Shown here one piece after another: positions 1-64,000 of a DNA stretch of 64,000 nucleotides. This stretch comes from Erythrobacter rubeus (lineage in GTDB: Bacteria; Pseudomonadota; Alphaproteobacteria; Sphingomonadales; Sphingomonadaceae). The notes beneath the pieces are model-generated. The model searched no databases, was not told the DNA's origin, and saw only the letters and a program-made list of their open reading frames with translations. Within the stretch, counting starts at the first letter, position 1. Every line of letters starts with the position of its first letter. A program made the position numbers and the translations under genes. The stretch spans positions 1,222,457 through 1,286,456 of the forward strand of contig NZ_JACXLC010000001.1 in assembly GCF_014705715.1 (NCBI RefSeq), given 5' to 3'.

Positions 1-1768
1 AGGCAACAGGCTGACGATTTCGGACAATGGTCGCGGCATCCCGGTCGACGAGCATCCCAAGTTTCCGGGCAAATCGACCCTCGAAGTCATCCTGTCTACG
101 CTGCATTCTGGCGGCAAGTTCTCCGGCAAAGCCTACGCGACCAGCGGCGGCCTGCACGGTGTCGGCGTAAGCGTCGTCAACGCGTTGTCGTCTCACACCC
201 GCGTCGAAGTCGCCCGCGACAAGCAACTCTATGCGCAGGAGTTTGCGAAGGGTCAGACGCTTGGCAAGATCGAGGAAATCGGCGCGGCGCCCAACCGGCG
301 CGGCACCCAGGTCAGCTTCACGCCCGACACGGAGATTTTCGGCGACCGCAAGTTCAAGCCGCATCGGCTGTTCAAACTGGCGCGCTCCAAAGCATACCTG
401 TTCGCGGGTGTCGAAATCCGCTGGAAATGCGCCGAGAGCCTTGCCAGCGATGACGTGCCTGCCGAGGCAACTTTCAAGTTTCCCGGCGGTCTTGCAGACC
501 ATCTCGCCGAGCAGGTCGGCGCGCGCGAATGCGTGACCGCACAGCCCTTCACCGGCAATCAGGATTTCCCCGAGGGACCGGACGGCCAGTCTCAGGGCAA
601 GGTGGAGTGGGCCGTTGCGTGGCCGCTCTATTCCGATGGGTCGACCAGCTGGTACTGCAACACCGTCCCCACACCCGATGGCGGAACCCACGAACAGGGG
701 CTGCGTGCTGCGCTGACCAAGGGGCTCCGGGCGTTCGGCGAATTGACCGGCACGAAGAAAGCAAAGGACATTACCGCTGACGACGTGATGACGGGCGGCG
801 AAGTGATGCTGTCGGTTTTCATCCGCGACCCGCAGTTCCAGTCGCAGACCAAGGACCGCTTGACCTCTCCCGAAGCCGCGCGCCTCGTCGAAAACGCCGT
901 ACGCGACCATTTCGACCATTTCCTGACCGACAACATGGAGCGCGGCAAGGCGCTGCTGGGAGAGGTCATGGAGCGCATGGATGAGCGGCTGAAGCGCAAG
1001 CAGGAACGCGAGATCAAGCGCAAGAGCGCGACCAATGCGAAGAAGCTGCGCCTGCCCGGCAAGCTCACCGATTGCTCCGGCGAAACCGACGGCGAAACCG
1101 AGCTGTTCATCGTCGAAGGCGATTCCGCAGGCGGCAGCGCAAAGCAGGCGCGCGACCGCAAGACGCAGGCGATCCTGCCGATCCGGGGAAAGATCCTGAA
1201 CGTCGCCAGCGCGACCGCAGACAAGATCCGCGCCAATAGCGAGATCGCCGACCTGTCCCTTGCGCTCGGCTGCGGCACCCGGAAGGACTGCGATGCCGAG
1301 GCGCTGCGTTACGACCGCGTCATCATAATGACCGATGCCGACGTCGATGGCGCGCATATCGCGACCTTGTTGATGACGTTCTTCTTCCAGGAAATGCCTG
1401 ACATCGTTCGCAAGGGGCATCTGTTCCTCGCCCAGCCCCCCCTGTATCGTCTCACCGCCGGGAAAGAGAGCCGCTACGCGCGCGACGACGAACATCGCGC
1501 CGAGCTGGAACAGACGGTTTTCAAGGGCAAGAACGTCGAGGTTGCCCGGTTCAAAGGCCTCGGCGAGATGAACCCTCAGCAACTGCGCGAAACCACGATG
1601 CACCCGGACACGCGCTCGCTGATCCGCATCACTCTGCCGCCAGAATTCGAAGACCGGGCGGCTGTCAAAGAGCTGGTCGATCAGCTCATGGGCCGCAACC
1701 CCGAGCACCGCTTCAACTTCATCCAGAACCGCGCGGGCGAAATGGACCGCGACATGATCGATGCCTGA
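1..1768 (+). CDS. parE: DNA topoisomerase IV subunit B, 5' end outside window
   Basis: This is the ATPase/Toprim subunit of topoisomerase IV, which unlinks daughter chromosomes together with ParC. The reading frame is open from base 2, so the true start lies upstream; an apparent TTG start at 185 is internal. The opening residues show the GHKL ATP-binding motif (SDNGRGIP) and the ATP-lid region (GGLHGVGVSVVNALS). The Toprim signature (EGDSAGGSAKQARDRKTQ) and the metal-binding stretch MTDADVDGAHI follow. The end, with MGRNPEHRFNFIQNRA, fits ParE rather than GyrB. The stop is followed closely by a small membrane-protein gene on the same strand. Confidence 0.95.
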   Translation, partial: GNRLTISDNGRGIPVDEHPKFPGKSTLEVILSTLHSGGKFSGKAYATSGGLHGVGVSVVNALSSHTRVEVARDKQLYAQEFAKGQTLGKIEEIGAAPNRRGTQVSFTPDTEIFGDRKFKPHRLFKLARSKAYLFAGVEIRWKCAESLASDDVPAEATFKFPGGLADHLAEQVGARECVTAQPFTGNQDFPEGPDGQSQGKVEWAVAWPLYSDGSTSWYCNTVPTPDGGTHEQGLRAALTKGLRAFGELTGTKKAKDITADDVMTGGEVMLSVFIRDPQFQSQTKDRLTSPEAARLVENAVRDHFDHFLTDNMERGKALLGEVMERMDERLKRKQEREIKRKSATNAKKLRLPGKLTDCSGETDGETELFIVEGDSAGGSAKQARDRKTQAILPIRGKILNVASATADKIRANSEIADLSLALGCGTRKDCDAEALRYDRVIIMTDADVDGAHIATLLMTFFFQEMPDIVRKGHLFLAQPPLYRLTAGKESRYARDDEHRAELEQTVFKGKNVEVARFKGLGEMNPQQLRETTMHPDTRSLIRITLPPEFEDRAAVKELVDQLMGRNPEHRFNFIQNRAGEMDRDMIDA

Positions 1769-1811
1769 CGAGGAAAAGCCGCGCTATCCCAACCCCCGCG
1801 AAGAGGATATC

Positions 1812-2138
1812 ATGGCGGGCGACCGGCGCATTTCGCGTCCCGACAGCTCGCTGCCCGATTGGGAGGTGCCCGACACGGCGTACAGGCCGATCCCGATAGT
1901 TTGGTTTACCGGCGCGTTGGTGGTCCAGATGGTGGCCGTTTTCGCGATCTTCATCCTGCTGCTGGGTCAGCATGGAGCCATCACTATTGCGCTGTCCGCA
2001 CTGGTCACCGGCGCGATCGGAGCGTGGACCTGGGATCGCGGGATGAAGGACGCGGGCACCGGATGGAAGGTCGCGACCCTCGCCATCCTCACTCTCACAT
2101 TCCTGCTCGTATGCGCAGGTTCGCTAGACCGGCTCTAG
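1812..2138 (+). CDS. Small membrane protein, unknown function
   Basis: I do not recognise this protein. It has about 108 residues, with a short charged N-terminus and three hydrophobic segments (from PIPIVWFTGALVVQMVAVFA, from ITIALSALVTGAIGAW, and from VATLAILTLTFLLVCAG), so it is probably an inner-membrane protein. I chose the ATG at 1812 because GAGG lies five bases upstream. An in-frame ATG at 1761 overlaps the parE stop by eight bases and would add 17 residues, but it has no visible ribosome binding site. The gene probably shares the parE transcript. Its end overlaps the convergent hydrolase-OsmC gene by four bases. Confidence 0.65.
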   Translation: MAGDRRISRPDSSLPDWEVPDTAYRPIPIVWFTGALVVQMVAVFAIFILLLGQHGAITIALSALVTGAIGAWTWDRGMKDAGTGWKVATLAILTLTFLLVCAGSLDRL

Positions 2139-3352
2139 CTTTCCGTGTGAATGTGAAGATGCCCCTCTAACGTCTTGTGAACCGGGCATTTGTCGGCAAT
2201 TTCGATGATTTTTCGGCGCTGTTCCTCGGTCAGCTCATCGCCAAACACCTCGATCACTCGGTTGAGCGCCTGTGCGGTCATGCCCTCTTCTTCTGCAGAA
2301 AGCGCGTGTCCGCAGTCTTCCGCGTGGTTGCGCTCGTGAGTGACATGGATACGCGCGCCGTCGAATGGCCATTCCTTGCGGTCGGCATACATCTTCATCG
2401 TCATCGCGGTGCAGGTGCCCAGAGCGGCCAGCAGCAGGTCGTATGGGGTCGGCCCGGTATCGTCACCGCCATAGCTCCGGGGTTCATCCGCGACGAACCG
2501 GTGCGTAGCCGTGTGCACTTCGGTGCCAAATTTGCCGTGCCCGGTCTGCACCACAACTCCGTCTTCCGGCATCGGCCAATCGTCGCGCAGCGGCAGATAT
2601 CGCTGCGCCCAGCTCGCAATGATGCTCGCGGCAAATTCAGCGTCGGAGGGGTTGGTAAGCAAGTGGTCTGCACCCGCGAGGCTTACGAAGCTCTTCGGGT
2701 GAAACGCGGCCTGGAAGAGAGCGCTGGCGTGCTCGACACCGACAATGTCGTCGGAGGGGGAATGAAGCGCGAGGTACGGAATGCGCAGGTCTTTCACCAA
2801 GGCGAGCAAGTCCACCGAGCGCGTCTTTTCGAGGAATTCGCCGCTTAGGTTGAAGGGGCGTCCTCCGATTGTCACTTCGCCCTCGCCATCACGCTCGATC
2901 GCGTCGAGATCGCCGGAGATGTTGTGCAGGACGTGCGGAACATCCGAAGGCGCGCCGATGGTAGCGACCGCGGCAACCTTGGAGCTGCCCAGCTGCGAAG
3001 CAGCAGCAAGAACCGCCGCGCCGCCTAGACTGTGCCCGACGAGCAGGAGCTTGCCTTCGAAGCGCTCGAACAGATGCTCTGCAGCGGCGATGAGATCGAC
3101 GATGTCTGTCGCGAACCCGGCTTTGCCGAAATCACCGTCGCTCCCGCCAAGCCCGGTAAAATCGAAACGAAGGCATGCGATCCCTTGCCGGGCCAAGGCG
3201 CGCGCGACGCTGATCGCAGCGCGGCTCTGCTTCGTGCAGGTGAAGCAGTGCGCGAATACCGCAGCACCGCGAACCAGCCCGGTCGGCATTTCGAGCGCGC
3301 CGGACAATGTCTGTCCGCTCGGCGTGGCGATTGAAAGCGATTCCATCGGCAT
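2135..3352 (-). CDS. Fused alpha/beta hydrolase and OsmC-family protein
   Basis: This is a two-domain protein. Residues 1 to about 255 form an alpha/beta hydrolase with the nucleophile elbow GHSLGG (Ser108) and a late histidine in GADHLL. The C-terminal third is an OsmC/Ohr-type domain with both expected cysteines, one in ALGTCTAM and one in ADKCPVH. OsmC domains reduce organic hydroperoxides; the hydrolase substrate is unknown. The fusion is a known architecture in proteobacteria. The longest frame begins at 3373, but AGGAGG sits six bases before the ATG at 3352, which I therefore take as the start. The gene stands alone, divergent from moxR. Confidence 0.88.
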   Translation of the reverse strand: MPMESLSIATPSGQTLSGALEMPTGLVRGAAVFAHCFTCTKQSRAAISVARALARQGIACLRFDFTGLGGSDGDFGKAGFATDIVDLIAAAEHLFERFEGKLLLVGHSLGGAAVLAAASQLGSSKVAAVATIGAPSDVPHVLHNISGDLDAIERDGEGEVTIGGRPFNLSGEFLEKTRSVDLLALVKDLRIPYLALHSPSDDIVGVEHASALFQAAFHPKSFVSLAGADHLLTNPSDAEFAASIIASWAQRYLPLRDDWPMPEDGVVVQTGHGKFGTEVHTATHRFVADEPRSYGGDDTGPTPYDLLLAALGTCTAMTMKMYADRKEWPFDGARIHVTHERNHAEDCGHALSAEEEGMTAQALNRVIEVFGDELTEEQRRKIIEIADKCPVHKTLEGHLHIHTES

Positions 3353-3540
3353 AGGTGTCCTCCTTTCACCCATATTCGGGAAAAGGGCGCAAATCGCTAC
3401 ACCTCTTCTCCAAAAAGCCTTTCCGCATCGGCGCTTCTCTATTCAGATAGCCCGCGCCCTCACCTCTTGCGCCAGTGCGCGGGCCGCCCTATCGCAGCGC
3501 AGCATTTAAGTTTCGAATACGGACCAATCGAAGGATTCCC

Positions 3541-4410
3541 ATGACCGATCAGCCCAATGGCCAGCAGCGTTTCGAAGGCACGAGCGATTACATAGCGACC
3601 GATGACCTCAAGGTGGCTGTCAATGCCGCAGTGACCTTGCGCCGCCCGCTCCTGGTCAAAGGCGAACCCGGCACAGGCAAGACGGTTCTCGCTCACGAGA
3701 TTTCGAAGGCCATCAATGCGCCGCTGATCGAATGGAACGTCAAATCGACAACAAAAGCGCAGCAGGGCCTTTACGAATACGATGCCGTTGCTCGCCTGCG
3801 TGACGGTCAGCTGGGCGAAGAGCGGGTCCACGATATTCGCAACTACATCAAGAAGGGCAAGCTGTGGGAGGCGTTTACGTCCGAAGAGCTTCCCGTGCTG
3901 CTGATCGATGAGATCGACAAGGCCGATATCGAATTTCCGAACGATCTTCTTCAGGAGCTCGACCGGATGAGCTTCGACGTTTACGAAACGCAGGAGCGGA
4001 TCGAGGCGAAGGAGCGACCTATCGTCGTGATCACCTCGAACAATGAGAAAGAACTGCCGGACGCCTTTCTGCGCCGCTGTTTCTTCCATTACATCAAGTT
4101 TCCCGATCGCGAGACGATGCAGTCGATCATCGACGTGCACTATCCAGGCATCCAGAAGACGCTCGTGAAAAAGGCGATGGATATCTTCTACGAGCTGCGC
4201 GAAGTGCCCGGCCTCAAGAAAAAGCCATCGACCAGCGAGCTGCTCGATTGGCTCAAGCTGCTCCTCAACGAAGACATGCCGCTAGAGGTGCTGCAGGACT
4301 CCAATCCCAACAGCGCGATCCCGCCGATGCACGGCGCGCTGCTCAAGAACGAACAGGATGTGATGCTGTTCGAACGGCTTGCCTTCATGGCTCGCCGCAA
4401 TCCGACCTGA
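3541..4410 (+). CDS. MoxR-family AAA+ ATPase
   Basis: This is an AAA+ ATPase of the MoxR group, a chaperone-like class that usually works with a von Willebrand factor A protein to mature or activate other complexes. Walker A is GEPGTGKT (41-48) and Walker B is LLIDEID (to residue 126); sensor residues lie in VVITSNNEKELPDAFLRRC. The ATG at 3541 has AAGGA upstream, and the longer frame from 3475 adds a non-conserved leader. The likely partner is the VWA protein at 6378-7562. Two unrelated genes now lie between them, one of them on the opposite strand. Confidence 0.9.
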   Translation: MTDQPNGQQRFEGTSDYIATDDLKVAVNAAVTLRRPLLVKGEPGTGKTVLAHEISKAINAPLIEWNVKSTTKAQQGLYEYDAVARLRDGQLGEERVHDIRNYIKKGKLWEAFTSEELPVLLIDEIDKADIEFPNDLLQELDRMSFDVYETQERIEAKERPIVVITSNNEKELPDAFLRRCFFHYIKFPDRETMQSIIDVHYPGIQKTLVKKAMDIFYELREVPGLKKKPSTSELLDWLKLLLNEDMPLEVLQDSNPNSAIPPMHGALLKNEQDVMLFERLAFMARRNPT

Positions 4411-4859
4411 TGGCGCACCAGGGCGGATGCTTTTGCGGGGCGGTGCGTTTCACCATCGCCGCCGAACCACAGGGCGCCCGCTATTGCTGGTGCCGGGACT
4501 GCCAGCGGATCGCTTCCGGCATGGCGACGGTCAATGTTCTGTTCCCCGCCCCCTCCGTCGAATATTCCGGGCCGATCACCACGATCCAGCGTGTCGCCGA
4601 CAGCGGCAACACGGTCGAGCGCGGCTTTTGCGCGAAATGCGGATCGCAGCTTTACAGCGAGACGGTAAAGGGGCCGGAGCAGCCGATGCGCGTGCGCGCA
4701 GGCACGCTCGACGATCCCGAAATCTGCCCGCCGACTTCGATCATCTGGGGGCCGAGCGCGCCATCATGGGCGCCTTTCCCTGATGGCATGACTGTGCTTG
4801 AGGCCGGCCCCGGTTCCGCCGAATGGCAGCGGCCCGCCTCCGATCAATCGAAGGTGTAA
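4410..4859 (+). CDS. GFA/CENP-V domain zinc protein
   Basis: This is a 149-residue protein of the GFA (glutathione-dependent formaldehyde-activating-like) family. Zinc-binding cysteines are at 7 and 9 (GGCFCG), at 26, 28 and 31 (CWCRDC), and at 74 and 77 (FCAKCG). Most members have no proven substrate, and formaldehyde activity should not be assumed. The start codon overlaps the moxR stop by one base (TGATG), so translation is probably coupled. The 3' end overlaps the convergent chemotaxis-receptor gene by 16 bases. Confidence 0.85.
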
Positions 4860-6244
4860 GCCAGTTCGAAATCGCCCCAGCGGCGGCCATTGATGATGAG
4901 CGGCACGTAGACATTGCGCACGACTAGATATTGCTCGCCGTCGCCCTCCTGCCGGTAGACAGCCATCATGTAAGGCGCGTCGCTCGCCTTGGCGCGCTTG
5001 TCGATCGGATCGAGGATCATCCGACCATTGCGGCAGAACTGGGTGTCGTGGGTCAGGTCACCGGTGGGCTTGCGTGAACGTTCGGTCAGGTGCGTTGGCA
5101 GATACCCGCTGAGATCGGTGCAGGCAGCGGCGATAACGTGCTCGCTCCCGGCCTTTGCCTCGTCCAGGAATGTGCGCCACTCGGCATGGGCCCAATCGGT
5201 CAGCGCGGTACGGAAACGCGGCGGATTGCTGCCGGAGATCTCTTCGTAATTCGTGTCGAACAGCGCCTCTTCCCTGAGCGCGCCTGACGCCAGCGCCGCT
5301 TCGGCATGTTGCCTCACCTCGGCCGCGATTTCCTGAGCCTTTTGCACCATCACGCTGTCTTGCGGTGAAAGCCCGGCATGGACGATCCGGTCGAACATCT
5401 CGCTAGCGGTAAGCTCAAGGTCGCCCATCTTGTGATGGGCGCCTTCAAGTTGCTCTTCATTATCGCGCGCGGCCTGATCGAAGCTGTTGAGCACATCCTG
5501 CACGGCGCCCACGTGATTACTGATCGTGCCGGTGGAACGGGCGATCACGTCATTCTGCTTATCCACCTCTTCCACAAGTTCGCCAACGCTGCTGATCGTC
5601 GTTTCGATCCGCGCGACCGATGCCTTCGCTTCGCTGCTGGCCTGTGAGCCAGCCTCGATACGGCCGATAACCTCGTTCGCCTCACCGCCGAGCGCCTCGA
5701 CGGTCTGGGCGATTTCTTCGGTAGCCTTGCGGGTGTCGTTCGCGAGGCTCTTCACCTCGCTCGCAACCACGGCGAAGGTTCGCCCCGCCTCGCCTGCGCG
5801 CATGGCCTCGATTGTCGCGTTGAGCGCGAGAATATTGGTCGTCTCGGCGATATCGTCGATGTCCTGCGCACTGCGGCGTACCTGTTCCATCGCCGCGGAA
5901 AAGCTGGTCACGTGCTGGCCAAGGGTGCCGACAAGGTCGAGCAGGCCGTTGATCTGATCGAGCGAAGCCTGGATCAGCGCGGTCCCCTCACCCAAGCGCT
6001 CGATCGCGCGTTCGGAAAGCAGGCGCGCTTCGTCGCTCGCCTCTGCCACCTTTTCCTGATCCACCTCCAGCGCGCGCACGGTCCCGCGCAGCGCCTCGTG
6101 TTCTTCGCGCAGCTTTTCAGACGACTGAATGACCGCCTTCACGACCCCGGCGACGTCGGTGCATCCGACCGTTACAGCGCCGCAGCTTTCAGGAATACTC
6201 TCGAGCGCGACTGCGTCGGTTGCATCGATGGCGGTAGATTTCAT
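4844..6244 (-). CDS. Soluble methyl-accepting chemotaxis receptor
   Basis: This 466-residue protein carries the MCP signalling hairpin tip ([20 protein letters not shown], about 134-153) flanked by long coiled coils from roughly residue 35 to 280. There is no hydrophobic segment, so the receptor is cytoplasmic. The order is inverted compared with classical MCPs: the signalling domain comes first and a sensor-like domain comes last (about 315-466). The last domain has [11 protein letters not shown], a TGD motif and [18 protein letters not shown], which resembles Cache-like C-terminal modules of other alphaproteobacterial receptors. No che or flagellar genes are nearby, so its pathway cannot be told from context. 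Confidence 0.85.
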
Positions 6245-6377
6245 TGCGGCTGCGACCCCTGAGTATGAACAGTACCTTTGCCGCAGTAAGCGTTGATGGT
6301 TAGCGAAGCTTTAAGGGGCGGCGACTGACGTCGCTAAAAGACTGGAAACGCTGTCTCTGCGCCGCTACACCACACCC

Positions 6378-7562
6378 ATGTTTTTCAACTTCATGGACGA
6401 ACTGCGCGAAGCAGGTATCGGCGCGAGCTTCAAGGAGCACCTGACGCTGCTTGAAGCGCTCGACAAGGACGTGATCGAGCAGACGCCCGAGGCGTTCTAC
6501 TATCTCAGCCGCGCTACCTTCGTGAAGGACGAAGGGCTTCTCGACCGCTTCGACCAGGTTTTTCACAAAGTGTTCAAGGGGGTGATGACCGATTACGGGC
6601 AGAACCCGGTCGATATTCCCGAAGATTGGTTGAAAAACGTTGCCGAAAAATTCCTCACCGAAGAGGAAATGGCCGAGATCGAGAAACTCGGCAGCTGGGA
6701 CGAGATCATGGAGACGCTGAAAGAGCGTCTGGCCGAACAGGAAAAGCGCCACGAAGGCGGCAACAAGTGGATCGGCACCGGGGGCACCTCGCCGTTCGGC
6801 AATTCTGGCTACAACCCCGAAGGTGTGCGCATCGGCGGCGAGAGCAAGCACAAGCGCGCGATCAAGGTCTGGGAAAAGCGCGAGTTCAAGAACCTCGACA
6901 ACACCAAGGAACTGGGCACCCGCAACATCAAGATGGCGCTGCGCCGCCTGCGCCGGTTCGCGCGGGAGGGCGCCGCGGACGAGCTTGATCTCGATGCGAC
7001 CATCGATGGCACCGCGAAACAGGGCTGGCTCGACATTCACATGCGGCCCGAGCGTCACAATGCCGTGAAACTGCTGCTGTTCCTCGATGTGGGCGGCTCG
7101 ATGGACCCCTTCATTAAGCTTTGCGAAGAGCTGTTCAGCGCAGCCAATGCCGAATTCAAGAACCTCGAATTCTTCTACTTCCATAACTGCCTTTACGAAG
7201 GTGTTTGGAAGGACAACAAACGCCGCTGGCAGGAACGGACCAAGGTGTGGGACGTGCTCCACAAATACGGACACGATTACAAGGTGATCTTTGTCGGCGA
7301 TGCCGCGATGAGCCCCTACGAAATCACGCATCCGGGCGGCAGTGTCGAACACATGAACGAAGAAGCCGGCGCCGTATGGATGCAGCGCGTGACCAACACC
7401 TATCCTGCGACCATCTGGCTAAACCCCGTGCCTGAGAAGCAATGGGGCTATTCGCAATCGACGAAGATGATGAAAGAACTCGTCGACAACCGCATGTACC
7501 CGCTCACCCTGGAGGGGCTGGATGATGCGATGCGCGAGCTAAGCCGCAAGCAAGGGCACTAA
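6378..7562 (+). CDS. CoxE-like VWA-domain protein, partner of MoxR
   Basis: This 394-residue protein belongs to the CoxE-like VWA family that accompanies MoxR ATPases. An acidic alpha-helical N-terminal half (to about 200) precedes the VWA domain. The metal-site motif reads LFLDVGGSMD: D237, G239 and S241, so the usual DxSxS is DxGxS. Later VWA features are FFYFHN and VIFVGDAAMSPYE. The family is thought to assemble or load metal-dependent complexes with MoxR, but no target is visible here. The start at 6378 gives the family's usual MFFNFMDELR opening. Confidence 0.87.
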   Translation: MFFNFMDELREAGIGASFKEHLTLLEALDKDVIEQTPEAFYYLSRATFVKDEGLLDRFDQVFHKVFKGVMTDYGQNPVDIPEDWLKNVAEKFLTEEEMAEIEKLGSWDEIMETLKERLAEQEKRHEGGNKWIGTGGTSPFGNSGYNPEGVRIGGESKHKRAIKVWEKREFKNLDNTKELGTRNIKMALRRLRRFAREGAADELDLDATIDGTAKQGWLDIHMRPERHNAVKLLLFLDVGGSMDPFIKLCEELFSAANAEFKNLEFFYFHNCLYEGVWKDNKRRWQERTKVWDVLHKYGHDYKVIFVGDAAMSPYEITHPGGSVEHMNEEAGAVWMQRVTNTYPATIWLNPVPEKQWGYSQSTKMMKELVDNRMYPLTLEGLDDAMRELSRKQGH

Positions 7563-7582
7563 GCGCCGCACCACAGCGCGCG

Positions 7583-8599
7583 CTAGTAGGCGTCGACCAC
7601 CTCAAACAGAGTCCGAATTTGAGAGCGCTCTTCGGCGCTGATCTCCGGCCGCCACACATCAAAGATCAACACCAATCGGTCGGTCGCGGCGTCATTCCAT
7701 GCCTCGTGCTCGACCGTGTCATCGAACATCATCAGCTTGCCGTATTCCCATTCGCGCTTTTGCTCTCCCACGCGCAGCGCGCCGTTGCCGGGTACGATGA
7801 GCGGCAGGTGACACACGTAGCGGGTGTTGATCATCCCAGTATGCGGCGGAATGCGCGAACCTGCGCGCAGCATTGAGAACATCACCGAAGGCGCGCGGTT
7901 GCCTATATCGCACAGCGGCGCATTCTCCGACACGCTGGACCATGTCTTTGGAGCCAATTCGATCCTTTCAGGCACGGGCGCACCCTTGTCCGTCAGGTCC
8001 AGCGTACTCCAGGACGAGTTTTCCAGCATACCGTGCACGTCGCCCTGCGGACGATCCTGCGTCGCTTTGACGTAGGGGCCGAAATCCGCACCGCCGGCGA
8101 GCAGCGCTTTGGCTTCACTGAGGATGTTATCGGTCTGGGCCTCTATCATTGCCGCCCATTCAGCCGAATTCGGGTCCGCGAATTCAACATGCGGAAGGTC
8201 CGGATAGAAGTACATTTGCGGCATCTGCGGATATCGCACGTAAACTGCCTCGCGCTGCCTTTCACCCAGCATGAGAGCCAGCGATTTGGCGAAACGGGGG
8301 TGCATGTCGCCTACGGCTAATCCCCGCTCGACCAGCCCCTCCCTGATGACGTCACCGAACCGGCGCGCCAGCCATTCGCACGCATCGCGTGCTCGCAGCA
8401 GTTCCGAGCGATTGATGGGTGCGCCCTCGGCCGCCAGCCTTCCGACTTGGCCATAGTACGCGTTGGCAGCTCTGTGATCCCCGGCAAGCATGCGGTTGTC
8501 GGCCTTGGCGAGCATGGCCAGCGCATCGCGCCTGTCCGCGCCGAGCCGCCGGTCTGCTTCGGCCTCGTCCATAGCCGGATTAGGTCGGTCAATAGCCAT
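7583..8599 (-). CDS. Aspartyl/asparaginyl beta-hydroxylase-like dioxygenase
   Basis: This 338-residue protein has an alpha-helical N-terminal region and a C-terminal cupin-like 2-oxoglutarate dioxygenase domain of the Asp/Asn hydroxylase (AspH/LpxO-like) family. Visible catalytic features are SRIPPHTGMINTR (first His), VCHLPLIVPGNGALRV, the second His in FDDTVEHEAWND, and a following Arg region (DRLVLIFDVWRP). The substrate cannot be deduced; members act on proteins, lipid A or small molecules. It begins three bases after the stop of the NamZ-like gene, so the two are almost certainly cotranscribed. A more compact relative lies at 15081-15857. Confidence 0.85.
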   Translation of the reverse strand: MAIDRPNPAMDEAEADRRLGADRRDALAMLAKADNRMLAGDHRAANAYYGQVGRLAAEGAPINRSELLRARDACEWLARRFGDVIREGLVERGLAVGDMHPRFAKSLALMLGERQREAVYVRYPQMPQMYFYPDLPHVEFADPNSAEWAAMIEAQTDNILSEAKALLAGGADFGPYVKATQDRPQGDVHGMLENSSWSTLDLTDKGAPVPERIELAPKTWSSVSENAPLCDIGNRAPSVMFSMLRAGSRIPPHTGMINTRYVCHLPLIVPGNGALRVGEQKREWEYGKLMMFDDTVEHEAWNDAATDRLVLIFDVWRPEISAEERSQIRTLFEVVDAY

Positions 8600-8602
8600 A
8601 GC

Positions 8603-9805
8603 TCAGTACAGCAGGTGCCCTCTCACCTGCTCGATCCAGGCCGCTTCGTCAGTCGAGGCGAGCGCATCGAGATCGTCGGGCATGGCACTTGGATCATCGA
8701 CCCATTCGCGCAAAGCCGGTCCGCCATTGATCACATCGATTGCGAGAACATCCTCGGTATACTCGTATTTGAAATCGGTCCCGCGCCAGATCCGATAGCC
8801 TGGATAAAGCCGTCTGATCGCTTTGAAAGCGAGCGCCTGCAACCGCCATGGCTTGAACGAATCGTGATCGTAATGCGGGCCTTCTGCGTGGACCATCAAG
8901 GCATTGCAGAGCGTACCTGCATGCTTGTGGAAGGTCGGCTCGAACCAGCAATCGCGTAGAGCGCAACCATTTAGCCAATCCGGTGCAAGCTTGCGCATCT
9001 CTGCCAGCACAGCCTTTGCATCCACATCCGGCGCGCCGAACAGAACCTCGAGAGGGCGCGTGGTTCCCCGCCCCTCGCTGACGGTCGCGCCTTCGATCAT
9101 AACCGTACCGGCATAGGCGCGCGCCATGTTCACATTGGCAGCATTGGGCGAGGGGTTGATCCAGACGCGGTCCACCGGCCAGCCATGACCGGGGCCATCG
9201 GGCTTCCAGTCTTCCATCTTCACAACGCGATAGCCAACGTCCAAGCCGAAATGCTCGATGAACCAATGCCCCATCTCGCCCATCGTCAGGCCGTGGCGCA
9301 TCGGCATGGGAGCCGCGCCAACGAAGCTCTCGTTACCAGGAACCAACAGCGTGCCCTCGACAGCACGGCCCGCCGGATTGGGACGATCGAGAACCCACAC
9401 TTCCTTGCCAGTTTTCGCCGCCTCTTCAAGCAGATACAGCAGAGTAGTGACAAAGGTGTAGATGCGGCAGCCAAGGTCTTGCAGATCGAACAGGAATACA
9501 TCCGCGCTCGTCATCATTTGCCCGGTGGGGCGCCGCACCGGGCCGTAGAGCGAGAACACCGGAATGCCGTATTGCGGATCCGTTTCGTCCGCCGTTTCGA
9601 CCATGTTGTCCTGCTTATCGCCCTTGAGACCATGCTGCGGACCGAAGGCGCTGGTGACATTCACACCCGCAGCGATCAGCGCATCAAGGCTATGGGTCAG
9701 ATCTTCGGCCACGCTCGCAGGGTGCGCGACAAGGGCGACGCGCTTTCCCTGCAATTCGCTAAGCAATTGCGGGTCGGCGAGCAGGCGGTCGATTCCAAAC
9801 TTCAT
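8603..9805 (-). CDS. NamZ-like protein (DUF1343), possible exo-N-acetylmuramidase
   Basis: This 400-residue protein belongs to the DUF1343 family, whose characterised member NamZ removes terminal N-acetylmuramic acid from peptidoglycan fragments. Family blocks seen include GIDRLL, FGPQHGLKGDKQDNM, SLYGPVRRPT, FLFDLQDLGCRIYTF, VLDRPNPAGR and EGRGTTRPLE. The chosen ATG (9805) starts at the conserved block; the longer frame to 9895 would overlap the divergent tspO start. No signal peptide is visible, so it appears cytoplasmic, consistent with cell-wall recycling. It is followed after three bases by the hydroxylase-like gene. Confidence 0.85.
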   Translation of the reverse strand: MKFGIDRLLADPQLLSELQGKRVALVAHPASVAEDLTHSLDALIAAGVNVTSAFGPQHGLKGDKQDNMVETADETDPQYGIPVFSLYGPVRRPTGQMMTSADVFLFDLQDLGCRIYTFVTTLLYLLEEAAKTGKEVWVLDRPNPAGRAVEGTLLVPGNESFVGAAPMPMRHGLTMGEMGHWFIEHFGLDVGYRVVKMEDWKPDGPGHGWPVDRVWINPSPNAANVNMARAYAGTVMIEGATVSEGRGTTRPLEVLFGAPDVDAKAVLAEMRKLAPDWLNGCALRDCWFEPTFHKHAGTLCNALMVHAEGPHYDHDSFKPWRLQALAFKAIRRLYPGYRIWRGTDFKYEYTEDVLAIDVINGGPALREWVDDPSAMPDDLDALASTDEAAWIEQVRGHLLY

Positions 9806-9876
9806 GGGCCGTGGTTGGAACACCGGCCATCCAAAGGCAATGGTATTTGCGCATGCATGCGCGTAAGGCTCCATCC

Positions 9877-10362
9877 ATGGAGTGGACACCCGCAATCATT
9901 GCAGGCCTTTGGGCAATCATCCTCGGCGGCGCGGGCGGCGCGCTGACCGAGATCGGCGAGTGGTACCGAAATCTCAACAAGCCCAGCTGGCAGCCGCCCG
10001 ATTGGGCGTTCGGTCCGGCATGGACGATCATTCTCGGCCTATCGGCGTGGAGCATTTACCGCGCGTGGGTGGGCGCACCGACCATTGCAGATCGCAACAT
10101 TGTTATCGCGCTGTTCGCCGTGAATTTCGTGCTGCATCTCGCGTGGTCGCCGCTGTTCTTCAAAGTAAAGCGCCCGGACTGGGCCTTGTTCGAAAACGTG
10201 TTCCTGTGGGCTTCGGTGCTGTCGCTGTGCGTAATCCTGCCGCAATACTCATCGCTCGCCGGATGGCTGAACGTTCCGTATCTCGCCTGGGTGAGCTTCG
10301 CGATGCTGCTCAACTGGAAGATCGTCCAGCTCAACGCGCCGTTCGGAAAAGCGACCGCTTAA
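9877..10362 (+). CDS. tspO: TspO/MBR-family membrane protein
   Basis: This 161-residue protein has five hydrophobic helices and the tryptophan-rich TspO signature: GALTEIGEWYRNLNKPSWQP near the N-terminus, then FGPAWTIIL and LHLAWSPLFF. TspO proteins bind tetrapyrroles and are linked to porphyrin handling and to control of pigment or stress responses. I chose the ATG at 9877 from the family alignment; an upstream in-frame ATG would add 22 residues. It is divergent from the NamZ-like gene, 71 bases apart, and its end overlaps the convergent DOMON-like gene by four bases. Confidence 0.88.
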   Translation: MEWTPAIIAGLWAIILGGAGGALTEIGEWYRNLNKPSWQPPDWAFGPAWTIILGLSAWSIYRAWVGAPTIADRNIVIALFAVNFVLHLAWSPLFFKVKRPDWALFENVFLWASVLSLCVILPQYSSLAGWLNVPYLAWVSFAMLLNWKIVQLNAPFGKATA

Positions 10363-10877
10363 CGCCTGTCGACAATCATCTGGCGGCACGCTTCCGAATG
10401 AAATTCCGGCTTGCCTGGCGGAAAGGCGAGCGCCCAGAATTGCAGATCGCCTCCCTGATGCTCGACTATGGCGTTGAGCGCCACCTGCGCGGGATCGGGC
10501 AGTTCGGCGGCGATGCTCGCTGTGAGGACAAGTCCGGTCTCATCGTATGATGACGCAACGCTGATTGCGGCGACCGGCGCATCGCGCATACCTTCGCGAA
10601 AGCTGTCGAAGTCGTACGCCGCCCAGCGGCCCGATGGCGACAGGTTGAACTCGCGGTAGGCGGAGCCTCCGATCGGTTGCCAGAAAATCTCGAAACAAGT
10701 GGTCTTCCACAGATTGTCCATCCGCTCCGGTTCTGCCTGAGGCGGCACGACGATGGCATCCGCGCGGCCATCGAGACGGAATTCCGCCTCACACCCTGCC
10801 TCGGTCGGCGTGAGAGAAGCGGTCACGGCCCGGATGGGTCCGAGATCGCATGTCTGGTGAAGCATGAGAGGTGTCAT
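10359..10877 (-). CDS. DOMON-like domain protein
   Basis: This is a 172-residue soluble protein with a DOMON-like beta-sandwich pattern: DNLWKTTCFEIFWQP, then REFNLSPSGRWAAYDFDSF, then ILSV-type strands near the end. Related proteins are annotated only as DOMON-like, with no known activity. An ATG at 10877 has AGGA five bases before it; ATG 10865 is an alternative. The longer frame to 10955 would run back over the tyrS start. There is no signal peptide. It diverges from tyrS and overlaps the tspO end by four bases. Confidence 0.72.
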   Translation of the reverse strand: MTPLMLHQTCDLGPIRAVTASLTPTEAGCEAEFRLDGRADAIVVPPQAEPERMDNLWKTTCFEIFWQPIGGSAYREFNLSPSGRWAAYDFDSFREGMRDAPVAAISVASSYDETGLVLTASIAAELPDPAQVALNAIVEHQGGDLQFWALAFPPGKPEFHSEACRQMIVDRR

Positions 10878-10953
10878 GCGCGTCCTATTGCGGAGCCTGG
10901 CAGAGCGGGCAAGCCCTTCCCCAGCCCCGCCCCCGCTGTTAAGCGCGTGCGCC

Positions 10954-12186
10954 ATGAGTGAGAATTACGAATCCGAACTTTTGCGCCTGCTGGAAAGCCG
11001 CGGCCATCTGCACCAGATCACCGATGCTGGCACGCTCGATGCGCTTGCACAGAAACAGGTGGTAACCGGCTATGTCGGCTTCGACCCGACCGCTCCTTCC
11101 CTGCATATCGGCAACCTGGCTTCGATCATGCTGCTCAAACGATTGCAACAGGCAGGGCACCAGCCAATCGTCATCATGGGCGGCGGCACGGCAAAGGTCG
11201 GCGATCCTTCGGGCAAGGACGAAACGCGCCAGATGCTGACCGAAGAGCGGCTCGCGAGCAATGTCGCCTCGATTAAAGGCAGCTTCGAAAAGATCCTGCG
11301 CTTCGACGACAGCGAAACAGGCGCGCTTCTCATCAACAATGACGATTGGCTGAGCAAGCTCGGCTATATCGAGATGCTGCGCGATGTCGGTCCGCATTTT
11401 ACCGTCAACCGTATGCTGACGTTCGATTCGGTCAAAACCAGGCTCGACCGTGAGCAGCCGCTCACCTTTATCGAATTCAACTACATGATAATGCAGGCGT
11501 ATGACTTCCTTGTGCTGGCGCGCGATTACGATTGCCGCCTACAGCTCGGCGGCAGCGACCAGTGGGGCAATATCGTCAACGGTATAGAGCTGACCCGCAG
11601 GATCGACGGGAAAGAGGTCTACGGCGTCACGGCTCCACTGATCACCCGTGCAGATGGCGCGAAGATGGGCAAGTCGGTCGATGGCGCGATCTGGCTCAAT
11701 GAAGACAAGCTGCCCGGCTACGATTTCTGGCAATACTGGCGCAACACCGATGACCAGGACGTGGGAAAGTTCCTGCGGCTCTTCACCGACTTGCCGCTGG
11801 ACGAGATCGCTCGTCTCGAAGCGCTGGAAGGGGCGGAAATCAACCATGCCAAGGAGGTGCTGGCCAACGAGGTAACGGCCATGGTCCGCGGCGCGGAGGC
11901 CGCAAGTGCTGCTCAAGCGACAGCGCGCGATACATTCGCTGGCGGAGGCGCTGGCGAAGACCTGCCGACGCTTTCTGTCGGGCAGGACGGCATGCGCATC
12001 GGAGCGGTGCTGACGGAACTCGGCTTCACCGCTTCCAATGGCGAGGCAAAGCGCAAACTCGCCGAAGGGGCAGTCAAGCTCGAGGGTAAGGCGATCACGG
12101 ATCCCGGTTTCCTAATCGCGCCTGCCGAAGGGGACGCATTGAAGCTCAGCCTGGGCAAGAAGAAGCACGGCATCGTCACCCTTTGA
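10954..12186 (+). CDS. tyrS: Tyrosyl-tRNA synthetase
   Basis: This is a class I aminoacyl-tRNA synthetase charging tRNA-Tyr. It has 410 residues, normal for the bacterial TyrRS group. The HIGH-type motif is HIGN (51-54), and KMGKS (237-241) is the second signature. Tyrosine-pocket elements include FNYMIMQAYDF and GGSDQWGNI. The C-terminal region ends in an S4 RNA-binding domain (NGEAKRKLAEGAVKLEG). The ATG at 10954 starts the conserved protein; the frame is open further upstream without homology. The gene appears to be monocistronic. Confidence 0.96.
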   Translation: MSENYESELLRLLESRGHLHQITDAGTLDALAQKQVVTGYVGFDPTAPSLHIGNLASIMLLKRLQQAGHQPIVIMGGGTAKVGDPSGKDETRQMLTEERLASNVASIKGSFEKILRFDDSETGALLINNDDWLSKLGYIEMLRDVGPHFTVNRMLTFDSVKTRLDREQPLTFIEFNYMIMQAYDFLVLARDYDCRLQLGGSDQWGNIVNGIELTRRIDGKEVYGVTAPLITRADGAKMGKSVDGAIWLNEDKLPGYDFWQYWRNTDDQDVGKFLRLFTDLPLDEIARLEALEGAEINHAKEVLANEVTAMVRGAEAASAAQATARDTFAGGGAGEDLPTLSVGQDGMRIGAVLTELGFTASNGEAKRKLAEGAVKLEGKAITDPGFLIAPAEGDALKLSLGKKKHGIVTL

Positions 12187-12283
12187 CCTGAGCGCAAAAG
12201 CGCCCGACCCGCGCGATTTACCAATTATCAGCCTTTGCGGTGCATTAGGGATCGCAGGGTTTGATAATGGAGGTCGTGTAAAC

Positions 12284-12622
12284 GTGTCAGCGGGAGCAAA
12301 CTTAAGCGTCACTGATTTGCGCCGCGCAGCGCGTCATCCGGTCGACTATCCGGTGATCGTCGAGCACTTCGCGCATGGCGACCTGAACCTTCATGTCAGC
12401 AACATTTCCGCCCACGGTTTCATGGTCGATGACGCGGAAAAGCTCAGCCGCGGCGACCGCGTAATCATTCGCTTGCCCATCGTCGGCCGGATAGAGGCCT
12501 ATGTCATCTGGACCCGCGACAATCGCGCGGGCTTCCAGTTCGAGCGTATCATCCGCCTCGATGACTTCATGGATATCATCGACACGCTGCAGCCCAATCC
12601 GCGTCTGCGTCGCAATCGGTAA
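12284..12622 (+). CDS. PilZ-domain protein
   Basis: This 112-residue protein consists of one PilZ domain, the cyclic-di-GMP receptor fold. The RxxxR-type motif is RRAARHPVDYPV near the N-terminus, followed by the second PilZ motif as NISAHGFMVDD, then a strand-rich end. The DxSxxG motif is represented by SNISAHG, which lacks the leading Asp, so c-di-GMP binding is uncertain. The start is GTG at 12284, with GGAGG about ten bases upstream. It stands alone between tyrS and an MFS gene. Confidence 0.82.
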   Translation: MSAGANLSVTDLRRAARHPVDYPVIVEHFAHGDLNLHVSNISAHGFMVDDAEKLSRGDRVIIRLPIVGRIEAYVIWTRDNRAGFQFERIIRLDDFMDIIDTLQPNPRLRRNR

Positions 12623-12706
12623 TTAGCACCGCCGCAAAAGCAGCGGCTCATTACGGAATAGTATAGCTGGCTTGGCAGACATGGCGTCTGCTGCCATGGC
12701 GCTTGC

Positions 12707-14017
12707 GTGACCGAGACAAGCACCGATCCTTCGACCCATCCGTTTCGGATCCATAACTTTCGCTGCTATTGGCTGAGCCGCCTGTCGATGACGTTGGCGC
12801 AATACGCGATGCTGTTGATCATCGGCTGGCAGACGTACAACATCGCGCGCGATGGCGGGATGACCATTGCCGGGGCCTCCGGCCAGCTCGCTCTTATCGG
12901 CCTCCTTCAATTCTTGCCGCTGTTCATACTCACGCCCTTTTCCGGGCTCGCTGCCGATCGTTTCGACCGCCGATCGCTCGGGCGATTAACAGTTCTGCTG
13001 CAACTTATCTGCGCAGCCGTGCTTGGCTGGGCAACATGGACCGACGCGATCTCGATCCCGATCCTGTTCGGCATCGCGGTATTGCTGGGCGTGGCGCGCG
13101 GGTTTGCCGGGCCTGCACTCTCCGCACTGGCGCCCAATCTCGTTCCGAAGGACATTCTGCCCACCGCGATCGCGCTATCTTCGATTTCTTGGCAGGTCGG
13201 AATGATCGGAGGGCCGGCGCTGGGCGGCTACCTCTATGCCATCGGCCCTGCCCTCCCTTATGCAGTGGCGACCGGTCTGTTCGCGGTGTCGGTGGTGGCG
13301 CTTTCACTCATTGGGAAAGTCCCGCAGCCCGCCATTCGCAAGGACCAGCGCCCCATCGGTGCCATCGTCGACGGCATGAAATATGTCGTGCACAATAAGA
13401 TGGTGCTTGGCGCAATCACGCTCGATCTGCTTGCGGTGTTTCTCGCGGGCGCAACCGCTCTCTTTCCGGTCTACGCACGCGACATCCTGCAAGTGGGAGA
13501 AACCGGGCTCAGTCAACTCGCGATGGCTCCCGCTGTCGGAGCGGCGCTGACAGCGCTGTGGTTCTCCTTCCGCCCGATCAAGACAGGCGTCGGGCCCAAA
13601 ATGCTTTGGGCGGTTGCCGTATTCGGCCTGGCCACGATCATTTTCGGCCTTTCCAAATCCATGCCGCTCAGCCTCGCGATGCTATTTATCGTCGGCGCAG
13701 CGGACATGTTCAGCGTCTATATCCGCCAATCGCTGATCCAGCTCCACACGCCGGACGATAAGCGCGGCCGGGTATCCTCGGTCAGCCTGCTTACGATAAG
13801 CGCCTCTAACGAAGGCGGAGATTTCTTCTCCGGCACCCTCGCATTCCTCATCGGTCCGGTCGCCGCCGTGGTCGCAGGCGGGATCGGCGCTATTGTAACT
13901 GTCGGGCTATGGAGCCGCGTATTCCCGGTGCTGCGAACAACAAAGACCTTCGATCCGCCGGACAATTTGTTAGAAGACGATCAGAAACAAGATAGAACCA
14001 ATCCCCAGGAGGCCTGA
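12707..14017 (+). CDS. MFS transporter, EntS-like exporter group
   Basis: This 436-residue protein has about 12 hydrophobic helices and the MFS loop motif [14 protein letters not shown] between helices 2 and 3. The layout, with a short N-terminus and a long final cytoplasmic tail, resembles the MFS_3/EntS-type exporters, but no substrate can be named. The start is GTG at 12707. It ends one base before cysK, whose ribosome binding site lies inside this gene, so the two are probably one operon. That linkage alone does not prove a role in sulfur metabolism. Confidence 0.82.
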
Positions 14018-14018
14018 C

Positions 14019-14939
14019 ATGAAAGCGCACAGCATTCTCGAAACGATCGGCAACACCCCGCATATCCGCCTGTCGCGGATGTTTCCCGATCACGAAGTCT
14101 GGCTGAAATCGGAGCGCGCCAATCCCGGCGGATCGATCAAGGACCGGATCGCGCTGGCAATGGTCGAAGATGCCGAAAGCACGGGCAAGCTAAAGGCAGG
14201 CGGCACCATCGTCGAGCCGACCAGCGGCAATACCGGCATCGGCCTCGCCATGGTCGCCGCCGTCAAAGGCTACAAGCTGGTGCTGGTCATGCCGGAAAGC
14301 ATGTCGGTCGAGCGTCGCCGCCTGATGCTCGCGTACGGTGCGACATTCGACCTTACGCCCAAGGAAAAGGGGATGAAGGGCGCAATCGAGCGTGCGACCG
14401 AGATCGTCGAGAGCACCGATGGCGCGTGGATGCCCAGCCAGTTTGAGAATCCCGCCAATGTCGCGGTACATGTCCGCACGACTGCTCAGGAAATTCTCAC
14501 CGATTTCGCCGACAATCCGATCGATGTGATGATCACCGGTGTAGGCACCGGCGGCCACCTGACCGGATGCGCGGAAGAGCTCAAAAAGCATTGGAGCGGT
14601 TTCAAGGCATACGGTGTGGAGCCGGAAGGATCGCCCGTGATCAATGGCGGCTCACCCGGCCCGCACCCGATCCAGGGCATCGGTGCAGGCTTCATTCCAG
14701 ACAACCTTCACACCGATGCCATCGATGGGGCGATCACCGTGGATCCTGACGATGCGAAGGAAATGGCCCGCCGCGCGGCGCGCGAAGAGGGCATGCTGAT
14801 CGGTATTTCCTCCGGAGCGACCCTGGCAGCAATCGCGAAGAAGCTGCCTGATCTTGCCGCGGGCTCGCGGGTGATGGGCTTCAATTACGACACCGGTGAG
14901 CGTTACCTCTCGGTGCCGGAATTCCTCCCCGTGGAGTAG
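14019..14939 (+). CDS. cysK: Cysteine synthase A
   Basis: This is O-acetylserine sulfhydrylase, the PLP enzyme that makes cysteine from O-acetylserine and sulfide. It has 306 residues. PLP lysine K41 lies in NPGGSIKDR, the substrate loop is TSGNTG (68-73), and the glycine-rich phosphate site is [12 protein letters not shown]-terminal serine/threonine contact is in [16 protein letters not shown] is located just before the ATG at 14019. It follows the MFS gene directly. Confidence 0.94.
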
Positions 14940-15080
14940 TGCACGGCTTGCGGACAGCCCGGCCAGGGACATGTCGTAGGCCGGATTCCGAAAAGGATTG
15001 ATCGAAACTGGTAAGAAACCACCGAGCTCGTTCGATAGACTTGGTCGCGCCAAGACATCGTTCGAACGAAGGAGGTTTCG

Positions 15081-15857
15081 ATGGAGTTGTCGATAGGACC
15101 CCGCCCGGCTGTCAAAAAATCGGCCAAGCCGCTCCATTACAGGTTTGCGAAGAAACAGCGGCACCGGCTCAACGCCGTGATCGCTTCGAGTTCGCTCATC
15201 GACGATCGTCCAGTGTTCGGCGCATCGGAATTCGATTGGACACAGCCACTTACCGATGAATGGGAAAGCATTCGCGACGAAGCGCTCGCCATTTACGAAC
15301 ACCGCGATGCCATTCCGCCTCTGCGGGAGATTTCTCCTGACCATCGGCGCATCATGCGCGACAATTCATGGCGCAGCTTCTTCCTCATCGGGTACGGGCA
15401 CCGTCAGGAGGAAAACATCGCGCGCGCACCGCGCACAGCGGAACTCGTCAGCCGCATACCCGGTCTGAATTCCGCGTTCTTTTCCATACTGGCACCCGGC
15501 GCGCGGATCGTCCCGCACCGCGGTGTGACGAAGGCCTTCATCACGGCCCATCTGGGAATCAAGGTCCCGCGCGATCGCGAATCGTGCTGGCTGCGCGTGG
15601 GCAATGAGCGCCTCTCTTGGCGCGAGGGGGAATGGACCGTGTTCGACGACACGTATGAGCACGAGGTCCATAACGATACCGACGAGACGCGTATTGTGCT
15701 GCTGTGCCAAGTGGCTCGCCCGCTCAAGGCGCCAGGATCGTGGGTTGCAGCAGCGACGCTCGGCTATGTTCGCCGCAGCCATTTCGTCCAGGACGCAAAG
15801 AACAATCTCGCCGATTGGGAAAGCGTGTTCGCGCGCGCTGAACGCGGCGAGATCTGA
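15081..15857 (+). CDS. Aspartyl/asparaginyl beta-hydroxylase-like dioxygenase
   Basis: This 258-residue 2-oxoglutarate dioxygenase belongs to the AspH/LpxO-like family. Iron-binding histidines lie in ARIVPHRGVTKAF and in FDDTYEHEVHNDT, with the family arginine after them (DETRIVLLCQVARP). No membrane segment is evident. AAGGAGG is placed six bases before the ATG at 15081. It is compact compared with the two-part relative at 7583-8599. Its substrate is unknown; LpxO-type lipid A hydroxylation and protein hydroxylation are both possible. It ends just before a strong bidirectional terminator. Confidence 0.86.
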   Translation: MELSIGPRPAVKKSAKPLHYRFAKKQRHRLNAVIASSSLIDDRPVFGASEFDWTQPLTDEWESIRDEALAIYEHRDAIPPLREISPDHRRIMRDNSWRSFFLIGYGHRQEENIARAPRTAELVSRIPGLNSAFFSILAPGARIVPHRGVTKAFITAHLGIKVPRDRESCWLRVGNERLSWREGEWTVFDDTYEHEVHNDTDETRIVLLCQVARPLKAPGSWVAAATLGYVRRSHFVQDAKNNLADWESVFARAERGEI

Positions 15858-15882
15858 AACCCGGCATCGATACATCGCGACG

Positions 15883-15918
15883 AAAAAGGCTCGGGAGTCC
15901 CCACTCCCGAGCCTCTTT
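15883..15918. terminator. Bidirectional rho-independent terminator
   Basis: A perfect 11-bp stem (GGCTCGGGAGT / ACTCCCGAGCC) with a CCCC loop spans 15888-15913. It is preceded by AAAAA and followed by TCTTT. It can end transcripts of the hydroxylase gene from the left and of the acyl-CoA dehydrogenase gene from the right. The T-run is better on the minus strand. Confidence 0.9.
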
Positions 15919-15939
15919 ACGTGACGATCCTGTATTCGA

Positions 15940-17745
15940 TCAGGCTGCGGTGGCGAATGCCTCTTCCGACAGCTTCATCATGTTCTCGCTGCCCGCTTCG
16001 AGCTTGCGGCGCAGTGCGCCTGCATCGGGGAGGAAGCGCTCGGCGTAATAGGCAGCCGAGGTAAGCTTGGCTTCGTAAAATGCCTTGTCGTCCGGCTCAC
16101 CTGCGAGCGCATCCTTGGCAACCTTCGCCATCTTCAGCCAGAAGAAGCCGAGCGTGACGATGCCCATGATGTGCATGTAGTGATGTGCGCCCGCGCCGAG
16201 GTGGTTCGGGTTCTGCATGGCGTTCTGCATGAACCACATGGTCGCGGCCTTCTGCTCGCCCAGAGCCTTTTCAAGGCGCTCGGCAAGGTCCTTCAGCGCT
16301 TCGTCCTGCTTGGCTGCGGCAATTTCCTCATCGATCATGGCGAAGAATGCCTGCACGGCCTTGCCGCCCTTCGATGCGAGCTTGCGCCCGCAAAGGTCCA
16401 TCGCCTGCACGCCATTGGTGCCTTCGTAGATCATGGCGATGCGGCTATCGCGCACGAACTGCTCCATGCCCCATTCCTTGACGTAGCCGTGCCCGCCATA
16501 GACCTGCTGCATGTTGTTCGCGATGTCGTAGCCCTTGTCGGTGCCGTAACCCTTGATGACCGGAGTCATCAGGCCGATCAGCTCGTCGGCAAGCTCACGC
16601 TCTTCTTCGGTCTGCGCCTTATGCGTCAGATCGACCTGCAGAGCGCCCCAGAGGCAAAGTGCGCGCATGCCTTCGTTGAAGACCTTGGCGTCCATCAGCA
16701 TGCGGCGCACGTCCGGGTGGACGAAGATCGGGTCCGCTTTCGCTTCGGGATCCTTCGGCCCGGTCAAAGCGCGGCCCTGACGGCGGTCGAGGGCGTAGTC
16801 GACAGCGTTCTGATACGACACCTCTGCCTGGGCCAGACCCTGAAGCCCGACACCCAGACGAGCGGCGTTCATCATCACGAACATTGCTGCGAGGCCCTTG
16901 TTCTCCTCGCCCACCATGTAGCCGGTGGCTTCGTCGTAATTGAGCACGCAAGTCGCGTTGCCGTGAATGCCCATCTTCTTCTCGATCGAGCCGCAGGTCA
17001 CGCCGTTGCGCTCACCGGGTTCGCCGTTTTCATCGAGGATGAACTTCGGCACGATGAACAGCGAAATGCCCTTGGAGCTGTCCGGAGCACCCGGCGTCTT
17101 TGCGAGCACCAGATGAATGATATTGCTGGTGAGGTCGTGCTCACCGGCGGAAATGAAAATCTTGGTGCCGGTGATCTTGTACGAACCATCGCCCTGCGGC
17201 TCTGCCTTGGTACGGATCATGCCCAGATCGGTTCCGCAATGCGGTTCGGTCAGGTTCATGGTGCCCGACCATTCGCCCGAAATCATCTTTGGAAGGTAGG
17301 TTTCCTTCTGCTCCTGAGAACCGGCCGCTTCGATCGCCGCCGATGCACCATTGGTCAGGCCCGGATACATGCCGAAGGCCTGGTTCGCGGTTGCGGTAAA
17401 CTCTTCCATAACGAAACCGAGAACGTGCGGCAGACCCTGCCCGCCGAACTCTTCCGGTTTGGCGAGCGTGCCCCACCCACCTTCGACATATGCCTCGTAA
17501 GCTTCCTTGAAACCGTCCGGCGTGGTCACGGTGCCGTCTTCGTGACGGGTGCAGCCCTGCTCATCGCCGATCTGGTTGATCGGAGCGAGAACTTCAGAAG
17601 CGAACTTGCCAGCTTCGTTTACGATCGCATCGATCATGTCCGGCGTCGCGTTTTCAAAACCAGGAAGGTTTCCGTAGCTTGCGAGATCCAGCAGTTCGTT
17701 GACCACAAAACGAGTGTCGCGGGTTGGAGCGGTGTAAGTCGGCAT
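15940..17745 (-). CDS. Acyl-CoA dehydrogenase, large form with C-terminal extension
   Basis: This is a flavoenzyme of fatty-acid beta-oxidation that introduces the alpha-beta double bond. At 601 residues it belongs to the large acyl-CoA dehydrogenase group with an extra C-terminal domain. Conserved stretches include [31 protein letters not shown] and [32 protein letters not shown] lies at the FAD/active-site end. The ATG at 17745 starts MPTYTAP and has AAGGGAA upstream; the frame to 17796 adds a non-conserved leader. The MerR gene just upstream on the same strand is its likely regulator. Confidence 0.92.
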
Positions 17746-17822
17746 CAAAAGATTCCCTTGATGAGCGTTTGAGGATTGTTGTTGGCGACTCGGCAATCGA
17801 AGCCGAGTTTAAAGCGGATCGG

Positions 17823-17866
17823 GTTTTTGGATATCGCTATCCGAGATCGAGTTTTTGGATATCGCT
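17823..17866. repeat. Short tandem duplication at the merR-type gene end
   Basis: The 16-base word GTTTTTGGATATCGCT occurs at 17823-17838 and again at 17851-17866, 28 bases apart. The second copy encodes the MerR protein's last residues and the first spans its stop codon. It looks like a local duplication of the 3' end. The word sequence also forms a small GGATA/TATCC hairpin. Confidence 0.8.
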
Positions 17867-18301
17867 CACGAAATCGGTCAATTCCTTGATTGAGGAATCG
17901 ATATCCGCGCGTTGAGCCTTGAGCTTGTCGATATGCGCCTTGCACTTTTCCACCGTCACGCGGCGCTGTTCGACCCGGCCATCGTCCAGATCGTAAAGGT
18001 CGATCATTTCGCGAATTTCGGTGAGGCTGAATCCGACATTCTTCGCCCGCATGATCCATGCGAGCCGGGCGCGATCACGCTTTGAATAGACGCGTGTCAG
18101 ACCGACGCGTGCCGGGCTGATCAATCCTTCATCTTCGTAGAACCGCAGCGCTCGCGCGGTACAGCCGAATTCGGAGGTCAGGTCGGAGATCGAAAACTGT
18201 TCGCGCTCATGCTTGTCCGGACGATCGAGATGCGCGCCGTTGCGGCGCTGCTCTGATCCGGCATCATTACGCGTGTTCTCATTTGCAGGTGCGGTAGCCA
18301 T
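17837..18301 (-). CDS. MerR-family transcriptional regulator
   Basis: This 154-residue regulator has a flexible polar N-terminus, then a MerR winged helix (FSISDLTSEFGCTARALRFY, DEGLISPAR, about 36-65) and a C-terminal dimerisation coiled coil (KCKAHIDKLKAQRADID). It lacks the cysteines of metal-sensing MerR proteins. Its position directly upstream of an acyl-CoA dehydrogenase matches the LiuR-type regulators of acyl-CoA catabolism, which is an inference from context. A near-palindromic site lies 20 bases upstream of the start codon and could be its own operator. Confidence 0.87.
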   Translation of the reverse strand: MATAPANENTRNDAGSEQRRNGAHLDRPDKHEREQFSISDLTSEFGCTARALRFYEDEGLISPARVGLTRVYSKRDRARLAWIMRAKNVGFSLTEIREMIDLYDLDDGRVEQRRVTVEKCKAHIDKLKAQRADIDSSIKELTDFVSDIQKLDLG

Positions 18302-18320
18302 GAGAAGTGGTCTACCTTCC

Positions 18321-18338
18321 CTTTACGTGAACGTCAAG
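18321..18338. promoter_or_regulatory. Candidate MerR operator
   Basis: CTTTACGTGAACGTCAAG is a near-perfect inverted repeat, with 7 of 9 positions paired between halves. It lies between the MerR start codon at 18301 and the end of hisI. The position and the ACGT core resemble sites described for LiuR-like MerR proteins; that comparison is from memory. Confidence 0.55.
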
Positions 18339-18346
18339 CCCTGACC

Positions 18347-18763
18347 TTAACGGGAGATGGGAGAAAGCGCGCGCTCATCATCGGCTTCCGGATCGAGCCT
18401 GCGATAAAAGCATGATCGCGCACCTGTATGGCAGGTCGGACCATCGGCCTTTGCTCGGATCACCAACGCATCCTGATCGCAATCTACGAGGATCTCTTCG
18501 ACGTTGAGGTAGTTGCCGGAAGTTTCACCTTTCAGCCACAGCTCTCCGCGAGAACGCGACCAGAAATGCACTCGCCCGGACTCTCTTGTTTTAGCCAAGG
18601 CTTCAGCATTCATGAATGCAACCACGAGCACCTCATTCGATTCGGCATCGACCACTACAGCTGTCAGCAAACCGCCCGAATCGAATTTCGGAGCAAAAAC
18701 CGAACCGGATTCTCGCTCCACTTTGGAAATTGAATTGGCATTCACGGTCACTCGGCTCCTCAT
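18347..18763 (-). CDS. hisI: Phosphoribosyl-AMP cyclohydrolase
   Basis: This is the zinc enzyme that opens the adenine ring of PR-AMP in step three of histidine synthesis. It has 138 residues, the normal length for a stand-alone HisI without a HisE domain. Signature blocks are [50 protein letters not shown] and ARSCFYR; the Asp and Cys residues in the last two blocks bind magnesium and zinc. No other his genes are nearby. Confidence 0.94.
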
Positions 18764-19092
18764 TTCGTCCCGTATCGATACGTGATGGCGCTCAACAGGT
18801 CATCACTTGCGACGATTTGTTGCACTATGACAACAGATGTTAGCCAAAATCCAATGTGACAAATCTTTCATCTTCCGAATCCGGCTGACGGATGAAACAA
18901 AGAACGCACGAGCCGTCAAAAGCTCTCCACCGAACAACGGCGCAGCATAGTGCCAGGTTCAGGGGGTGGTCAGATCAAGGCCCAACAGCGGGGTGTTGGA
19001 TTGGTCTGGTTGAACGATGAGGGATAGGATCCTGAGGCCGAAGTTAGGGGGTTGGCCTCTGAGCTCTTTAAGAGCGGTTCCGCATCATTTCG
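18764..19092. other. Gene-free stretch between comF and hisI
   Basis: I find no convincing gene in these 329 bases. The left part must hold the hisI promoter (minus strand), but I cannot place -35 and -10 boxes with confidence. The right part contains an imperfect palindrome around GCTCTTTAAGAGC (19058-19071 region). It may be remnant DNA, but I cannot assign it to a known mobile element. Confidence 0.5.
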
Positions 19093-19914
19093 TCACGTGG
19101 CGCCCGAGGTCTTCATGACCTCGGGCGTTATGTTTTTCGGCTCGATTTTCTGGCCTGAGCTACTCGAATTACGGCTTAGCCCCAATCCATCAACGACCCG
19201 TGCGAAGCAGGCAATGCGCACCGATCGTGCGCCCGCTTCCAGCAGTGTGCGCACGCACGCATCGCTTGTGGCACCGCTCGTCAGCACGTCGTCGACCAGC
19301 ACCACATCGCGGTCCGCCACGTCGCTCACCCGCGAACTCCGCACAGAGATCGCGCCGGACAGCGCCTTTTCACGCTCCCCGCGTCCCAGGCCTCCAAGGC
19401 TCGGCGTGCACTTGTCGCGTACCAGAGCATCGACGAGCAGTTCGCCTTTGCCGAGCCGCTCCAGCTCCCGCCCAAGCAGCGCTGCCTGGTTGAAACCGCG
19501 TTGCCAAATCCTCCAGCGGCGCAATGGCACAGGGACCAACAAGGGCTTCTGGCCGGCAAATTCGGGCAGCCGCGCCGCCATCAAGCGCGCGAGCAATCCG
19601 GCGAGCGAAATCTTCCCTCCATGCTTAAAGGCAAGGATCAGCTTTCTCGAAGCGTCGTTATACAAAGTCGCAGCGTGGATGCCGGCATGGCGCGGTGGAG
19701 TGTTTTCGCAGATCAGACATGTGCTATCGCTCTGCGCCACAGGGCGATTACACAATCGGCAGGCGGGCGTCCCCGGCATCTCGAGATCGCCCCAGCATTC
19801 CCCGCACAACCCACCTTGCGCCGCCACGGCATCCCCGCAAAGTGGGCAGCGCGGCGGATAGACAAGATCGACCACCGGTCTCAATCCATCGGCAATCTGC
19901 GCGGCTAACATCAT
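19093..19914 (-). CDS. comF: ComF-family phosphoribosyltransferase-like protein
   Basis: This is a ComF/GntX-type protein with an N-terminal double zinc finger (CPLCGD, CGECW, CRLCN and CLICEN) and a C-terminal type I phosphoribosyltransferase domain. The PRPP-binding loop is DVVLVDDVLTSGAT. Homologues are linked to DNA uptake and recombination, but the reaction is not settled. I set the start at 19914 (MMLAAQ). The longer frame to 19986 would cross the divergent methyltransferase start. The last residues are encoded by a perfect hairpin, so the protein end and a transcription terminator appear to overlap. Confidence 0.88.
   Translation of the reverse strand: MMLAAQIADGLRPVVDLVYPPRCPLCGDAVAAQGGLCGECWGDLEMPGTPACRLCNRPVAQSDSTCLICENTPPRHAGIHAATLYNDASRKLILAFKHGGKISLAGLLARLMAARLPEFAGQKPLLVPVPLRRWRIWQRGFNQAALLGRELERLGKGELLVDALVRDKCTPSLGGLGRGEREKALSGAISVRSSRVSDVADRDVVLVDDVLTSGATSDACVRTLLEAGARSVRIACFARVVDGLGLSRNSSSSGQKIEPKNITPEVMKTSGAT
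19101..19127 (-). terminator. Hairpin inside the 3' end of comF
   Basis: CGCCCGAGGTC and GACCTCGGGCG pair perfectly over 11 bp with a five-base loop. The hairpin lies within the last codons of comF and ends about eight bases before the stop. No T-run follows on the minus strand, but the plus strand shows a GTTATGTTTTT tail, so it may act mainly against plus-strand transcription. Confidence 0.55.
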
Positions 19915-19970
19915 CTGTTCCGCCTCGCACGGCTTGCACTGTCGAAGCAAGCGCGGCAGTGCGCACAGCG

Positions 19971-20723
19971 ATGAACACGGCGCCACCCCAAATCTTCAAT
20001 CGCCAGCGAGCCGCCGCGAAATGGGCACGCGCACGGGATCGCCGGCAAGGGCAGGACACGGCCGACTACCTCATCGACAGCATGGCGGAGGATATTGCCG
20101 AGCGCCTCGATTTCATGCGGGTCGAAGCGAAGAAGCCGCTGCTGGTCGGCCCTGCCACTGCCACCTTGTCAGATGCACTCGCATCGCCGGCCGATACCCT
20201 TAAGACCGCGAAGCTTGGTGAATTCGATGAAGAGCGACCCAGCCCGTTTAAAGCGCATGACCTGATCGTCCATCTGCTCGGCCTTGGCATGGTGAATGAC
20301 CTGCCGGGAGCACTCATCCATGCCCGCAATTCGCTGGTCGAAGGCGGGCTGTTCATGGCGGCCTTCCCTGGAGCCGGCAGCGTGCCTGTCCTGCGTAAGC
20401 TTACGCTTGCCGCCGATGGGGACAGACCCGCCGCGCGCATTCATCCGCAGGTCGACAATCGCGCAGGGTCCGCCCTGCTCGAACGCGCAGGTTTTGCACG
20501 GCAGGTGGTGGACAGCTATCCGATCAGGGTCCGGTTCTCGTCGCTCGATCGCATGATCTCGGACCTGCGCGATCACGGGCTTACCAGCTCGCTTGCCAGC
20601 GCCGCGCCCCCCATCACCCGCGAGGAGTGGCAGCACGCGCGCGCGGCCTTCGATGAGATGCGCGACGCCGATGGCAAAGTCACCGAGACGTTCGAAATCC
20701 TCACCCTGACAGGCTGGCGCTAA
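19971..20723 (+). CDS. Methyltransferase-like protein, BioC/NDUFAF5 group
   Basis: This 250-residue protein resembles the SAM-methyltransferase-like proteins found beside comF in alphaproteobacteria (BioC/NDUFAF5 relatives). The opening INRQRAAAKW-type block, SFD-like DLIVHLLGLGMVNDLPGAL and LVEGGLFMAAFPG fit that group. The SAM-binding motif I, normally a glycine-rich loop, is degenerate here (LLVGPATATLSD), so methylation should not be assumed. NDUFAF5 itself is an arginine hydroxylase with such a fold. The start at 19971 diverges from comF with 56 bases between. It ends overlapping ppdK by four bases. Confidence 0.75.
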   Translation: MNTAPPQIFNRQRAAAKWARARDRRQGQDTADYLIDSMAEDIAERLDFMRVEAKKPLLVGPATATLSDALASPADTLKTAKLGEFDEERPSPFKAHDLIVHLLGLGMVNDLPGALIHARNSLVEGGLFMAAFPGAGSVPVLRKLTLAADGDRPAARIHPQVDNRAGSALLERAGFARQVVDSYPIRVRFSSLDRMISDLRDHGLTSSLASAAPPITREEWQHARAAFDEMRDADGKVTETFEILTLTGWR

Positions 20724-23386
20724 TCCTTGAGCGCCGCCTGCGCCGCTGCGAGCCGCGCGATCGGCACGCGATAGGGCGAGGCGCTGACGTAATCGAGCCC
20801 CACCTTCTCGCAAAACGCGATACTCGCCGGATCGCCGCCATGTTCGCCGCAAATGCCGAGCTTGATGTCTGGCCGTGTCGCCCTGCCCCGCTCCGTCGCC
20901 ATTTCGACCAGCTGACCTACCCCGTCGATGTCGAGGCTGACGAAGGGATCGCGCGGGAAAATGCCCTTGTCGACATAGGGCGCGAGAAAACGCGCGGAAT
21001 CGTCTCGCGATACGCCCAGAGTGGTCTGCGTCAGGTCGTTCGTACCGAAGCTGAAGAACTCGCCGTGATTGGCGATCTCGCCCGCCATCAGCGCAGCGCG
21101 CGGTAGCTCGATCATCGTGCCAACGAGGTAATCGACCCGCTCGCCCTGTTCTTCGAACACCTCTGCCGCGACGCGGTCGACGAGCGCACGCAGCAATTCG
21201 AGTTCGCGCTTGGTCGCGACCAGCGGGATCATGATCTCCGGCAGCGGTGCCTCGCCGCTCTCCTTTTGCACGGCGCACGCTGCTTCGAAGATCGCCCGCG
21301 CCTGCATTTCGTAGATTTCGGGGAAGGTAATCCCGAGCCGGCAGCCGCGATGGCCAAGCATCGGATTGAATTCGTGAAGCTCACCCGCGCGGCGCTTCAG
21401 GTGATCGACGCCGAGCCCGGTCGCGTCGGCCAACTCCTCGAAATCCGCATCCTGTGTCGGCAGGAACTCGTGAAGCGGCGGATCGAGCAGGCGGATGGTG
21501 CACGGTAGCCCGGTCATCACCTCAAAGATCGCGGTGAAATCCGCGCGCTGTTCGGGCAACAGCATGTCGAGCGCCTTGCGCCGTCCGCTTTCATCCTCGG
21601 CGAGGATCATCTGCCGCACCGCGCTGATCCGGCCCGCGTCGAAGAACATGTGCTCCGTGCGGCAAAGGCCGATCCCCTCCGCCCCGAACTGGCGCGCCAT
21701 GCGGCAGTCTTCAGGCGTTTCGGCGTTGGTGCGCACTTTCATCCGGCGCAGTTTGTCTGCCCATGTCATGAGCGTACCGAAATCGCCCGCAAGCTCCGGC
21801 TTCACGGTAGGGACGATGCCAAGCATCACCTGACCATTCGCGCCATCCAGCGTGACTTCGTCGCCTTCCTTGAGCTCCTGAGAGCCGATCCGCAGGGTTC
21901 TCGCCTCGCGATCGATCGTCACGCCGCTCGCCCCGGAGACGCATGGCCTGCCCATGCCGCGCGCGACAACAGCCGCGTGCGATGTCATTCCGCCGCGCGC
22001 GGTCAGGATGCCCTGGGCCGCGTGCATGCCGTGAATATCCTCAGGACTGGTTTCGACGCGGACGAGGATCACCTTGTCGCCGCGCTGCGACCATTGTTCG
22101 GCCGTGTCGGCGTCGAGCACGATCCTGCCCGCCGCCGCGCCCGGCGATGCGGGGAGACCCGTGGTCAGCACGTTGCGCTTCGCCTTCGGGTCGAGCGTCG
22201 GGTGCAGCAGTTGGTCGAGAGCCATGGGATCGACGCGGCGCACAGCCTCTTTCTCATCGATCAACCCCTCGCCCACCATGTCGACCGCCATCTTGAGAGC
22301 AGCCTTGGCAGTGCGTTTGCCTGTGCGCGTCTGCAGCATCCAGAGCTTGCCGCGCTCCACGGTGAACTCGATGTCCTGCATGTCCTTGTAGTGACTTTCG
22401 AGCAGGTCGAACACGCGCGCTAGCTCGCCATAGGCATCGGGCATGGCCTCTTCCATGCTGAGCGGTTTCGCGCCTGCCGCCTCGCGCGCGTCCTTCGTCA
22501 GGTATTGCGGTGTGCGGATGCCGGCGACCACGTCCTCGCCCTGCGCGTTGATCAGGTATTCGCCGTAATAGGCGCGCTCGCCGGTCGCCGGATCGCGAGT
22601 GAAGGCAACGCCGGTCGCGCTGCTATCGCCCATATTGCCGAACACCATGGCCTGCACGTTGACCGCGGTGCCCATGTCGTGCGGGATGTCGTTGAGGCGG
22701 CGGTAGATCTTCGCCCGGTCGGTATCCCAGCTGTCGAACACCGCCCCGATCGCGCCCCACAGCTGCGCCTGCGGGTCCTGCGGGAACGGCTCGCCCAGCT
22801 CGCGCTCGACGATGGACTTGAACTCGCCGACCAGCGCCTGCCACTCTTCGGCGGACAGCTCGGTATCGGCGTAGTAGCCGTTGTCTTCCTTCGTGATCTC
22901 GAGCGCTTCTTCGAACAGGCCGTGATCGACGCCGAGCACCACATCGGAGTACATCTGCACGAACCGGCGGTAGCTGTCCCATGCGAAGCGGGCATCGCCG
23001 CTTGTCTTCGCAAGACCTTCGACCGTCTCGTCGTTGAGCCCCAGGTTCAGCACCGTGTCCATCATGCCAGGCATCGAGATCGCCGCGCCGGAGCGGACCG
23101 AGACCAGCAGCGGGTCCGCCGCATCGCCGAACGTCTTGCCGACCGATTGCTCGATATGCGCGACCGCAGAGGCCACCGCGGCCCGCAGACTGTCATCGAA
23201 GGTCTTGTCGCCCGCAAGGTACGCCAGGCACTGCTCGGTCGTGATGGTGAAACCCGGCGGTACCGGCAGGCCGATGCTGGCCATTTCGGCGAGGTTCGCG
23301 CCCTTCCCCCCGGTGACCGTCTTGTCGCCTTGGCGCGGGTCGTCATGCGCGGCCTTTCCGCCAAAAGGGTAGACGCTGGTGCTCAT
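20720..23386 (-). CDS. ppdK: Pyruvate, phosphate dikinase
   Basis: This enzyme interconverts pyruvate, ATP and phosphate with phosphoenolpyruvate, AMP and pyrophosphate. At 888 residues it is full length. The N-terminal nucleotide-binding domain opens with GGKGANLAEMASIGLPVPPG. The phosphohistidine centre is GGMTSHAAVVARGMGRPCV. The PEP/pyruvate barrel includes GTMIELPRAAL, FFSFGTNDLTQ and the catalytic-cysteine region CGEHGGDP. It follows glyS on the same strand with an 84-base gap containing a small hairpin (23424-23446), so it may be read through or have its own promoter. Confidence 0.95.
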   Translation of the reverse strand: MSTSVYPFGGKAAHDDPRQGDKTVTGGKGANLAEMASIGLPVPPGFTITTEQCLAYLAGDKTFDDSLRAAVASAVAHIEQSVGKTFGDAADPLLVSVRSGAAISMPGMMDTVLNLGLNDETVEGLAKTSGDARFAWDSYRRFVQMYSDVVLGVDHGLFEEALEITKEDNGYYADTELSAEEWQALVGEFKSIVERELGEPFPQDPQAQLWGAIGAVFDSWDTDRAKIYRRLNDIPHDMGTAVNVQAMVFGNMGDSSATGVAFTRDPATGERAYYGEYLINAQGEDVVAGIRTPQYLTKDAREAAGAKPLSMEEAMPDAYGELARVFDLLESHYKDMQDIEFTVERGKLWMLQTRTGKRTAKAALKMAVDMVGEGLIDEKEAVRRVDPMALDQLLHPTLDPKAKRNVLTTGLPASPGAAAGRIVLDADTAEQWSQRGDKVILVRVETSPEDIHGMHAAQGILTARGGMTSHAAVVARGMGRPCVSGASGVTIDREARTLRIGSQELKEGDEVTLDGANGQVMLGIVPTVKPELAGDFGTLMTWADKLRRMKVRTNAETPEDCRMARQFGAEGIGLCRTEHMFFDAGRISAVRQMILAEDESGRRKALDMLLPEQRADFTAIFEVMTGLPCTIRLLDPPLHEFLPTQDADFEELADATGLGVDHLKRRAGELHEFNPMLGHRGCRLGITFPEIYEMQARAIFEAACAVQKESGEAPLPEIMIPLVATKRELELLRALVDRVAAEVFEEQGERVDYLVGTMIELPRAALMAGEIANHGEFFSFGTNDLTQTTLGVSRDDSARFLAPYVDKGIFPRDPFVSLDIDGVGQLVEMATERGRATRPDIKLGICGEHGGDPASIAFCEKVGLDYVSASPYRVPIARLAAAQAALKD

Positions 23387-23470
23387 ATCGGGGCCTCTAT
23401 CGGGTCGGGCGTTTCGGGAGACATGGACCGCATGTTACACGGTCCAGGGAGTTCTTTTCGGGCGGGAAAT

Positions 23471-25867
23471 TCACCCTTCGATCCGGCTGAAATCCGCCAC
23501 GCGGTGGACGGCATCGCGGAACCGCGCGAGCAGTGCAAGCCGGTTTTCGCGCTTGTCCTCGTCAGGGTCATTCACCGTCACCTCTTCGAAAAACGCATCG
23601 ATGGGCGCGCGCAGACTGGCGAGCGCGGCCATCGCAGCCTCGAAATCTTCGCTTTCAACGGACGAGGCAGCTTTTGGTGCCGCGGCGTCCAGCGCTTCGA
23701 TCAGAGCCTTTTCGGCGGATTCCGGCGTGTAGGAAAGAGGTTTGGTAGACGCCTTTTGTGTGTCGCTAAAGGCGGCGTCGAACTCCGGCTTGCCCGCGAG
23801 GGCAAGCGGGTCTTCTTCGCCCAATCCGTCGAGCGTTTCTGCACTTTCGTCATCCCGGCCCCTGAGCCGGGACCCCGCTTCTTCATCGTCCGAAGCAGAG
23901 CGGGACCCCGGATCAAGTCCGGGGTGACGGGAAGTGCTGGATTCCCACCCTTCCTTCTTCAGAATGTTAGCAGCGCGCTTGTAGCCTGCGAGGAGGTTGG
24001 TGCCATTTTCGGTTTCGACGAAGGCCTGAAGCGCCTTCACGCGGGCGAGTAGCCGAACGAGATCGTCCTCCCCACCGAGCGCGAAGACAGCGTCGATAAG
24101 GTCGTGACGGACGCCAGCTTCGCGTTGCTGGACCTTGAGGCGGTCAGCGAAAAATGCTGGCAATGCCGCTAGACCTCCGTACCAATTGGCTCGTGTCGCA
24201 GACATTTGTCCGGTCAGGTTTTCAGCGATCTCCTGGGCCTTCACGCGATCTTCGTTGGTCCATTGAAACTTCCGAGCGTCCTCAACGAAGATAGCTCTAA
24301 ATTCGCTTTCAACATCGTACTCGGAGGCTGGCAGATGTAGTTCGATTGCTTCAGCAATCACCTTCTGCATACGAAATCGAAGGCCAAGACTGTTGATGCG
24401 AATGATCGCAAGGACGGCCCTCCGCAAAGCAAACGGGTCCTTGGAGCCTGTCGGAAACTCTCCAGAGATGAAAAAGCCGACTAGCGTATCCAATTTGTCC
24501 GCCAGCGACACCGCCACAGTCACCAGCGCGGTCGGCACTTCGTCACCCTGCCCCACCGGCTTGTAGTGATCGCGGATTGCGTCCGATACTTCTTGCGGCA
24601 GGCCTTCCTTCTCGGCGTAATAGCCGCCCATCAGGCCCTGCAATTCCGGAAACTCGCCGACCATTTCCGTGACGAGATCGGCTTTGCACAGTCGCGCGGC
24701 TTGTTCGGCGAGGTCCGGGTCGCCATCGACAATCCCTTCCTGGCAAAGCCAGCGCGCCAGCTTCGCCACGCGCTCTACCTTGTCGGCGACCGTGCCCAGC
24801 TTCTCATGGAACGTGATCCGCTCCAGCTTTTTCGCATGCTCGGCCAGCGGCGTCTTCTGATCGAGCTCCCAGAAGAACCGCGCATCAGATAGCCTCGCGG
24901 CGAGCACCTTGCGGTTGCCGTCGACCACCACCGCCGGATCCGCAGCGGCGATGTTGGCGGTGCATAGGAAGGCGTTGGCGAGGCGGTTGTCGCCGTCATT
25001 CGCGGCCTCTTCGCACACGAAATACTTCTGGTTCACCCGCGCAGTAAGCTGGATGACTTCGGGCGGGACGTCGAGATAGTCCTCGTCAAAGCGTCCGAGC
25101 AGCGGCACGGGCCATTCGGTCAGCCCGGCATTCTCGACCACCAGCCCCTCATCCTCGACCAATGTCAGGCCCGCCGCCTCCGCAGCTGCCTTCGCGCCCT
25201 CGCGGATCGCGTTCTGGCGTTCTTCGTGATCGACGATGACCGAGGCTGCGCGCAGCTTATCGGCATAATCGTCTGCGCCGTCGATCGTGATTGCGCCGTC
25301 CGAGTGGAACCGATGCCCCATCGTCTCGCGCCCGCTGGCGAGGCCGTCCATGATGCACGGGACCACTTCGCCATCCAGCAGCGCGACAATGCCGGAGAGC
25401 GGGCGGACCCAGCGCAGGCTCTCGCTCGACAGCGAGGCTTCGCCCCAGCGCATCGATTTCGGCCAGGAGAAATCCCGAATGATCGCAGGGATCGCCGCCG
25501 CGAGCAGATCGCTGACGGCCTGACCCGGTTTCTCGACCACGGCGAAATAGGTTTCGCGACCCTTTACTTCGCGGACTTCCAGGGTCTCGCGCGAAACGCC
25601 GTTCTTGCGGCAGAACCCGTCGACCGCCTGATCGGGTGCGCCGACCGGCGGGCCTTTGGCCTCATCGCGCACTGCCTCGGTTTCAGTCGGCAGGTCGCGC
25701 GCGATCAGGGCAAGACGGCGCGGGGTCGACCATACGGTCAAGTCGCCAACGGACACGCCCGCGGCATCCATCTCGCGGCGGAACAGCTTTTCCATTTCGC
25801 CGCGTGCGCCAGCCTGCATCCGCGCGGGGATTTCTTCGGAGCGGAGTTCAAGAAGGAAATCAGCCAT
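23471..25867 (-). CDS. glyS: Glycyl-tRNA synthetase beta subunit, with in-frame palindromic insert
   Basis: This is the beta subunit of the heterotetrameric GlyRS, needed with GlyQ to charge tRNA-Gly. It begins MADFLLELRSEEIPARMQ, the family signature. The HD-like and tRNA-binding regions follow, ending in the anticodon-binding DALR-like end (ENRLALLARFRDAVHRVADFS). At 798 residues it is longer than typical homologues. The extra length sits around residues 646-735, including a highly palindromic repeat in frame (SRHPGLDPGSRSASDD and following). It lies downstream of glyQ, 93 bases apart, with another repeat pair in the gap. Confidence 0.94.
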   Translation of the reverse strand: MADFLLELRSEEIPARMQAGARGEMEKLFRREMDAAGVSVGDLTVWSTPRRLALIARDLPTETEAVRDEAKGPPVGAPDQAVDGFCRKNGVSRETLEVREVKGRETYFAVVEKPGQAVSDLLAAAIPAIIRDFSWPKSMRWGEASLSSESLRWVRPLSGIVALLDGEVVPCIMDGLASGRETMGHRFHSDGAITIDGADDYADKLRAASVIVDHEERQNAIREGAKAAAEAAGLTLVEDEGLVVENAGLTEWPVPLLGRFDEDYLDVPPEVIQLTARVNQKYFVCEEAANDGDNRLANAFLCTANIAAADPAVVVDGNRKVLAARLSDARFFWELDQKTPLAEHAKKLERITFHEKLGTVADKVERVAKLARWLCQEGIVDGDPDLAEQAARLCKADLVTEMVGEFPELQGLMGGYYAEKEGLPQEVSDAIRDHYKPVGQGDEVPTALVTVAVSLADKLDTLVGFFISGEFPTGSKDPFALRRAVLAIIRINSLGLRFRMQKVIAEAIELHLPASEYDVESEFRAIFVEDARKFQWTNEDRVKAQEIAENLTGQMSATRANWYGGLAALPAFFADRLKVQQREAGVRHDLIDAVFALGGEDDLVRLLARVKALQAFVETENGTNLLAGYKRAANILKKEGWESSTSRHPGLDPGSRSASDDEEAGSRLRGRDDESAETLDGLGEEDPLALAGKPEFDAAFSDTQKASTKPLSYTPESAEKALIEALDAAAPKAASSVESEDFEAAMAALASLRAPIDAFFEEVTVNDPDEDKRENRLALLARFRDAVHRVADFSRIEG
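23849..23928. repeat. Palindromic repeat inserted in frame in glyS
   Basis: An 80-base element bounded by GTCATCCCGG and CCGGGGTGAC. It contains three hairpins: CCCGGC/GCCGGG (23854-23871), GCTTC/GAAGC with alternative pairing in the middle, and CCCCGGA/TCCGGGG (23906-23924). On the minus strand it is translated as part of GlyS (HPGLDPGSR motif). Such words are common interspersed repeats in alphaproteobacteria; finding one kept in frame in an essential gene resembles the Rickettsia palindromic elements. Confidence 0.85.
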
Positions 25868-25886
25868 GGGCTATCTCCCAGATGAT

Positions 25887-25939
25887 CTCCTGCGAAAGCA
25901 GGAGTCCATGGCGCGTCTGGGCTCCTGCTTTCGCAGGAG
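25887..25939. repeat. Paired hairpin repeat in the glyQ-glyS gap
   Basis: CTCCTGCGAAAGCAGGAG (25887-25904) and CTCCTGCTTTCGCAGGAG (25922-25939) are each perfect 7-bp hairpins and are inverted copies of each other. They could also pair as one long cruciform. This looks like an extragenic palindromic repeat; it may affect relative output of the two synthetase subunits. Confidence 0.8.
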
Positions 25940-25960
25940 TGCACGAGCGGATCGGAGCTC

Positions 25961-26905
<945 letters not shown>

Positions 26906-27023
26906 GGCGACGGGCTTTGGCGGATGCCCCCAACACCGTCAATGCCGCGGTGCAGCGAAGCCGGTATTTCGGGTGCGTAGCGGCACGAAGCACAGCGAAC
27001 CGTGTCGTCAATGTGCGACTAAA

Positions 27024-27080
27024 TGTCAGGTCATATTGACATAGTCAGCGAGTCGCGACATATAGTCAGGACAACCTGAC
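27024..27080 (+). promoter_or_regulatory. Strong promoter with overlapping operator repeats
   Basis: TTGACA at 27036-27041 is followed after 17 bases by CATATA (27059) or after 19 by TATAGT (27061). TGTCA...TGACA (27024-27041) overlaps the -35 box. A perfect inverted repeat, GTCAGG-ACAA-CCTGAC (27065-27080), overlaps the -10 and start region. GTCAG recurs at 27044. The arrangement suggests tight repression, probably by the XRE protein encoded downstream. Confidence 0.65.
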
Positions 27081-27105
27081 AAATCCAAACAATGGTGTTG
27101 CAACG

Positions 27106-27234
27106 ATGAAAGCCCTCCTCTCCGCTATCTCTGCCGTCTTGGTTGTTGCGCTTGTGACCATTTCTCTCGCCGCCGGAACATCACCGGCAACGAGCTCACC
27201 TATCCGCGCAATGAACCCCATTCTTCTCGCCTGA
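27106..27234 (+). CDS. Possible 42-residue hydrophobic peptide
   Basis: A short reading frame starts at ATG 27106, about 40 bases after the promoter described at 27024-27080. The product would start MKALLSAISAVLVVALVTIS, a clear hydrophobic segment after a lysine, with a polar tail ending NPILLA. It could be an exported or membrane-anchored peptide. No ribosome binding site stands out and I recognise no family, so coding status rests on the position and the signal-like sequence only. Confidence 0.35.
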   Translation: MKALLSAISAVLVVALVTISLAAGTSPATSSPIRAMNPILLA

Positions 27235-27279
27235 CCCGCACAACGGGATCAAAATCATCATTATCTGATCGAGACAAAC

Positions 27280-27399
27280 ATGGAAAAGCTCACAGACACC
27301 ATCTCCATGAAACGTTGGCAGGCCTATCTCCTGTTAGCCATGAGCGGATTTGCCGCGGGCAATATACTTGCCAAAACGGCCAGCGCACTGGGCTTCTGA
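27280..27399 (+). CDS. Possible 39-residue small membrane peptide
   Basis: A short frame from ATG 27280 encodes MEKLTDTISMKRWQAYLLLA followed by a small-residue hydrophobic stretch (MSGFAAGNILAKTASALGF). It would have one membrane-spanning or amphipathic helix. It ends four bases before the XRE start codon, a spacing typical of translational coupling. The family is not recognised. It may be a leader peptide, a toxin-like peptide or a small subunit of the membrane protein downstream. Confidence 0.42.
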   Translation: MEKLTDTISMKRWQAYLLLAMSGFAAGNILAKTASALGF

Positions 27400-27403
27400 C
27401 ATA

Positions 27404-27598
27404 ATGAAAAATCGCCTTAAAGTCCTACGCGCCGAACGCGACTGGTCGCAGGCAGAGCTTGCCGGACACCTTGATGTCTCGCGTCAGGCAGTGAACGCGA
27501 TCGAGACGGGGAAGCACGATCCTTCCCTCCCCCTGGCGTTCAAGATCGCCCGTTTATTCTCCATGAATATCGAGGACATATTCGATGACCAAGCATGA
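27404..27598 (+). CDS. XRE-family HTH regulator, small
   Basis: This 64-residue protein is a bare helix-turn-helix of the XRE/Cro type: MKNRLKVLRAERDWSQAELA, recognition helix SRQAVNAIETGKHDPSLPLA, then FKIARLFSMNIEDIF. That is the YozG-like form often paired with a membrane protein. I chose the ATG at 27404; the longer frame from 27350 overlaps the short upstream peptide. Its end overlaps the next gene by 14 bases, so the two are one transcript. It may bind the inverted repeats around the upstream promoter and control its own operon. Confidence 0.87.
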   Translation: MKNRLKVLRAERDWSQAELAGHLDVSRQAVNAIETGKHDPSLPLAFKIARLFSMNIEDIFDDQA

Positions 27599-28010
27599 CA
27601 ATGCGCAAAGCGGTGAGGAGCGATTCCGCCGTCGGCGCAATTCTTTTTGGCGGTATCTGGCTTTGGCCTTTGTCGGCTTTGCGATCGCCGGGTTCATCAG
27701 CGGTTACGCTCAAGATTCCTACAAAGCAGGAGATTTGCCGACATGGGTACCAATCACGCTGGCCATCATGGTATGCGCTGCGTTGATTTGGTTCACTTGG
27801 GATTATTTCCGCAGGGTCGATGAATTGGACTTGATGGACAATCTCTGGGCTCACCTTATTGGCACTTACACCGCAGTTATCGTATTTATGGGCTGGTATT
27901 TGTCGGGCGATCTTGGGCTTTCCAGCTATCCCACGGCATTCGGAGTAATGTGCGCGCTGATCGCGGGAACATTCGTGGCCTATTGCCTTCGAAAATTGGG
28001 GTTCCGCTAA
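27585..28010 (+). CDS. Four-helix membrane protein paired with the XRE regulator
   Basis: This 141-residue protein has a basic N-terminus (RFRRRRNSF) and four hydrophobic segments (near 24-42, 55-71, 88-105 and 118-134). The family is not recognised with certainty. XRE plus small membrane protein pairs are common in Gram-positive and sphingomonad genomes, and their function is generally unknown. It overlaps the regulator gene by 14 bases in a different frame. No enzymatic motif is visible. Confidence 0.75.
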   Translation: MTKHDNAQSGEERFRRRRNSFWRYLALAFVGFAIAGFISGYAQDSYKAGDLPTWVPITLAIMVCAALIWFTWDYFRRVDELDLMDNLWAHLIGTYTAVIVFMGWYLSGDLGLSSYPTAFGVMCALIAGTFVAYCLRKLGFR

Positions 28011-28087
28011 TCCTCTGACCAACCCTTCGATCCCTTCACCTTTCACGAACACCCGATCTATATTCATTCCAAACGAAAGGACTCTTG

Positions 28088-29041
28088 ATGAAATTCAACA
28101 CATTACTCTGCTCCACCGTCGGTGCGTTCGCGCTGTTTGCAGGCGCCCCTGCCCTTGCTCAGGAAGCAGACGCCGCTCCGGTCGAGCAGACAGAAGCCGA
28201 TGCCGCAGAGGCCACTGAAGCAGTCGAAGAGCAACCCGGTAGCCCTGCCCTTTGGCAAGTGTCCGACGAGGACACGACCATCTACCTTTTCGGCACCGTC
28301 CACATGCTGCCGCAGGACGTCGATTGGTACAGCGGTCCGGTGAAGGAGGCGATCTCCAGCTCCGATTCGCTCGTGACGGAAATCGACATGAACCCCGAAC
28401 TGACGGCGGCGATGGGCCAACTGATCGGGCAAAAAGGCATGCTGACGGATGGCCAGACCCTGCGCAGCCTGATGACCGATGAACAGCGCGCGACTTATGA
28501 AGAAGGCCTCGCCAAGGTCGGCATCCCGCCAGAGGCTTTCGATGGGATGGAACCCTGGCTCGCGTCGATCGCGCTGCTGCAGATCGTGACACAGGCGTCG
28601 GGCTTCAGCGACGATCTCGGCGTTGAGAAAGTTCTCGAGGCGACCGTGCCCGAAGGTACCGAGCGTGTGGCGCTCGAGACGGTCGAATTCCAGATTTCGA
28701 TTTTCGACGAATTGCCGGTCGATCAGCAGATCCTGTTCCTGCTGGAAGGCGCTGGCGATCCGATGGCCGGTATCGAAACGCTCAATCAGCTCGTCACCGA
28801 ATGGGCCGAGGGCGATGTCGAAGAACTCGGCAATCTGATGAATGAGGGTATGATGGCCCATCCCAACCTTGCCGAGCAATTGCTCTACATGCGTAACGAG
28901 AACTGGGCCGAATGGATCGACACACGCATGGACGATCCAGGGACCGTCTTCATTGCGGTTGGTGCAGGTCACCTCGCCGGTGAGCGCAGCGTGCAGGACT
29001 ACCTTGCCACCCGCGGGATCACCGTAAACCGGGTGCAGTGA
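28088..29041 (+). CDS. TraB/GumN-family protein, exported
   Basis: This 317-residue protein starts with a signal peptide (cut after PALAQ is likely) and an acidic alanine/glutamate-rich linker. The TraB/GumN domain follows. Hallmarks are YLFGTVHMLPQDVDW near the front and FIAVGAGHLAGE near the end; both carry the family's GxxH and GxGH histidines. Distant relatives (Tiki) are metalloproteases, so proteolysis is possible but not shown. I chose the ATG at 28088 with GAAAGGA upstream, not the TTG at 28085. Its stop overlaps the next gene, a diverged paralogue. Confidence 0.88.
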   Translation: MKFNTLLCSTVGAFALFAGAPALAQEADAAPVEQTEADAAEATEAVEEQPGSPALWQVSDEDTTIYLFGTVHMLPQDVDWYSGPVKEAISSSDSLVTEIDMNPELTAAMGQLIGQKGMLTDGQTLRSLMTDEQRATYEEGLAKVGIPPEAFDGMEPWLASIALLQIVTQASGFSDDLGVEKVLEATVPEGTERVALETVEFQISIFDELPVDQQILFLLEGAGDPMAGIETLNQLVTEWAEGDVEELGNLMNEGMMAHPNLAEQLLYMRNENWAEWIDTRMDDPGTVFIAVGAGHLAGERSVQDYLATRGITVNRVQ

Positions 29042-29928
29042 TCCCGGTTTCGCGATCTCTCCTCGCGGCGTTTCTGGGCATGCTGGCTGTCGCCGGCTGC
29101 TCGGAAGCGCCGGAGGAACCCCATCCGGAGGCCAACCCTCTGCTCTTCGAAATCGCGAGCGCGGATGGCGAGGTCGAGGGATGGATGCTCGGCACAATCC
29201 ACGCCTTGCCCGATGACGTGCATTGGCAAACCAGCACCATCCAGCGCGTTGTCGACGAAGCCGACTACCTGATCGTCGAAATCGCAGCATTGGATGACAG
29301 CGCGGCGATCGGCCGAACATTCAATGAGCTGGCAACTTCTCCCGGACAGACAGACCTGACGCAGCGTGTCGAGGCAGAGCTGCGCCCCGCCCTCCGCGAC
29401 CTCATGGCGCGCGCCAATCGCTCCGACGATGATTTCAGCACAACCGAAACATGGGCCGCCGCGCTGATCCTCGCCCGCGTAGCTGCTACGGGCGATCCCG
29501 CCAACGGGGTCGACCGGGTCATAACGCGCAAATTTGCCGGCCGCGAAGTGCGTGAATTCGAAGGCGCTCTGGCTCAACTCGGCATTTTCGATCAACTACC
29601 CGAAGCGGATCAGCGGGACTTGTTAGAAGGCGTGATTGCGGAGGTCGAGCAGACGCTGGAACGACCCGGCCGATTGCGCAATGCATGGCTTACGGGAGAC
29701 GTTGCGATTCTCGAGGAAGCGACCCGCACTGGAATCATGGCTGACCCGGAATTGCGCGACGCTCTGATCGTACAGCGCAATCGGCGCTGGGCTGAGCAAC
29801 TCGAAGACGATCTGCGCGAGAGTGCGCGTCCGCTAGTCGCCGTCGGCTCGGGCCACCTGGTCGGCGAAGACAGCCTCGTCACGATGCTTCAGCAGCGCGG
29901 ATATCGGGTCACCCGCCTAGGCCAGTAA
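29038..29928 (+). CDS. TraB/GumN-family lipoprotein
   Basis: This is a second TraB/GumN protein of 296 residues, beginning at a GTG that overlaps the previous stop (GTGA). The N-terminus has a lipobox (LAVAGC), so it should be lipid-anchored in the periplasm. The same histidine motifs occur as [15 protein letters not shown] and [12 protein letters not shown]. It is clearly a paralogue of the upstream gene, but diverged, and probably coexpressed. A GC-rich hairpin follows the stop. Confidence 0.87.
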
Positions 29929-29940
29929 TTCCTTGCCAAC

Positions 29941-29969
29941 CGCGCCCCGCAGCGGTAGGGGCGCGCTCT
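29941..29969 (+). terminator. Hairpin terminator after the TraB/GumN pair
   Basis: CGCGCCCC and GGGGCGCG form a perfect 8-bp stem around a nine-base loop, followed by CTCTT. It lies 13 bases after the stop of the lipoprotein gene. The T-run is short, so termination may be partial. Confidence 0.6.
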
Positions 29970-30041
29970 TCGGTGTCATGGTCATCCCTGGAGGCGGCCA
30001 CCGATAAACATATCCAACAATGCATTCGAAAGGCTTGTAAC

Positions 30042-30737
30042 ATGAGCGAAGCTCTTACACTGCCGGCCGAAGCGCGCGAACGGGCAGGCAAGGGAGCCTC
30101 CCGTGCACTTCGCCGCGAAGGTCGGGTCCCCGCTGTTATTTACGGCGGTAAGGAAGAACCCACTCCCATTCATCTGGAAGCCAAAGAGCTGGTCCGGATG
30201 CTCAACACCGGTCACTTCATGAACTCGATCGTGCAGGTCGAAGTCGGCGGCAAGAAGGTTCGCACCATCCCGAAGGATGTGGCCCTGCACCCGGTCACCG
30301 ACCGTCCGACCCACGTCGATTTCCTGCGCTTGTCCAAGGACGCGAAGATCGAAGTTCAGATCCCGGTTGTCTTCACCGACGAGAAGAAGTCGCCCGGCCT
30401 TGAGAAGGGCGGCGTGCTCAACGTGGTCCGTCACGAGCTCGACCTCATCTGCGCATCGGACAAGATTCCCGATCAGATCGAGATCTCGGTCGAGGGCAAG
30501 GAAGTTGGCGACTCCATTCACATCAGTGAAGTGGACCTGCCCGACGGTGCCGAAAGCGCGATCACCGATCGCGATTACACCATCGCAACCCTCGTTGCTC
30601 CGTCTGCGCTCAAGAAGAGCGAAGAAGAAGGCGAAAGCGAAGAGGAAGTTCCGGCAGATGGCGTTGCAGCCACCGAACAGGGTCCCGATGCGGATGCTGC
30701 CGAGGAACAGGAAGAAAAGGCGCCCGACGGCGAATAA
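30042..30737 (+). CDS. rplY: Ribosomal protein L25, CTC form
   Basis: This is the 5S-rRNA-binding ribosomal protein L25 in its long (Ctc) form, 231 residues. The N-terminal domain opens [20 protein letters not shown] and contains [14 protein letters not shown]. The beta-rich C-terminal domain includes [18 protein letters not shown]. An acidic low-complexity tail ([13 protein letters not shown]) follows. The start at 30042 begins the conserved domain; the longer frame does not look conserved. It lies upstream of pth, as in many bacteria, and has its own terminator. Confidence 0.94.
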
Positions 30738-30770
30738 GTCGCGGATATTTCTTCACGCAATCACCAAGAG

Positions 30771-30805
30771 CGCCGGGCCCTGCAAAGAGCTCGGCGTTTT
30801 TGTTT
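30771..30805 (+). terminator. Rho-independent terminator after rplY
   Basis: CGCCGGGC (30771-30778) pairs with GCTCGGCG (30789-30796) with one G-U wobble, followed by TTTTTGTTT. It sits 34 bases after the rplY stop. Confidence 0.85.
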
Positions 30806-30894
30806 AGGGCGCACAGACTTGAGAGCGACTAGATCCATTCGCGCTTGAAGTCGGCAGAGACGACCATGTCCCGACGCCGCAAGAAATATTGGCA

Positions 30895-31006
30895 CTTGCT
30901 CGACGCCAGAGGCGTCACAAGCCCAACCGGGCGTCGCGGCCGATGCCGCGGAGCCAAGCAGCGCGGACGCGCTGCGCCCGGCGCTTGAGGGGCAGGCGAA
31001 GCCTGC
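30895..31006. repeat. Array of short GC-rich hairpins before pth
   Basis: About 110 bases hold a run of perfect small hairpins: GACGCC-AGA-GGCGTC (30902-30916, extended by CTTG/CAAG), CGCGGC-CGAT-GCCGCG (30935-30950), GCAGCGCG-GA-CGCGCTGC (30958-30975) and GCAGGC-GAA-GCCTGC (30992-31006). The last ends 12 bases before the pth start codon. The regular arrangement looks like an interspersed repeat rather than chance, and it could fold in the pth leader RNA. Confidence 0.75.
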
Positions 31007-31018
31007 TAAAGCACAAAA

Positions 31019-31588
31019 ATGCAAATCTGGACTGGCCTAGGAAATCCGGGACCGCGTTATGCGATGCACCGGCACAATATCGGTTTCATGGCGTGCGACG
31101 TCATCGCCGAAATGCATGGCTTTGGCCCGGTGCAAAAGAGATTCTCCGGTTGGGTTCAGGAAGGCCGGATCGGTGGCGAGAAGGTCCTGCTGCTGAAGCC
31201 TGCGACCTTCATGAACGAAAGCGGGCGCAGCGTCGGCGAAGCTTTGCGGTTCTACAAACTCGGCACCGACGCGCTTACCGTCTTTCACGACGAACTCGAT
31301 CTCGCGCCGTTCAAGGTGAAGGTGAAGGAAGGCGGCGGCCATGCGGGCCACAACGGTTTGCGCTCCATTGACCAGCATCTCGGCCCGGATTTCCGCCGGG
31401 TGCGCATCGGCATCGGGCATCCGGGACACAAGGACCGTGTGACCGGCCACGTCCTCGGAAATTACGCAAAGGCCGAGCAGGACGATCTGGTGCAGATGCT
31501 CGGTGCAATCGGAGCCGAAGCCGAATGGCTGGCGAAGGGCGACAATCCGCGTTTCATGAGCGAAGTCGCATTGAGGATGCAGAATTAG
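31019..31588 (+). CDS. pth: Peptidyl-tRNA hydrolase
   Basis: This essential esterase recycles peptidyl-tRNA dropped by ribosomes. It has 189 residues. The active-site Asn9 and His19 are in GLGNPGPRY and MHRHNIGF. The catalytic aspartate is in VFHDELDL, and substrate contacts are in KPATFMNESGRS and GGGHAGHNGLRSI. The start is preceded by the hairpin array rather than by a clear Shine-Dalgarno sequence, so leader structure may influence expression. The rplY-pth-ychF neighbourhood is conserved, though two unrelated genes now separate pth from ychF. Confidence 0.95.
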   Translation: MQIWTGLGNPGPRYAMHRHNIGFMACDVIAEMHGFGPVQKRFSGWVQEGRIGGEKVLLLKPATFMNESGRSVGEALRFYKLGTDALTVFHDELDLAPFKVKVKEGGGHAGHNGLRSIDQHLGPDFRRVRIGIGHPGHKDRVTGHVLGNYAKAEQDDLVQMLGAIGAEAEWLAKGDNPRFMSEVALRMQN

Positions 31589-31638
31589 CAATCGCGAACG
31601 ACTCGCAATTGGGGGTGCGCACCCTATTTGCAGCCCCG

Positions 31639-31950
31639 ATGAAAACCGAAATCCGGTCGAACTGGTCGCACGCAATTCTCGTGTGCAAGAAATGCGGGAA
31701 GAAAGCCGCCAAGCGTGGGGCCGCGTTCGGCACGGATCGCAAGAGCCTTCCGAAAGCGCTGAAGCGGGAACTCGGCGCAAAAAAGGGACGCAAATCGCCG
31801 CTCGGCATAGTCGAAGTCGGATGCCTCGATGTCTGCCCGAAGAAAGGCTTGATAATGGTTGACAGTCGCACGCCGGGCCAGTGGCGGATCGTACGGGAGG
31901 ACGCCGACATCGCGGAACTCGCGAAGCAATTGCAATCTGTAGACGCATGA
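31639..31950 (+). CDS. Thioredoxin-like [2Fe-2S] ferredoxin-type protein
   Basis: This 103-residue protein has four cysteines placed as CKKC (17-20 region) and CLDVC in the second half. That spacing matches thioredoxin-fold [2Fe-2S] ferredoxin-like or DUF1636-like proteins. It is strongly basic in the middle (KALKRELGAKKGRK). The ATG at 31639 is chosen because it begins just before the conserved cysteine region. It follows pth by 50 bases and may be cotranscribed. The redox partner is not apparent. Confidence 0.75.
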   Translation: MKTEIRSNWSHAILVCKKCGKKAAKRGAAFGTDRKSLPKALKRELGAKKGRKSPLGIVEVGCLDVCPKKGLIMVDSRTPGQWRIVREDADIAELAKQLQSVDA

Positions 31951-32010
31951 GGCGTCTGGCGTTGCGAATGCCGGGTTGTTAAGGTCACCGGACCCTGCCG
32001 GAGAACTCGA

Positions 32011-33006
32011 ATGACCGCCATCAACCGCCGCACCCTCCTTGCCGGAGCCGCCGCAACTGGCGCGCTCGCCGCGACTGCGACCATCGCCCAGCCCGATCAG
32101 ATTGAGGCCGGATCCGATCTCACCGGCAAAAGCATCCTGATAACAGGCTGTTCGTCCGGCTTCGGACGCCTCATGGCCGAGGACTATGCGCGTAAAGGCG
32201 CGAAGGTTTTCGCGACGATGCGCAACCTCCCGCGACCTGAGGCAGACGAACTTGAAGCGCTGGCCGAGGCGGAAAATCTCGACCTGACGGTCCTGCAGAT
32301 TGACGTAATGTCGGATGAGCAGGTCGAAAGCGCTGTTGCCGAGACCGGCAGGCTGGCGGGCGGCGCGATCGACGTCCTGATCAACAATGCCGGGATCGGA
32401 TACGCCGGACCGATCGAAGTGCAGGACATGCAGGCGACCAAGCTGATCTTCGATACCAATGTATATGGCCCGCACCGGATGGCGCGCGCTGCCCTGCCCG
32501 CCATGCGCGCAGCCAAAAGCGGACTGATCTTCAACATCTCGTCGCAATTGGGGCGCGTGATCGTACCCTCCGCCGGACAATACTCCCCCACGAAGTTCGC
32601 GCTCGAAGCGATGAGCGAGGCGATGGCGTACGAGCTCGTTCCGCACGGCATCGAAGTATGCGTGATCGAACCTGGCGGTTATCCGACGAAGGTGTGGGTC
32701 AATCGCAACCGCCTCGCCAGCGAGCTAAAACAGCGCATGTCGGAAGAACGCGCCGCCGCTTATCCCGCGCTTGTTGCGCGCATGGGCGAAGAGGACGGCA
32801 CCCGCCGCACCGCCGATCCAATGGATGTACCGCGGGCTATCGCCGAGATAATCGCAATGCCCGCAGGTACGCGCCCGCTGCGCCGCGCAGTCCATCCCGG
32901 TAACAAGCCGCAACTGCCGATCAATGAACTTACGGCAGAGGTACAGGTCGATTGGCTCGGACAGTCGCCGTTTGGTCCGTGGGTGAAGGCCGTCCATGGC
33001 GCATAG
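32011..33006 (+). CDS. Tat-targeted short-chain dehydrogenase
   Basis: This 331-residue SDR carries a twin-arginine signal at its N-terminus (AINRRTLLAGAAATGALAA). The Rossmann motif is TGCSSGFG (45-52), NNAG follows, and the catalytic set is Ser178 (NISSQ), Tyr191 and Lys195 (YSPTK). It is therefore a complete classical SDR. Export of a folded NAD(P)-dependent enzyme through Tat is unusual because the periplasm lacks free NAD(P). The signal may instead be a membrane or retained leader. The substrate is unknown. Confidence 0.87.
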   Translation: MTAINRRTLLAGAAATGALAATATIAQPDQIEAGSDLTGKSILITGCSSGFGRLMAEDYARKGAKVFATMRNLPRPEADELEALAEAENLDLTVLQIDVMSDEQVESAVAETGRLAGGAIDVLINNAGIGYAGPIEVQDMQATKLIFDTNVYGPHRMARAALPAMRAAKSGLIFNISSQLGRVIVPSAGQYSPTKFALEAMSEAMAYELVPHGIEVCVIEPGGYPTKVWVNRNRLASELKQRMSEERAAAYPALVARMGEEDGTRRTADPMDVPRAIAEIIAMPAGTRPLRRAVHPGNKPQLPINELTAEVQVDWLGQSPFGPWVKAVHGA

Positions 33007-33086
33007 CAGCGCCAGAGGATCACACTGGCCAAACGGCGCGCGCGGCGCTATCGGCGCGTCTTTCATACGATTAGAAAGAGCTTCCC

Positions 33087-34187
33087 ATGGGTTTCCGTTG
33101 CGGGATCGTGGGCCTTCCCAATGTGGGCAAGTCCACCCTTTTCAATGCACTTACCGAAACGCAGGCTGCGCAGGCCGCGAACTATCCGTTCTGCACGATC
33201 GAGCCGAATGTCGGCCAGGTCGCGGTCCCGGACGAGCGCCTCGACAAGATTGCCGCGATTGCGAAGAGCGCGAAGGTGATTGCTACCCAGCTGGGCTTTG
33301 TCGATATTGCGGGGCTGGTGAAAGGCGCGAGCGCAGGCGAAGGCCTGGGCAACCAGTTCCTCGGCAATATCCGTGAAGTCGATGCCATCGTCCATGTCCT
33401 GCGCTGTTTCGAAGATGACGACATCCAGCACGTCTCCAACCATGTCGATCCCATCGCCGATGCCGAAGTGGTCGAGACCGAGCTGATGCTCGCCGATCTC
33501 GAAAGCCTCGAAAAGCGTGTTCCCAATGCGCAGAAGCGCGGCAATGCCGGCGACAAGGAAGCAAAGGCGCTCGCGAGCGTGCTGGGTCAGGCGCTCGACC
33601 TGCTGAAAGATGGCAAGCCCGCGCGGCTAACCGAACCGAAGGACGATGAAGAAGCGCGGCTGTTCGAACAGGCGCAGCTGCTCACCGCAAAGCCGGTGCT
33701 CTATGTCTGCAATGTCGCCGAGGAAGATGCGGCGAACGGCAACGACCTGTCCGCGAAGGTCTTCGCGAAGGCAGAAGCGGAGGGAGCGCAGGCAGTGGTC
33801 GTTTCCGCCGCGATCGAAGCGGAGCTCGTCGAAATGCCGATTGAAGACCGCGCAGAATACCTCACAGAACTCGGCCTTGAGGAAAGCGGCCTCGCCCGCG
33901 TGATCCGCGCAGGCTACAAATTGCTCGGGCTGAAAACGTTCTTCACCGCAGGGCCCAAGGAATCACGCGCGTGGACTTTCCCCGACGGCGCAAAGGCACC
34001 GCAGGCTGCCGGCGAGATTCACAGCGATTTCGAAAAGGGCTTCATCCGCGCAGAAACGATCGCCTACGAAGATTACGTCGGCCTAGGCGGAGAAGGACCG
34101 GCGCGAGAGGCCGGAAAATTGCGCCAGGAAGGCAAGGAATACGTCGTCCAGGATGGCGACGTGATGCTCTTCAAATTCAACGTCTGA
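33087..34187 (+). CDS. ychF: Ribosome-associated GTPase/ATPase YchF
   Basis: This Obg-like P-loop protein of 366 residues prefers ATP in studied members and binds ribosomes; it is linked to translation and oxidative stress. Walker A is GLPNVGKSTL, with the G2/G3 regions in NYPFCTIEPNVG and FVDIAGLVKGAS. The TGS domain ends the protein (AGEIHSDFEKGFIRAETI, GKEYVVQDGDVMLFKF). The start is well supported by the MGFRCGIVGLPNVGKS opening. Confidence 0.95.
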   Translation: MGFRCGIVGLPNVGKSTLFNALTETQAAQAANYPFCTIEPNVGQVAVPDERLDKIAAIAKSAKVIATQLGFVDIAGLVKGASAGEGLGNQFLGNIREVDAIVHVLRCFEDDDIQHVSNHVDPIADAEVVETELMLADLESLEKRVPNAQKRGNAGDKEAKALASVLGQALDLLKDGKPARLTEPKDDEEARLFEQAQLLTAKPVLYVCNVAEEDAANGNDLSAKVFAKAEAEGAQAVVVSAAIEAELVEMPIEDRAEYLTELGLEESGLARVIRAGYKLLGLKTFFTAGPKESRAWTFPDGAKAPQAAGEIHSDFEKGFIRAETIAYEDYVGLGGEGPAREAGKLRQEGKEYVVQDGDVMLFKFNV

Positions 34188-34250
34188 TATTCTCGGAACC
34201 CGCTGGCCTTCTTTTCCGTTGAGTTTTCAAACACTCATCGGGGAAGTTAC

Positions 34251-35057
34251 GTGGTAGACAAATCTGAGAAATTCAATTGGCTGGTTCGTGTCGGATATTT
34301 CAGCCGGGCCGTTCTGTACACTGTCCTTGGCTACATTGCGCTCACCAGCGCAGGCGAAATCAGCGAAGGCACAGACGGTATCTTCAAGGCGGTCGAGAAC
34401 CTGCCGGGCGGGACCGCGCTGCTGTGGATCCTGGTGATCGGCCTCGCCGCCTACGCTCTCTTCCGCTTTGCCTCACCACTGTTCGATATCGAAAATAACG
34501 GCTCCGATACAAAGGGATGGGGCAAGCGTATCGGGCACGCGGGCAGCGGCATTGCGCATCTCGTGCTTGCCTGGACCGCGTATCAATTCGCCACCGGCTC
34601 GGGCGGCGGACAGGGCAGCGCTGGCGCTTCGCAAGCGGCTGCCGGCGTGCTCTCGATCAGCTTCGGCGGGGTTGTGATCGGTATCCTCGGATTGGCGTTC
34701 TTCATAGCGGCAGCGGCGCAGGCCAAGAAAGCGATCAGCGGAGATTTCATGAACCGCATCAGCGCCTCTGCACCTGGCTTTACGCGGATGCTCGGCGGTG
34801 CCGGTTTTGCCGCGAGAGCTGTCGTCTACGCGGTGATCGGCTGGTCGCTGTTTCAGACCGGCTTCCTGTCGAGCGGCGCTGAAAACGTGAAGACGCTTGG
34901 CGGTGCGGTTGCATCGCTGGCGGGCACGGGCTGGCTCTTCACGGTGACCGCGATCGGCCTGCTGCTGTTCGGCCTCTTCAGCTTCATCCTCGCGCGCTAC
35001 AGGATCATTCCGGAGCTTGACCGCGATGCGGGCGTGCCCGAATTCCGCACTGCATAG
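34251..35057 (+). CDS. DUF1206 membrane protein
   Basis: This 268-residue inner-membrane protein has six hydrophobic helices in three similar pairs, the DUF1206 pattern. Repeated elements are RVGYFSRAVLYTVLGY, RIGHAGSGIAHLVLAWTAY and GGAGFAARAVVYAVIGWSLF. The function of the family is unknown. The start is GTG at 34251, with a GGGGAAG sequence upstream. It follows ychF by 63 bases but may be separately expressed. Confidence 0.83.
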   Translation: MVDKSEKFNWLVRVGYFSRAVLYTVLGYIALTSAGEISEGTDGIFKAVENLPGGTALLWILVIGLAAYALFRFASPLFDIENNGSDTKGWGKRIGHAGSGIAHLVLAWTAYQFATGSGGGQGSAGASQAAAGVLSISFGGVVIGILGLAFFIAAAAQAKKAISGDFMNRISASAPGFTRMLGGAGFAARAVVYAVIGWSLFQTGFLSSGAENVKTLGGAVASLAGTGWLFTVTAIGLLLFGLFSFILARYRIIPELDRDAGVPEFRTA

Positions 35058-35104
35058 TGAATAGAGAGCATCCGGCGCCGGTTGGCGGCGTCGGATGCGT
35101 CAGT

Positions 35105-36100
35105 TTAGCGCTCGAACTTCGCGGCGCGGTCCAGTTCGGCCAGGAATTCGGCGCTCTCATCCAGACGGAGTGCTACGCCCGAAATCGGCCGCTGTCCGCC
35201 TGTGAATGTGCGGATCATGACCGGCTCGGAAAAGCGCAAACTGACATTGGGCGAAGACATGATCGCGAGATTGATAACATCTTTGCGTTCGAGCTCGCCG
35301 CTCGAAAAAGCGGACCGGGTCTCGGCAATCGAACCAACTGGCACCACGAAATCGTAGATCATGCCGCTGCGAACACGGACCGCGCCCGGCGCGACTAATA
35401 CCGGGTTGATCCTAAAACTTTTCAGCAGCGCAATCGTCCAGATCAGCCCCCACATACTCAGCCCAAATACGATCCATGCGACCACTGGATTCCACAACAT
35501 CAATAGCAGGTGCACCACGCCAAGCTCGATCACTTGAAGCGCTACGAAAGTAGCAATCATCGGGGTGAGGTAAGTGTGATAGGCAAAAGCCTTCGCGCCC
35601 GAAGGTACATCCACGGGTGCACGCCAGCGGAAGAGTGCCAGCCACAGTACGCGGCACTCGGACACGACGAGATGCACCAGCTTTTCCGGCAAGACTTGCT
35701 CGAAGCCTGCCACCAGCGATCCGGACGACCTCCAGCCTACAACGATCCGGAAACTGCTCCATAGAGCAAACAAACCAGCAGTGGCGGCAGCGGCGACAAG
35801 CACGTGCGGCAGGTCTAGATATACTTCCCGAAGCGGCTCCGACGCACCGATGATAATCACCGCGCTCGCAAGCGAAACGACGCCGACAACCTGAAACAAT
35901 TCCGGTTTGCGATCCGGCGATTTTGCAATGAGACCAAGCAGCAAAGCATCCGTGACGATCCAGGCGTAGAGCGCCGCCGCGATCCCCGAATTGGCCATTG
36001 CCCATGATGAATAGGTCGCCAGCCTCGCGCCGACAATCGCGATGAGCGGCAGCAAGATGGGAAGGATTTTGAGCAAGGGTGCGGGGAGAGAACTGGTCAT
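35105..36100 (-). CDS. Multi-pass membrane protein, unknown
   Basis: I do not recognise this 331-residue protein. It has about seven hydrophobic segments in the first 240 residues. A soluble C-terminal domain of about 90 residues follows, with strand-like sequence (PGAVRVRSGMIYDFVVPVGS, SSPNVSLRFSEPV), that may be PH-like. I chose the ATG at 36100, with GGAGG four bases upstream, over the frame from 36154. It sits between the DUF1206 gene (convergent) and mutL, on the mutL strand and downstream of it. Confidence 0.7.
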   Translation of the reverse strand: MTSSLPAPLLKILPILLPLIAIVGARLATYSSWAMANSGIAAALYAWIVTDALLLGLIAKSPDRKPELFQVVGVVSLASAVIIIGASEPLREVYLDLPHVLVAAAATAGLFALWSSFRIVVGWRSSGSLVAGFEQVLPEKLVHLVVSECRVLWLALFRWRAPVDVPSGAKAFAYHTYLTPMIATFVALQVIELGVVHLLLMLWNPVVAWIVFGLSMWGLIWTIALLKSFRINPVLVAPGAVRVRSGMIYDFVVPVGSIAETRSAFSSGELERKDVINLAIMSSPNVSLRFSEPVMIRTFTGGQRPISGVALRLDESAEFLAELDRAAKFER

Positions 36101-36211
36101 TCGGCCTCCAATTCCGGTCAGCGATCGGACATGCTGACCAAGCGGCAAACGCACTCGATGCGTAGTCGATTGCGGCGGTCTACACCAGCAAGAACCCAGC
36201 CCGCCATGCGG

Positions 36212-38053
36212 TCAATGCCGCCCGAACAGCTTCTCTACATCTTCCATGTCGAGCTTGACCCAGGTCGGCCTACCATGATTGCACTGGCCCGAGCGCGGCG
36301 TGGCCTCCATTTCGCGTAGCAGCGCATTCATCTCCGCCAGGCTCAAGACCCGCCCTGCCCGCACCGATCCGTGGCACGCCATGGTCGCGAGCACATATTC
36401 GAGCCGCTCGGCCAGCAGCAGCGAACCGCTATCCTCATTCTTCCCATGCTTGGCGATGTCATCGGCCAGATCGCGCAGCAATTTCGCGCTGTCCGCTTTT
36501 GCAATGGCGGAAGGCACCGCGCGAACCAGCATGGCGCTGGGCCCGAACCGCTCGATCATCAGGCCGTAACGCCCCAGCCCCTCGGCTGCGTCTTCAAGCC
36601 GGTCGCAGTCCGCTTCATCCATTTCGACGACGTCGGGCACGAGCAGCGCCTGCGACCGCGTAACGCCCTCCGCTGCGCCCGCCGCCCGCAGACGTTCAAG
36701 CACAAGCCTCTCATGCGCCGCGTGTTGATCGACGAGCACCAATCCATCTGCGCTTTCTGCGACGATATAGGTTTTCGCGACCTGCCCTCTCGCAATGCCA
36801 AGCGGGAATTGCTGGGCATCCTCGGAAATGGGAGCCGCCTCTTCCGCCCTTCCCGAGGGAAGCGCCTCTGCAGATTGCGGCGTCCATTCGGGGCGCTGCT
36901 CGCCGACACGGGATCGTTGATCCGCGGGAGACCAATCGCGACCATCGAATATCGAGCGGAGCGCGGGCGCCTGTTCGGGCTGCGCAGGCTCCTGCTGCCA
37001 GCGCTCCATCACCGCCCGGTCCGGTCCCTGCGCGCTGCGGCGGTCACCGGTCGCGAGCGCTTGGCGAAGGCCCGAGACGATGAAGCCGCGTACTCCCGTG
37101 GCATCGCGAAACCGCACCTCGGTCTTCGCTGGATGGACGTTCACATCGACATCCTGCGGTGGCAGATCGAGAAACAGGGCGAGCACTGCATGCCTGTCGC
37201 GTGCGAGCATGTCCGAATAGGCTCCGCGCACCGCACCCGTCAGCAAACGGTCCTTTACCGGGCGCCCGTTCACGAACAGATATTGGTGATCCGCAACCCC
37301 GCGATTGTAGGTTGGCAGCCCCGCAATCCCGGTCAGCCGCATCGTCCCGTGCTCTGTCTCACGGCCCAGATCGATCGCGACCGAATTGTCTTTGAGCTCG
37401 CGTGCAATGATCTGAGCGACGCGCGTTGGAAGCGGCTCATCGGCCTGCGTCGTCAGCGCCTTTCTAGTCTTACCGTCTGTCCCGTTTTCGAGGGTGAAGG
37501 CAATCTCCGGGCGGGCCATTGCGAGGCGGCGCACGATATCGAGACATGCGATATATTCGCTTCTCGGCGTGCGCAGGAACTTTCGCCTCGCGGGCACCTT
37601 GCCGAAGAGGTTTTCCACGCGAATGCGCGTGCCCGGTGGGAGCGCTGCCGGACCTTCCTCGATCAGATGGCCATGGTCGAGCACCATGCGCCACCCATCC
37701 TCGGCTCCGCGAACTCGGCTTTCGATGGTTATGCGCGCAACGCTGGCGATCGACGGCAGCGCCTCTCCGCGAAAGCCCAGCGTCTCGACCATCTCGATCT
37801 GTCCATCGGGCAGCTTCGAGGTCGCATGGCGTTCGAGCGCGAGCGCCATGTCCTCCCGGCTCATCCCGCAGCCATCGTCGGTCACCTCGAACCGGGTGAG
37901 ACCGCCGTCGGTAAGCGCAATCGCGATTCGCGCCGCGCCCGCATCGATCGCATTCTCAACAAGCTCCTTGAGCGCGGAAGCCGGGCGCTCCACGACCTCG
38001 CCCGCGGCGATGCGGTTGACCAGATCATCGGGAAGACGGCGAATTTGCGGCAT
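36212..38053 (-). CDS. mutL: DNA mismatch repair protein MutL, endonuclease type
   Basis: This 613-residue protein couples mismatch recognition by MutS to strand incision and excision. The GHKL ATPase domain shows EVVERPASALKELVENAIDAG (Glu33, Asn34), DDGCGM and TLGFRGEALPSIA. The C-terminal domain has the endonuclease motif DQHAAHERLVLE (442-453), ACH-type CHGSVRAG and CNHGRP. MutL therefore nicks DNA itself, as in bacteria without MutH. The start at 38053 matches the family opening (MPQIRRLPDDL). It diverges from mreB. Confidence 0.95.
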   Translation of the reverse strand: MPQIRRLPDDLVNRIAAGEVVERPASALKELVENAIDAGAARIAIALTDGGLTRFEVTDDGCGMSREDMALALERHATSKLPDGQIEMVETLGFRGEALPSIASVARITIESRVRGAEDGWRMVLDHGHLIEEGPAALPPGTRIRVENLFGKVPARRKFLRTPRSEYIACLDIVRRLAMARPEIAFTLENGTDGKTRKALTTQADEPLPTRVAQIIARELKDNSVAIDLGRETEHGTMRLTGIAGLPTYNRGVADHQYLFVNGRPVKDRLLTGAVRGAYSDMLARDRHAVLALFLDLPPQDVDVNVHPAKTEVRFRDATGVRGFIVSGLRQALATGDRRSAQGPDRAVMERWQQEPAQPEQAPALRSIFDGRDWSPADQRSRVGEQRPEWTPQSAEALPSGRAEEAAPISEDAQQFPLGIARGQVAKTYIVAESADGLVLVDQHAAHERLVLERLRAAGAAEGVTRSQALLVPDVVEMDEADCDRLEDAAEGLGRYGLMIERFGPSAMLVRAVPSAIAKADSAKLLRDLADDIAKHGKNEDSGSLLLAERLEYVLATMACHGSVRAGRVLSLAEMNALLREMEATPRSGQCNHGRPTWVKLDMEDVEKLFGRH

Positions 38054-38211
38054 TTGTCGCAGGCTAGCGTTCATGCACCGCAAATTCGAGGGTATCCGGG
38101 CATATTTCGGGCGTCCGTCAACAATTATTTTGGCGTTTTATGAACGTATTCGCTAGGCGGAACTGGTCATGCCTTGTGGGGTTTGGTTTATTGCAGGGGG
38201 ATCGCGATTAA

Positions 38212-39285
<1,074 letters not shown>

Positions 39286-39335
39286 TCGCTGCCGACCGGC
39301 CCTGCCCGGTGAGCTAGAAGAAGGGAAATGCGGGT

Positions 39336-40244
39336 ATGGCGCCGCCGTCATCGCGCCGATCATCGGGATTTTCGAAAAGGGCCCAGTATTCGGTTTTTAC
39401 AGGTTACGTGCTCGCCGCTCTCGGTGCGGTGCTTGGCCTCGCCCTTCTCGCATTGTCGCTTTGGCAGCCCCCCGCCCTCGCCCCGCTGAGAGGCGGCGCC
39501 AACGATGTTGTCTCGCCGGTGGGTGAAGGCACTGCGGCTGTTCGCAGCACCTCGAATGATGTGTGGGACACAATCTCGGCCTTCTGGAATGCCGGGCGTC
39601 AGAACGCAGCCCTGCGCGAGGAAGTGGAGATCGCGCGCATCAGGCTTGAGGAAGCAAAAGCGGTCGAACAGGAAAACGAGCGGTTGAAATCGCTCGTCGC
39701 CCTTTCCGAAAGTCAGATCGAACCGGTCGCAGTCGCGCGGCTGGTCGGATCGACCGCGACCAGCAGTCGGCGGTTCGCCTATATCGGTAAGGGTCGGAGC
39801 GAAGGCATCGAAGTGGGCATGCCCGTGCGGTCGGCGCGCGGTGTGGTCGGGCGCGTGCTCGAGGTCGCAAGGCGCTCGTCGCGTATCCTGCTGCTGACCG
39901 ACACGGAAAGCGTGCTGCCGGTCCGGCGATCCACCGATGAAACGGTAGCGTTTGCGGAGGGGCGCGGAGACGGTCTGCTTCGCATCCGGCTGATTAATCT
40001 TGGGCTCAACCCGCTGGAAGTTGGCGATGTGTTCGTGACGAGCGGAACGGGCGGATATTATCGCCCCGGCGTTGCTGTCGGGGTCCTGAGCGAGCTGACA
40101 CCTGATGGCGGCATCGCTCGGCTTATCGCAGATCCTTCGGCCACCGACTTTGTGTCGATCGAGCCGATCTATGAAGAAGCCGCCACAGATTCGGCGCTGG
40201 TACCGACCGAAACCACGCTTGAAGAGGCCGAAAGCGATCGATGA
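39336..40244 (+). CDS. mreC: Rod-shape protein MreC
   Basis: This 302-residue bitopic protein has one N-terminal membrane helix (VFTGYVLAALGAVLGLALLA), a periplasmic coiled coil (about 85-125) and the MreC beta domain. That domain includes IGKGRSEGIEVGMPVRS, GVVGRV and LLLTDTESVLPV. It links MreB to PBP2 and regulates its activity. A GAAGAAGGG sequence precedes the ATG. It overlaps mreD by four bases. Confidence 0.94.
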   Translation: MAPPSSRRSSGFSKRAQYSVFTGYVLAALGAVLGLALLALSLWQPPALAPLRGGANDVVSPVGEGTAAVRSTSNDVWDTISAFWNAGRQNAALREEVEIARIRLEEAKAVEQENERLKSLVALSESQIEPVAVARLVGSTATSSRRFAYIGKGRSEGIEVGMPVRSARGVVGRVLEVARRSSRILLLTDTESVLPVRRSTDETVAFAEGRGDGLLRIRLINLGLNPLEVGDVFVTSGTGGYYRPGVAVGVLSELTPDGGIARLIADPSATDFVSIEPIYEEAATDSALVPTETTLEEAESDR

Positions 40245-40804
40245 GAGATACGCTTGGCCCTCCTCCCCAGCGGAGCGCGAGCCGCTTTAGCGGCGGAATC
40301 AATCGCACAGTCGCCCCGTGGCGCGCGAACACGGTGCCCTATGTCAGCATCCTGATCGGTTCGCTGATCCCTGCGCTGTTTCTTGCGCCGACGATGCCGC
40401 TCCTGCCGCCGCTTGGTTTCATGATGCTGGTGGGTTGGCGGATCATGCGTCCCGGTTTCCTGCCGCTCTGGATCGGCGTGCCCCTTGGTGCATTCGATGA
40501 TCTGTTCAGCGGTCAACCGTTCGGCAGTGCGATCCTGCTATGGTCGGTGACCATGATTGCACTTGAGATCATCGAAACACGCTTCCCATGGCGCGGGTTT
40601 TGGCAGGATTGGTTCACCGCAGGTCTAGCGCTGGTTGGCTATATTCTGTTGGCTATGGTGGTTTCCGGCGCGACCCTCACATCCTATCTGTTTCTTGCCG
40701 CGATCCCGCAGATCGTTCTGGCAATCCTGCTATATCCGGTAGCCGCGCGCGTGATCGCGTGGCTTGACCGTTTCCGGCTCGCTCGTTCCAGAAGGGTCGA
40801 TTAA
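40241..40804 (+). CDS. mreD: Rod-shape protein MreD
   Basis: This 187-residue inner-membrane protein has about five hydrophobic helices and a polar N-terminus rich in serine and arginine. It contains the MreD-like GVPLGAFDDLFSGQPFGSA segment. It belongs to the elongasome with MreC, PBP2 and RodA. The start overlaps mreC by four bases and the stop overlaps mrdA by one, so translation is probably coupled throughout. Confidence 0.92.
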   Translation: MRDTLGPPPQRSASRFSGGINRTVAPWRANTVPYVSILIGSLIPALFLAPTMPLLPPLGFMMLVGWRIMRPGFLPLWIGVPLGAFDDLFSGQPFGSAILLWSVTMIALEIIETRFPWRGFWQDWFTAGLALVGYILLAMVVSGATLTSYLFLAAIPQIVLAILLYPVAARVIAWLDRFRLARSRRVD

Positions 40805-42885
40805 TGGCTGGATTGTTCAAAAAGAAGAAAGGCGGCGTCAGAAGCCGCGGGCCGCTCGTCAACGCCGCCACTCTGAAGAACCGGTTCGACCGGCGCAGCA
40901 TGGTGATCGGCACAATCCAGGGCGGTATCGGTGTGTTGCTGGCTGTGCGCATGGGCTATCTCGCGATTGCCGAAAACGAGAAGTACCGGCTTGAATCGGA
41001 GAGCAACCGCGTAAACCTCACGCTCATTCCTCCCCGCCGGGGTTGGATACTCGACCGCAATGGCGCGCCTTTGGCTTCGAACCGGGCCGATTTTCGCGTT
41101 GATGTCATCCCTGAAAGACTGGCGGATCCCGACGAGACCATCGATCGGCTTGGCGAGCTGCTCGAACTGAACGAAGCGCGCATTGCCGATATCAAGCAGG
41201 AGCTCTCGGTCGCACGCGGCTTCGCCCCTGTGGAGGTCGCCAGCGGTCTCGACTACAAGCAATTTGCAGCGCTCAGCGTCCGCTTGCCCGACATGCAGGG
41301 CGTGGTTCCCCAGCGCGGCTTTTCCCGCTTCTATCCGACCGGCGCCACCGTGGGCCATTTGATCGGATATGTCGGCCCGGCATCGGAGGAGGAATACGAA
41401 CAGGACCGCAATCCGCTGCTCATCACCCCCGGTTACAAGATCGGCAAGGACGGCCTGGAAAAGCAGTTCGAACAGGAATTGCGCGGAACTCCCGGCGCGC
41501 GCCGGGTTGAGGTTACGGCTTCCGGGCGGATCATTCGCGATCTCGAAACGCGCGAAGATATTCAGGGCGATCCGGTCAAACTGACCATCGATGGCCCGCT
41601 TCAAGACTACGCCGCCCGCCGCATCGGCCTCGAAAGCGGATCGGTGGTGGTCATGGACTGCCAAACCGGCGACCTGCTGTGCATGGCATCGATGCCAAGC
41701 TTCGATCCGAACAGTTTTTCAGACGGTATCGGCAGCGTTGAGTACGCCATGCTGCGCGAAGACCAGCGCGTGCCGCTCCGCAACAAGGTTTTGAAGGGAC
41801 TGTATCCGCCGGGCTCCACTGTAAAGCCAATGCATTGCATGGCGTTCTTGCAGGAAGGGATCGATCCCGAAGAGACGATCGTGTGCGGCGGCGGACGCCG
41901 GATCGGGAACCGTTTTTTCAATTGCTGGAGCAATCACGGCGTCGTCAACATGGGCAAGGCGATTTACCAGTCTTGCGACAGCTATTTCTACCACTTCGCG
42001 CAGCGTGTCGGCTTCGATAAAGTCGCGGCGATGGCGAAGTATCTTGGGCTAGGCCAAGAGTTTCCGCTCCCGGTCACCAGCCAGTTTTACGGGACTGTCC
42101 CCACCCCTGATTGGAAGCTCAACAAGTTCGGCAGCGAATGGCAGCCCTACGACACCGTGAACGCTTCGATCGGGCAGGGATATTATCTCACCAGTCCGCT
42201 TCAGCTCGCGGTGATGAGCACACGTCTCGCGACCGGGCGTCATGTCGAGCCGCGGTTGACGATGAATGCAGAGCCGCGCGGGTTCAACCAGGTCGATTTT
42301 CCCGACGATCAGGTTTCCTACATCCGTCAGGCGATGAGCGATGTCGTCAACGGTCCGGGCACAGCCGGACGCGGGCGTTTGCCATTCGACGATATCAAGA
42401 TGGCTGGCAAGACCGGCACGGCGCAGGTCGTTTCGCTTTCCGTTTCGGACGGACGAAGCGGTCCGTGGAAGTACCGGGACCACGGCCTGTTCACCTTCTT
42501 CGCCCCACTCGAAAGCCCGCGCTATGCGGGGGCCGTGGTGATCGAGCATGGCGGCGGCTCGGGTGCAGCCTATCCGATCGCCCGCGACGTGATGACCTTC
42601 ATGTTCGATCCTCAAAAGGGAATCGAGGCGCTGAAAGCGCTCGAAGAACAATGGGGCGGCACCGCGCAGCAACGTCTCGATCAACGCTACGCCGCCTATG
42701 CTTCCGAACGCGGCGCCACCGTAAAGCCGCCACCGCGGCGCGATGAGGACATTTTCGACCAGGTAGAGGCCGAGGCTCGGCTCGCTGCCGCGCAGTCCGA
42801 GGCGATTGCCGGTGACGCGATTGCGCCCCGCCCCGACCCGGCTGCTTCGGGTTCTCCGCCGCCAGTTTCGGTGCCGGGCGAATGA
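40804..42885 (+). CDS. mrdA: Penicillin-binding protein 2, elongasome transpeptidase
   Basis: This 693-residue class B PBP cross-links side-wall peptidoglycan. A single N-terminal membrane helix is followed by the dimerisation (pedestal) domain. The transpeptidase motifs are S338-TVK (active serine), SCD at 390-392, which corresponds to the SAD of E. coli PBP2, and KTG at 536-538. The proline-rich C-terminal tail is non-conserved. Its stop overlaps rodA by four bases. Confidence 0.95.
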   Translation: MAGLFKKKKGGVRSRGPLVNAATLKNRFDRRSMVIGTIQGGIGVLLAVRMGYLAIAENEKYRLESESNRVNLTLIPPRRGWILDRNGAPLASNRADFRVDVIPERLADPDETIDRLGELLELNEARIADIKQELSVARGFAPVEVASGLDYKQFAALSVRLPDMQGVVPQRGFSRFYPTGATVGHLIGYVGPASEEEYEQDRNPLLITPGYKIGKDGLEKQFEQELRGTPGARRVEVTASGRIIRDLETREDIQGDPVKLTIDGPLQDYAARRIGLESGSVVVMDCQTGDLLCMASMPSFDPNSFSDGIGSVEYAMLREDQRVPLRNKVLKGLYPPGSTVKPMHCMAFLQEGIDPEETIVCGGGRRIGNRFFNCWSNHGVVNMGKAIYQSCDSYFYHFAQRVGFDKVAAMAKYLGLGQEFPLPVTSQFYGTVPTPDWKLNKFGSEWQPYDTVNASIGQGYYLTSPLQLAVMSTRLATGRHVEPRLTMNAEPRGFNQVDFPDDQVSYIRQAMSDVVNGPGTAGRGRLPFDDIKMAGKTGTAQVVSLSVSDGRSGPWKYRDHGLFTFFAPLESPRYAGAVVIEHGGGSGAAYPIARDVMTFMFDPQKGIEALKALEEQWGGTAQQRLDQRYAAYASERGATVKPPPRRDEDIFDQVEAEARLAAAQSEAIAGDAIAPRPDPAASGSPPPVSVPGE

Positions 42886-44000
42886 ACCGGATTATCCCCG
42901 ATCCGATATCGCGCCAGCCATGGGGCATGCTCATCCCGCTGTTCCTGCTCGTCGCCTTCGGTGCTGCCGTCCTGTATTCGGCGGCGGGCGGATCGATGGA
43001 TCCCTATGCCTCGTCGCATCTCGTAAGGTTCGGAGTGTTTCTGGTGATGGCCGCCATCATCGCTTCGCTTCCCCGCGAGCTGGTACGGTTCCTTACCTAC
43101 CCTGCCTACATCGTAGTGCTGATGCTGCTGATCGCGGTGGAAATCATCGGGCAGGTCGGCGGCGGAAGCCAGCGCTGGCTCGACCTGGGCTTCATGGTGC
43201 TTCAGCCATCGGAGCTTATGAAGCCGGTCATCGTCGTCGCGCTGGCGCTGTACTTCTCCTCGCTACCTGTCGGACTGATAGCCAGCTGGCGCTCGCTGCT
43301 GGTTCCCGGCGCCATGATCGCGGTACCCGTGGGCCTCGTCTTGCTTCAACCCGACCTTGGGACCTCACTCGCGATCGCGTTCGGAGGAGGCGTGGTCATG
43401 CTTCTCGCCGGTTTGCCCCTGCGCTGGTTCATAGGAGCCGGGGTCGCGGCGGCCGCGGCCGCCCCGCTCGTTTTCTATTTCGGGCTGCAGGAGTATCAGC
43501 AGCGGCGCGTGCTGACGATGTTCGATCCTGAGGCAGATCCGCTGGGCGCTGGCTATCACATTACCCAGTCAAAGATCGCGATCGGTTCCGGCGGCATCTT
43601 CGGCAAGGGCTTCAACAACGGCTCGCAAAGCCACCTGCAATACCTTCCCGAACCGCATACCGATTTCGTGTTTGCGACCATGGCCGAGGAATGGGGGCTG
43701 ATAGGCGGGCTCTTCGTCATCGCCATCTTCGCCATCATCATGCGTTGGGGCTGGAAGGTCGCGCTGCAATCGCGCGACCGGTTCTCCAGCCTTCTCGCCT
43801 CCGGTATGGTTGCGACGATATTTTTCTACATCGCGGTCAATCTGCTGATGGTGATGGGTTTCGCGCCCGTGGTCGGCATCCCCCTCCCCTTCATGAGCCA
43901 CGGGGGATCATCGATGCTCACCAACATGATCTGCATCGGTGCACTGATGATGGTGAACCGCTGGAACCGCAACGCACCGCGCGGCGGACTTGAGAGCTAA
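42882..44000 (+). CDS. rodA: RodA, SEDS-family glycosyltransferase
   Basis: This 372-residue polytopic protein polymerises lipid II with PBP2. SEDS signatures are QRWLDLGFMVLQPSELMKP, LLQPDLGTSL (with the conserved Asp), LPEPHTDFVFATMAEEWG and MSHGGSSMLTNM. It is the last gene of the mre-mrd operon and ends ten bases before the stop of the convergent LuxR-type gene. Confidence 0.95.
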   Translation: MNRIIPDPISRQPWGMLIPLFLLVAFGAAVLYSAAGGSMDPYASSHLVRFGVFLVMAAIIASLPRELVRFLTYPAYIVVLMLLIAVEIIGQVGGGSQRWLDLGFMVLQPSELMKPVIVVALALYFSSLPVGLIASWRSLLVPGAMIAVPVGLVLLQPDLGTSLAIAFGGGVVMLLAGLPLRWFIGAGVAAAAAAPLVFYFGLQEYQQRRVLTMFDPEADPLGAGYHITQSKIAIGSGGIFGKGFNNGSQSHLQYLPEPHTDFVFATMAEEWGLIGGLFVIAIFAIIMRWGWKVALQSRDRFSSLLASGMVATIFFYIAVNLLMVMGFAPVVGIPLPFMSHGGSSMLTNMICIGALMMVNRWNRNAPRGGLES

Positions 44001-44009
44001 CCCCGCAGT

Positions 44010-44720
44010 TTAAACGTTCACCAGCCCTAGCTTCAGGGCTCTGACAACCGCGCCTACCCGGTCTGTCGTGTCCAGCTTTGCATAGATCCGCTTGGCATAG
44101 GTTTTGACGGTATCAGGAGACAGCTCCAGAATACCCGCAATAGCGGATACGGACTTACCCTTCACGATCCATTCCAGCACCTCCTGCTCGCGCTGCGAGA
44201 GGTCGACAGTGCCCTCATGCTCATCGAGCAAAACACAAACGCGCTGATGCGCTGCCTGTGATACGCTGCGTATAGTCCCGAGTGTGGCCTCACTCTCTTC
44301 GGAGATCGGATGCCCGAAGTCGAACGACGCGTATGCACTGCGCCCGCGCGGGCCAAAAAGCGGAACACCGAAGCCATGGACTAGACCGAACCGTTTCATC
44401 GCTACGAAGTATTCTTCGTTTTCCGCCGTATTGGGACCGAGCTTCATGGCCTCCTGCCAGGTCATCATGCTGCCATGGCCCATAATGCGGGCCGGAATCG
44501 GGTCCTTCCGGCGAAAGTCCGATTCGTCGTAGCATTTGAGCCATTCGCGGTCGAAGCCAACGGCATGGACAACCGTGCGCGCCGACGTCGGATCTTCAAA
44601 AAGCGGAGTGAAATGATAGCTTTGGCGGATGACCCCCAAATCCTCGCACACGCCGACCGCATACCAGAGCACGTCTCCGATATCCTGAAGCCCTTCGATC
44701 TTGCCAAAATAACGCTGCAT
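44010..44720 (-). CDS. LuxR-type regulator with autoinducer-binding domain
   Basis: This 236-residue regulator has an N-terminal autoinducer-binding domain (about 10-165) and a C-terminal LuxR helix-turn-helix (LSQREQEVLEWIVKGKSVSA, then LSPDTVKTYAKRIYAKL). The residues that line the acyl-homoserine-lactone pocket in LuxR proteins are present: W60, Y64, D73, P74 and W88. There is no LuxI-type synthase in the window, so it is a solo receptor here. It may respond to its own or to foreign signals. Confidence 0.9.
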   Translation of the reverse strand: MQRYFGKIEGLQDIGDVLWYAVGVCEDLGVIRQSYHFTPLFEDPTSARTVVHAVGFDREWLKCYDESDFRRKDPIPARIMGHGSMMTWQEAMKLGPNTAENEEYFVAMKRFGLVHGFGVPLFGPRGRSAYASFDFGHPISEESEATLGTIRSVSQAAHQRVCVLLDEHEGTVDLSQREQEVLEWIVKGKSVSAIAGILELSPDTVKTYAKRIYAKLDTTDRVGAVVRALKLGLVNV

Positions 44721-44872
44721 GACGATGGCACAGGATACACCACGTCACCTAACTGGGCGACTTTCCGCTAACGTAAACTAGCGCCATATGGAGTTACGGT
44801 TGCTCCACGGAGCGCCCGCGTTCGGGTCGCACGCCGACGGTCCTCCCAGTCGGCAACGTTGGACGTGAAAGC

Positions 44873-44913
44873 CCTGGCGGCCGGGTTCACCCCCAAGGGC
44901 CCCTGTCGCCAGG
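44873..44913. other. Inverted repeat upstream of a winged-helix gene
   Basis: CCTGGCG (44873-44879) pairs with CGCCAGG (44907-44913), with smaller GGGT/ACCC pairing inside. It lies in the 219-base gap between the divergent LuxR-type and winged-helix genes. It may be leader RNA structure; I cannot match it to a known riboswitch. Confidence 0.4.
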
Positions 44914-44939
44914 CACTCTTTAGCCACGCCGTCAATTGA

Positions 44940-45290
44940 ATGGAGACAGCCGTGTTTCGCTTCCGCGAGATTACCGTTCGCTTGTGCGGGAAAGTGTTCC
45001 GCACCGGGCGTGTCCCAGAACCTCAAGGTAACGCTGGGGCGGCTCACGCTGCGGCGATTGCCAAGGCCATTCGCGTGCGAGAAAGCCAAGGTTATGAGAC
45101 CACCTTGCGGCATTTGCACAATATTACGCAGCTGTCCCAGCCCGAAGCTTTGAGGGCGGCCGCGGAACTTGAGCGTTCCAAGATGATCATCATCGAACGC
45201 GATCTTCACGATGTGCTTCAATCTCGATTGGAGCTGACCGCTGAAATGCGGCAGAACCTCGATGAGATCGCGCACAGCGATGCAGCATGA
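44940..45290 (+). CDS. Small winged-helix protein, likely DNA-binding
   Basis: This protein of about 116 residues has a C-terminal half that reads like a MarR-type winged helix: TTLRHLHNITQLSQPEALRA, then ERSKMIIIERD as the wing, then ELTAEMRQNLDEI. The N-terminal third is basic. The ATG at 44940 has no Shine-Dalgarno; a GTG at 44952 has GGAG six bases upstream and may be the true start. No target is known. It diverges from the LuxR-type gene and could cooperate with it or be controlled by it. Confidence 0.68.
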   Translation: METAVFRFREITVRLCGKVFRTGRVPEPQGNAGAAHAAAIAKAIRVRESQGYETTLRHLHNITQLSQPEALRAAAELERSKMIIIERDLHDVLQSRLELTAEMRQNLDEIAHSDAA

Positions 45291-45391
45291 CCCCTTTTCA
45301 TCTGGGAAAGTGTAGCTATATGCAGCGCCTCAGTTGATTCGACGCGTAGCCAGGCTCGCTCGAATGTAAAGCAATCGATGTTGATCGATAA

Positions 45392-45467
<76 letters not shown>

Positions 45468-45865
45468 ATCTTCTCAAAGACTTACCGTCGATAGTACACC
45501 CCTTCCAAAGGGGTGTCGAGGCCCGTTTAATCACCACGTAATCAATTGCCCCCGCGCTGTGGCGGGAAGCCTTTGGAAATGCTGGCGTAGAGGCGCGCGG
45601 CCTAGCGCTGATTCGTCAGGATTTCGGGAGTGCCCGCGCCGCGCGGCACATTGCGATGTACTCTCCAAATCCTTCTCGGCACCGATCCAAGACCGTCCCA
45701 GATCATCCATTTTTCGACTAGCACGGGTCCGTTTCGCACCCCTCCCCATTTCTTGGTATTGACGGCGTCCGGACGAGCCAAGTCGATTTTTCAAATCACT
45801 TAGTGTTGCGGATGAAGTGTGCTCGGCAGGTGCAAGTATGCCAGCAACTTGCTAGAAACTGAGTG
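45468..45865. other. Gene-free stretch after tRNA-Lys with a hairpin
   Basis: No convincing gene occurs in these 398 bases. A perfect 9-bp hairpin ACACCCCTT-CCA-AAGGGGTGT lies at 45496-45516, 29 bases after the tRNA; it lacks a T-run but may terminate or protect the tRNA transcript. The rest shows stops in all frames and no family resemblance. Confidence 0.6.
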
Positions 45866-46804
45866 ATGAAGACCGACCTCGATCATCTGCCTCCGCAAAA
45901 GCAGCGCGAGCTGGAACGCGTGGTGCAGCTGATCTTCGAAGAATTCGACGATGCCTTTGCGCTGGCCCGGCACGAATGGAAGAAGGCCGGGCGCATCCTC
46001 AAAGTGATACTCTACGGCAGTTACGCGCGCGGCACCTGGGTCGACGAGCCGCATACGGCCAAAGGCTACCAGTCAGACTACGACCTGCTTATCATTGTCA
46101 ATGACAAGCGGCTGACCGACCGCGTGAAGTATTGGGCGAAGCTCGATGACCGCTTGATGCGCGAATATGGTGTCACCAAAACGCTGAAGACACCGGTCAA
46201 CTTCATCGTTCACACCCTGCAGGAAGTGAACGATGGGCTCGCACATGGGCGCTACTTCTTCATGGACGTAAAGGATGACGGAGTCGCGCTCTACCAGTCA
46301 GACGACGCAGAGCTGCACACGCCGAAGCCCAAGACGCCCACGCAGGCGCTGGCCATGGCGCAGGAATATTTCGACGAGTGGATGCCGAGCGCTAACCGCT
46401 TCAAGAAGGCAGCAGGGTTTCTAGCGGACGACGGTGGCTTACGCGAAGCTGCGTTCAACATGCACCAAGCGTGCGAGCGCCTGTACCATTGTGTGCTTCT
46501 GGTCTGCACCTTTTACACACCGCATGTGCACAATCTTGGCTTCCTGCGCACCCAGGCCGAACGCATCGATGCGCGTCTGACCCATGTCTGGCCGCGCGAG
46601 ACAAAGCGCGACCGCGCCCGCTTCGAAAAGCTCAAGGAAGCCTACGTCAAGGCGCGCTACTCGAAGCACTATCGCATCACCAAAGAAGAACTCGAATGGC
46701 TCGGTGAGCAGGTCGAGGACCTGGGCTGCGTTGTCCACGAGGTGTGCACCGAGCGCCTCGAAAAGCTCAAGGCTGACGCAAGGGCGCGACCAGACAAGGC
46801 TTAA
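45866..46804 (+). CDS. Fused nucleotidyltransferase-HEPN protein
   Basis: This 312-residue protein has an N-terminal minimal nucleotidyltransferase domain. The signature is ILYGSYARGTW (about 47-57) followed by SDYDLLIIV, which gives the GSxxRG...DxD catalytic set. A C-terminal HEPN domain of four helices follows (FNMHQACERLYHCVLLVCTF, then KARYSKHYRITKEEL). Separate MNT and HEPN proteins form toxin-antitoxin pairs in which MNT modifies and silences the HEPN RNase. In the fused form both activities sit in one chain. An Rx4-6H RNase motif is not clear. ATG 45866 is chosen; GTG 45863 is possible. Confidence 0.88.
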   Translation: MKTDLDHLPPQKQRELERVVQLIFEEFDDAFALARHEWKKAGRILKVILYGSYARGTWVDEPHTAKGYQSDYDLLIIVNDKRLTDRVKYWAKLDDRLMREYGVTKTLKTPVNFIVHTLQEVNDGLAHGRYFFMDVKDDGVALYQSDDAELHTPKPKTPTQALAMAQEYFDEWMPSANRFKKAAGFLADDGGLREAAFNMHQACERLYHCVLLVCTFYTPHVHNLGFLRTQAERIDARLTHVWPRETKRDRARFEKLKEAYVKARYSKHYRITKEELEWLGEQVEDLGCVVHEVCTERLEKLKADARARPDKA

Positions 46805-47701
46805 CCCGGTTTCCATTCTGACAGTCTAGATGCATTTACCATGGTCGCTACCAGGCAACGTGCAGCACAGCTCCGGGCCCTTCGCTGGGCGCAAGGATCG
46901 CTATGCGCGGGGTGCTGAGAGCATGTGCCGAGCGCTTCTCGGCTGAAGAGGTTCGAGCCTTCATACACCACTTCGATCATGTCACGACGCGCAGTGCAGG
47001 CGGCGGCAGAACGCTCAACAATGGTCTCCTGAAGCACCAACGCTGCAACCAGCAACGGGCCGATCGTCCGCCAACCGGGTGCGAACTGATCTGGTTGGAA
47101 TTCGTCACGGCTCGGCTTGCGAAGCGCCCGAAGAGCTTCAAGCCAACCTTCAAAGGCGGGGTCAGAAACACACGCTAGGTGCGCGCTCGGTGCAGCCACG
47201 CTGCAGATCGAATGCATGGCGTTTGCAGGTTCTGTGCAAGCTGTGCGCGCCGAAAAGACCATCGTCCGTGAACGTCTGATTTTTGAGATGAGTGGGATGG
47301 CAAGATTAAAGCAGCGCCGTCGGTCGGTCTGCAGGTGGTTGGTTTTGTTGAACAATAGGCGACAGCACCCGGAACAACCCGGCGGCGGCTCCCTCCAAAA
47401 GCTGTTTCTTTTCAAGCAATCTGGCGACGGCGCTTGGTCGAGTTCTGCTCAATGCGGCCTCGACATACCCCAAAGTGCAAGTCCGTGCTCGTCCGTAGGG
47501 ATGCGCTTGAATGCATTTCGACCGAGCACGGTGATCCATCGGCGCAATGGCGTGAAAACGGCAACCCCAGCGTAGAAACGTCATGTGGCGCATCCCGCCC
47601 TCATTGAGGGATAATCGATCTCGATGGCGGGCCAGACCTGCTCCGCTCCATGTCCCCCAGGTCGGTCCGTCATCACCCGGTAAATGAGAGGACCGACGGG
47701 C
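46805..47701. other. Gene-poor stretch, possible decayed sequence
   Basis: About 900 bases without a gene I can support. Open frames on both strands (for example minus 46801-47415 and 47306-47593, plus 47117-47575) are of low complexity in arginine, serine and proline, and none shows a recognisable domain. The stretch lies between an MNT-HEPN gene and an AlpA-like gene, so it is probably eroded accessory DNA. Confidence 0.55.
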
Positions 47702-47953
47702 ATGTCGACATCAGGCGCCAACGACCCACGAGCCAGCCAGAAACGCCAAACCGACATCGAGCCGATCGCGATGCGCGTGCCGGAGGCCTGTCGCTATCTC
47801 GGGATCGGTCGCAGCACGCTTTACGTGCTCATCGGCGAAGGAGAGATCGAGTACATCAAGCTTGGTAGCTCGACGTTGGTATTGACTGAGAGTTTGAGGA
47901 CCCTGGTCGAGCGCAAACGCAAGGCGGTCAATCAGATTGACAACCGGCAGTAG
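47702..47953 (+). CDS. AlpA/excisionase-like helix-turn-helix protein
   Basis: This 83-residue protein has an N-terminal polar region and a winged HTH of the AlpA/Xis type: MRVPEACRYLGIGRSTLYVL, then IGEGEIEYIKLGSSTLVL, then a basic end. Such proteins accompany integrative elements and prophages, where they control integrase or excision. No integrase is found in this window, so it is probably an orphan of a decayed element. An in-frame ATG at 47684 would add six residues; 47702 has AGAGG upstream. Confidence 0.75.
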   Translation: MSTSGANDPRASQKRQTDIEPIAMRVPEACRYLGIGRSTLYVLIGEGEIEYIKLGSSTLVLTESLRTLVERKRKAVNQIDNRQ

Positions 47954-48272
47954 TCATCCTGAAGTTGCGACTAGGTGGAGTCTGCTATGCGCCCCAATAG
48001 CGGACATTCGGGGCCCACGCCGCAAGCTCAAAAGCGGACATTCGCTGTGCCAATGATCGATGGCGAGGCCATGGAGGCAAATCTCGCAGTGCTCATAAGC
48101 CAGAGTGAAGGCAATCGCTCGCCAAGTCCTCTACCAGCTCTCTGGAAATACTGTGCTCGAAGAGCTCCTGATCGCGCGCTAAGTTGTCGTTCGCCGACCG
48201 ATCTTGCACGGCCGACAAGCTTGGACAGCTATGTCCCAAGAAGACTTCGAGCATGGTTTTCGCCATAACGCC
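47954..48272. other. Gene-free stretch before the alginate locus
   Basis: No supported gene in these 319 bases, which lie downstream of kdgK. The word AGCGGACATTCG occurs twice, at 47999-48010 and 48033-48044. No clear terminator for the alginate operon could be identified. Confidence 0.5.
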
Positions 48273-49304
48273 TCACCGCTGCACTCGGCCTGACCCGTCA
48301 CCGCTCATGAGCTTTTCGACCTCAGGTACGGTCACGCGGTTGAAATCGCCCATGATGGTGTGCTTGAGCGCGCTCGCGGCGACCGCGAATTCGAGGCTTT
48401 GCTGACGGTCTTTATAAGCGTTGAGGCCGAAGATCAGTGCCGAGGCGAAGCTGTCCCCACCACCGACGCGATCGACGATGTCGGTCAGTTCATATTTGCG
48501 CGACAGCATGAAGCCATCATCGCGGGTGCGCAGGCAGGCCGACCAGTTGTTGCGATCCGCGCTCAGGCTTTCGCGAAGCGTAATCGCGATCGTGTGCATG
48601 TCCGGATAGGTGTCCAGCACCTTCTGGCCCAGCGCTTCATATTTGGCGGTGTCGAGCTCACCCGACTCCACATCGACATCGACCGAAATATCGAGCGACT
48701 TCTGGCAGTCTTCCTCGTTCGCGATGCCGACATCGACGTACTTGACGAGTTCGCGCATGACTTGCGGAGCGGTCTTGCCGTATTTCCAGAGCTTGCCGCG
48801 AAAGTTGAAGTCGCAGCTGACGGTAAGTCCGGCATCCTTGGCGGCTGTGACGCAAGCCATCGACAGGTCTGCGGCCGATTGGCTGAGCGCTGGAGTGATA
48901 CCGGTGATGTGAAGCCACTTTGCGCCTGCAAAGATGGTAGGCCAGTCGAATTCATCGGCGCTCGCATTGCAGATCGAAGAATTCGCGCGATCATAGATGA
49001 CCTTGGACGGGCGCTGGTTAGAGCCGGTTTCGAGAAAGTAAATTCCGACCCGGTCGCCCGATCGGCTGACATGCGCGGTATCGACGCCGAACTTGCGCAG
49101 TTCCATGATGGCGTTGTCGCCGATGTCATTGTTCGGCAGCGCGCTTACGAACCCGGCATCAAGACCGTAATTGCTGAGCGCGACCGCGACATTGGCCTCG
49201 CCACCACCAAAAGTCGCCTCGAACTCGGGGGACTGGAAAAATCGCTGATGGCCCGGCGTTTTGAGCCGAAGCATGATTTCACCGAAAGACAGGAATTCAG
49301 CCAT
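48273..49304 (-). CDS. kdgK: 2-keto-3-deoxygluconate kinase
   Basis: This 343-residue PfkB-family sugar kinase phosphorylates KDG to KDPG, the step before aldol cleavage in alginate and pectin breakdown. It opens [20 protein letters not shown] and has the first PfkB block [20 protein letters not shown]. The second signature [20 protein letters not shown] includes the catalytic Asp. Start at 49304, 16 bases after eda; no clear Shine-Dalgarno, so translational coupling with eda is likely. It is the last gene of the alginate operon. Confidence 0.93.
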
Positions 49305-49320
49305 GGGAAGGAGCTTTCGT

Positions 49321-49962
49321 TCAGCGACCTGCTTTGGCGATGGCCACTGCCTCGCTCGCCAGGTTGGTGATTTTGGAATAGTCGGCGATTGCGACGGCGT
49401 CCTTGGGCGTAAGCCAGCTGCCACCGCAGGCCAGCACACTGGGAAGTTCGAGAAATTCTGCGAGGTTGCGGGCTGACACGCCGCCCGTCGGCATGAACCG
49501 CATCTCGCGAAAGACCGAGGACAACGCCTTGAGCATGGGCACACCGCCCGCGAGGCTTGCGGGGAAGAATTTGACCTCGCGCAGGCCCAGCGCAAAGGCG
49601 CGCTGGACTTCACCCGCAGTCATGGTGCCCGGAAAGAATGGGATGCCCTCGTCCAGGCAGTATAGAGCAATCTCGTCAACGAGGCCGGGCGAGACGATGA
49701 ATTCTGCTCCGCTCGCCCGCACCGACTTGGCCTGATCGAGGGTCAGAACGGTTCCCGCGCCAACAATCAGCCCCTCGGTTTCGGCAAGGATCGCTTCCAT
49801 GCCTTTTTGCGCGTCTGAGCTTCGCATGACCACTTCGAGCACGGCCAGCCCCCCGGCGGCCAAGGCTTGGGCAATCCTCACCGCGCGTGAAGGATTGTTC
49901 TCGCCGATTAGCGGGACGACAGGCGCGGCGGCCAGGCGTTCAGGAAGTGTGTCGCTCATCAT
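49321..49962 (-). CDS. eda: KDPG/KHG aldolase
   Basis: This 213-residue class I aldolase splits KDPG into pyruvate and glyceraldehyde 3-phosphate. The Schiff-base lysine is K131 in REVKFFPAS, the catalytic glutamate is E43 in VLEVVMRS, and the phosphate loop is [10 protein letters not shown]. It lies between the DEH reductase and kdgK genes, so it serves the uronate pathway. Start at 49962 or 49959 (double Met). Confidence 0.94.
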
Positions 49963-49971
49963 CTCATCCCA

Positions 49972-50724
49972 TCATGAGAAGGCAAGGCCGCCATTGATGT
50001 CGATATTCGCGCCGGTGATGAAAGAGGCTTCTTCCGAAGCGAGATAAGCGACGAGATCGGCGGTTTCGTCTGCACGACCCTGACGCTTGAGCGGGGTTGA
50101 ATTGGCGACATTCTCGCGCGCGGCATCCGGGGTGAACTTGTCGTGGAACGTCGTTGCAATCATGCCAGGGCAGATCGCATTAACCCGGATGCCCTTTGGA
50201 CCAAGCTCTTTCGCAAGGGCGCGGGTCATCGTCATCACCGCGCCTTTCGATGTGGCATACGCGATGGCTCCGCCACCTCCGCCATCGCGTCCGGCGAGGC
50301 TCGCAAGGTTCACGATCGCGGCGCCTCCACCCATATGCGGCACGGCGGCCTTGCAGGCGAGGAACGTCGAGGTCGTGTTGAGCTGCATGACGAAGTTGAA
50401 GAATTCCTCGTCCATTTCGGCGAGTGTTTTGCGCGCGACAAGGCCGCCTGCATTGTTGACCAACAGGTGGATTTCATCGCTGAAAGCCTCACGGGTTGCA
50501 GCGATCAATGCCTCGACATCGGCTGACTTCGTGACGTCCGCCTTTACCTTGATACCCTTGCCACCGGCGGTTTCGATCTCGGCAATTGTGGCGTCAGCGT
50601 CCTTCTCGTTGCTGTTGTAATTGACAACGACACTCGCGCCTTCGCTGGCGAGCTTGACGCAAATTGCACGCCCGATGTCGCGGCTGCCTCCGGTCACCAC
50701 TGCGGTCTTGCCTGCGAATTTCAT
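49972..50724 (-). CDS. SDR, likely DEH reductase of alginate catabolism
   Basis: This is a 250-residue short-chain dehydrogenase with TGGSRDIG (11-18), NNAG, Ser142, Tyr156 and Lys160 (YATSK). From its position in the operon it most likely reduces 4-deoxy-L-erythro-5-hexoseulose uronate (DEH) to 2-keto-3-deoxygluconate, the step between KdgF and KdgK; Sphingomonas A1 uses SDRs for this. Its cofactor preference cannot be settled by eye. It is nine bases upstream of eda. Confidence 0.9.
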   Translation of the reverse strand: MKFAGKTAVVTGGSRDIGRAICVKLASEGASVVVNYNSNEKDADATIAEIETAGGKGIKVKADVTKSADVEALIAATREAFSDEIHLLVNNAGGLVARKTLAEMDEEFFNFVMQLNTTSTFLACKAAVPHMGGGAAIVNLASLAGRDGGGGGAIAYATSKGAVMTMTRALAKELGPKGIRVNAICPGMIATTFHDKFTPDAARENVANSTPLKRQGRADETADLVAYLASEEASFITGANIDINGGLAFS

Positions 50725-50736
50725 TGATAGTCCCCC

Positions 50737-52056
50737 TTAGGAATGAGCGCGGCCAGCGGCCGCTGTCGGTTTCAGTGGTTTGATTTCGCCGCACAGCAGC
50801 CAGACGCTGGCAATCGCTGTTAGCGAAAGCGCTGCGCCTAGGACGAAGACAGAGTAGTAGTTCGCCCCTGCGGTCATGATCGGCACAAGATAGGTCAGCG
50901 CGGCCGCGCTTAGCTTCGCACCCATTCCGGCGATGCCCGACAGCGTGCCCACGGTACGCTTGCCGTAAAGATCGCTTGGAAGGGTCTGCACGTTTCCGAT
51001 TGCGGTCTGGAAGCCAAACAGGATCGTGAACATGAGCCACAGCGCGAGCCACGGTGTTGATGCCGCCGACAGGGCAAGAAGCGCGGGCAGCATGATGAGG
51101 CTGCCGAGCGTGATCGTGAGCTTTCGGGTCGCGTTGACGCTCCAGCCCGCCTTCAGGCGGTTTTGGGCAAGCAGCCCGCCAAACCACGCCCCCAGCATCG
51201 CACCGACAAACGGCAGCCAGCCCGACGCTGCGACGTCCTTCACGTTGAAATTATGGACCTCGACGAGATAGGTCGGAATCCACACGATGAAGAGCCACCA
51301 GATCGGGTCGATCGCGGCCGAGGCGATGATAACGCCCCAGCTTTCCTTGCGCGACAGCAGCTCGCCTGTTCCTGGATTGTAGCCGTCCCCATCGTCGCTT
51401 CCGCTGTCTTCGACTTTCTGCCCAGTAAGGATGTATTCGCGCTCTTCATCGGACAGCCAGTCATGCCCTTGTGGCGGGGCCTTGACGATGAACCACCACG
51501 GCACGAGCCACAGCAAGCCAACCAGACCGACGAGGATGAAAATGATCTTCCAGTCGAGGAACACCGCCATGTAGCCGATCAGCGGGATCGAGATGATACC
51601 GCCGATGGCAGCGCCGGAGTTGAAGATGCCTTGGGCGAGCGCGCGCTCCTTGGTCGGGAACCACTCCGCGTTCGCCTTGGTCGCGCCGGGCCAGTTGCCC
51701 GCTTCTGCGACGCCGAGGATTGCGCGGAAGATGCTGAAGCTCAGAACGCCTTGTGCAAGAGCGTGGGCGGCAGTCGCGAGCGACCATACGCCGATCGAGA
51801 GCACGAAGCCGAGCCGCGTTCCGATCCAGTCGAAAATCTTGCCGAAAATCGCCTGGCCCGCCGCATAGGCAAAGATGAAGACCGTGCTGATGACACCGAG
51901 GATGTATTTGTGCCCGTCGGCATCCATGTCCGGAAACAGTTCCGGAGCGATGTTTCCCGGCCATAGCACGTTGATCGTCTGGCGGTCGATATAGTTGATG
52001 ATGGTTGCGAGCGCCACGAGGCCCACAACCCACCAGCGAAAGCCTTTAATCTTCAT
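50737..52056 (-). CDS. MFS transporter of the hexuronate family
   Basis: This 439-residue protein has twelve hydrophobic segments and the ACS/ExuT-type MFS signature: NYIDRQTINVLWP near the front and GVAEAGNWPGATKANAEWFP around helix 5. The family imports hexuronates with protons, so uptake of the unsaturated uronate or DEH across the inner membrane is its likely task. It lies 12 bases upstream of the reductase gene and three bases downstream of kdgF. Confidence 0.9.
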   Translation of the reverse strand: MKIKGFRWWVVGLVALATIINYIDRQTINVLWPGNIAPELFPDMDADGHKYILGVISTVFIFAYAAGQAIFGKIFDWIGTRLGFVLSIGVWSLATAAHALAQGVLSFSIFRAILGVAEAGNWPGATKANAEWFPTKERALAQGIFNSGAAIGGIISIPLIGYMAVFLDWKIIFILVGLVGLLWLVPWWFIVKAPPQGHDWLSDEEREYILTGQKVEDSGSDDGDGYNPGTGELLSRKESWGVIIASAAIDPIWWLFIVWIPTYLVEVHNFNVKDVAASGWLPFVGAMLGAWFGGLLAQNRLKAGWSVNATRKLTITLGSLIMLPALLALSAASTPWLALWLMFTILFGFQTAIGNVQTLPSDLYGKRTVGTLSGIAGMGAKLSAAALTYLVPIMTAGANYYSVFVLGAALSLTAIASVWLLCGEIKPLKPTAAAGRAHS

Positions 52057-52059
52057 GGA

Positions 52060-52422
52060 TCAAGCCCCCTCGCTCAGGAAATCTTCGCGCAGCGGGCTGA
52101 ACGTGTCGATCAGCACGCCAGCCTCCAGACACACCGCTCCATGGTCGAGATGCGGGGCTACGTAGAAGCTGTCGCCCGCTTCGAGCACGCGCTTCTCGCC
52201 ATCGATGAAAACCTCGAACCTGCCGCTTTCGACATAGGTCGACTGGCTATGCCGGTGAGCATGCACTTGCCCGACCGCGCCGCGATCGAACCAGACCCGC
52301 ACGACCATGATTTCCGGCCCGTAGCCCAGGATCTGTCGCGTTATGCCCTCGCCCAGATTTTCCTTGGGGGTGTCCTTCGCGACTACGAAGGGCGAGCTGT
52401 GCGCTTCTGCAATTGCAGCCAT
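52060..52422 (-). CDS. kdgF: KdgF-like cupin, unsaturated uronate linearisation
   Basis: This 120-residue cupin converts the cyclic 4,5-unsaturated monouronate from lyases to its linear keto form. Metal ligands expected from KdgF are present: His54, His56 or His58, Gln60 in VHAHRHSQST, and His94 in APHLDHG. KdgF acts in both pectin and alginate pathways; the alginate lyases beside it point to the latter. It begins two bases after the PL17 stop. Confidence 0.9.
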   Translation of the reverse strand: MAAIAEAHSSPFVVAKDTPKENLGEGITRQILGYGPEIMVVRVWFDRGAVGQVHAHRHSQSTYVESGRFEVFIDGEKRVLEAGDSFYVAPHLDHGAVCLEAGVLIDTFSPLREDFLSEGA

Positions 52423-52424
52423 TG

Positions 52425-54620
52425 TCAGTTATCCTCTCCAGGAAGCGCAATCACCGCTGCGAACCCATCCCATTCTAGGCTCTCGCCATCGAGCGTGACG
52501 CTATGCGCCGTTGCTGGATCAGGATTGTGCGACACGGCGATCGCAAAGCGCTGCCCTGATTTCAGGGTCAGGCGAACGAGGTCCATTCCATCGATGCGCT
52601 GATGATTGAGGTCAGAAACGAGGCTGCGGCTGTCGAGCGTCTGTTCGGCCGCGCCGTCATAGCTACCATGGGCTTCGAGCAGGCTCGCAAAGCTTGCCTC
52701 GCCCTCGCGTTGGGCGCGCAGCATGATCAGCGGTTCGCGCCGCAGGTTGAATTCAGGATCGTTCGCACCGCTCTCACCGAGGATGGCGGTCAGCGGTCCA
52801 TTCCCGGCGAACCGGTAGGTGTAAAAGCGCCCGTCGAGGATCCAGGTCAGCGCACCTCTGCCATCCTGGAGGCCCGCTTCGGCGTCGACCCAGATATGCT
52901 GATAGCCGTTGTCGCTTCCCAATACGGGGCGCTCGGCTGTGTTCGAAATCGGCTCGAAATCGAACTCCATGATGTGCCCGGAATAGTGCAAGGGCAGATC
53001 GTATTGGTGCGGCTCGTCGCTCTGCGCGTGGACGAGGTCGATCACCAGCGGAGCTTCCAGTCCGGCGATTGTCGGCATCAGCCAAGTGCGCCGCATGGTG
53101 ACGCCCGGATAGGCGCTGTCCATAACGCTGCTCGTTACCTGGAGGCCGGGCGCGTCAGAGAAATACAGCTGCGTTGGCCAGAGTGTGTCGGCGAGCTTGG
53201 CATCCCCGCCAAAGTGGCTCGTTTGATCGACCACAAGCGTATTGTGCGCGACCGAGCTTTTAGCCCATGTCGTGTTTTCCGGCAGGTAACGCCCGCCGCG
53301 CTTGGCTTCGATATTGAGGAATCGCGCTGCGCCGTAATCGCGCACAATCTCGTTACCATTGTCGTAAAGCTGCCAGGCAAGCTTGTCGAAATGGCCGTGC
53401 CCCATACCCTGCGAGCTGTTCTTCGCGATGAGCGCCGTCGCAGGCTCGCCTTCGGCATTGGTTGGTCCCTGCCGCAGTATAGCGACAGCGCCCTCATCGC
53501 CGTCCGGCCCGTCGCTCAGCAGCAGCGTGCGAAACGGGAACGGCTCTGCCATGCCCGCAGCAAGGTCGCGCGACACCAACGCGCCATTCGGTCTGAGAAC
53601 GGTGCGCCCCTGAAAATCGGCAACCGACAGAAGCGCAGGATCGCGCGTCTGACCGTAGGCGATGGCAACGCCCTCATAGAGCTCGGCTGTGCGCAGGCTC
53701 TTGTCGCGGATCGCATCGTTGAACGGGAAGAAATATCCGCGATAGCTAAGCTGCACGGTCGTCCGCAGCGCCTTCAGCAGGATGCCGTCGCGATGTTCGA
53801 AGATGCGCCGTTCGGGCTCGTTCCGCTCGATCGCATCGGCGAAGACCAGGAACGGGAGCAAGGCAAACCGCTGATAATACGGCCCCTCGGTATAATAGCC
53901 GTCTGGTGAGAACAACAGCTCGGTCTGGCGGATGAAGCCGGTTTCACCACTCTTGTCCGAACCGAGCAATGCGCGATCGACCATGTCCTGATCGCCCAGC
54001 AGATAGCCGGTCATGCCGACCCCGGCCGTCGCCCAGGTGGCATGGTTGTGAATGCGGTTAAACGTCCGCTCGGATTCAACCGAAAGGAAATGAACCGCAG
54101 GTCGAAAGACGTTGTCGTCGATCCGCTGGCGGTCTTCGGCGTTCAAAGTATCGCGAATATCGCCATATCCCTGCACGGCATGGACGAGCCACATCGCATC
54201 GTTGAGCACCTGCCAGAAAAGGCGGCCCACGTTCTGATTGGCCTGCGCCGGATGATCGTCCAGCGTTGGATAAAGCTCGGCATATTCGAGCAGCATATTG
54301 CGCACGTAGTCGCGGTAGCGCTCTTCGCCGGTGATCCGGTAAAGCTGCCCGCCTTGGTAGATCGCACGGAAGTTGCGTTTGTGCTGTTCGTGGGTGTAGC
54401 CGCCGCCCGGATCTTTCGGGACGGGCACGACCACACCCTCGGTGATCATTCCGTCAACGAATTCGCGCGCCCGCTCCAGTTCTGCCGCAAACAGTGGAGA
54501 GTGGGACGAGGCTGGCTCAGTCGCATCAAGCGAGGTGTTGTCTTGGGAAGCAACCGCAAGAGCCGCCTGTGGCAGGCTGCCAGCGATGATCGTTGCTGCG
54601 AGAAGAGCTGCGCGGCTCAT
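52425..54620 (-). CDS. PL17 oligoalginate lyase, exported
   Basis: This 731-residue lyase cuts alginate oligosaccharides to unsaturated monouronates. The N-terminal signal peptide (MSRAALLAATIIAGSLPQAA) suggests export to the periplasm. The alpha/alpha domain (about 45-370) contains NHATW (N192, H193) and GYYTEGPYYQRF (catalytic Tyr248 or 249), matching the PL17 enzyme Alg17c. The heparinase II/III-like beta domain starts with GMGHGHFDKLAW. It overlaps the PL6 stop by four bases and has KdgF directly downstream. Confidence 0.92.
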   Translation of the reverse strand: MSRAALLAATIIAGSLPQAALAVASQDNTSLDATEPASSHSPLFAAELERAREFVDGMITEGVVVPVPKDPGGGYTHEQHKRNFRAIYQGGQLYRITGEERYRDYVRNMLLEYAELYPTLDDHPAQANQNVGRLFWQVLNDAMWLVHAVQGYGDIRDTLNAEDRQRIDDNVFRPAVHFLSVESERTFNRIHNHATWATAGVGMTGYLLGDQDMVDRALLGSDKSGETGFIRQTELLFSPDGYYTEGPYYQRFALLPFLVFADAIERNEPERRIFEHRDGILLKALRTTVQLSYRGYFFPFNDAIRDKSLRTAELYEGVAIAYGQTRDPALLSVADFQGRTVLRPNGALVSRDLAAGMAEPFPFRTLLLSDGPDGDEGAVAILRQGPTNAEGEPATALIAKNSSQGMGHGHFDKLAWQLYDNGNEIVRDYGAARFLNIEAKRGGRYLPENTTWAKSSVAHNTLVVDQTSHFGGDAKLADTLWPTQLYFSDAPGLQVTSSVMDSAYPGVTMRRTWLMPTIAGLEAPLVIDLVHAQSDEPHQYDLPLHYSGHIMEFDFEPISNTAERPVLGSDNGYQHIWVDAEAGLQDGRGALTWILDGRFYTYRFAGNGPLTAILGESGANDPEFNLRREPLIMLRAQREGEASFASLLEAHGSYDGAAEQTLDSRSLVSDLNHQRIDGMDLVRLTLKSGQRFAIAVSHNPDPATAHSVTLDGESLEWDGFAAVIALPGEDN

Positions 54621-56878
54621 TGGGTGTCTCCATCACCGAAGACATTCCCAGAGAGTGAGGCGCGGTGCTCGCCATCGAAGATCAGCTCTTCGAGGATCAA
54701 ATCGCCGGTCGCGGCAAACGCGTTGTCGGTGATCGCCGTCTTGGGCGTGCCGACTGTGTGGACGACGCGGAACGGTGCCGAGGCGCGCACAGCGTTGTCC
54801 TCGACCGCAGCGATCTGCACGCCATGAAGATGGATTGACCCGCCCGTTCCGTTGGTCGCGGCAAGACCGACATCATCGAGCGCGTTGCGCGCGATCCTCA
54901 CATTCGGTCCAAACGTGCTTTCATCCCGTCCGCCGCGATAAATGTCAGCCAGCGGCCCGCCGACGCGGGCGAACGCGCTTTCAGTGATATCGAGATATTC
55001 GACGTTGTATTGGCCATAATCCTCGGTCTCCGCGGCGGCGGAGACGATCGTTCCGGTGATGTCGGCAAAGCTGCTGCGACGGATTGAGATGCGATCGGCC
55101 AGCGTGTTCTTGCCCAAGGTTAGGACGTTGAACGACTTATTGACCGCAAGATTGCGCACGGCCACGCCATCCATCGCGATCCGCATGTTGGACTGGATCG
55201 GAAAGATGGTCGTCCGGATCACCGAATTGCCAACCGAATCCGGGGCAAGCTCGCCATCGATTGCGAGGCCTTGCAGCATCAGCTCGCCGCCTTCGCGCAG
55301 CTCGAATAGCGAGGGGCGGGTGAACAGGATCGTGGTGGCATCCGATCCAGCACCCCTGATCGACACGGTTGCTTCAAGCGGGATCGAGCGGTCTACGATA
55401 AAATCACCAGCGGCTAGAGCCAGAACGTCACCGTCCTTCGCAGCCATCGCCGCTTCCGCGAGAGTGCCTTGCCCCGGGGCGACCTCGAAAACGCGGCCTG
55501 AAGAGCTGAAGTCGGTGCGCTCGCCCGGCTTGGCATACCAATCGACGCCGACCTCATCGAGTGACACCACGCGAAGGTCGCGCGGAGCGCCAACATCGGC
55601 GAGTTCCGGAGCTGTGGGGTAAAGCAGTCCATTCTCGCCGCGCTCCATCGCGACCGGGGCCTGCGTCAGCGATGCAAGTTCGTCAGCGACGCCGCCCTGC
55701 GCGACACGATTACCGCTAAAGGCAATGCCCGAAACATCGTCATAGACTTCGAGAAACGCCTCCCCCTCGAGTCCGCTCATGAGGTTGCGAGCAAAAATGC
55801 TGCCGCTGGGAGCCGCCGAGCGCTCTTCATCCGCGCCGACATTGAAAGCCACTCTGCGACTATCGACAATTGTGTTGTTCTCGATGCGCGCATTGGCCAC
55901 TTCGACATAGCGGTTCACTGGCGAATTCGGCACACCGTTCATGATCGCGAGCGCGCTGGAGAACGCTTCGCCGCGCAGGCCCTCAAGATAATTGCCTCGA
56001 ACCGTTTGCCCGCGATTGATGACGCGAATGCCGCCCGTGTAATCGGTCCCTCCGCCGAGGAAAACGTTGCCCTCAACGACGTTGTTATCGCCATGACGCA
56101 AAGTCAGCGTTCCGCGGGAGCGCAGGAAGACATTGCCGCGAAAGACGTTACCGCCGGACTTGGACGAAATGATTTCCACCTCGCCGCCAGTGCGATCAAA
56201 GACGTTGTGAGCGACCAGCGTGTTCGAATTGAACATCGAGTAGCGGCTCGTGCCGATCCGCAACGTCTCGCCGCCATTCGATCCAAGCACAGAGCGTGGG
56301 CCGAAATAATTGTATTCAATCCGGTGGTTGTTCTCGCGGCTTTCCTCGCTGTCGAGCCGTACAGCGAGCGTCACGCCCTTGTTGGTCTTGCCGGTGAGAT
56401 GATTGTGATCGAAGCGGTTGTTGCTGCCGTAGATGCCGACCCAGTAATCGCTCTCATATCGGTCGGGCTTGCTGAAGCCGTCGACAACGACTTGCGTGAC
56501 CCGGCTGTTGCTCGCCTGGTCTTTCGCCGAAACCCGAAAGGAGATCACCTCTCCTCTAGGACTGAACCCGTCGCGGAAAACTAGGCCTGACACCACGATA
56601 TGCTCGCCGCCAATGCGCAGACTCGATTGCCCGGTAAGAATGACATCGCCGGGCCTTTCTGCAATGATAGTTATCGGTGCATCGGCACTGCCTCCACCGG
56701 TAATGACGAGTTCGAAGTCGTCCCATTCGCCTGAAGCCAGCACGATCGTGTCGCCAGCTTCGATATCAGCCGCCGCCGCCGTATATTCCGCTTGAGTGCT
56801 GACAAGGATGCGCTCGGCGAGAGCGGGGCTCGAAAACGCGCAAAATGCTGCTGAAACAAGGCAAAGCCTCGCTACCAT
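54617..56878 (-). CDS. PL6 alginate lyase, exported, calcium-type
   Basis: This 753-residue protein is built of two parallel beta-helix domains with a signal peptide (cut after SPALA). Residues expected for the calcium-dependent AlyGC type of PL6 align with a constant shift: N201, E233 and E235 as calcium ligands, K240 as base (EIISSKS) and R261 as acid (TLTLRHGD). The length and two-domain build also fit AlyGC, an exolytic enzyme, so cleavage of poly-guluronate to monomers is plausible. It is first in the lyase operon, behind a strong promoter. Confidence 0.92.
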   Translation of the reverse strand: MVARLCLVSAAFCAFSSPALAERILVSTQAEYTAAAADIEAGDTIVLASGEWDDFELVITGGGSADAPITIIAERPGDVILTGQSSLRIGGEHIVVSGLVFRDGFSPRGEVISFRVSAKDQASNSRVTQVVVDGFSKPDRYESDYWVGIYGSNNRFDHNHLTGKTNKGVTLAVRLDSEESRENNHRIEYNYFGPRSVLGSNGGETLRIGTSRYSMFNSNTLVAHNVFDRTGGEVEIISSKSGGNVFRGNVFLRSRGTLTLRHGDNNVVEGNVFLGGGTDYTGGIRVINRGQTVRGNYLEGLRGEAFSSALAIMNGVPNSPVNRYVEVANARIENNTIVDSRRVAFNVGADEERSAAPSGSIFARNLMSGLEGEAFLEVYDDVSGIAFSGNRVAQGGVADELASLTQAPVAMERGENGLLYPTAPELADVGAPRDLRVVSLDEVGVDWYAKPGERTDFSSSGRVFEVAPGQGTLAEAAMAAKDGDVLALAAGDFIVDRSIPLEATVSIRGAGSDATTILFTRPSLFELREGGELMLQGLAIDGELAPDSVGNSVIRTTIFPIQSNMRIAMDGVAVRNLAVNKSFNVLTLGKNTLADRISIRRSSFADITGTIVSAAAETEDYGQYNVEYLDITESAFARVGGPLADIYRGGRDESTFGPNVRIARNALDDVGLAATNGTGGSIHLHGVQIAAVEDNAVRASAPFRVVHTVGTPKTAITDNAFAATGDLILEELIFDGEHRASLSGNVFGDGDTQ

Positions 56879-56910
56879 CCCCTCAGTCCTCTCCGTGTTC
56901 TTATGGAGAG

Positions 56911-56979
56911 ACTATATCGCGAGTCGATTTATTGTCAATCAATCTGGCATATCACATGTTCATAATGTGTAATGCCAAT
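56911..56979 (-). promoter_or_regulatory. PL6 operon promoter with UxuR-like half-sites
   Basis: On the minus strand TTGACA (56938-56933) is separated by 16 bases from TATAGT (56916-56911). Half-sites ATTGGCAT (56979-56972) and, inverted, ATGCCAGA (56950-56943) lie upstream of the -35 box, 21 bases apart. A CACAT/ATGTG palindrome sits between. The half-site core is that of the UxuR/ExuR operator. Confidence 0.7.
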
Positions 56980-56983
56980 CGGC

Positions 56984-57724
56984 CTAGCCGATTTTGGCGG
57001 CAGCCAGGAAGCGTTCACGACTTTGCGAAGCCTGTTGCTGCACTTCTTCCAGCGCCTTTCGCTCTGTCGCCTCAAGCATGTTTTCAAGCAGCCGATGGAA
57101 ATGCTCCCGCATGGCCGCACGTGCACCTGCGGGGTCACGCGCCTTGAGGGCATCGAACACTGCGCGGTGCTCTTCCGTACGGGACTCCGCATCATGGATG
57201 CATACTGCCTGATATGTCGCTTTCACTTCGGGTATCTCTTCCCGCATGCGCCAAAGCGACTGGATCGTATGCACCATCGCCGCGTTGTTCGACGACTCAG
57301 CAATCGTGAGGTGAAATTGCTCGTCGGCCTCATCAGCCTCTTCAGGCGTGCCGGTTCGCATGCGTTCGACGAGAATTTCGAGCCGAGCGATCGCTTCATC
57401 CGAGATGTGGTGAGCCGCGAGTGCCGCGGATTCAGACTCTACAAGCAGGCGCGCCTCGGTAACTTCGAAAGCGCTTGCGCTTGGGAGCGCGTCGCCCACC
57501 AATGGCTTGTTTTCGCTTACATACACACCGGAGCCCGTCTTGATTTCCAGACGGCCAACGGCTTGCAAGGCGATTTCAGCTTCGCGGATTGTAACCCGGC
57601 TGACACCTAGCTTTTCAGCAAGCTCGCGCTCCCCCGGCAATCTTGTCCCGGGAGGGTAAGCGCCTTCGTCGATCAGTTGAGCGATCTGCTCGGCCACCGA
57701 TTGAAAAAGTCGCTTACTGTTCAT
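56984..57724 (-). CDS. GntR-family regulator, FCD type
   Basis: This 246-residue regulator has a winged HTH (about 8-70; GTRLPGERELAEKLGVSRVT) and an all-helical FCD ligand domain. The metal-binding set of FCD proteins is visible: D134, H138, H186 and H208. UxuR, ExuR and alginate regulators of this group respond to uronates, so a pathway intermediate such as KDG or DEH is the likely ligand. It lies between the receptor and PL6 genes and probably represses the locus, including itself. Confidence 0.92.
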   Translation of the reverse strand: MNSKRLFQSVAEQIAQLIDEGAYPPGTRLPGERELAEKLGVSRVTIREAEIALQAVGRLEIKTGSGVYVSENKPLVGDALPSASAFEVTEARLLVESESAALAAHHISDEAIARLEILVERMRTGTPEEADEADEQFHLTIAESSNNAAMVHTIQSLWRMREEIPEVKATYQAVCIHDAESRTEEHRAVFDALKARDPAGARAAMREHFHRLLENMLEATERKALEEVQQQASQSRERFLAAAKIG

Positions 57725-57763
57725 CTTGGATCGCGCTCCAGATTGGGGGTGATGATCGGTCCT

Positions 57764-57775
57764 ATACCAATTTTC
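57764..57775 (-). promoter_or_regulatory. Candidate operator of the GntR gene
   Basis: TATACCAATTTT (plus strand) contains the UxuR/ExuR half-site ATTGGTAT in inverse orientation, about 40 bases upstream of the gntR start codon. A TTGTCT hexamer lies beside it on the minus strand, so it is well placed for autoregulation. Confidence 0.6.
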
Positions 57776-57806
57776 CTAGACAATTGAACTCTTCAATCCG
57801 CGATCC

Positions 57807-57848
57807 TGCCAGCCGCCGCCGATGCCCCCAATGGCGACGGCTGGCAGA
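57807..57848 (-). terminator. Hairpin between receptor and regulator genes
   Basis: CTGCCAGCCG and CGGCTGGCAG form a perfect 10-bp stem with a 22-base loop, 20 bases after the receptor stop. There is no T-run. It may be a weak terminator or an mRNA-stabilising 3' end that lets receptor and regulator be expressed at different levels. Confidence 0.5.
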
Positions 57849-57868
57849 TCGCCGGTGAGCTGCCCTCT

Positions 57869-60800
57869 TTAGAAACGCAGCGTCGCGCCGAACGTGAGCC
57901 GACGATCAGGAAGCCCCTGGAAACACAGCAAAGCACCATCGTTGACGCAGAATTGGCTGATGTCCGACTTGGTAAGGTTCACACCTTCTACACCGACGCT
58001 CAGATAGTCCGTTACATCGTAAACGACGCTCGCGTTCAACTGACCCCGAGAGTCGGTGACGACCGGGAAGCCGAGTGTTGAGTTGAGCGACGCGCCGCCC
58101 GCCGTATCGAGTGTGCGGAACGCGTCGCGCCAGGTGTAACGGGCACGAGCCGAGAGGCCGTATTTCTCGTAGTAGAGAGTGACGTTGTAGGCATTCTCCG
58201 AGAAATCGAGCAGTCCCTGAACGGCTTCGACCGGATCGGGAACATTTGGATTAATGGCCTCGAAAATCTGCTGGCCACGACCCGATGCGGTCTGGGTTGC
58301 CTCGCCTCCACCGAAGTCCTGCCACGTATAGTTAGCAATGATGCCGAAGCCCGAGGCAAATCCCAGCGCATCCTCGAATTGAGAGAGGTCGTACTGGAAA
58401 GAAAACTCAATGCCGGTTTGCGTGGTGTTGGCAGAATCGTTGACGATCGTTTCAAGTGGCACACAAAGACCGTTGCCCTGATCCGCGTCGGACGCGAGAA
58501 CATTACGGTCAGGCACGGGGTTGAAGATACCACCACCTTCGCAAGGAGGAGTAATGTCGCGGAAGCCGGTTACCGGATCTTCGAACGCATCCTCGACCTG
58601 CGTCACGAACAGGTTGGTGCGGTCCTTGTGGAAGAAACCGATGCTGATCAGTGACGACGGCGCGAAGTACCACTCAAGCGAGGCATCGTAGGATTGGACC
58701 GTCTCTGGTGCGAGGTTTGGATTACCGAGTTCTACGGCATTGTTCGGCCCCGTTGGGAACGACACTGATAGCGACAAATCGTCGAAATCGGGACGGTTGA
58801 TGTCTTCGGTGAAACTAGTACGAAGAAACAGATCGTCGGCCAGCTCCGCGACCACATTGATACGCGGCATAAACTCACTGTAGCTGCCGCTAGCGGCAAC
58901 CGGCGAGGCAACGCCGTTAGCGATTTCGTTGCCGAACGAGTCGACACTAGTGTCCACCCAGCGGAAACCGATATTCCCGCGAACTGGGCCAGCCTCGAAA
59001 TTGGCCTGCGCATAAAGCGCATGCGTCTCTTCTTCGATCCGGAAAGAGGCTCCGAGGTTTCCTGCTGCATTGGGATCGATATCGGCCAGGAGACGCCCGC
59101 CATCGGCAATCGCAGCCTGCCCGCCTGGCGTCGCATCCAGCGCAGCTTGAAGGGCAGCGATCACGTTATCCCGATCGGAAAATGCCTGGTCGGGATCGAT
59201 CACCACAAAGTTACGGAATGCCAGGGCCCGCCCATCAGCCTCATCGAAATTGTCCGGTCCGGGAACAATCAAACCCGCCAGCACTGAGCCGCTGGGGCTG
59301 TTTGCTATCGCGCCAGTGCCGAAGGTGGATCGGAGCTGAGTAAATTCCGTGGAAGTATCGTTGTAACGATAGCCTGCGTCGACCGAAGTGATGAAGCCCA
59401 GCACACCATCAAGATCGAGCGTGGTATCAATGCGGAAGGCATCCTCCTCGTTTTCGGTCATGTTGTTGCTGTTAGTAACAGCGTCAAGCACCGTATTGCT
59501 GGGATCAAGCAGCTGCTCGACCGTAGGCGCAAACGGCGAGTCGAAATCGAGGCCGAAAGTCAGCGCACCACCACGCAGATCGTAAATGAACGGAACGCTG
59601 TTATCGTTACTGGTACCATCCAGCGGCGTCAGCGGGTTTGGATTAATGAAGTTGAGCGTGGTGCTCAAATTCGGGTTGGCGGTGTCCGAAGTGGAGCGCG
59701 AGACCTCAATTTGCGTCGTCAGACGACCGGTCGTAAATTCTGTGCCCAACCGATACAGCTCGGTCTCGGTAACACGTGCGCCTGTATCACTGGAGAAACG
59801 AAGGTTCGGGTCATCGTCGTCCTGAGCAAGATTCGGCTGGATGGTGCCAAACAGAGCAGCCTCAATGCTGCCAAGATCAAGGCCGTCCAGGGATCCGAAA
59901 GTGATCGTCTCAAAGCCATCCGGCACATTGACGGTATCGACAGCGCTGACGCCGGAGCCTTGAACACGCGAACTGTCCTGGCGACGCTCCTGATCCTTGT
60001 AGATCACGTCTGCAAAGAACTTCAGGTTGTCGCTTGGTGCCCACTCGAGCGTACCCGCTATGTTGATTGTTTCGAATTCGAAGTTTTCCAGTTCCTGGTT
60101 GAGGAACTGGATGTTCAGAAATGGAAAGTCGGGGCCCGGAGCACCTGCTGCGGTTACGGCTTGGCCAGCGCCGATCAGGTTGTCGCGGTCTACACGCGGC
60201 CGGAAAGAGGTGCCCTCCTGCTCGGTATAGCTCCCGCTGATAACGAAGCCGATTTCCCCGTCACCTGCCTCCCATACATTGCCGAAGTTAGCGGAGAGGC
60301 GAGGCTTCACACTGTCTGATAGCTCGCTGTATTCACCTTGGGCGCGAAACGAGAAGAGCCGGTCGGTAAGTTCGAGCGGTCGGATTGTGCGAAGATTTAC
60401 GGTTCCACCAACCGAACCTTCGATGTTTGCCGCTGTCGGAGCCTTAATTACCTCGACCGCACCGATGATCGCCGAATTGACATCTTCGAAATTAAGTCCG
60501 CCGCGGCCCGTTCCGGTGGCAACGGTCTTAACGCCGTTGATGAGCACCAGGTTGTCGTTTGTGCCGCGAATTTGGACTCCGGTACCAATACCGGCCGTTC
60601 GGGTGATCTGAACCCCGGTGACGTTCTCAAGTACCTCAGCGAGGTTCTGGTCTGGAAGCTTGCCGATATCCTCAGCCTGAATGACCTCGATCAGGCTATC
60701 GGCATTGCGCTTCTCGTTCAGTGCGCTTTGTAGCGAGCCACGAATGCCTGTGACCATAATCACGTTATCTTGATCGTCATCGACAATGGACGCATCCGCG

Positions 60801-60919
60801 TCATTGTCCTGAGCCAAAGCAGCCCCCGGCACCAATCCAATTGCCGAGCCAGCCAGTATGCCAGCGATAAACCGCTGCTTGCGTGCAGAAACGCACGACG
60901 GCGCGAGCCGAATCCCCAT
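57869..60919 (-). CDS. TonB-dependent receptor for alginate oligosaccharides
   Basis: This 1016-residue outer-membrane receptor has a signal peptide (cut after GAALA) and a TonB box region (DNVIMVTGIRGSL). A plug domain follows (LIEVIQAEDIGKLPDQNLAE, GVQIRGTNDNLVLINGV), then a beta barrel ending in RLTFGATLRF. It belongs to the Xanthomonas/Caulobacter receptor class used for complex glycans. Since it neighbours the alginate regulator and lyases, alginate oligomers are the likely cargo. ATG 60919 is preceded by GGGAGAGGG; the longer frame to 60985 includes the promoter. Confidence 0.93.
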   Translation of the reverse strand: MGIRLAPSCVSARKQRFIAGILAGSAIGLVPGAALAQDNDADASIVDDDQDNVIMVTGIRGSLQSALNEKRNADSLIEVIQAEDIGKLPDQNLAEVLENVTGVQITRTAGIGTGVQIRGTNDNLVLINGVKTVATGTGRGGLNFEDVNSAIIGAVEVIKAPTAANIEGSVGGTVNLRTIRPLELTDRLFSFRAQGEYSELSDSVKPRLSANFGNVWEAGDGEIGFVISGSYTEQEGTSFRPRVDRDNLIGAGQAVTAAGAPGPDFPFLNIQFLNQELENFEFETINIAGTLEWAPSDNLKFFADVIYKDQERRQDSSRVQGSGVSAVDTVNVPDGFETITFGSLDGLDLGSIEAALFGTIQPNLAQDDDDPNLRFSSDTGARVTETELYRLGTEFTTGRLTTQIEVSRSTSDTANPNLSTTLNFINPNPLTPLDGTSNDNSVPFIYDLRGGALTFGLDFDSPFAPTVEQLLDPSNTVLDAVTNSNNMTENEEDAFRIDTTLDLDGVLGFITSVDAGYRYNDTSTEFTQLRSTFGTGAIANSPSGSVLAGLIVPGPDNFDEADGRALAFRNFVVIDPDQAFSDRDNVIAALQAALDATPGGQAAIADGGRLLADIDPNAAGNLGASFRIEEETHALYAQANFEAGPVRGNIGFRWVDTSVDSFGNEIANGVASPVAASGSYSEFMPRINVVAELADDLFLRTSFTEDINRPDFDDLSLSVSFPTGPNNAVELGNPNLAPETVQSYDASLEWYFAPSSLISIGFFHKDRTNLFVTQVEDAFEDPVTGFRDITPPCEGGGIFNPVPDRNVLASDADQGNGLCVPLETIVNDSANTTQTGIEFSFQYDLSQFEDALGFASGFGIIANYTWQDFGGGEATQTASGRGQQIFEAINPNVPDPVEAVQGLLDFSENAYNVTLYYEKYGLSARARYTWRDAFRTLDTAGGASLNSTLGFPVVTDSRGQLNASVVYDVTDYLSVGVEGVNLTKSDISQFCVNDGALLCFQGLPDRRLTFGATLRF

Positions 60920-60957
60920 TATCCCTCTCCCATGTGATTCTTTAGTTATTGGGCCAG

Positions 60958-61026
60958 ACGATAGATTGGCATAAATTATTGTCAACCCAAGCTACAGACC
61001 TATGTTGAAAACTTTGTCATACCAAT
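60958..61026 (-). promoter_or_regulatory. Receptor promoter with UxuR-like half-sites
   Basis: Minus-strand TTGACA (60985-60980) and TATCGT (60963-60958) are 16 bases apart. ATGCCAAT (60972-60965) sits between the two boxes and ATTGGTAT (61026-61019) lies upstream. The -35 flank (TTGACAATAA) is identical to that of the PL6 promoter. Confidence 0.7.
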
Positions 61027-61607
61027 TTGCAAACCCGTCGATGCCAGTTTGGGGCCCATCGTGTGTTCGGCAGGTGGGAAGAGCCGGAGCTGCAAAAGTT
61101 CAGATGTAGACACGGTACCGGCTGACGATCCTTCTCGCGCAGCGGTTGGGTGTAGAACAGCGGATGCAAATTCCTTTTGGTCCATGGTTGAGCGATGGGG
61201 CTGGACAACATTTAGCTGCTCAGGGGCAGCGCTGCGCAAGATTGAGAAGCCCCGTAATGCCCCAACGGGCCATTCCATCGATCAGCTTTAGAGTCACCCG
61301 TGCTTTGAATTAAGAGACAGATGAATCGGCGTCAGCATCTGAGGAAGAGTGTGCCAAGGATACACAGTCGCGCCCCACGACAACTTTTTGGACATTACCG
61401 GACGTCCGCAATGAAGTCCGGAAGCCGGATGGCAGCTTTCCGCTTCAAGACCCCCGGTAGCGGACTGACCGCAATCGGCCCAAACGCGGTAACGTGACGT
61501 AGCCGTGCAACACCGGTCAATCGGGCTGTCGATGCGCGTGGCACCAGAAAGATCGCTTCTCGATCACGTGACCTACCAGTGCGCCCTGAGCGGTCTCGAA
61601 GCGTTGC
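61027..61607. other. Gene-free stretch upstream of the receptor
   Basis: About 580 bases without a supported gene. Short open frames (for example minus 61000-61278) overlap the promoter and show no domain. This is the upstream boundary of the alginate locus. Confidence 0.55.
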
Positions 61608-62030
61608 TCATTCGGAACGAAAACGTCCCATGACCACGGCGGCGATCGTAAGAAGCAAGATTGCTGCAGCTTCATAGAGGACATTCTCTGGGGCCATGTC
61701 CTTTCCTTGCAACACGATCAGGCGAGCGATCGCTGTAATTGCGATAAAGATCGGGAAGACGAAGAAGAGCCCCTTGCCGGTGTAAAACACCGCAATCATC
61801 CCCACCACTTCTGTGTAGAGAAACATTAGGAGCAGGTCTGCGAGTTCAATTGTCCCACGCTCGATTACCGTCGAGACTTCGACGCCAACCGCTGCCAGCG
61901 TCATGATCATCGTGATGATAAGCAGAAACCTCTCAACCAGTTTGAAGAGCTTTGACGCGTAGCCGTTCTCGTCAGAGCTATTGACCTTCGGGGTATCGGT
62001 CGATGTGGTGTTTGGCGTGGGCTGGTTCAT
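61608..62030 (-). CDS. PsiE-family membrane protein
   Basis: This 140-residue protein has a polar N-terminus (about 30 residues) and four hydrophobic helices. The PsiE pattern is seen in ERFLLIITMIMTLAAVGVEV, ELADLLLMFLYTEVVGMI and FPIFIAITAIARLIVLQGKD. PsiE was found as a phosphate-starvation-induced gene in E. coli; its function is unclear. The ATG at 62030 fits the family; the longer frame to 62099 adds unrelated residues. Confidence 0.8.
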   Translation of the reverse strand: MNQPTPNTTSTDTPKVNSSDENGYASKLFKLVERFLLIITMIMTLAAVGVEVSTVIERGTIELADLLLMFLYTEVVGMIAVFYTGKGLFFVFPIFIAITAIARLIVLQGKDMAPENVLYEAAAILLLTIAAVVMGRFRSE

Positions 62031-62184
62031 CGTTGCATGATAGCATGGTCCAGAGCTCCAGCGCGAATAGGCTCTGCTTTTGGAGCGCTGCCAACGCACG
62101 TCGTGAGCCTAGATAAGTCATGCACCATAACTGCGAAAGAAAACCATCATAGGCCTGATCGTCTTCATCTGTTATGACACGCGC

Positions 62185-62526
62185 ATGAGAGGGACAGAAG
62201 GACTTCCGGCGAAGAGTCATTTCGATGAGCTGATGGAGCACACCACGTCGCTTCAGCAGCGCGCTTCCATAGCTCTTGACCATGGCGATTATTATCTTGC
62301 TACGATGCTGATCGAAGATGCCGAGCTATTGGCTGACGATATAACCCAGCTTGTCGACGACGTTGAGCATCATCAAATGCGGGAGATGCTCCGAGTGATG
62401 GGTAATCGGGAAGCCGAAATCCACGCCCGGCATATCAAACCACGATGCAATGCCAAGACGATCAAGCGGATGGGTATCGGGATTGGAGCCAGCCTGGCAC
62501 TCGGCGGAGCTTTAATCGAAATCTAG
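62185..62526 (+). CDS. Hypothetical protein, helical
   Basis: I do not recognise this 113-residue protein. It has a charged, predicted helical body rich in Asp, Glu and His ([20 protein letters not shown]), a basic segment ([12 protein letters not shown]), and a short hydrophobic C-terminal stretch ([15 protein letters not shown]) that could touch the membrane. It is divergent from the PsiE-like gene, 154 bases away. Coding status is moderate. Confidence 0.5.
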
Positions 62527-62671
62527 TGGCACATTGCATGCAGCCTTCGTAACTGCGGCTCCGTAACGCTCGGCCTGGCATGAATCCGAATGACCGCTCC
62601 TGGCGATTGTCGACCGAAACCAGACAATCTCCTTCCGGCCCAAAACTTCAGCGAATGCTCAAGGATCGAGA

Positions 62672-63421
62672 ATGAGATGGAAAGGTCAGGCCGCTGGGCG
62701 AGTCCGTTTCACGATACAGACAGCCCTCCAATCCGATGATATGCCTCTCTTCATGCGACACCAATATCTGGAGCGCGGCGCGCAACCAAGACATCGGCAT
62801 GAGATCGGTTATGCAGCTTTCGTTTTGTCGGGAACATATGAGGAGATTGGTGATACCGGCCGCTGGCAAGCTCAAGAGGGTGACGTCGTGTACCACTCCG
62901 CATTTGAAGCGCATCGCAATCTAATTTCGTCCGAATGCGCCATTATAAACATCGACATTCCGCAGTATCTCGCACTTCCGGCTGTTTTCAAGATCAACAG
63001 ACCCGACGAACTTTTGAAGGCGGCGGCCAGCGACGGCGAAGCGATTGCGCGCCATCTCATTCCTAGCGAGATCAATCAGCCACTTATCACAGACTGGCCG
63101 GATTTACTGGCCCATGACCTGCTCAATGCACCGGTCCATTTGGGGGGCTGGGCCGAGAAAGCCGGCCTAAGGCTCGAAACGGTAAGCCGCGGGTTTCGCA
63201 GGGTGTATGGTACGACACCAGCTCGTTATCGGCGCGAGGCGCAAACACGCTCTGCGTTGCGTATCATCTTGAACGGTCACGAGAGCCTGGCAGACATAGC
63301 CTATCTGACCGGCTTTTCGGATCAGGCTCATATGTCTCGCGCCGTTACCGCGCTTACCGGACGCACGCCGGGCAAATGGCGGAAAATCAAAACCGTTCAA
63401 GATCGTCTTTCTGCAGCATAG
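62672..63421 (+). CDS. AraC-family transcriptional regulator
   Basis: This 249-residue regulator has a cupin-like N-terminal sensor (RHRHEIGYAAFVLSGTYEE) and a C-terminal double HTH. The second HTH shows the AraC signature SLADIAYLTGFSDQAHMSRA followed by LTGRTPGKW. AAGGAT lies five bases before the ATG at 62672. The ligand and targets are unknown; its divergent or downstream neighbours include an unrecognised gene cut by the window end. Confidence 0.9.
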   Translation: MRWKGQAAGRVRFTIQTALQSDDMPLFMRHQYLERGAQPRHRHEIGYAAFVLSGTYEEIGDTGRWQAQEGDVVYHSAFEAHRNLISSECAIINIDIPQYLALPAVFKINRPDELLKAAASDGEAIARHLIPSEINQPLITDWPDLLAHDLLNAPVHLGGWAEKAGLRLETVSRGFRRVYGTTPARYRREAQTRSALRIILNGHESLADIAYLTGFSDQAHMSRAVTALTGRTPGKWRKIKTVQDRLSAA

Positions 63422-63464
63422 CTAGATCACCTCATCTCGGCAGATCAAAGGTGAGTGCTGTATC

Positions 63465-64000
63465 GTGATCTATTCGTTCGACTGGGCTGTGCCCGCAACA
63501 CTGCTGCTTGGTCTCCAAACAGCACCACATGACGAAACAAGTATGGAGGCAGAGCGCGCTTTGTCGAGCGCGCGAGGGGCCATCCTTCGCGCCGATGGCG
63601 GCGAGGCAATTCGAATTCTCTCCGGCCTAGAGCTAGAGGATCTATCCGCAGATGATCAGGCTTTCGCAACATGTGCGCTCGACAAACTCAAATCGCGCAA
63701 TCCATCGTCATTCCCACCTGAAGTAGCAAGTCCACTCGTTCGCTCACTTCTTGCCGACTATCGTGCATACTGGAAGAACAGCCTAAATCACGCGATGCCC
63801 ATAGATGACGCACAGGAGCGCCTGATTGAAAGTGTTTCTCGCACACTCAAGCAGACGCCTCCGGATGATATCGCAATGCTTGAAGAAGCTATCGCAGCGC
63901 ACTTGGCTGCCGAAGGGTTTCACTCTCTCCAAGGAAAAACGGGCAAGCTGCGTGAGCTGATGATTTGGCGCTCCCAAGCGGAACGGACCCACACCGTCGA
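63465..64000 (+). CDS. Unknown protein, 3' end outside window
   Basis: An uninterrupted frame runs from a GTG at 63465 to the window end (at least 178 residues) on the plus strand. A GGTGAG sequence is ten bases upstream. The product is helical and hydrophilic after a short hydrophobic beginning (SFDWAVPATLLLGLQ), with repeated acidic helices that might be TPR-like (ERALSSARGAILRADGGEAI). I recognise no family. An in-frame ATG at 63544 is another possible start. The shadow frames on the minus strand are less convincing. Confidence 0.55.
   Translation, partial: MIYSFDWAVPATLLLGLQTAPHDETSMEAERALSSARGAILRADGGEAIRILSGLELEDLSADDQAFATCALDKLKSRNPSSFPPEVASPLVRSLLADYRAYWKNSLNHAMPIDDAQERLIESVSRTLKQTPPDDIAMLEEAIAAHLAAEGFHSLQGKTGKLRELMIWRSQAERTHTV

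Follow-up and report, generated by a model that had tools for sequence, protein, structure and literature searches.

Among the closest described systems, AlgO of Sphingomonas sp. A1 is a member of the GntR family, and AusR of Zobellia galactanivorans is reportedly treated in Dudek et al. 2020. AlgO regulates an alginate cluster in a sphingomonad (PMC8778563). AusR, from the Bacteroidota, is described as a GntR-family repressor of an alginate locus (PMC8286568) and reported to bind promoters via single, double or triple operator copies (PMC7874173); its likeness to the regulator considered here lies in that description. For the FadR subfamily (ExuR, PdhR, LldR, GlcC), the available text of Suvorova et al. 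2015 (PMC4494728) gives the operator consensus TKGT-N3-ACMA, with a GT-AC gap of 2 nt in UxuR palindromes and 3 nt in ExuR palindromes. The E. coli NanR operator is the direct repeat (GGTATA)3, and the accessible part of that account states that NanR needs close repeat spacing and does not bind when spacers are lengthened (PMC8012715). The available sections of PMC10016265 contain nothing on a UxuR operator, and our searches of the open-licence literature brought up no description of an operator of the kind analyzed below.

Here we analyze a window of 64,000 nucleotides from Erythrobacter rubeus and describe a cis-element shared by the promoters of a PL6-type lyase and a TonB-dependent receptor, most likely the target of the adjacent GntR protein as predicted from sequence.

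Results

The window contains the following genes:

48273-54620, minus strand: rest of the presumed operon, encoding a PL17-type oligoalginate lyase, a cupin, an MFS transporter, an SDR, KDPG aldolase and a KDG kinase-like pfkB protein
54617-56878, minus strand: PL6-type lyase gene, first of the presumed operon (PF14592, 346 bits; Pfam name Chondroitinase B)
56984-57724, minus strand: gntR, GntR-family regulator of FadR type, wHTH plus FCD (PF00392, 68 bits, cut-off 27; PF07729, 84 bits, cut-off 24.3)
57869-60919, minus strand: TonB-dependent receptor gene (TIGR01782, 506 bits)

From gene spacing we infer that PL6, PL17, cupin, MFS, SDR, eda and kdgK form a single operon; the PL17-type product scores 964 bits against the oligoalginate lyase model, below its cut-off of 1400. 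GntR carries both domains of the FadR subfamily, and its structure model (mean pLDDT 82, pTM 0.64) places seven helices after residue 84, in line with the all-helical C-terminal domain of that subfamily, which has six or seven helices. The best Foldseek hits of the model are GntR/FCD regulators, NanR and DhdR-DNA among them; whole-chain TM-scores are low, at 0.38-0.49 (query-normalised) for the matches listed. In our mapping, Arg33 and Gly64 match residues that the available text of PMC4494728 ties to the G in TGGT.

The sequence-only reading of this DNA had matched its octamer, ATTGGTAT, to the UxuR/ExuR operator of E. coli. GntR shares its domain type with UxuR and ExuR, the hexuronate repressors of that species (77/228 and 72/238 aligned residues identical), and its NCBIfam equivalog scores are 105.4 for UxuR (cut-off 442) and 118.7 for ExuR (cut-off 396). 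Exact ATTGGYAT is absent upstream of E. coli K-12 uxuA, uxuR, exuT/uxaC and exuR; the uxuA region has ATTGGTCAACCATT (ATTGGT), and the three other upstream regions are only partially alike. The match shrinks to a short common core, and on the scores, far below the cut-offs, together with these E. coli regions we reject GntR as a UxuR or ExuR.

ATTGGYAT or its inverse occurs exactly at 56972-56979, 57764-57771, 60965-60972 and 61019-61026. These four sites had been listed before, the second one base off (57765-57772), together with a fifth at 56943-56950 credited with one mismatch; on the plus strand it reads TCTGGCAT and has two. The window holds seven exact octamers versus 3.1 expected, a number reached in 5 of 100 shuffles. 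Four lie inside three short upstream regions (429 bp in total; post hoc Poisson P ~2e-7) and the others at 18734, 32453 and 55535, the last within the PL6 gene, so that, contrary to the earlier claim, octamers do not always fall in promoter regions. Genome-wide there are 145 exact octamers versus 27 for the reversed control, and because of these 145 copies the bare octamer alone is weak evidence. Its conserved extension, ATTGGYATNACA, has two copies in the 3.04 Mb genome, exactly the PL6 and receptor promoters (one match for the reversed control). A whole-genome search for fused ATTGGYAT...ATRCCAAT with a gap of 0-25 bp gave no match. The half-sites are real and above chance level: coincidence, namely short AT-rich octamers that happen to lie near promoters, draws on how common the octamer is, but all conservation and control tests refute it for the receptor and PL6 promoters, where we give it practically no credence.

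The receptor promoter is composed as follows:

60958-60963, minus strand: predicted -10 element TATCGT
60965-60972, minus strand: inverse half-site ATGCCAAT, within the 16-bp spacer
60980-60990, minus strand: site 3, TTGGGTTGACA, merged with the -35 box (TTGACA, 60980-60985)
60996-61003, minus strand: site 2, ATAGGTCT, a degenerate half-site that occupies the +23 register and for which many relatives have GGTATG
61012-61026, minus strand: site 1, ATTGGTATGACAAAG, predicted to be a FadR-type operator of lopsided form, TGGT-N3-ACAA; its start lies 41 bp before the initial T of TTGACA
61041-61048, minus strand: additional half-site, ACTGGCAT, with one mismatch, lying 22 bp above site 1

The PL6 promoter has a similar set:

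56911-56916, minus strand: predicted -10 element TATAGT
56933-56943, minus strand: half-site-like ATTGATTGACA merged with the -35 box (TTGACA, 56933-56938)
56943-56950, minus strand: inverse half-site ATGCCAGA, two mismatches, 29 bp from the site 1 start
56965-56979, minus strand: site 1, ATTGGCATTACACAT, with its start 41 bp before TTGACA

Site 1 reads as a lopsided FadR-type operator, TGGT-N3-ACaa: TGGT-ATG-ACAA at the receptor, where the GT and AC boxes are 3 nt apart as in FadR-subfamily operators, and TGGC-ATT-ACAC at PL6. Its TGGT-N3-AC core is like the FadR-subfamily consensus, whereas its degenerate right half is not (PMC4494728, available text); AC is present in 26/40 receptor and 19/26 PL6 sites. 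The earlier view that the half-sites are spaced apart rather than fused thus gives way to a fused, lopsided operator with a 3-nt spacer, found as a perfect N3 palindrome, ATTGGTNNNACCAAT, in the promoters of four relatives, 31, 41, 41 and 42 bp before TTGAC. Palindromes with spacers from N2 to N7 are all enriched at site 1, an effect of the fixed left half and the A-rich flank; N3 is singled out by these four perfect matches versus one perfect N2, the 2-nt-spaced palindrome of the L064 receptor promoter.

ATTGGT-N3-ACCAAT-like sites also stand upstream of most relatives of gntR themselves. Among 22 such genes (40-45% identity, up to 250 bp upstream), the N3 palindrome occurs with at most two mismatches in 9 (randomised mean 0.26, maximum 2) and with at most three in 18 (mean 1.4, maximum 4). 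At the latter threshold, N2 (8) and N4 (7) also exceed the randomised maximum of 5, and N3 is far higher.

Conservation was surveyed in 50 loci including the window, over stretches that began 300 bp before each gene and took in its first 30 bp, with start codons extrapolated from alignments. An alignment was used only if it began by residue 60 and scored at least 80 bits, and for SDR and kdgK only at 50% identity or more; numbers per gene differ accordingly. Of 60 receptor promoters (a set that includes weak receptor matches, 24-35% identity), 40 have a half-site 39-42 bp before TTGAC, as do 26 of 39 PL6 promoters, leaving 20 and 13 outside this canonical register. Such a half-site is found at 1/50 gntR starts and at no start of PL17 (0/44), MFS (0/44), SDR (0/40), kdgK (0/20) or cupin (0/25); eda was counted in the upstream survey and is absent from these register counts. 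The half-sites are thus conserved at the receptor and PL6 promoters of relatives, the very comparison that the sequence-only reading had proposed, and the lack of conservation that was to count against it did not appear.

Half-site registers peak at 18, 31, 40-41 and 53-54 bp, a further half-site merges with the -35 box, and direct repeats recur at spacings of 13 and 22-23 bp (35 direct pairs in receptor promoters versus 0.4 in shuffled ones). GGYMT at +22/+23 occurs 27 times in the 40 canonical receptor promoters, ATRCCA 53-55 bp from site 1 six times in the same 40, and ATRCCA at 29-30 eleven times in the 26 canonical PL6 promoters. In the logos, either base directly before TTGAC is G in 92% of the 40 receptor promoters, and the 26 PL6 promoters read A92 T65 T96 G100 A61 ahead of TTGAC. 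Promoters for logos and spacer identities were chosen for a site 1 with no more than one mismatch, for TTGAC and for the register, so the conservation of TTGAC itself is uninformative there; the register distance counts are unselected. Helical-phase statistics are strong only through the 40-41 peak: with it removed, the phase is weak in receptors (R 0.24) and 0.63 in PL6, mostly from one register.

The proposal of looping or paired dimers fares unevenly against this arrangement. The direct repeats, spaced by 13 and 22-23 bp, are consistent with several dimers, in a weak form. We found no support for DNA looping; the repeats span only ~55 bp. An arrangement of independent dimer sites, in which nothing beyond site 1 and, at most, a second palindrome matters and the other half-sites are decoration, would account for the perfect N3 palindromes of the four relatives and for the degeneracy of the remaining half-sites, but neither the four register peaks nor the excess of direct pairs at fixed spacings is expected from it, and we regard it as rather unlikely. 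We favor phased tandem sites.

Of 397 genomes, 27 contain a strict composite pattern and none its reversed control. A gntR orthologue is present in 26 of these 27 (45 gntR genomes overall, matched at >=53% identity; Fisher 1.6e-27); the pattern is missing from 19 of the 45. This co-occurrence may in part reflect inheritance of the whole cluster. It nevertheless argues, together with the sites upstream of 18 of the 22 gntR relatives, against an element bound by a different regulator encoded elsewhere. One genome, G248, which has the pattern and no gntR orthologue (best match 30% identity), speaks for such a regulator, which we consider very improbable. The window also encodes AraC- and LuxR-like regulators, so named from a reading of ORFs rather than a family search. 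They are not syntenic, and as none of 54 loci contained a homologue at E 1e-8, they were rejected as binders.

Both promoters carry TTGACAATAA with a 16-bp spacer, as had been noted from the sequence; it has two genome copies versus 0.05 expected, and the spacer leads to TATAGT at PL6 and TATCGT at the receptor. We reject it as a special element, since its trailing ATAA is not conserved across relatives. TTGACA-N15-17-TATNNT occurs six times in the genome (reversed control, 2), two of them the receptor and PL6 promoters. GG precedes the -35 box in one of the six (receptor), GA in one (PL6) and neither in the other four, small numbers that lean toward GG/GA being special to these promoters; elsewhere in related loci only four promoter-like sites were available for testing GG before TTGACA, too few, and GGTTGACA alone occurs 13 times versus 24 for the reversed control.

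Activator-dependent promoters usually have poor -35 boxes. That both promoters rank among the six TTGACA-N15-17-TATNNT matches therefore fits repressed rather than activator-dependent promoters. GntR could still be an activator or dual regulator, with the site 1 dimer (~-68 from the presumed start) touching RNA polymerase and with repression in the absence of ligand coming from the half-site that is merged with -35. Rigid spacing upstream of -35 would suit an activator too: site 1 keeps to 40-41 bp before -35 despite diverged spacers, with exceptional registers at 31 and 53-54. In 27 receptor promoters of the 41-bp register (24 non-redundant), the spacers have mean pairwise identities of 0.39 and 0.34 and a constant length; the identities of site 1 and TTGAC (0.92, 0.90) count little, both having been selected for. 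The -10 element of relatives' receptors is moreover poor, at least 4/6 matches to TATAAT at a 16-bp spacer occurring in only 4/40 canonical receptor promoters, versus 16/26 for PL6, so that the argument from a strong promoter to repression holds better for this genome and PL6 than for receptors generally. Against activation stand the two strong promoters of this genome and the described relatives, which are repressors in the accessible accounts (AusR, PMC8286568; NanR, PMC8012715), and we judge it unlikely.

The promoter of gntR itself contains one further candidate:

57755-57771, minus strand: ATTGGTATAGGACCGAT, a possible autoregulatory site overlapping the extended -10-like TGGTATAGG

Exact half-sites occur upstream of gntR in 18 of 50 loci, ten of them at a constant place (-33 to -48). 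This site is the weakest member of the set; chance may account for it, and it may be an extended -10 box.

Discussion

Altogether, our results favor a model whereby the element is an operator array of the adjacent FadR-type GntR, which probably represses the receptor and PL6 promoters via phased tandem sites; we infer its binding, repression, cooperativity and effector alike. In this model, one GntR dimer would be anchored on site 1 (ATTGGTATKACA), centred ~34 bp upstream of the -35 hexamer, and further dimers or subunits would occupy half-sites in fixed registers, at +23 and at +36 merged with the -35 box. In some promoters, these would be joined by a half-site 13 bp upstream, or by an inverse half-site between -35 and -10. 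In the absence of substrate, the GntR complex would cover the promoter and repress it; upon alginate breakdown, a uronate-type effector, probably DEH or KDG, would release GntR, inducing the PL6-PL17-cupin-MFS-SDR-eda-kdgK operon together with the receptor gene.

A parallel is found in NanR, whose asymmetric dimer, which combines a consensus half with a non-consensus half, offers a natural model for the lopsided site 1, and whose operator likewise has a GGTAT core in direct repeats (PMC8012715, accessible part). Unlike the closely spaced repeats of NanR, those described here lie 13 and 22-23 bp apart, and GntR lacks the ~32-residue N-terminal extension through which NanR acts cooperatively, its domain match starting at residue 8. 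The locking of these direct repeats to -35 also differs from the FadR-subfamily description, in the available text of which weaker boxes lie 7-12 nt from the site centre (PMC4494728).

We tentatively speculate, with somewhat more doubt than confidence, that the GntR of this clade moved from a single symmetric palindrome, of the kind that most of its relatives at 40-45% identity still have upstream, to an array of half-sites pointing the same way, in steps of 13 and 23 bp, which keeps register with the -35 box and in part merges with it. GntR dimers, head-to-tail or asymmetric, would in that case assemble on the promoter without an N-terminal extension of the NanR type, perhaps through the long C-terminal helix of the model (residues 198-245). 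Such a natural series, with a palindrome at one end and phased direct half-sites at the other, would allow study of how operator geometry shifts while the core recognition sequence of the regulator stays. The analysis also defines, for alginate breakdown in an alphaproteobacterial group with marine members, a regulon that can be tested and an operator that can be searched for in genomes. Finally, we note that four copies of the pattern lie far from gntR (1.4 Mb away or on another contig), 102-109 bp upstream of receptors that are 51-64% identical to the receptor of the window.

The element in the alginate-use locus

Our comparisons indicate that the octamer ATTGGYAT (or its inverse; hereafter the half-site), together with its promoter context in the alginate-use locus of Erythrobacter rubeus, is a real and conserved element that is functional as judged by its footprint. 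It would be an array of operators for a regulator of known class, arranged unlike the published geometries with which we compared it. It offers a new regulon and a clean case of operator geometry under constraint, for which we infer the mechanism. The window belongs to a 3.04-Mb genome and contains the following genes:

57869-60919, minus strand: TonB-dependent receptor, alginate-use locus
56984-57724, minus strand: gntR, encoding a FadR-type GntR regulator, alginate-use locus
56878 down to 48273, minus strand: PL6, PL17, cupin, MFS, SDR, KDPG aldolase and pfkB kinase, in this order and tightly packed

The GntR protein has both a wHTH and an FCD domain. The last helix of its predicted model comprises 48 residues (198-245, where model confidence is moderate) and extends well past the end of the Pfam FCD match (87-210); as modeled, this long helix might have a role in assembling several dimers.

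The sequence-only reading had listed five octamers, four of which are exact (56972-56979, 57764-57771, 60965-60972 and 61019-61026), the second lying one base from the 57765-57772 first given for it; the fifth, at 56943-56950, has two mismatches rather than one. Exact octamers number 145 genome-wide. In the window there are 7, where 3.1 would be expected; as 5 of 100 shuffles reach that number, the bare count tells little. What is unusual about the octamers is their placement and extension, not their number. The extended half-site ATTGGYATNACA has two copies in the genome, found only in the PL6 and receptor promoters (reversed control, 1), and these two promoters are among six near-consensus TTGACA-N15-17-TATNNT promoters genome-wide (reversed control, 2).

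Conservation and geometry of the promoters

Of 397 genomes from the family searched with the GntR protein, 92 have a match with an E value of 1e-45 or lower; in 45 of these the identity is at least 53% (counted from result rows). Around genes of at least 49% identity we collected 48 loci in 44 genomes, added L003 (a further locus) and the window, and mapped genes by tblastn. In stretches that begin 300 bp before a gene and end 30 bp inside it, exact octamers occur at 49/60 receptor, 25/39 PL6 and 18/50 gntR starts, at a single start each of 44 PL17 and 44 MFS genes, and at none of 40 SDR, 12 eda, 20 kdgK and 25 cupin starts. They mostly share the orientation of the gene (receptors, 53 versus 11; PL6, 25 versus 3).

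When each half-site (one mismatch allowed, GG invariant) was set against each TTGAC, distances clustered at 18, 31, 40-41 and 53-54 bp. The 39-42 bp range holds a half-site in 40/60 receptor and 26/39 PL6 promoters, and at no start of the downstream genes included in this count (PL17, MFS, SDR, kdgK and cupin). Direct repeats in receptor promoters are spaced mainly by 13 bp (9 cases) or 22-23 bp (15 cases), together 24 of 35 pairs, whereas shuffled promoters gave 0.4 direct pairs in total. Pairwise identity in the spacers is 0.39 and 0.34 among the 27 receptor promoters with the 41-bp register (24 non-redundant) and 0.41 and 0.61 among the 14 such PL6 promoters (10 non-redundant); the spacers have diverged at unchanged length, and therefore length has been kept and letters have not, above all in receptors. 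Site 1, the half-site about 41 bp upstream of TTGACA, and TTGAC itself were the selection criteria for these sets, so that the degree to which these two are conserved adds no independent evidence; among the unselected parts, identity is 0.81 for the four bases after the octamer and 0.65 for site 2, the half-site 23 bp from site 1.

The consensus receptor promoter reads ATTGGTATGACA, about 14 bp, GGTATG, about 7 bp, GGTTGACA, 16 bp and TAT. The PL6 promoter keeps the outer distance, often has an inverse half-site, ATGCCA, at 29-30 bp (11 matches among 26 promoters) and has ATTGRTTGACA at its -35. A compact PL6 form with half-sites at 0, 13 and 26 bp, placed 31 bp from the -35 and ten bases shorter than usual, occurs at L060, L062, L065 and L069. 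Separately, eight loci (L003, L037, L039, L040, L041, L047, L058 and L069) carry a second, dissimilar receptor (29-35% identity) between receptor and gntR. In five of them (L039, L040, L041, L047 and L058) the promoter of this second receptor has a half-site in the 40-41 bp register.

Site 1 and known regulators

Site 1 has the form TGGT-N3-AC, that of the FadR-subfamily operator of Suvorova et al. (PMC4494728), in which TGGT paired with ACCA is a feature of the subfamily as a whole. Its right half is mostly weak (AC in 26/40 receptor and 19/26 PL6 sites), but four promoters have the perfect palindrome ATTGGTNNNACCAAT 31, 41, 41 and 42 bp before TTGAC, and the L064 receptor promoter has a perfect palindrome with a 2-nt spacer. 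Half-sites had been described as widely spaced rather than fused; further half-sites do exist, but site 1 itself appears to be a lopsided fused operator, and the layout is best read as such an operator plus further half-sites.

The proposed likeness to the UxuR/ExuR operator holds for ATTGGT, present in the E. coli K-12 uxuA region as ATTGGT-CA-ACCATT, and not for exact ATTGGYAT, which is absent upstream of uxuA, uxuR, exuT/uxaC and exuR in K-12; the other regions have partial matches with two or three mismatches. The window's GntR shares roughly a third of its residues with UxuR and with ExuR and scores far below both family cut-offs. E. coli NanR offers a precedent: three dimers bind direct GGTATA repeats, and a dimer holds one consensus and one non-consensus half (PMC8012715). 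NanR requires close repeat spacing and a 32-residue N-terminal extension; the window's GntR lacks such an extension. For the alginate locus of Zobellia, AusR is reported to bind single, double or triple operator copies (PMC7874173).

GntR as the candidate binding protein

Four lines of evidence point to GntR as the binder of the element. The strict composite pattern, which joins the half-site to the -35 block of the receptor and PL6 promoters, occurs in 27 of 397 genomes (reversed control, 0), 26 of which have a gntR orthologue (Fisher 1.6e-27). Four genomes, drafts included, also have it at a distance from gntR (1.4 Mb or a separate contig), where it precedes receptors 51-64% identical to the window's by 102-109 bp, as required for a regulator that acts in trans. 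A search of 54 loci with the AraC- and LuxR-like regulators that neighbor the locus in the window gave no homologue of these two. Finally, 20 further loci contain 22 gntR relatives (40-45% identity), among which an ATTGGT-N3-ACCAAT-like palindrome stands upstream of 9 with at most two mismatches (randomised mean 0.26, maximum 2) and of 18 with at most three (mean 1.4, maximum 4), and its spacer peaks at N3. Against GntR, the strict pattern is absent from 19 of 45 gntR genomes, and one genome without a gntR orthologue (G248; L121, C1:2798000-2817000, site at 9329) has the canonical pattern upstream of a receptor that shares only 25% identity with the window's; this copy could be a relic or a coincidence, or could serve a different regulator.

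The further loci (L126-L145) encode GntR proteins of 40-45% identity, most with ATTGGTCAGGCCAAT-like palindromes upstream, and their examined stretches contain no PL6 or PL17 match. At L117, L118, L119 and L120, receptors remote from gntR (other contig or 1.4 Mb) carry the whole operator-promoter block, so that receptor gene and block seem to move together.

Probable mode of action

Judged by sequence, the PL6 and receptor promoters of this genome are strong. A conserved half-site is fused with the -35 box, and some receptor promoters have a further half-site between -35 and -10. Strong promoters with half-sites at the -35 and in the spacer have the layout of a polymerase-blocking repressor; a repressor on these sites would block polymerase at the receptor and PL6 promoters, with an alginate breakdown product as the presumed effector. 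The fixed upstream register suggests that dimers on neighboring sites are in contact. We retain activation by GntR as an unlikely rival because the fixed register suits it too and because the receptor -10 is poor in relatives, matching TATAAT at four or more places in 4 of 40 promoters (16-bp spacer); the PL6 -10 does so in 16 of 26 (16-bp spacer).

At gntR itself, 10 of the 50 loci, every one with a GntR of at least 78% identity, have an exact half-site between -33 and -48; in the remainder the half-site is scattered or missing. It overlaps an extended -10-like TGGTATAG and may be an autoregulatory site or a plain promoter element. Two gntR paralogues are present in each of four genomes, G297, G355, G023 and G146 (L073; L075; L070 and L072; L084).
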